Positions 1 through 13,987 of a DNA stretch of 13,987 nt are shown here, in pieces. The DNA comes from Cyanobacteria bacterium NC_groundwater_1444_Ag_S-0.65um_54_12 (GTDB lineage: Bacteria > Cyanobacteriota > Sericytochromatia > S15B-MN24 > VGJW01), in NCBI GenBank assembly GCA_016267585.1, contig JACQUT010000065.1:1-13987 (forward strand). The letters are read 5' to 3'. How positions within the stretch are numbered: the stretch's first letter is position 1; the number at the start of each line of letters is the position of its first letter. The notes beneath the pieces were generated by a model. The model saw only the letters and a program-made list of their open reading frames with translations, was not told the DNA's origin and ran no database searches. The position numbers and the translations under genes were made by a program.

Positions 1-1669
1 CGTCCCGGTTCTTCTCGGGGAGTATGCATTCCTGGAATAGATCGTCACGCTGGTCATAACGCTTGGACAAGATGTCATAGGTTCCAGGTCTCAAATGGCC
101 ATAGTTTTCCAGAAAGCGCTCTTTCGAAAGTTCACCGCTACAGGCTTTTTCTAGGTCGCCAACCATTTCACTAGTGACCGTTCTGAGCGATGCACGGAAT
201 GTGGCTAACCGCTGAATAGAGAGGGCCTGTCGCGCTACCGCAGAACGGAGTAATGCCTCGGCGATGAACGCATGACGAGCTACGATCGCAAAGGGTAATG
301 TTCCTGACCGCTCGCATTCTTCTAGCATCTGCCGGGCTAGTAGTAGTAAACCACTCAAAGTCGAGATATTTCTCGACTTTGAGTGACCAGTATTTAGCCG
401 CTCTAGCTTGGCATTCTCTTGCAATGCGCGCTTGAGACTGCCTTTCTCACTGACGTCTAGACAGCTCCTCGTAAGATGCCCAAGACAGGCCCGATATTCC
501 ACGAATTCTTCGGCGCTCAAGACCTCCGGATAACGCTCCTTGACAATTTCCCCAAAATTAAAATCCAGGGCGGTTGAAGCTACTTCAAATTCGATTTTGT
601 CGTGGAACTCGGGATGAGATCCCAACCGATCGAGCCAGGCATCAATCAGTTTATTGGCAATCCGATCTTCCAGGCCGGAAGGAAGAAACGAATTGAAACT
701 CAGACGAACATCAATGTAGGGCTTACCGGCAATGATGGTCATCAATCCGATCTCTGGTATCTTTCTGTAGCCCAAGACCTCCCGAGCTTCTTTCCAGACC
801 CTGTCTGTTATCAGTCGACGATAAAGGCTGATGGCGAGTGGAGAAGGACACGTACCGATGATCTCCGCAGGATTCCAGTCCGGCATTTCACCAAGAATCG
901 TGCGAGAACCAGCAAGGCCTTTGACTGGCACTGATCTTTCGACGATGCATTGTTTGACGTGATGCAGGGTACTGTCGATACGTTGAGATATTCCACGATT
1001 CCAGTGCTTTTCGACAGTGATACGCCGTGCCTGTAGCAGGTAGACATCTCCGGTTCGGGTTTCTGCAAATTCGATTTCGAGGGGGATCTTTCCGCAAAGT
1101 AATTCAATTTCTTTGATCAGCATCAACCAATTGAGCAGCCTTGAGGACTCGACATAACCGTCAAGAGCTTCTCGATAGATCAATACCGTCTTGTTGGCTC
1201 CAGTACCACCAGTTATGGTGTCAGTCTTGCCAGAGCTATCGTCATAATTGAATACATAGTATGGTGCTCCGTCATTCAGCACATGAGTGGCGATCACACC
1301 ACTGATCGCAACGTCTGCTAGCATCGGCTGGATGAGGATTTGGTCCTTCGGATTACCGGAATAGGAGGCTATGACCGCCTGAATAGCACGTTCTATTGCC
1401 AGGCGATCGCTCCCATCCACAGCCAGACAAGAAACAAAAGCACCGGCCATAGAATTGACGGAAGTGTCTTCCGCCATCGCGCTGCTTCGCACTGCAATTG
1501 GCTGTAGCTGAAAACTAGCTACTATTTGCTCAAGGATTGCGTCCTTGTCGTCGTTCCACGCGCTGACATCGAAATAATAGAGTTCCAGGAACTTGGCCTT
1601 GGAGACCAAGTATTTCAATAAGCTCAGGGTTTCAGCTTTAGTGCCGAATTTAACCCTATTCATTTCCAT
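1..1669 (-). CDS. PEP-synthase/PPDK-like ATP-grasp enzyme (possible glutamine-kinase-like), 3' end outside window
   Basis: This open frame of 556 residues, which I translated from the reverse strand, continues past the left edge. Residues about 60-80 carry the ATP-grasp signature of the PEP synthase / pyruvate phosphate dikinase family (AVRSSAMAEDTSVNSMAGAF). An ILIQPML segment and a GDVYLLQARR end to the nucleotide-binding domain follow. The next domain has MPDWNPAEIIG and, near residue 525, YGHLRPGTYDILSKRYD, both typical of PEP-synthase-like proteins in glycan clusters. The swivelling phosphohistidine domain expected at the C-terminus lies outside the window. The Campylobacter Cj1418 protein of this broad family phosphorylates the amide of L-glutamine for capsule phosphoramidate synthesis; a similar role here is inference. 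It follows asnB by 48 nt. ATG at 1669 or 1663 is possible and neither has a strong Shine-Dalgarno; the frame closes at a TGA at 1699-1697. A perfect 15-bp palindrome lies inside the gene. Confidence 0.85.
   Translation of the reverse strand, partial: MEMNRVKFGTKAETLSLLKYLVSKAKFLELYYFDVSAWNDDKDAILEQIVASFQLQPIAVRSSAMAEDTSVNSMAGAFVSCLAVDGSDRLAIERAIQAVIASYSGNPKDQILIQPMLADVAISGVIATHVLNDGAPYYVFNYDDSSGKTDTITGGTGANKTVLIYREALDGYVESSRLLNWLMLIKEIELLCGKIPLEIEFAETRTGDVYLLQARRITVEKHWNRGISQRIDSTLHHVKQCIVERSVPVKGLAGSRTILGEMPDWNPAEIIGTCPSPLAISLYRRLITDRVWKEAREVLGYRKIPEIGLMTIIAGKPYIDVRLSFNSFLPSGLEDRIANKLIDAWLDRLGSHPEFHDKIEFEVASTALDFNFGEIVKERYPEVLSAEEFVEYRACLGHLTRSCLDVSEKGSLKRALQENAKLERLNTGHSKSRNISTLSGLLLLARQMLEECERSGTLPFAIVARHAFIAEALLRSAVARQALSIQRLATFRASLRTVTSEMVGDLEKACSGELSKERFLENYGHLRPGTYDILSKRYDQRDDLFQECILPEKNRD
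352..385. repeat. Perfect 15-bp inverted repeat with 4-nt spacer, inside a CDS
   Basis: The left arm CACTCAAAGTCGAGA (352-366) is an exact reverse complement of the right arm at 371-385, separated by TATT. The reading frame of the PEP-synthase-like gene runs through it without interruption, encoding HSKSRNISTLS. The transcript would form a stable hairpin in mid-gene. No U-run follows on either strand, so it is not a canonical terminator. Confidence 0.8.
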
Positions 1670-1717
1670 CAGCCTAGCCAATCTACGCAGAACATGTCAA
1701 CGAAAACTAAAAACCCT

Positions 1718-3601
1718 TCAATCGCCAATCAAAAACTTCCGGCACCACCACTCGACGTTGAGCAGGGACCAGATGAGCAGTCTCCGGTTCTGCTTACCTT
1801 CCAGATGTTCGTTGACCAGAGCCTGAATAGCTTCGCGATCGAGAAAGTCATAAATCCTGGTACGTTTGCTAAAAAGCTCCCGACGGACGTAATTGATGCT
1901 TTCACCCTTGAACCAGCTGGCATCCGGTGCGGAGAATCCCTGCTTTTCGCGCTGAGTTACCAGCGGTGGGATATGGCGCTCCATGACTTGGCGCAGGATT
2001 AACTTTCCATCGTTAGTCTTTTCGAAGTACTGCCGGGTCTTGTTTCCGGGATCGTTCTCGTTAAGCCGTATGACTTCGCCAAGATTACCCAGCTTCAGTT
2101 TTACCGGCACCTGCATGGCAAAATCGACCAAATCATTGTCCAGGAAAGGCACCCTGGCTTCCAGGCTATGAGCCATACTTAGTTTGTCTTCCACCACAAG
2201 CAAGCCATGTAAAAAGGTTTTTGTCTCGAAGTAAAGAGAATGGTTTATGTAGTCTTCCGGAGTGGTCAATTCATGAACTGGCTTGACAAACACGTTCCGG
2301 AAAATCTCCCGGGTCCAGACATTGCCTACTTCTTTAAAAATCGGCCGAAAAACTTCTTTGATCGAATTGTTGGGGATCAGGCGCTGCCAGAACTCATAGT
2401 ATTTGTCGATATACTGCTCGAAATTGTTGTTGACCACGGCTCGATAATAACGCCAAGGATAACCGCCAAAAAGCTCCTCACCACCAGCACCCGAAAGGAC
2501 CACCTTGAAGAACTTACTGTCTAGCTGAGCTATGTAGTAATTTGGATAGCACTGACCTACACGTGGTTCCTCTAGATGCCATGTCAATTTGGACATGATC
2601 CGCTCCATGTCGCCTGCCTTGAGAACCATCTCATAATGCTCGGTCTTGAAGAGATAAGACATGTATTCAGCTTTGGCTCGCTCGTCAAATGCGAGTTCCA
2701 GGCCGGATGCGGAGTTGAGATCGAAACCACAGGTAAAAGTACGCAAGTAAGGTAGCTGGGCAGCGACTATAGCCGTAATGGATCCGGAGTCCATGCCACC
2801 GCTCAGGTAAGAGCCCAGTTCGACATCACTCATGAGCTGGCGATTAACCGCCTGGCGAAAAAGGCGATCGAGCTCTTCAATGTACTCACGTTCCGGTAAT
2901 GGCTGATCAGGTTCGGCAAAATGATAATCCCAATAACGAACTGGCGGCGGCAGGTAACGATCGCCCAGCCGCAGGCGCAAGTGGGTTCCGGCTGGCAAGA
3001 TTCTTACCCCTTTGAACAGGGTTCGATCCGTAAAAAAATTCTGAAAGGTGAAGTACTCTAGCAACGCCTCATGGTCCATGGCTACCTGAAAGTCCTGATG
3101 AGCCAGGATTGCCTTGATCTCCGAGCCGAACAAGAAATGAGTGCCACAGCTGGTATAATAAAGTGGCTTGATGCCGTAACGATCTCGAGCCAGGAAGAGT
3201 TCTTGTTGTTGTTTATCCCAGAGGGCGAGCGCAAACATGCCGTTAAAGCGATCGAGAGCCCGCTGTCCCCACTGGGCGAAGGCATATAGCACAACCTCCG
3301 TATCGGTGCGCGAGTGGAACTGGTAACCAAGAGCTTCTAGCTCGAGCCGCAGTTCTTGGTAATTGTAAATCTCTCCGTTGTAACTGAGCGCATAACGTCC
3401 ATCTCTGGTGACCATGGGCTGATGGCCAGCCGGCGATAGATCGATGATGGCCAGCCGCCGATGACCCAGGCCGATGAAACTGTCAATATAAAAGCCTTCG
3501 CCATCTGGTCCGCGATGTGCGATGGCATCAGTCATCCGACGCAGGAGAATTGGCGAGGCCGGCTCGCCATCAAGGTTAAAGAAACCGGTAATTCCGCACA
3601 C
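1718..3601 (-). CDS. asnB: AsnB-type glutamine-dependent amidotransferase (asparagine synthase family)
   Basis: The 627-residue protein has the two asparagine synthase B domains. The N-terminal class II glutamine amidotransferase domain starts with the nucleophile Cys2 (MCGITG), followed by HRGPDG (29-34), the YNGEIYN segment and RTDTE. The C-terminal synthetase domain has the PP-loop SGGMDSGS at 267-274, then SGAGGEELFGGYPWRY and EARVPFLD. The start is a GTG, fixed by the need for Cys at position 2, three nucleotides after the methyltransferase stop. Free asparagine synthesis is possible. In polysaccharide operons, however, this family (for example WbpS in Pseudomonas O-antigen clusters) is thought to amidate uronic-acid carboxylates, and a 6-dehydrogenase upstream would supply such a substrate. 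The substrate is therefore inferred; the family is certain. Confidence 0.93.
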   Translation of the reverse strand: MCGITGFFNLDGEPASPILLRRMTDAIAHRGPDGEGFYIDSFIGLGHRRLAIIDLSPAGHQPMVTRDGRYALSYNGEIYNYQELRLELEALGYQFHSRTDTEVVLYAFAQWGQRALDRFNGMFALALWDKQQQELFLARDRYGIKPLYYTSCGTHFLFGSEIKAILAHQDFQVAMDHEALLEYFTFQNFFTDRTLFKGVRILPAGTHLRLRLGDRYLPPPVRYWDYHFAEPDQPLPEREYIEELDRLFRQAVNRQLMSDVELGSYLSGGMDSGSITAIVAAQLPYLRTFTCGFDLNSASGLELAFDERAKAEYMSYLFKTEHYEMVLKAGDMERIMSKLTWHLEEPRVGQCYPNYYIAQLDSKFFKVVLSGAGGEELFGGYPWRYYRAVVNNNFEQYIDKYYEFWQRLIPNNSIKEVFRPIFKEVGNVWTREIFRNVFVKPVHELTTPEDYINHSLYFETKTFLHGLLVVEDKLSMAHSLEARVPFLDNDLVDFAMQVPVKLKLGNLGEVIRLNENDPGNKTRQYFEKTNDGKLILRQVMERHIPPLVTQREKQGFSAPDASWFKGESINYVRRELFSKRTRIYDFLDREAIQALVNEHLEGKQNRRLLIWSLLNVEWWCRKFLIGD

Positions 3602-3604
3602 CTT

Positions 3605-4558
3605 TCAGATTTTCCTGGCTATGACCGTGAATCCGGATTCTTGCGAATCGAAACGCTCGATTTCCAAACCGGCCTCTTGGCAAAACGAACGTATTTCTTT
3701 CTCGGTATGGCGATGACAGTTCAGGGGACGATACCAATCAAAGTTTACGTGGTTCATCTCCGCCAAATTGTAGTCCGGGCGGTAGTAAGCTTTGCAGATA
3801 TTCCAATAGAAAAAGCGCTGCAGATCAATTTTCCCAGCCTTGATGCCAAGATACGGGATATCATCCGGAACATCTAACTCGATTTGCAGCTTGCCTAGCT
3901 CTGCCCCTAGTTTGGTAAGCGGCATGAGCACCTCCCAGGCCACTTCGTCGGAGAGTTCGGCCAGATATCCTCTAATAGCGTCATCCGTAAATTCCCGGAT
4001 TAACGCCTTCTTGGCGTAGACATAAAACAAGAAACGGCCAGCTCGCTTTAGCTTGGTTGCAAGTTTCAATATGGCATCTCGCGTACTGTCAGTATGATGC
4101 AGTACCCCTTCAGAAAAGATGATGTCGACTGACTCGTCAGGTATGGGTAGATCTAATATATTGGCCTGCAAAAAGTCCCCCTTGATTCCCGCCTCCTGAA
4201 ACCGCAAGGCTGCAACTTCAACGGAGTTGGAAATATCGACCCCGAGATAATCATGATACGTCAGGTAACCCGCAAAAAGCAGCAGAGCGGATAACCCGGC
4301 ACCACAGCCGGCATCTAGTATTAGCTTGCGACCGCCCGCCAGCCAATCATCCAAAAGTCGAGGATCATTGCCGCAATAGCGTTCTAACAACCAGCACCTG
4401 GCTGCTTCCTTGACAGCTTCAGACTCGTAGGTATCACGTTTGCTCCACTTGAAGCCAAAGGCATCAGCTGTTTGATTCTGCTTATTCGAAGAACTCTCAC
4501 GCTTGGTATACACTAAAGTGTCGATACCTAGCCGGTCTAAAGCCGTCACAGCAAACAT
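3605..4558 (-). CDS. Class I SAM-dependent methyltransferase
   Basis: The 317-residue protein has a Rossmann-type methyltransferase core. Motif I is LDAGCGAGL (81-89), the acidic end of strand 2 is GVDIS (106-110), and DIIFSEGVLHHTDS (145-158) is the motif IV/post-IV region. The leading FGFKWSKRDTYES segment (34-46) is typical of methyltransferases found among glycan genes. The C-terminal third, rich in Tyr and Trp, probably recognises the acceptor. ATG at 4558 follows the aminotransferase stop by six nucleotides, and AGGAAAGG just before it, overlapping that stop codon, can serve as ribosome binding site. It ends three nucleotides before asnB, so these genes are surely co-transcribed. It could methylate a sugar O or N, or a phosphoramidate-type group; the sequence does not decide. 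Confidence 0.85.
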   Translation of the reverse strand: MFAVTALDRLGIDTLVYTKRESSSNKQNQTADAFGFKWSKRDTYESEAVKEAARCWLLERYCGNDPRLLDDWLAGGRKLILDAGCGAGLSALLLFAGYLTYHDYLGVDISNSVEVAALRFQEAGIKGDFLQANILDLPIPDESVDIIFSEGVLHHTDSTRDAILKLATKLKRAGRFLFYVYAKKALIREFTDDAIRGYLAELSDEVAWEVLMPLTKLGAELGKLQIELDVPDDIPYLGIKAGKIDLQRFFYWNICKAYYRPDYNLAEMNHVNFDWYRPLNCHRHTEKEIRSFCQEAGLEIERFDSQESGFTVIARKI

Positions 4559-4564
4559 CCTTTC

Positions 4565-5716
4565 CTAAATCGAATTGAGCGTCTGCGCTATGTATTCGAA
4601 ATCGTCAGCAGTCATCCGATTGTGCAGGGGAATGGCCATCGTATGACGATCACAATCTCGAGCGCCGGGAAAATCATCTGGGCGGTAGCCAAATCGTTCC
4701 CGATAGTATCCGAGCAGATGGACAGCATGGGTACCCGGACGTGTACTGATTCCTTTAGCCTGCAGGACCGCCATGATCTCGTTACGCGGCATGGGGGCTT
4801 TGCTTTCATCTACATAGCAGACATACGCTTGCCAAGCATGTTGATAGTCAGTCGGGACTTCTGGCGTACGAAGCCACGTTACCCCTGCCAGTTCCTTGGC
4901 ATAGTAATCCGCCCAGCGTTGCCGCTCTGCCAGGAAGCCATCAAGCTTGGTCAGCTGGACTACCCCTACTGCTCCTTGCAGGTCGGTCATACGATAGTTG
5001 TAACCGAGCAGGTTGAATTCTCCCAGCAGGTAAGGGCGAGGGCCATGGTGCCGTTGTTCTTCCGAGATGCTCGCCCCGTGGTTGCGTAACATGTTGATGG
5101 TATCTGCCAAGCAGTCATCGTCAGTGGTGATCATGCCGCCTTCTCCGGTCGTGATGGACTTGCGGGGGTGAAAAGAGAATGCCCCGGCCAATCCCAGAGT
5201 GCCGGCTGAGCGGCCACGATATAATGCCCCGGCCGCGCAAGCGGCGTCTTCGATGAGCGGAATCCCGGGAGCTGTCTGGGCGATCGCAGTCATGTCGGAG
5301 CATTGACCAAAGAGATGGACCGGCAAGATGGCCTTGGTACGCGGAGAGATCTTGGCGGCCACCTGGTCGGAATCCATGTTGTAGGTCAGGGGGTCCACAT
5401 CAACCAGTACCGGAGTAGCTCCGCAAAACAGCACAACATTCGCTGTAGCTACCCACGTAAAAGCTGGAACGATGACCTCATCACCAGGACCCACGCCCAT
5501 GGCGGACAAGATGAGATGCAAGGCCGTCGTGCAGCTAGTAGTGGCTATTGCATGTTTGGACTGATGCCGTTTTGCGAAGGCATGCTCGAAAGCCGCCACC
5601 TGGGGGCCTTGCGTGAGCCAGCCGGTCATCAAAGGCTCGCGAACCGCTAGCCACTCATCTTCCCCCGTGGCGGGCAAAGAAATGTTGATGTTACGCACTT
5701 GAATATTCGAGTTCAC
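4565..5716 (-). CDS. DegT/DnrJ/EryC1-family PLP sugar aminotransferase
   Basis: This is a fold-type I PLP enzyme that transfers an amino group to a nucleotide-linked keto-sugar. Visible are TSCTTALHLIL and GPGDEVIVPAFTWVATAN near the N-terminus, the IEDAACAAGA cofactor aspartate, FSFHPRKSITTGEGG with the Schiff-base lysine, and LGYNYRMTDLQGAVG. The HPRKSITTGEGG and NYRMTDLQ forms resemble perosamine-synthase/ArnB/PseC-type enzymes more than WbpE, where FPSKPLG is usual. The 3-amino step of the ManNAc3NAcA route can therefore not be assigned to it with confidence. GTG starts at 5731, 5716 and 5698 are in frame. I chose 5716 because GAGG lies nine nucleotides upstream; it overlaps the preceding epimerase gene by 26 nt (41 nt if 5731 is used). 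With start 5716 the product is 383 residues, normal for the family. Confidence 0.9.
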   Translation of the reverse strand: MNSNIQVRNINISLPATGEDEWLAVREPLMTGWLTQGPQVAAFEHAFAKRHQSKHAIATTSCTTALHLILSAMGVGPGDEVIVPAFTWVATANVVLFCGATPVLVDVDPLTYNMDSDQVAAKISPRTKAILPVHLFGQCSDMTAIAQTAPGIPLIEDAACAAGALYRGRSAGTLGLAGAFSFHPRKSITTGEGGMITTDDDCLADTINMLRNHGASISEEQRHHGPRPYLLGEFNLLGYNYRMTDLQGAVGVVQLTKLDGFLAERQRWADYYAKELAGVTWLRTPEVPTDYQHAWQAYVCYVDESKAPMPRNEIMAVLQAKGISTRPGTHAVHLLGYYRERFGYRPDDFPGARDCDRHTMAIPLHNRMTADDFEYIAQTLNSI

Positions 5717-6722
5717 TGATACCAGCCTCACGGCGCCGCAGCGCTACTTCTTCCTTATGCGAGTTTCTCCACTCGATCAGTTTCGTCAATCCCTCATGAA
5801 GTTCTACCTTGGCCTTGAACCCAATTTCTCGGTCTGCCTTCTTCGGGCAACCGATCCGGTTTTTCACGAAAGTGGTGCCTGCCGGCTCGTACCGGATCGC
5901 GAGTTGCGATCCAGTGATCTCTAGTATGAGTTCTGCCAGCTCCTTGATGGTTGTCTTGATGCCTCTACCGACATTATAGAAGGTGTCGGTCGTAGCGGCT
6001 TTCATCGCGCAGACGTTAGCAGCGCCGCAATCGCCAACGTAGACGAAATCATAAGCTTGCGAGCCATCGCCGTAGATGATAGGCGGTAAACCCTTGTCCA
6101 GTTGATCGAGCATCTTCATGATAACCGCGATATAGGCGCCTTGATAGTCTTGCCGCGGACCGTAGACATTCATGTACCGCAAACCGACGTAATCGAAATG
6201 CCGGTCAGTATTCTGGTAGCGCTGGTAAAGCGCATGGCACATGTGCTCGCCAGCGATCTTGGTTGCACCATAAAAATTATGGTTGTTGTGCGGATGATCT
6301 TCCGTCATGGGCTCACTTACGGCATCACCATAGACGGAAGCCGAAGATGAGTAAACCAGCCGTTTGACGCCATTGTTGAGACATGCCTCGATCACGTTGA
6401 AGGTGCCGCCGATGTTGACTTCGAAGGCAGAACGCGGGAAATCTTGACAGTGCAAGAGCCACAATGCTGCCAGATGGAAAACGCCGTCAATTCCCTTCAT
6501 GGCAACATCGAGAAGATCGCGGTGCAGGAGTTCACTGCCTAGCTGGAAAATGTTAACTCGCGGATCCCGCAAGGCGCTGGTCAAGTTCTCTAACTTGCCA
6601 CGCGAAAAGTTGTCGAAAATGCGTATTTCGGCGACATCTTCCTTCAATAGCTCGTCAACCGTGTGAGAGCCTATCAAACCCGCACCGCCAATTACCAATA
6701 ATCGTTTACCTTTTAGAACCAT
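5691..6722 (-). CDS. Extended SDR nucleotide-sugar epimerase/dehydratase (GalE-like)
   Basis: The protein of 343 residues is an extended short-chain dehydrogenase. The NAD-binding GGAGLIGS motif lies near residues 12-19, a DNFSRGK segment follows strand 2, and the active site is formed by SSSASVYG and the YGATK (Tyr-x-x-x-Lys) motif near residues 151-155. LRYMNVYGPRQ and GDGSQAYDFVYVGD are the usual substrate-domain motifs. It may be a C4 epimerase or a 4,6-dehydratase; I cannot tell which. The ATG at 6722 shares its A with the stop codon of the LhgO-like gene and has AGGAG seven nucleotides upstream, which makes it better than the TTG one codon earlier. The 3' end overlaps the aminotransferase gene, suggesting that the two act on the same sugar. 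Confidence 0.88.
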   Translation of the reverse strand: MVLKGKRLLVIGGAGLIGSHTVDELLKEDVAEIRIFDNFSRGKLENLTSALRDPRVNIFQLGSELLHRDLLDVAMKGIDGVFHLAALWLLHCQDFPRSAFEVNIGGTFNVIEACLNNGVKRLVYSSSASVYGDAVSEPMTEDHPHNNHNFYGATKIAGEHMCHALYQRYQNTDRHFDYVGLRYMNVYGPRQDYQGAYIAVIMKMLDQLDKGLPPIIYGDGSQAYDFVYVGDCGAANVCAMKAATTDTFYNVGRGIKTTIKELAELILEITGSQLAIRYEPAGTTFVKNRIGCPKKADREIGFKAKVELHEGLTKLIEWRNSHKEEVALRRREAGISELEYSSA

Positions 6723-7930
6723 CAAGCCACTCCTGTCTCGTTCAATACCAGACGTGCAAAGCTAAATGCGCTAGTAAAAGCCGGGGAAACGGCATTCAAT
6801 ACATGCGTCGAGTTTTTGCCGTGCTCTATGACGAAATCCATGACCAGTTCTTGTTTCTTGAGATCCAGCAGTTGAGCTCGCAGTCCAACTTTTTGACTGC
6901 TGATCAGATGCTTGACCTGTAACTTTGGCACGAGAGCTTTCGCAGCCGCGGCAAAATGCGGCTTGAAGAAGCGCAAGCCTTCCTCTGTGGCAAACTGTCG
7001 AAAGCCTTGGGTATTGCGCGCATATTGCTTACAGAGATTAAAAATGATATGCACTAGTTCGTCTACCTCTACCCCTTGCCAGCCTGCATAGTTCTCGCGA
7101 CCGAACGCCGGCACCGCGGTTGGCCCTAAATAGATATGCCCGTTTATGCTCTTCGTAAAATGCACACCCAAGAAAGGAACTCGCAGATCGGGTACCGGGT
7201 AAATCAGGTGGCGGACTGCAAAGTCTGCTGCTTCCGAGAGACGATAATAAATTCCCTTGAAAGGTAGAATCGTATATTGCCGACCAATCCCAAAGGCTCG
7301 CGCGACTCGATCGGCATGCAAACCAGCAGTATTGAACAGCCTGCCATAATGCCATACCGCACCGTTACTGACGATCGTTGACCGCTCGACCAGAACTTCA
7401 TCAAATGAACAACCATACCTGATTTCCACTCCTTGCTGCTGCAAGGTAGCTGCCAGATGGCCAAGTACGAGCTTGGGATCAATCACCGCGGTGTCAGGCG
7501 AATAAAGTGCTTTGCCGGTGATGGAATGCGCAGCGGGCTCAAGTTCATGGAGTTGCTGAGTATTCAACAGCTCGGCACGCGCTCCGTTGGACTTCGCTCG
7601 CGCTAGCAACAATTCCAGTTGCTTATCATCATCGGCTCGAACTGGGAGAATGACCTTGCCCAGCCGAGCGATGGGTAAGCGATGCTGGGCACAATATTCG
7701 GCCATTTCCTGGGCTCCAGCGGCACAAACCTTGGCCTTGCGAGAATTCTCCGGGTAATAAATGCCCGAGTGCAACACGCCACTGTTACGGCCGCTCGAAT
7801 GTAGACCGATTTCTCGTTCTTTTTCCAGAACTATGACATGGCACTCCGGATGCCGCAGTTTAAGCTCTCTGGCAATGGCCAATCCGACAATACCCGCACC
7901 GACGATAATGAAATCAGCGGTTTGCTTCAT
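6722..7930 (-). CDS. lhgO: LhgO-like FAD-dependent L-2-hydroxyglutarate oxidase/dehydrogenase
   Basis: The 402-residue protein is a DAO-type flavoprotein. It has an N-terminal FAD-binding VGAGIVGLAIARELK (10-24), an acidic strand-2 end LEKE, and the family hallmark SGRNSGVLHSGIYYP (46-60), as in L-2-hydroxyglutarate oxidases. Later segments LPFKGIYYRL and HIYLGPTAVPAFGRE also fit LhgO/L2HGDH. These enzymes oxidise L-2-hydroxyglutarate to 2-oxoglutarate and pass electrons to oxygen or the quinone pool. The open frame extends 58 codons upstream, but homology begins at MKQTADF. That ATG overlaps the stop of the 2-epimerase gene as ATGA, so 7930 is the start. Its place among WbpA/B/D/I-type genes suggests a link to the 2-oxoglutarate-dependent WbpB step; that link is inference. 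Confidence 0.88.
   Translation of the reverse strand: MKQTADFIIVGAGIVGLAIARELKLRHPECHVIVLEKEREIGLHSSGRNSGVLHSGIYYPENSRKAKVCAAGAQEMAEYCAQHRLPIARLGKVILPVRADDDKQLELLLARAKSNGARAELLNTQQLHELEPAAHSITGKALYSPDTAVIDPKLVLGHLAATLQQQGVEIRYGCSFDEVLVERSTIVSNGAVWHYGRLFNTAGLHADRVARAFGIGRQYTILPFKGIYYRLSEAADFAVRHLIYPVPDLRVPFLGVHFTKSINGHIYLGPTAVPAFGRENYAGWQGVEVDELVHIIFNLCKQYARNTQGFRQFATEEGLRFFKPHFAAAAKALVPKLQVKHLISSQKVGLRAQLLDLKKQELVMDFVIEHGKNSTHVLNAVSPAFTSAFSFARLVLNETGVA
6730..6734 (-). promoter_or_regulatory. Ribosome binding site of the SDR epimerase gene
   Basis: AGGAG lies seven nucleotides before ATG 6722, within the last codons of the LhgO-like gene. It decides in favour of this ATG over the TTG at 6725. 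Confidence 0.7.
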
Positions 7931-8994
7931 TTTTTTGACTGAAGACTGGTAATAGCTTCTACAATCCGCTGCGCTGCCTGACCTCCGCCAAAGAGCTGGT
8001 GAAGTTGACGACCATTCTGATTGGCATGCGAAACCGCAGCGACAATCTGGTCGGTCACCACTCCTGACAAACGATTCCAGCCAAGCTCTATGGTCTCTGG
8101 CCATTCAGTTTCTTCCCGCAAGGTTACGCAAGGTGTACCAAGAAACGCCGCCTCTTTTTGCAACCCTCCAGAATCGGTCAGCAGACAGCGTGCTCCTTTG
8201 ACCAGCGCCAGCATATCCAGGTATCCCACCGGAGCGATCCAGCCGGGAGTTTGATAGCTAATTAGACCAGACGCAGTGATCTGCTTGCGGGTCCGAGGAT
8301 GAAGCGGCCAGATAAGCGGCAGCTTCAGCGCGCGAAAAGCTTGCAGGATCGCTTGCAGCCGAAGCGGATCATCGGTATTTTCGGCACGATGCACAGTTGC
8401 CACGTAATAGCTACCGGGCACCAGTCCCCAGCGTTCCCATACAGTGCTCTCGACTATTTGCTGCGAATAAGCTAACAGCACATCGAGCATGACGTCACCT
8501 ACCCAGCAGATCTGTCCATGCACACTCTCGCGCTGCAAATGGTCAACTGCCGTCTGGGTCGGCGCCAGCAGCAGATCGGCTGCCGCATCGGTGAGCACGC
8601 GATTGCACTCTTCTGGCATGCGCCAGTTTCCGCTACGCACGCCTGCTTCCACATGAGCCAGCGGAACTCGTAACTTGGACGCGGCGAGCGTCCCGGCCAG
8701 CGTCGAGTTGGTATCACCATAAACTAGCACCAGATCTGGCCGTTCTATAACGATCACTTCTTCCAGCTTGGTCAGCATGGCGGCAGTCTGGGCTCCATGC
8801 GGACCAGAGCCGACCCCGAGCTGATAGTCAGGTGCCGGAATAGCTAACTCGCAAAAAAAACTAGCGGACAGTTCGGTATCGTAATGCTGCCCCGTATGTA
8901 CCAGCACTTCATTGTGCTGTTGCCTGAGCGCTTGGCTCAAGGGCGCTGCTTTGATGAACTGGGGGCGTGCTCCGACTACGGTGAGGATCTTCAA
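7927..8994 (-). CDS. wecB: Non-hydrolysing UDP-GlcNAc-type 2-epimerase (WbpI/WecB family)
   Basis: The 355-residue GT-B-fold enzyme inverts C2 of a UDP-N-acetyl-hexosamine. Motifs run in the expected order: GARPQFIK (8-15), HTGQHYD (33-39), GDTNSTLAG (93-101), HVEAGVRS (114-121), PEECNR (127-132), HRAEN (201-205), HPRT (231-234), DSGGLQKEA (273-281) and LREETEWPE (291-299). The start is a TTG, since MKILTVVGARPQ is where the family begins and no ATG or GTG fits. It lies six nucleotides after the acetyltransferase stop. With the three preceding genes, it most likely makes UDP-ManNAc3NAcA from UDP-GlcNAc3NAcA, as WbpI/WlbD do. Plain UDP-GlcNAc to UDP-ManNAc epimerisation (WecB) remains possible. 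Confidence 0.92.
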   Translation of the reverse strand: MKILTVVGARPQFIKAAPLSQALRQQHNEVLVHTGQHYDTELSASFFCELAIPAPDYQLGVGSGPHGAQTAAMLTKLEEVIVIERPDLVLVYGDTNSTLAGTLAASKLRVPLAHVEAGVRSGNWRMPEECNRVLTDAAADLLLAPTQTAVDHLQRESVHGQICWVGDVMLDVLLAYSQQIVESTVWERWGLVPGSYYVATVHRAENTDDPLRLQAILQAFRALKLPLIWPLHPRTRKQITASGLISYQTPGWIAPVGYLDMLALVKGARCLLTDSGGLQKEAAFLGTPCVTLREETEWPETIELGWNRLSGVVTDQIVAAVSHANQNGRQLHQLFGGGQAAQRIVEAITSLQSKK

Positions 8995-9000
8995 ACTACG

Positions 9001-9606
9001 CTAATCGCCCCCCATCTTTTCGAGCCCGGTGCTCACCTGCTCATAGCGATCGCCACAAACGTGACAAACCCAGATTCCCGCCCCGGCCTCGGTCAACTTG
9101 ACGCCGCATTCACAAGCCCAACCCTTGACGCGTGCCGGGTTGCCATAGACGATGGCATGTGATGGAATATCGTGCGTCACTACGGCACCGGCACCTACAA
9201 AAGCATATTCACCTATGGTATTCCCACAAACTACCGTGCAATTCGCTCCCAGAGCAGCTCCTTTTTTCACGCAGGTTGGCAGGTAATCCTTTTGCGGGTC
9301 ATTGCGCGGCACATGGGAACGCGGAGTCGCCACGTTGGTGAAAACCATGGAAGGGCCGCAAAAGACGTCATCTTCCAAGACGACGCCAGTATATATTGAA
9401 ACGTTATTCTGAATTTTTACATTATTGCCGATGACCACATCGGAGGAAATAACTACATTTTGGCCGATATTACAACGATCGCCGATGACTGCGCCACGCA
9501 TCACGTGGCTGAAATGCCAGATCTTGGTGCCTTGACCTATGTTGCATGGCTCATCGATATAACTTGACTCGTGGACGAAATATTTTTTCTCCACACTTTT
9601 GATCAT
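9001..9606 (-). CDS. wbpD: Left-handed beta-helix N-acetyltransferase, WbpD/WlbB-like
   Basis: The 201-residue protein is built of hexapeptide repeats (IGDRCNIGQNVVISSDVVIG and following) forming a left-handed beta-helix; such enzymes are trimers that use acetyl-CoA. TKIWHFSHV near residues 27-35 and NNVSIYTGVVLEDDVFCGPS match the WbpD/WlbB group, which acetylates the 3-amino group of UDP-GlcNAc3NA-uronate. The C-terminus ends in a small zinc-ribbon-like tail with Cys 165, 167, 181 and 184 (CEC...CHVC), seen in some members of this group. ATG at 9606 follows directly after the stop of the Gfo/Idh/MocA gene and has a near-perfect Shine-Dalgarno. The function as 3-N-acetyltransferase rests on family and neighbours. 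Confidence 0.9.
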   Translation of the reverse strand: MIKSVEKKYFVHESSYIDEPCNIGQGTKIWHFSHVMRGAVIGDRCNIGQNVVISSDVVIGNNVKIQNNVSIYTGVVLEDDVFCGPSMVFTNVATPRSHVPRNDPQKDYLPTCVKKGAALGANCTVVCGNTIGEYAFVGAGAVVTHDIPSHAIVYGNPARVKGWACECGVKLTEAGAGIWVCHVCGDRYEQVSTGLEKMGGD

Positions 9607-10635
9607 TCAGAAGTCACCTCCTGATGAGCAGTTGCACCGATTCAAAGCACCGGTCGCGGCAGTCTGGAGTGGTCGACGCGCTGCCAATACTTCACTGATG
9701 CGCTCGAGTGCGCGTACGACTCGTACGCCGCTTTGGCCATCAGCCAAGGGTCGATGCCCTGGCTGGCGACAGGCTGACAAGAAGTCCTCCAATTCGGCAC
9801 GCATTGGCTCGCTGGGCGGGTAATTGATGATTTCCTCATCCCCGTTGCGCGGGGTCCAACCCCGCTCGGTTGCTGTAAACCCTTTGTCATAAATGCGAAG
9901 TTTGCCTTCGGTCAGACTATCGTTGAATATTGCCATGCGCCGGCTGCCAATCACCACGAACTGGTGTAACTTACAGGGTTCCAGCCAGCTGACATGTACA
10001 TGAGCCGAGATCCCGGACTCAAACTCCAGATCGACGTACACGGTGTCTTCGCGCGGCGTACCCAGAAGCTGATAACCGCAAGCGTTGACGCGAGTGGGCT
10101 CCTGACCAATCAAGCGCAGAATCAAAGAAAGATCGTGGGGCGCAAAGCTCCAGAGTACGTTTTCTTCCTGGCGCAATTTCCCCAGGTTGAGGCGCGAACA
10201 GCGTATATGACGCAAATCACCTAAATAACCCGCCGATATTCGCTCGCGCAGCGCCAAAAAAGCGGGGTGATACTCCAGGAGATGTCCTACCATGAGCGTA
10301 CTAGAAGACTGAGCCCCGATTGCTACTAGCTCTTCTGCCTGTTCGGTGGTCAATGCCAGTGGCTTTTCCACCAGAACGGTTTTGCGCGCAAGTAGCGCTT
10401 GACGTGCCAAGCGATGATGGGTGTGTACCGGTGTAGCTATGACCACTGCAGTTATGTTCGGATCTGCCAGCACCGCTTCATAGGAAGTCGTAGTGGGCAC
10501 TGGCCAGCGTGCTTGCACTGCTGTCAGCTGTTCGGGATCGCTATCGCATACTGCTCCCAAGCAATTTAGCTCGTGCAAATTCCTGATCCAGTTAGGGCCC
10601 CAATAACCGGCCCCGATTACTGCTACCCGTATCAC
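9607..10635 (-). CDS. wbpB: Gfo/Idh/MocA-family dehydrogenase, WbpB/WlbA-like
   Basis: The 342-residue oxidoreductase has the NAD-binding GAGYWGPN (8-15), the EKPLAL segment (90-95) with the conserved Lys-Pro, and GHLLEYHPA (117-125). It also has NLGKLRQEEN followed by WSFAPHD (162-168), which carries the family's catalytic-region histidine. WbpB/WlbA oxidise C3 of UDP-GlcNAc-uronate and regenerate the tightly bound NADH by reducing 2-oxoglutarate to 2-hydroxyglutarate. The position between a 6-dehydrogenase and a 3-N-acetyltransferase supports this role strongly. The GTG start at 10635 overlaps the upstream stop codon as GTGA and is preceded by GAGAGGA. The last residues (GGDF) are encoded by the Shine-Dalgarno of the next gene, so the C-terminal tail is probably unconstrained. 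Confidence 0.9.
   Translation of the reverse strand: MIRVAVIGAGYWGPNWIRNLHELNCLGAVCDSDPEQLTAVQARWPVPTTTSYEAVLADPNITAVVIATPVHTHHRLARQALLARKTVLVEKPLALTTEQAEELVAIGAQSSSTLMVGHLLEYHPAFLALRERISAGYLGDLRHIRCSRLNLGKLRQEENVLWSFAPHDLSLILRLIGQEPTRVNACGYQLLGTPREDTVYVDLEFESGISAHVHVSWLEPCKLHQFVVIGSRRMAIFNDSLTEGKLRIYDKGFTATERGWTPRNGDEEIINYPPSEPMRAELEDFLSACRQPGHRPLADGQSGVRVVRALERISEVLAARRPLQTAATGALNRCNCSSGGDF
9614..9622 (-). promoter_or_regulatory. Strong Shine-Dalgarno for the WbpD-like gene
   Basis: AGGAGGTGA, a nearly full complement of the 16S rRNA 3' end, sits inside the last codons of the preceding gene, seven nucleotides before ATG 9606. It is the strongest ribosome binding site in the window and suggests that the acetyltransferase is translated at a high rate. 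Confidence 0.8.
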
Positions 10636-11957
10636 AGCTTCAGAATCCTCTCACGATGTGCTTTTACCCCTCGAGTGGCATTTCGAGTGTCTACCACTCG
10701 ACAAGATCTTGCCACTAATTCGTCCCAAGCAACATCGCTATGATCGGTCATAATTACCGTGCAATCAGCCCAACTGGCAGCTGACAGCAAATCGCTGGAA
10801 TGGTGACATTGCTCACGCCAGGTGAACTCTGGTACCAGCTGGTCATGGTAAATCCATACTGCCTGATCGCGTTCCAGGATCTCTAACAGCTTCAGTGCGG
10901 GTGATTCGCGCCAATCGTCAATATCCCGCTTGTACGACACCCCTACTAGCAAGATCTTTGCCCCGCCGATGCTCTTGCGATCTTGCGCCAGCGCTCGCAC
11001 TATCTTCTCGCGCACGAAATATGGCATCAAAGCATTGATCTCGCCTGCCAGCTCGATAAAGCGAGTATGGAAGTCGTATTCGCGAGCTTTCCAGGTGAGG
11101 TAAAAAGGATCGATGGGAATGCAATGGCCGCCCACTCCCGGTCCGGGCCAGAACGTCATCATGCCGAACGGTTTGGTGGAAGCCGATGCTACGACTTCCC
11201 AGACATCTATATCCATGCGATCGCAGAGCAATGCCAGCTCGTTGACCAGTGCAATATTCACGGCCCGAAAAGTATTCTCGAAGACCTTCGTCATTTCTGC
11301 CACGCGCGGGCTCGTTACCCCGATCACTTGCAAGATGGTCTGGCGGTAAAAGGTTTCTGCGACTTCCTGGCAAGCCGGAGTGATGCCTCCCACGATCTTG
11401 TTGGTGTTCTTGGTGGTATAACGGGCATTTCCGGGATCGACACGCTCGGGAGAAAAAGCCAGGAAGAAATCCTGACCCACGGTTAGCCCGCTGGTCGCTA
11501 GCAGCGGCAGCAGGACCTCTTCCGTAGTCCCGGGATAGGTCGTGCTCTCCAGACAGATTAATTGCCCGACCCGCAGGCTGGAAGCTAGCTGTTTTCCCAC
11601 GGTCTCGATATAGGAGATGTCGGGATCGCGATGCGCCGTCAGGGGCGTGGGAACGCAAATTACCACCACGTCGCATTCCGCCAGGCGAGAAAAATCGGTA
11701 GTGGCCGAGAGTCGGCCCTGCTCGCAGGTAGCTTTGAACTGCTGGCTGTCGACATCCTTGATGTAGCTTGTACCCTGGTTGATTTGCTCGACTCTAGCAA
11801 GATTGCGATCGAGACCCAGCACCCGAAAACCTACCTTGGCTTTTTCCACTGCCAACGGCAGCCCCACATACCCGATGCCTGCCACACCTACTTTGGCAGT
11901 ATGATCGGCAATGGCCGAGAGCAACCGAGCTTTGGTAGAGGTGGCGAGTTCTTGCAT
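10632..11957 (-). CDS. wbpA: Nucleotide-sugar 6-dehydrogenase, WbpA/WbpO-type (UDP-GlcNAc or UDP-ManNAc to uronate)
   Basis: The 441-residue enzyme oxidises the C6 hydroxyl of a UDP-sugar twice to a carboxylate using two NAD. It has the Rossmann motif GIGYVGLP (27-34), CVPTP, ENTFRAVNIALVNELA in the dimer helix, and the active-site segment GPGVGGHCIPIDPFY with catalytic Cys near residue 279. It also has GVSYKRDIDDWRESPAL in the C-terminal domain. The STKPFG and HCIPIDPFYLTWKA forms are typical of WbpA/WbpO-like enzymes acting on N-acetylated sugars. The open frame extends to a GTG at 12026, but the family N-terminus and length favour ATG 11957, despite only a distant GGGAG (15 nt upstream). 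It heads the cluster and produces the uronate on which the next gene acts. Confidence 0.92.
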   Translation of the reverse strand: MQELATSTKARLLSAIADHTAKVGVAGIGYVGLPLAVEKAKVGFRVLGLDRNLARVEQINQGTSYIKDVDSQQFKATCEQGRLSATTDFSRLAECDVVVICVPTPLTAHRDPDISYIETVGKQLASSLRVGQLICLESTTYPGTTEEVLLPLLATSGLTVGQDFFLAFSPERVDPGNARYTTKNTNKIVGGITPACQEVAETFYRQTILQVIGVTSPRVAEMTKVFENTFRAVNIALVNELALLCDRMDIDVWEVVASASTKPFGMMTFWPGPGVGGHCIPIDPFYLTWKAREYDFHTRFIELAGEINALMPYFVREKIVRALAQDRKSIGGAKILLVGVSYKRDIDDWRESPALKLLEILERDQAVWIYHDQLVPEFTWREQCHHSSDLLSAASWADCTVIMTDHSDVAWDELVARSCRVVDTRNATRGVKAHRERILKL

Positions 11958-12043
11958 GGTGTAACTATCATACTCCCAATGGCATGCAACATCACAATAT
12001 TGTGCCAGTTTTTCACCCCACGTCACAACTACGCTGCAGGAGC

Positions 12044-12079
12044 TTATTACCGGAGCCTGCGCACAGACTCCGGTAATAA
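12044..12079. repeat. 12-bp inverted repeat with 12-nt spacer between two minus-strand genes
   Basis: TTATTACCGGAG (12044-12055) is exactly repeated as its reverse complement at 12068-12079. It lies between the stop of the membrane-protein gene and the start of the 6-dehydrogenase gene. Read on the minus strand it makes a stem without a following U-run, so it is not a typical intrinsic terminator. It may be a Rho-linked hairpin, an mRNA-end stabiliser or an operator for the polysaccharide operon. Confidence 0.65.
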
Positions 12080-12120
12080 TGTGGTGGTGGATGGGGGATA
12101 GGAGGGGGTTTCGGAGAAAA
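12080..12120 (-). terminator. C-rich, G-poor tract, possible Rho utilisation site
   Basis: On the minus-strand transcript, just after the membrane-protein stop codon, about 40 nt are roughly half C and contain a single G. That is the composition expected of a Rho-utilisation region. It runs straight into the 12-bp inverted repeat. This would separate the upstream gene from the polysaccharide operon. It is a composition argument only. Confidence 0.3.
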
Positions 12121-12130
12121 CTGGCAGTGC

Positions 12131-12898
12131 CTACTTTGTTCTAGTAGCAGTGGATGTCTGCTTCGTCAGCACTGCTTCGATTTTTAAACTTTCTACTTCC
12201 ACCTGTTTAGCAGCAGGCGTTGTCGTCACTGGCGGGACCGGCGTGACAACCGGCGAAGGGTTATCACCAGTGCTGGCGAGATCGATGACGCTGGCAATCG
12301 CCTTGGTATCATGCCGTTTGAGCGAAATATCAGCGGCGCCTCTTAACCCGCCTGCCAAACCAGCTGCGGCCGTGCAAATCCCGGTCACTAGCGCAATGAG
12401 TTTCAGTGTTGGCTTGCCTAGTATCTTCAAAGTTTCGCCCAGTTCTGCGGGCGAAACGCGCTTCATGATGAGTGCGCTGCCACCAATACCAATCACCAAG
12501 GCTCCCGCTACACCCATTTGTGAAATAGCCTGCTTGGCAGCTTCGATTACTGCTCCGCCGGCTGTGCTGACGCCATTTTTGGCACCATCGAGAAACCCTT
12601 CCCGGACAATAACGGGTTCATCATCATGAGCAGCCAGAATAAAAGACTTGCCATTCAACAGCACTTTTGGAACGGCTTGTCGCTTTTGAAAGTCAAAATC
12701 GAGACGATCGCCATACACTACCAGACGTTCCCGATGATCGCGTGATTCTAGAAAGTATTCCTTGTAGCCATCGTTAGTGGTTGCTTGCACTGCAGCTGCC
12801 GTGGTGAGGTCGCGCCGGATGTGGCCGATACCCTGGTAAGCCACCGGCCGGCCGTTGACCAGTACTACATCGGAACCATCACCGCGCATTATCCCCAT
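12131..12898 (-). CDS. Unrecognised protein with two predicted membrane segments and a Pro/Thr-rich C-terminus
   Basis: I do not recognise this 255-residue protein. It has an N-terminal charged domain of about 105 residues that looks like a beta-rich soluble module. A Gly/Ala-rich stretch follows, with a first hydrophobic segment at about 129-145 (GVAGALVIGIGGSALIM) and a second at about 164-186 (LKLIALVTGICTAAAGLAGG). A tail from about 212 is rich in Pro, Thr and Val. No signal peptide is evident. The ATG at 12898 is preceded by GGAGGAG only two nucleotides away; ATG 12889 has better spacing and may be the true start. It is 173 nt upstream of the sugar cluster and separated from it by an inverted repeat, so it may be its own transcription unit. 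It is divergent from the sigma factor gene. Confidence 0.75.
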   Translation of the reverse strand: MGIMRGDGSDVVLVNGRPVAYQGIGHIRRDLTTAAAVQATTNDGYKEYFLESRDHRERLVVYGDRLDFDFQKRQAVPKVLLNGKSFILAAHDDEPVIVREGFLDGAKNGVSTAGGAVIEAAKQAISQMGVAGALVIGIGGSALIMKRVSPAELGETLKILGKPTLKLIALVTGICTAAAGLAGGLRGAADISLKRHDTKAIASVIDLASTGDNPSPVVTPVPPVTTTPAAKQVEVESLKIEAVLTKQTSTATRTK

Positions 12899-12900
12899 CG

Positions 12901-12907
12901 CTCCTCC
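12901..12907 (-). promoter_or_regulatory. Ribosome binding site of the membrane-protein gene
   Basis: GGAGGAG lies two nucleotides before ATG 12898 and eleven before ATG 12889. The close spacing to the first ATG makes the second a serious alternative. Confidence 0.55.
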
Positions 12908-13000
12908 GCTCGGAATTGTTGATCGTATCGATTTAACGTTGAATTAACGACACTGATATATAGCGATTTTTGCGGATCAACTTGCCAGAATAAGGTTAAA

Positions 13001-13022
13001 TTTACTGCATGGATGCAGTAAA
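13001..13022. promoter_or_regulatory. Operator-like palindrome (10-bp arms, 2-bp centre)
   Basis: TTTACTGCAT (13001-13010) and ATGCAGTAAA (13013-13022) are exact reverse complements around GG. The site lies about 105 bp upstream of the membrane-protein gene and about 50 bp upstream of the -35 box of the sigma promoter, a fitting place for a repressor or activator dimer. It recalls the TACTG...CAGTA ends of an E. coli LexA box, but the spacing is 8 and not 10, so I do not assign it to LexA. Confidence 0.5.
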
Positions 13023-13069
13023 AATTGCGAGATCAAAGCGGCATTCTTCTCCGGTACGCACTGTGGGGC

Positions 13070-13098
13070 TTGGCGTACTGTTAATCGCATGCTAGACT
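13070..13098 (+). promoter_or_regulatory. Sigma70-like promoter for the sigma factor gene
   Basis: TTGGCG (13070-13075) and TAGACT (13093-13098) are separated by exactly 17 bp; each matches four of six consensus positions. The predicted start is near 13105, which puts the whole hairpin region in the 5' leader. Confidence 0.45.
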
Positions 13099-13111
13099 GC
13101 TAGGAGTGGGT

Positions 13112-13186
13112 AAGGCAATTGTGCCAGTTCAAGCACAATGGGGAGTGAAAAGCCGGAACCCTACAGGTAACAATTGCCGGGTAGCC
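13112..13186 (+). ncRNA. Structured 5' leader candidate with mutually exclusive hairpins
   Basis: ATTGTGC (13118-13124) pairs perfectly with GCACAAT (13133-13139) around an 8-nt loop. The overlapping GGCAATTGT (13114-13122) pairs perfectly with ACAATTGCC (13170-13178) farther downstream. The two pairings cannot form together, as in a regulatory switch. Between them lies GGGGAGTGAAAAGCCGG. The segment starts just after the predicted transcription start and ends about 60 nt before the sigma ATG. It shares a few short strings with GEMM-I (c-di-GMP-I) riboswitches (GGCAA, AAAGCC, TTGCCGGGT) but lacks the GNRA loop, so I do not assign it to a known class. Confidence 0.35.
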
Positions 13187-13246
13187 AAATTAGCTCACGA
13201 GCCATGGTAGTGACGTGGGAAGAAGAGTTCAGTGGAGAGAGAGGGC

Positions 13247-13987
13247 ATGGAGAAGGCCTTCAAAAGCGCGCCTACGCATGAGAAGGAACGGCTAGTTGGT
13301 GATTTCCTCCCTTTAGTAAAAAAAATTGCACGAGGTCTGGCGCGGCGCAGTACGGATCCGGTAGAGGATTTGATACAGGTCGGTTCGATAGGTTTACTTG
13401 AAGCCATCGAACGCTATGAAATTGGCCATAATACTGAATTCAAGACTTATGCGGTTCATTTCATAACCGGCCACATTCGCCATTATCTGCGGGATCGGCA
13501 AAACTTGTTGCGAGGCCCCCGCGTTCTTCAGGAGCTTTCTTATCGCCTTTCGCAAGTTACCTCCAGGCTGACGCAGGAGTTTGGGCGAGAACCTTCTAAC
13601 GCGGAGTTAGCGAAGGCACTTGACGTAACGCTGGAACAGGTGGACGAGGTCAAACTTTACGATCGCCGAGTCACGGTATTGTGGCTCGATCAGGATGGCT
13701 TAGAGGGCGAGGATGATGAGCAGCGTTCTTTGCTGGACAGCCTTTCCGATCCCCGTTTTTCTGGCGAAGCCAAGGATGAGCTAGATGAGCGCTTGGTACT
13801 TACCGAAGCTATGAATCGGTTGCCACCAGCGCAACGTGAACTGCTGGAGCTGCGCTACTTTCAAGATCTCACGCAAGCAGAACTTTCTCGCCGCTTAGGC
13901 ATCTCGCAGATGGAGGTTTGTCGCAGATTGAAAAAAGCGGAAAAACAGCTCCGCACTGTCTTGGCGCCAGCAAGTCGGTTGGGGAAC
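13247..13987 (+). CDS. SigB/SigF-type (group 3) RNA polymerase sigma factor, 3' end outside window
   Basis: The frame is open for 247 residues up to the right edge. Region 2 spans about 15-85, with DLIQVGSIGLLEAIERYE (41-58, core binding) and EFKTYAVHFITGHIRHYLRD (64-83, -10 recognition). Region 3 spans about 93-137 (REPSNAELAKALDVTLEQV). Region 4 spans about 183-236, with LPPAQRELLELRYFQDLTQ and the helix-turn-helix AELSRRLGISQMEVCRRLKK. There is no region 1.1 and the N-terminus is short, as in SigB/SigF/SigG and cyanobacterial group 3 factors. Since region 4 is nearly complete, little is missing. ATG 13247 has GGAG nine nucleotides upstream; GTG 13232 is also in frame. It is divergent from the membrane-protein gene. 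No anti-sigma gene is visible. Confidence 0.92.
   Translation, partial: MEKAFKSAPTHEKERLVGDFLPLVKKIARGLARRSTDPVEDLIQVGSIGLLEAIERYEIGHNTEFKTYAVHFITGHIRHYLRDRQNLLRGPRVLQELSYRLSQVTSRLTQEFGREPSNAELAKALDVTLEQVDEVKLYDRRVTVLWLDQDGLEGEDDEQRSLLDSLSDPRFSGEAKDELDERLVLTEAMNRLPPAQRELLELRYFQDLTQAELSRRLGISQMEVCRRLKKAEKQLRTVLAPASRLGN

Follow-up and report, generated by a model that had tools for sequence, protein, structure and literature searches.

Sugar oxidation and 2-hydroxyglutarate in described systems

In Campylobacter jejuni, the GDP-heptose C4 dehydrogenase Cj1427 (6vo6/6vo8), an extended SDR of a sugar-nucleotide pathway, carries tightly bound NADH that is oxidised by 2-oxoglutarate with the formation of L-2-hydroxyglutarate (L-2-HG), according to the available part of the report (PMC10680097). 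A coupling of this kind also accompanies O-antigen synthesis in P. aeruginosa, where, in the accessible part of PMC8651671, the 3-dehydrogenase WbpB reduces 2-oxoglutarate and the by-product, D-2-hydroxyglutarate (D-2-HG), is returned to 2-oxoglutarate by a second dehydrogenase. The Wbp/Wlb pathway to UDP-ManNAc3NAcA draws on a 6-dehydrogenase, a 3-dehydrogenase, an N-acetyltransferase and a 2-epimerase, kinds of enzyme that are all encoded in the locus described here. The gene for the P. aeruginosa D-2-HG dehydrogenase presumably lies apart from the wbp genes; the present locus, in contrast to that D-isomer system with WbpB as its source, has an L-type enzyme inside the operon.

The operon and its genes

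The window, i.e., the whole stretch of 13,987 nucleotides that was analysed, holds ten ORFs, all on the minus strand and running from position 12026 down to 2:

10632..12026, minus strand: UDPDH, nucleotide-sugar 6-dehydrogenase, WbpA-like (TIGR03026, 416.7 bits, cut-off 189.8)
9607..10635, minus strand: GFO, Gfo/Idh/MocA dehydrogenase, "type A" (PF01408/PF22725; best PDB matches 3c1a/7bvj)
9001..9606, minus strand: ACT, hexapeptide N-acetyltransferase, WbpD-like (PF00132; NeuD subfamily best, below its cut-off)
7927..8994, minus strand: WECB, non-hydrolysing UDP-sugar 2-epimerase, WbpI/WecB-like (TIGR00236, 295.8 bits, cut-off 210.15)
6722..7930, minus strand: LHGO, predicted L-2-hydroxyglutarate oxidase/dehydrogenase (NF008726 above cut-off; active-site residues)
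5691..6722, minus strand: EPIM, extended SDR (PF01370; best PDB match 6dnt; motifs; adjacency)
4565..5731, minus strand: DEGT2, PLP aminotransferase (closest PDB entries perosamine synthetase 3bn1 and ArnB 8sng/1mdo)
3605..4558, minus strand: MT, SAM methyltransferase (PF08241)
1718..3601, minus strand: ASN, glutamine-dependent amidotransferase (TIGR01536, 450.1 bits, cut-off 267.1)
2..1681, minus strand: PEP-synthase/PPDK_N-like protein, continuing past the window edge (NF004508, 608.9 bits, cut-off 501)

Judged by its sequence, this is a Wbp/Wlb-like operon with its genes closely packed on one strand. UDPDH and GFO overlap by 4 bases, GFO and ACT meet with zero gap, WECB and LHGO again overlap by 4 bases (LHGO ATG at 7930), and LHGO and EPIM share a TGATG overlap at 6722. 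These junctions bear out the translationally coupled operon described in an earlier, sequence-only reading of this DNA; the oxidase, which that reading placed two genes downstream of the WbpB-like gene, is actually the third gene after it, with two genes between. The window departs from the Wbp/Wlb pathway in having a third type of 3-dehydrogenase and in its sole aminotransferase, DEGT2, which by sequence is nearest to the 4-amino-sugar enzymes perosamine synthetase (3bn1, 269.8 bits) and ArnB (8sng, 267.6 bits; 1mdo, 257.1 bits), and less near to WbpE (3nu7, 169.0 bits). Its extras are the SDR, the methyltransferase, the amidotransferase and LHGO. The product is probably an unusual surface sugar, on which ASN perhaps forms a uronamide.

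The flavoprotein

LHGO scored 343.2 bits against NF008726, the NCBIfam model of L-2-hydroxyglutarate oxidase (cut-off 299), and 191.6 bits against Drosophila L2HGDH (8w75). Its residues S50, H54, Y244, L254, H257 and R351 correspond to Drosophila S88, H92, Y289, L299, H302 and R393, which in the solved L2HGDH surround 2-oxoglutarate, providing the catalytic histidine and the binding of both carboxylates; that enzyme is inactive on D-2-HG, as stated in the part of PMC10726252 available. The six residues were invariant across a 20-row alignment and nearly invariant across 104 rows, and with the family cut-off passed they uphold the LhgO-like flavoenzyme of the sequence-only reading, LHGO being probably a true L-2-hydroxyglutarate oxidase/dehydrogenase. 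The ORF spans 6722-8104 (460 aa), and because its first 58 residues are absent from close relatives (mostly 395-425 aa), the true start is probably at 7930, for a protein of 402 aa. E. coli LhgO (b2660) is of the same family, with matching active-site residues, but it and the window enzyme fall in separate large branches of the LHGO tree, and the E. coli gene lies in a catabolic setting between glaH and gabD, unlike the sugar operon of the window.

The 3-dehydrogenase

The sequence-only reading took GFO for a WbpB-type dehydrogenase. The family (Gfo/Idh/MocA by Pfam) and the operon context fit, as GFO lies beside the WbpD-like acetyltransferase and the 6-dehydrogenase, with similar clusters at L126, L128 and L133, but its sequence type is that of neither solved WbpB nor WlbA. 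A single-sequence PDB search placed none of 3q2i/3q2k and 3oa2/3o9z in the best 60 of 80 matches, and a profile search placed 3q2k alone of these in the best 60 of 104. Kinship to the P. aeruginosa/Thermus-type WbpB (3oa2/3o9z) was thus not seen among the best 60 matches of either search, and 3q2k, of the B. pertussis/C. violaceum-type WlbA (3q2k/3q2i), reached 76.5 bits by profile vs 148.9 for 7bvj; for comparison, the P. aeruginosa-type WbpB member of L046 scores 398 bits and the WlbA-type member of L034 560.8 bits. By sequence GFO is a third type of 3-dehydrogenase, outside both solved types, with a WbpB-like role likely in the wider sense of a predicted UDP-GlcNAc(A) 3-dehydrogenase. An added hexapeptide domain was present on 10 of the 120 GFO homologues listed.

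It had also been suggested that this enzyme regenerates its NAD+ with 2-oxoglutarate and that LHGO recycles the 2-hydroxyglutarate so formed. GFO and LHGO do share one operon, the reduction of 2-oxoglutarate is real for P. aeruginosa WbpB (PMC8651671, accessible part), and WbpB of that type is present in two LHGO loci, L046 and L066 (in L066 on the other strand). The product of P. aeruginosa WbpB, however, is the D isomer, which L2HGDH rejects (PMC8651671 and PMC10726252, each in its available part), and the mismatch between a D product and an L-specific oxidase, against which the sequence-only reading had itself cautioned, is what is found for this canonical pair. The survey of LhgO with wbpB/wlbA that it suggested did yield 14 LHGO loci with a classified 3-dehydrogenase, 12 of them of the B. 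pertussis WlbA type (type B), but the 3-dehydrogenase adjoins LHGO in just 3 of the 14, and an SDR is the steadier neighbour (12 of 14). Among clusters found through EPIM, LHGO was adjacent in one of six with the window's GFO type (the window itself) and in neither of two with the P. aeruginosa type. With the wrong isomer in the characterised enzyme, a different subfamily and a 3-dehydrogenase of variable type, GFO is an improbable source of the 2-hydroxyglutarate, and a WbpB-like enzyme was rejected as the partner of LHGO. The wider idea that the operon disposes of its own 2-hydroxyglutarate stays well motivated, by the full L-2-HG active site and by LHGO often standing among sugar-nucleotide genes; it is the source that was probably wrongly assigned.

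Neighbours of the oxidase across genomes

The survey covered the best 80 of at least 578 confirmed LHGO loci, a sample that favours relatives of the window, with genes called as the longest non-overlapping open frames and families assigned from the top phmmer score with queries taken from the window or the loci. A co-directional SDR neighboured LHGO in 28 of the 80 loci, where 7.0 would be expected for a non-SDR gene picked at random from these loci and the maximum over 5000 permutations was 15; LHGO-SDR clustering exceeds chance in these loci. PF01370 was found in 13 of the 58 upstream and 18 of the 56 downstream neighbours (2 of 60 and 1 of 57, respectively, having been dropped for length) and in 4 of 60 genes lying five to six genes away, although this background (60 of 222 genes in shuffled order, one long gene skipped) took either strand and the neighbours were co-directional only, unlike the permutation control, which treats both alike for strand.

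Three settings recur. An EPIM-type SDR (>370 bits) was present in 15 LHGO loci, directly downstream of LHGO in 13, the gene upstream being variable and the 3-dehydrogenase type also changing among relatives. In 12 other loci, a Cj1427-kind SDR stands directly upstream of LHGO, scoring 532-721 bits against the L056 SDR, itself matching 6vo6 at 380.9 bits (E 4e-113). In the branch with E. coli LhgO, the order cytidylyltransferase-like gene, LHGO, SDR was seen in 6 of 10 cyanobacterial loci (L004-L013), and the L004 SDR, the single one tested from this set, has Cj1427 as its nearest solved structure (102.1 bits). On the LHGO tree, a quick build with SH-aLRT support only and with its E. coli row flagged for a long branch, these settings occupy three regions. 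Two of the adjacent SDRs are dehydratase-like and therefore redox-neutral, that of L078 above the cut-off of TIGR01181 (dTDP-glucose 4,6-dehydratase) and that of L079 GMD-like, below cut-off. A search of titles and abstract openings, with most subscription papers outside it, found no link of LhgO to polysaccharide or nucleotide-sugar settings.

LHGO could instead be a housekeeping enzyme that repairs L-2-HG from side reactions of other dehydrogenases, with no dedicated operon partner. In keeping with this, 52 of the 80 loci had no SDR neighbour (32 had no SDR whatever by the queries used), the window's genome (64.6% complete) gave a single LHGO match, and LHGO is present in some similar clusters and absent from others, the starred branches of the EPIM tree requiring at least six such changes. 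A general repair gene would nevertheless not be expected directly beside SDRs in three tree regions and above the permutation control, and we hold this explanation to be unlikely, though worth keeping in view.

LHGO sits within sugar-nucleotide clusters at many loci, and LHGO-like domains are fused in single long proteins with a sugar transferase or glycosyltransferase (P0244, P0246) or a WbpE-like aminotransferase (P0242), which could suit recruitment to oxidise a sugar or other hydroxy acid as a biosynthetic step. Yet the residues that hold the two carboxylates of 2-oxoglutarate are retained, and clusters whose other genes are largely alike exist without LHGO, which is therefore not needed for making the sugar; such recruitment is decidedly improbable. 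No weight was given to P0242, a lone sequence in which a frameshift may account for the junction. A joined-query search for natural LHGO-SDR fusions found none among 10 matches.

Clusters seen from the SDR

No adjacent LHGO was found in 11 of 17 EPIM loci, a set that includes the window and G386, known beforehand to carry LHGO (adjacent LHGO in 4 of 15 without them), and leaves out L121 (274 bits); some of its genomes are shared with the 80-locus survey. The same was true of 9 of 12 Cj1427-type loci found via their SDR, the centre genome included (adjacent LHGO in 2 of 11 without it), and of 15 genomes that have an EPIM cluster, 3 gave no LHGO at E 1e-30. Clusters with largely the same other genes exist without LHGO. 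Because most similar SDR clusters are without an adjacent oxidase, LHGO would at best be an accessory of them. The 4-aminotransferase was rejected as a predictor, being absent from 5 of 18 clusters with LHGO vs 3 of 11 without, similar rates that show LHGO does not follow it, and no EPIM residues separating clusters with and without LHGO passed the thresholds set.

LHGO was adjacent in 5 of 6 EPIM-found clusters with type-B WlbA vs 1 of 8 whose 3-dehydrogenase is of another type (Fisher p 0.026, kinship ignored), as if it served WlbA, its usual companion, and the window had kept LHGO after an exchange of 3-dehydrogenase. On the EPIM tree, however, with labels entered by hand, LHGO tracks type-B WlbA in about 3.4 of just 5 independent pairs (never opposite; median p 0.25), and WlbA directly adjoins LHGO in only 3 of 12 type-B loci. 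The mechanism reported for B. pertussis-type WlbA is moreover sequential, unlike the 2-oxoglutarate ping-pong of WbpB (PMC10622841, in the part available), and a partnership with WlbA seems very improbable. The association on the tree is itself an observation that a relay through EPIM leaves unexplained.

A proposed relay

EPIM has the extended-SDR NAD motif (GGAGLIG), SSSASVYG and Tyr-x3-Lys (YxxxK, as YGATK); the NAD motif and Tyr-x3-Lys are superfamily-wide, hence weak as a test of Cj1427 type. Its best PDB match was 6dnt (162.4 bits), with GalE-like proteins among the best matches and Cj1427 (6vo6) not in the best 60 of 164, so that EPIM, unlike Cj1427, is of another SDR subfamily. Were it a redox-neutral epimerase, it would make no L-2-HG. 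We predict instead that EPIM is probably a nucleotide-sugar C4 dehydrogenase feeding DEGT2, and propose that it makes L-2-HG.

That LHGO serves a redox relay with EPIM as its first enzyme and source of L-2-HG is a possibility to which we give slightly under an even chance. EPIM would oxidise a UDP-uronic acid intermediate, probably at C4, with the NADH remaining bound; 2-oxoglutarate would re-oxidise it and leave as L-2-HG, as in Cj1427; and LHGO would turn L-2-HG back to 2-oxoglutarate, passing the electrons to quinone or oxygen. The 4-keto sugar would go to DEGT2, with glutamate in and 2-oxoglutarate out. We infer all of this chemistry for the window organism, including the C4 position, the use of 2-oxoglutarate by EPIM and the electron acceptor. 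The sequence families, active-site residues, operon layout and recurring LHGO-SDR adjacency are directly seen, and the relay is favoured because the six 2-oxoglutarate residues of L2HGDH are kept, because the adjacency exceeds permutations and occurs in three tree regions, and because DEGT2 is nearest to 4-amino-sugar aminotransferases, which require a 4-keto sugar. It is weakened because EPIM lies outside the Cj1427 family, because adjacent LHGO is absent from most EPIM and Cj1427-type loci, because 52 of the 80 LHGO loci have no SDR neighbour, and because two adjacent SDRs are dehydratase-like; the lack of LHGO-SDR fusions among the matches and of EPIM residues that tell the clusters apart also counts against it.

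Implications

Most discussion of L-2-hydroxyglutarate treats it as a damaging by-product. Our broader proposal, made tentatively and with slightly less assurance than the relay itself, is that several sugar-nucleotide dehydrogenases, drawn from different SDR subfamilies, discharge their bound NADH onto 2-oxoglutarate, the L-2-HG being oxidised by an adjacent LhgO, which would be a recurrent accessory taken on in three or more parts of its family. EPIM as the partner, in place of WbpB, fits the stereochemistry known for Cj1427. If true, the recurrent LhgO-SDR pair would give L-2-hydroxyglutarate a dedicated role as an electron carrier in the synthesis of rare surface sugars, and would help explain how sugar dehydrogenases with tightly bound NADH turn over in the cell. 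For annotators, an adjacent LhgO would then hint that an SDR annotated as an "epimerase" is a true dehydrogenase, not a redox-neutral epimerase.

A ten-gene operon encoding a probable L-2-hydroxyglutarate oxidase

Ten open reading frames (ORFs) run on one strand from 12026 to the left edge of the window, which comes from an assembly that is 64.6% complete (G000:C398). By family they encode, in order, a nucleotide-sugar 6-dehydrogenase, a Gfo/Idh/MocA dehydrogenase (GFO), a hexapeptide acetyltransferase, a UDP-sugar 2-epimerase, the L-2-hydroxyglutarate oxidase LHGO, an extended SDR (EPIM), a DegT-type PLP aminotransferase (DEGT2), a methyltransferase, an asparagine-synthase-like amidotransferase and a PEP-synthase-like protein, and the ends of adjoining genes overlap or are closely spaced.

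9607-10635, minus strand: GFO, Gfo/Idh/MocA dehydrogenase (type A)
6722-7930, minus strand: LHGO, most likely starting at 7930 (402 aa, matching its relatives' length)
5691-6722, minus strand: EPIM, extended SDR directly downstream of LHGO
4565-5731, minus strand: DEGT2, PLP aminotransferase
13232-13987, plus strand, right edge: ORF whose translation, judged by eye, resembles SigB/SigF-type RNA polymerase sigma factors

The LhgO-like identity given to LHGO by the sequence-only reading held up well, since the protein scored 343.2 bits against an NCBIfam cut-off of 299 and has all six active-site residues of its Drosophila counterpart. In the Drosophila enzyme, the C1 carboxylate of the substrate is held by Ser88, Tyr289 and His302, the C5 carboxylate by Arg393 and the main chain of Leu299, His92 is the proposed base, and D-2-hydroxyglutarate (D-2-HG) is no substrate (PMC10726252). 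The aligned equivalents in LHGO are S50, Y244, H257, R351, L254 and H54. They are conserved in 104 LHGO rows, apart from a single row with gaps at two of the positions and four rows in which Arg is replaced by His. Based on the family score and these residues, we infer that the substrate of LHGO is L-2-hydroxyglutarate (L-2-HG). The relatives at L065, L067, L084 and L103, which have His at the site of the C5-carboxylate-binding Arg, belong to one betaproteobacterial clade and possibly have a different substrate; at L067 an enoyl-CoA-hydratase-like gene lies upstream.

Neighbours of the oxidase in other genomes

Scanning the named genomes with the LHGO alignment gave at least 578 confirmed places, of which the best 80 were kept, and 15 of these had an EPIM relative above 370 bits. 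Within the stretch examined, these EPIM-type loci encoded an amidotransferase (15/15), a 3-dehydrogenase (14/15), an acetyltransferase (14/15), a WbpE-like aminotransferase (10/15) and a 6-dehydrogenase (9/15). The 3-dehydrogenase was nearest the Bordetella pertussis WlbA kind (type B) in 12 of the 14 and the Pseudomonas aeruginosa WbpB kind in 2 (one representative of each was checked: 560.8 bits to 3q2k; 398 bits to 3oa2). EPIM lay directly downstream of LHGO in 13/15. The gene upstream varied: WbpE-like (4), WlbA (3), unclassified (3), WecB-like (2), acetyltransferase (2) and divergent WbpB (1). Two clusters carry a further flavoprotein-like gene that by eye resembles glycerol-3-phosphate dehydrogenase, located after the acetyltransferase gene in L032 (7795-8922) and after the WlbA gene in L038 (7887-8954). 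A single 772-aa protein, P0242, which may be a frameshift product, joins a WbpE-like aminotransferase to LHGO.

Across the best 80 loci an SDR was the co-directional neighbour of LHGO in 28, against 7.0 expected for a random non-SDR gene from those loci and a maximum of 15 in 5000 permutations. Pfam counts placed an SDR in 13/58 upstream and 18/56 downstream neighbours versus 4/60 farther genes (Fisher p 0.001, both sides pooled). The LHGO loci are mutually related, and therefore such counts are not independent events; the occurrence of the pairing in three regions of the LHGO tree is the better argument. There was no SDR neighbour at 52 of the 80 loci and, by the queries used, no SDR at all at 32, and two of the neighbouring SDRs resemble redox-neutral dehydratases.

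The second setting comprises 12 of the best 80 loci, in which LHGO directly follows another kind of SDR (532-721 bits to that of L056). The L056 SDR is close to Cj1427 (380.9 bits to 6vo6), and 7 of the 12 loci also have GmhA-like and HddC-like genes alongside (HddC is the best model for the L056 gene, with a score below the HddC cut-off). The third is cyanobacterial: in 6 of the 10 loci L004-L013, LHGO immediately follows a cytidylyltransferase-like gene and is itself followed by an SDR. At the single locus tested, L004, the cytidylyltransferase-like gene passed the model for glucose-1-phosphate cytidylyltransferase (457.7 bits), and Cj1427 was the solved structure nearest to the SDR, though a distant one (102.1 bits). 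These settings occupied three parts of a 102-row LHGO tree: a 38-row clade (support 94) contained all 18 EPIM-cluster rows, a 23-row clade (support 95) contained 11 of the 12 rows linked to Cj1427, and a 13-row group (support 100) united the cyanobacterial rows with Escherichia coli LhgO. Prochlorococcus loci have a nucleotidyltransferase-like gene after LHGO (L081, L088, L091, L092 and L101), joined in all of these except L081 by a GmhA-like gene, and are another predicted sugar-nucleotide setting for LHGO.

The source of 2-hydroxyglutarate

According to a 2011 paper, WlbA of the B. pertussis/Chromobacterium violaceum kind reportedly needs no 2-oxoglutarate. A sequential mechanism, unlike the 2-oxoglutarate ping-pong, is described for this kind (PMC10622841), and WbpB of P. 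aeruginosa PAO1 converts 2-oxoglutarate to D-2-HG (PMC8651671). The window GFO is of neither kind, its closest solved relatives among the PDB matches listed being 3c1a and 7bvj. The latter is GnnA. Because its relatives sit between the 6-dehydrogenase and acetyltransferase genes in three clusters (L126, L128 and L133), and 10 of the 120 GFO homologues listed have an added acetyltransferase-like hexapeptide domain, GFO probably has the same role as the WbpB and WlbA kinds. Together with its homologues it seems to represent a third kind of UDP-sugar 3-dehydrogenase. The sequence-only reading had LHGO recycle the 2-hydroxyglutarate of a WbpB-like enzyme in its own operon; the association on which it rested is real and meaningful, and the general idea of recycling survives as predicted chemistry, but the dehydrogenase it named is most likely the wrong one.

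A precedent for the L isomer is Cj1427, which is isolated with tightly bound NADH that 2-oxoglutarate oxidises, yielding L-2-HG (PMC10680097). EPIM itself is GalE-like by sequence, a point against the parallel. DEGT2 is closest to perosamine synthetase (269.8 bits) and ArnB (267.6), with WbpE lower (169.0). The perosamine synthetase and ArnB families aminate 4-keto sugars. EPIM would supply a 4-keto sugar for amination by DEGT2, a net oxidation, so that a hydride would have to be shed; it could leave as in Cj1427, by reduction of 2-oxoglutarate to L-2-HG, on which LHGO would close the loop. The pathway might yield a 4-amino uronic acid, or possibly its uronamide. Five LHGO clusters are without a DEGT2-like 4-aminotransferase.

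With the SDR as the starting point, LHGO proves optional: it adjoins the SDR in 6/17 EPIM loci and 3/12 Cj1427-type loci, although it does so in 6/6 of the family of G388. At an E-value of 1e-30 or below, 12/15 EPIM-cluster genomes had some LHGO-like match, whether beside EPIM or at another place, two of the matches being weak. By kind of 3-dehydrogenase, LHGO was adjacent in 5/6 type B loci, 1/6 of type A (the window itself), 0/2 of the P. aeruginosa type and 0/3 with no recognised 3-dehydrogenase. Coupling to the SDR does not account for this association with type B, which could reflect shared descent; on the EPIM tree it comes to five independent pairs (median p 0.25). The same tree requires at least six LHGO changes on its starred branches. 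Such patchiness is more in keeping with an accessory enzyme that clears away a by-product than with a step of the biosynthesis. Recycling by LHGO of L-2-HG formed by its partner SDR, against which the 52 of 80 loci lacking an SDR neighbour weigh slightly, is the leading explanation, one that we hold tentatively and consider slightly short of probable.
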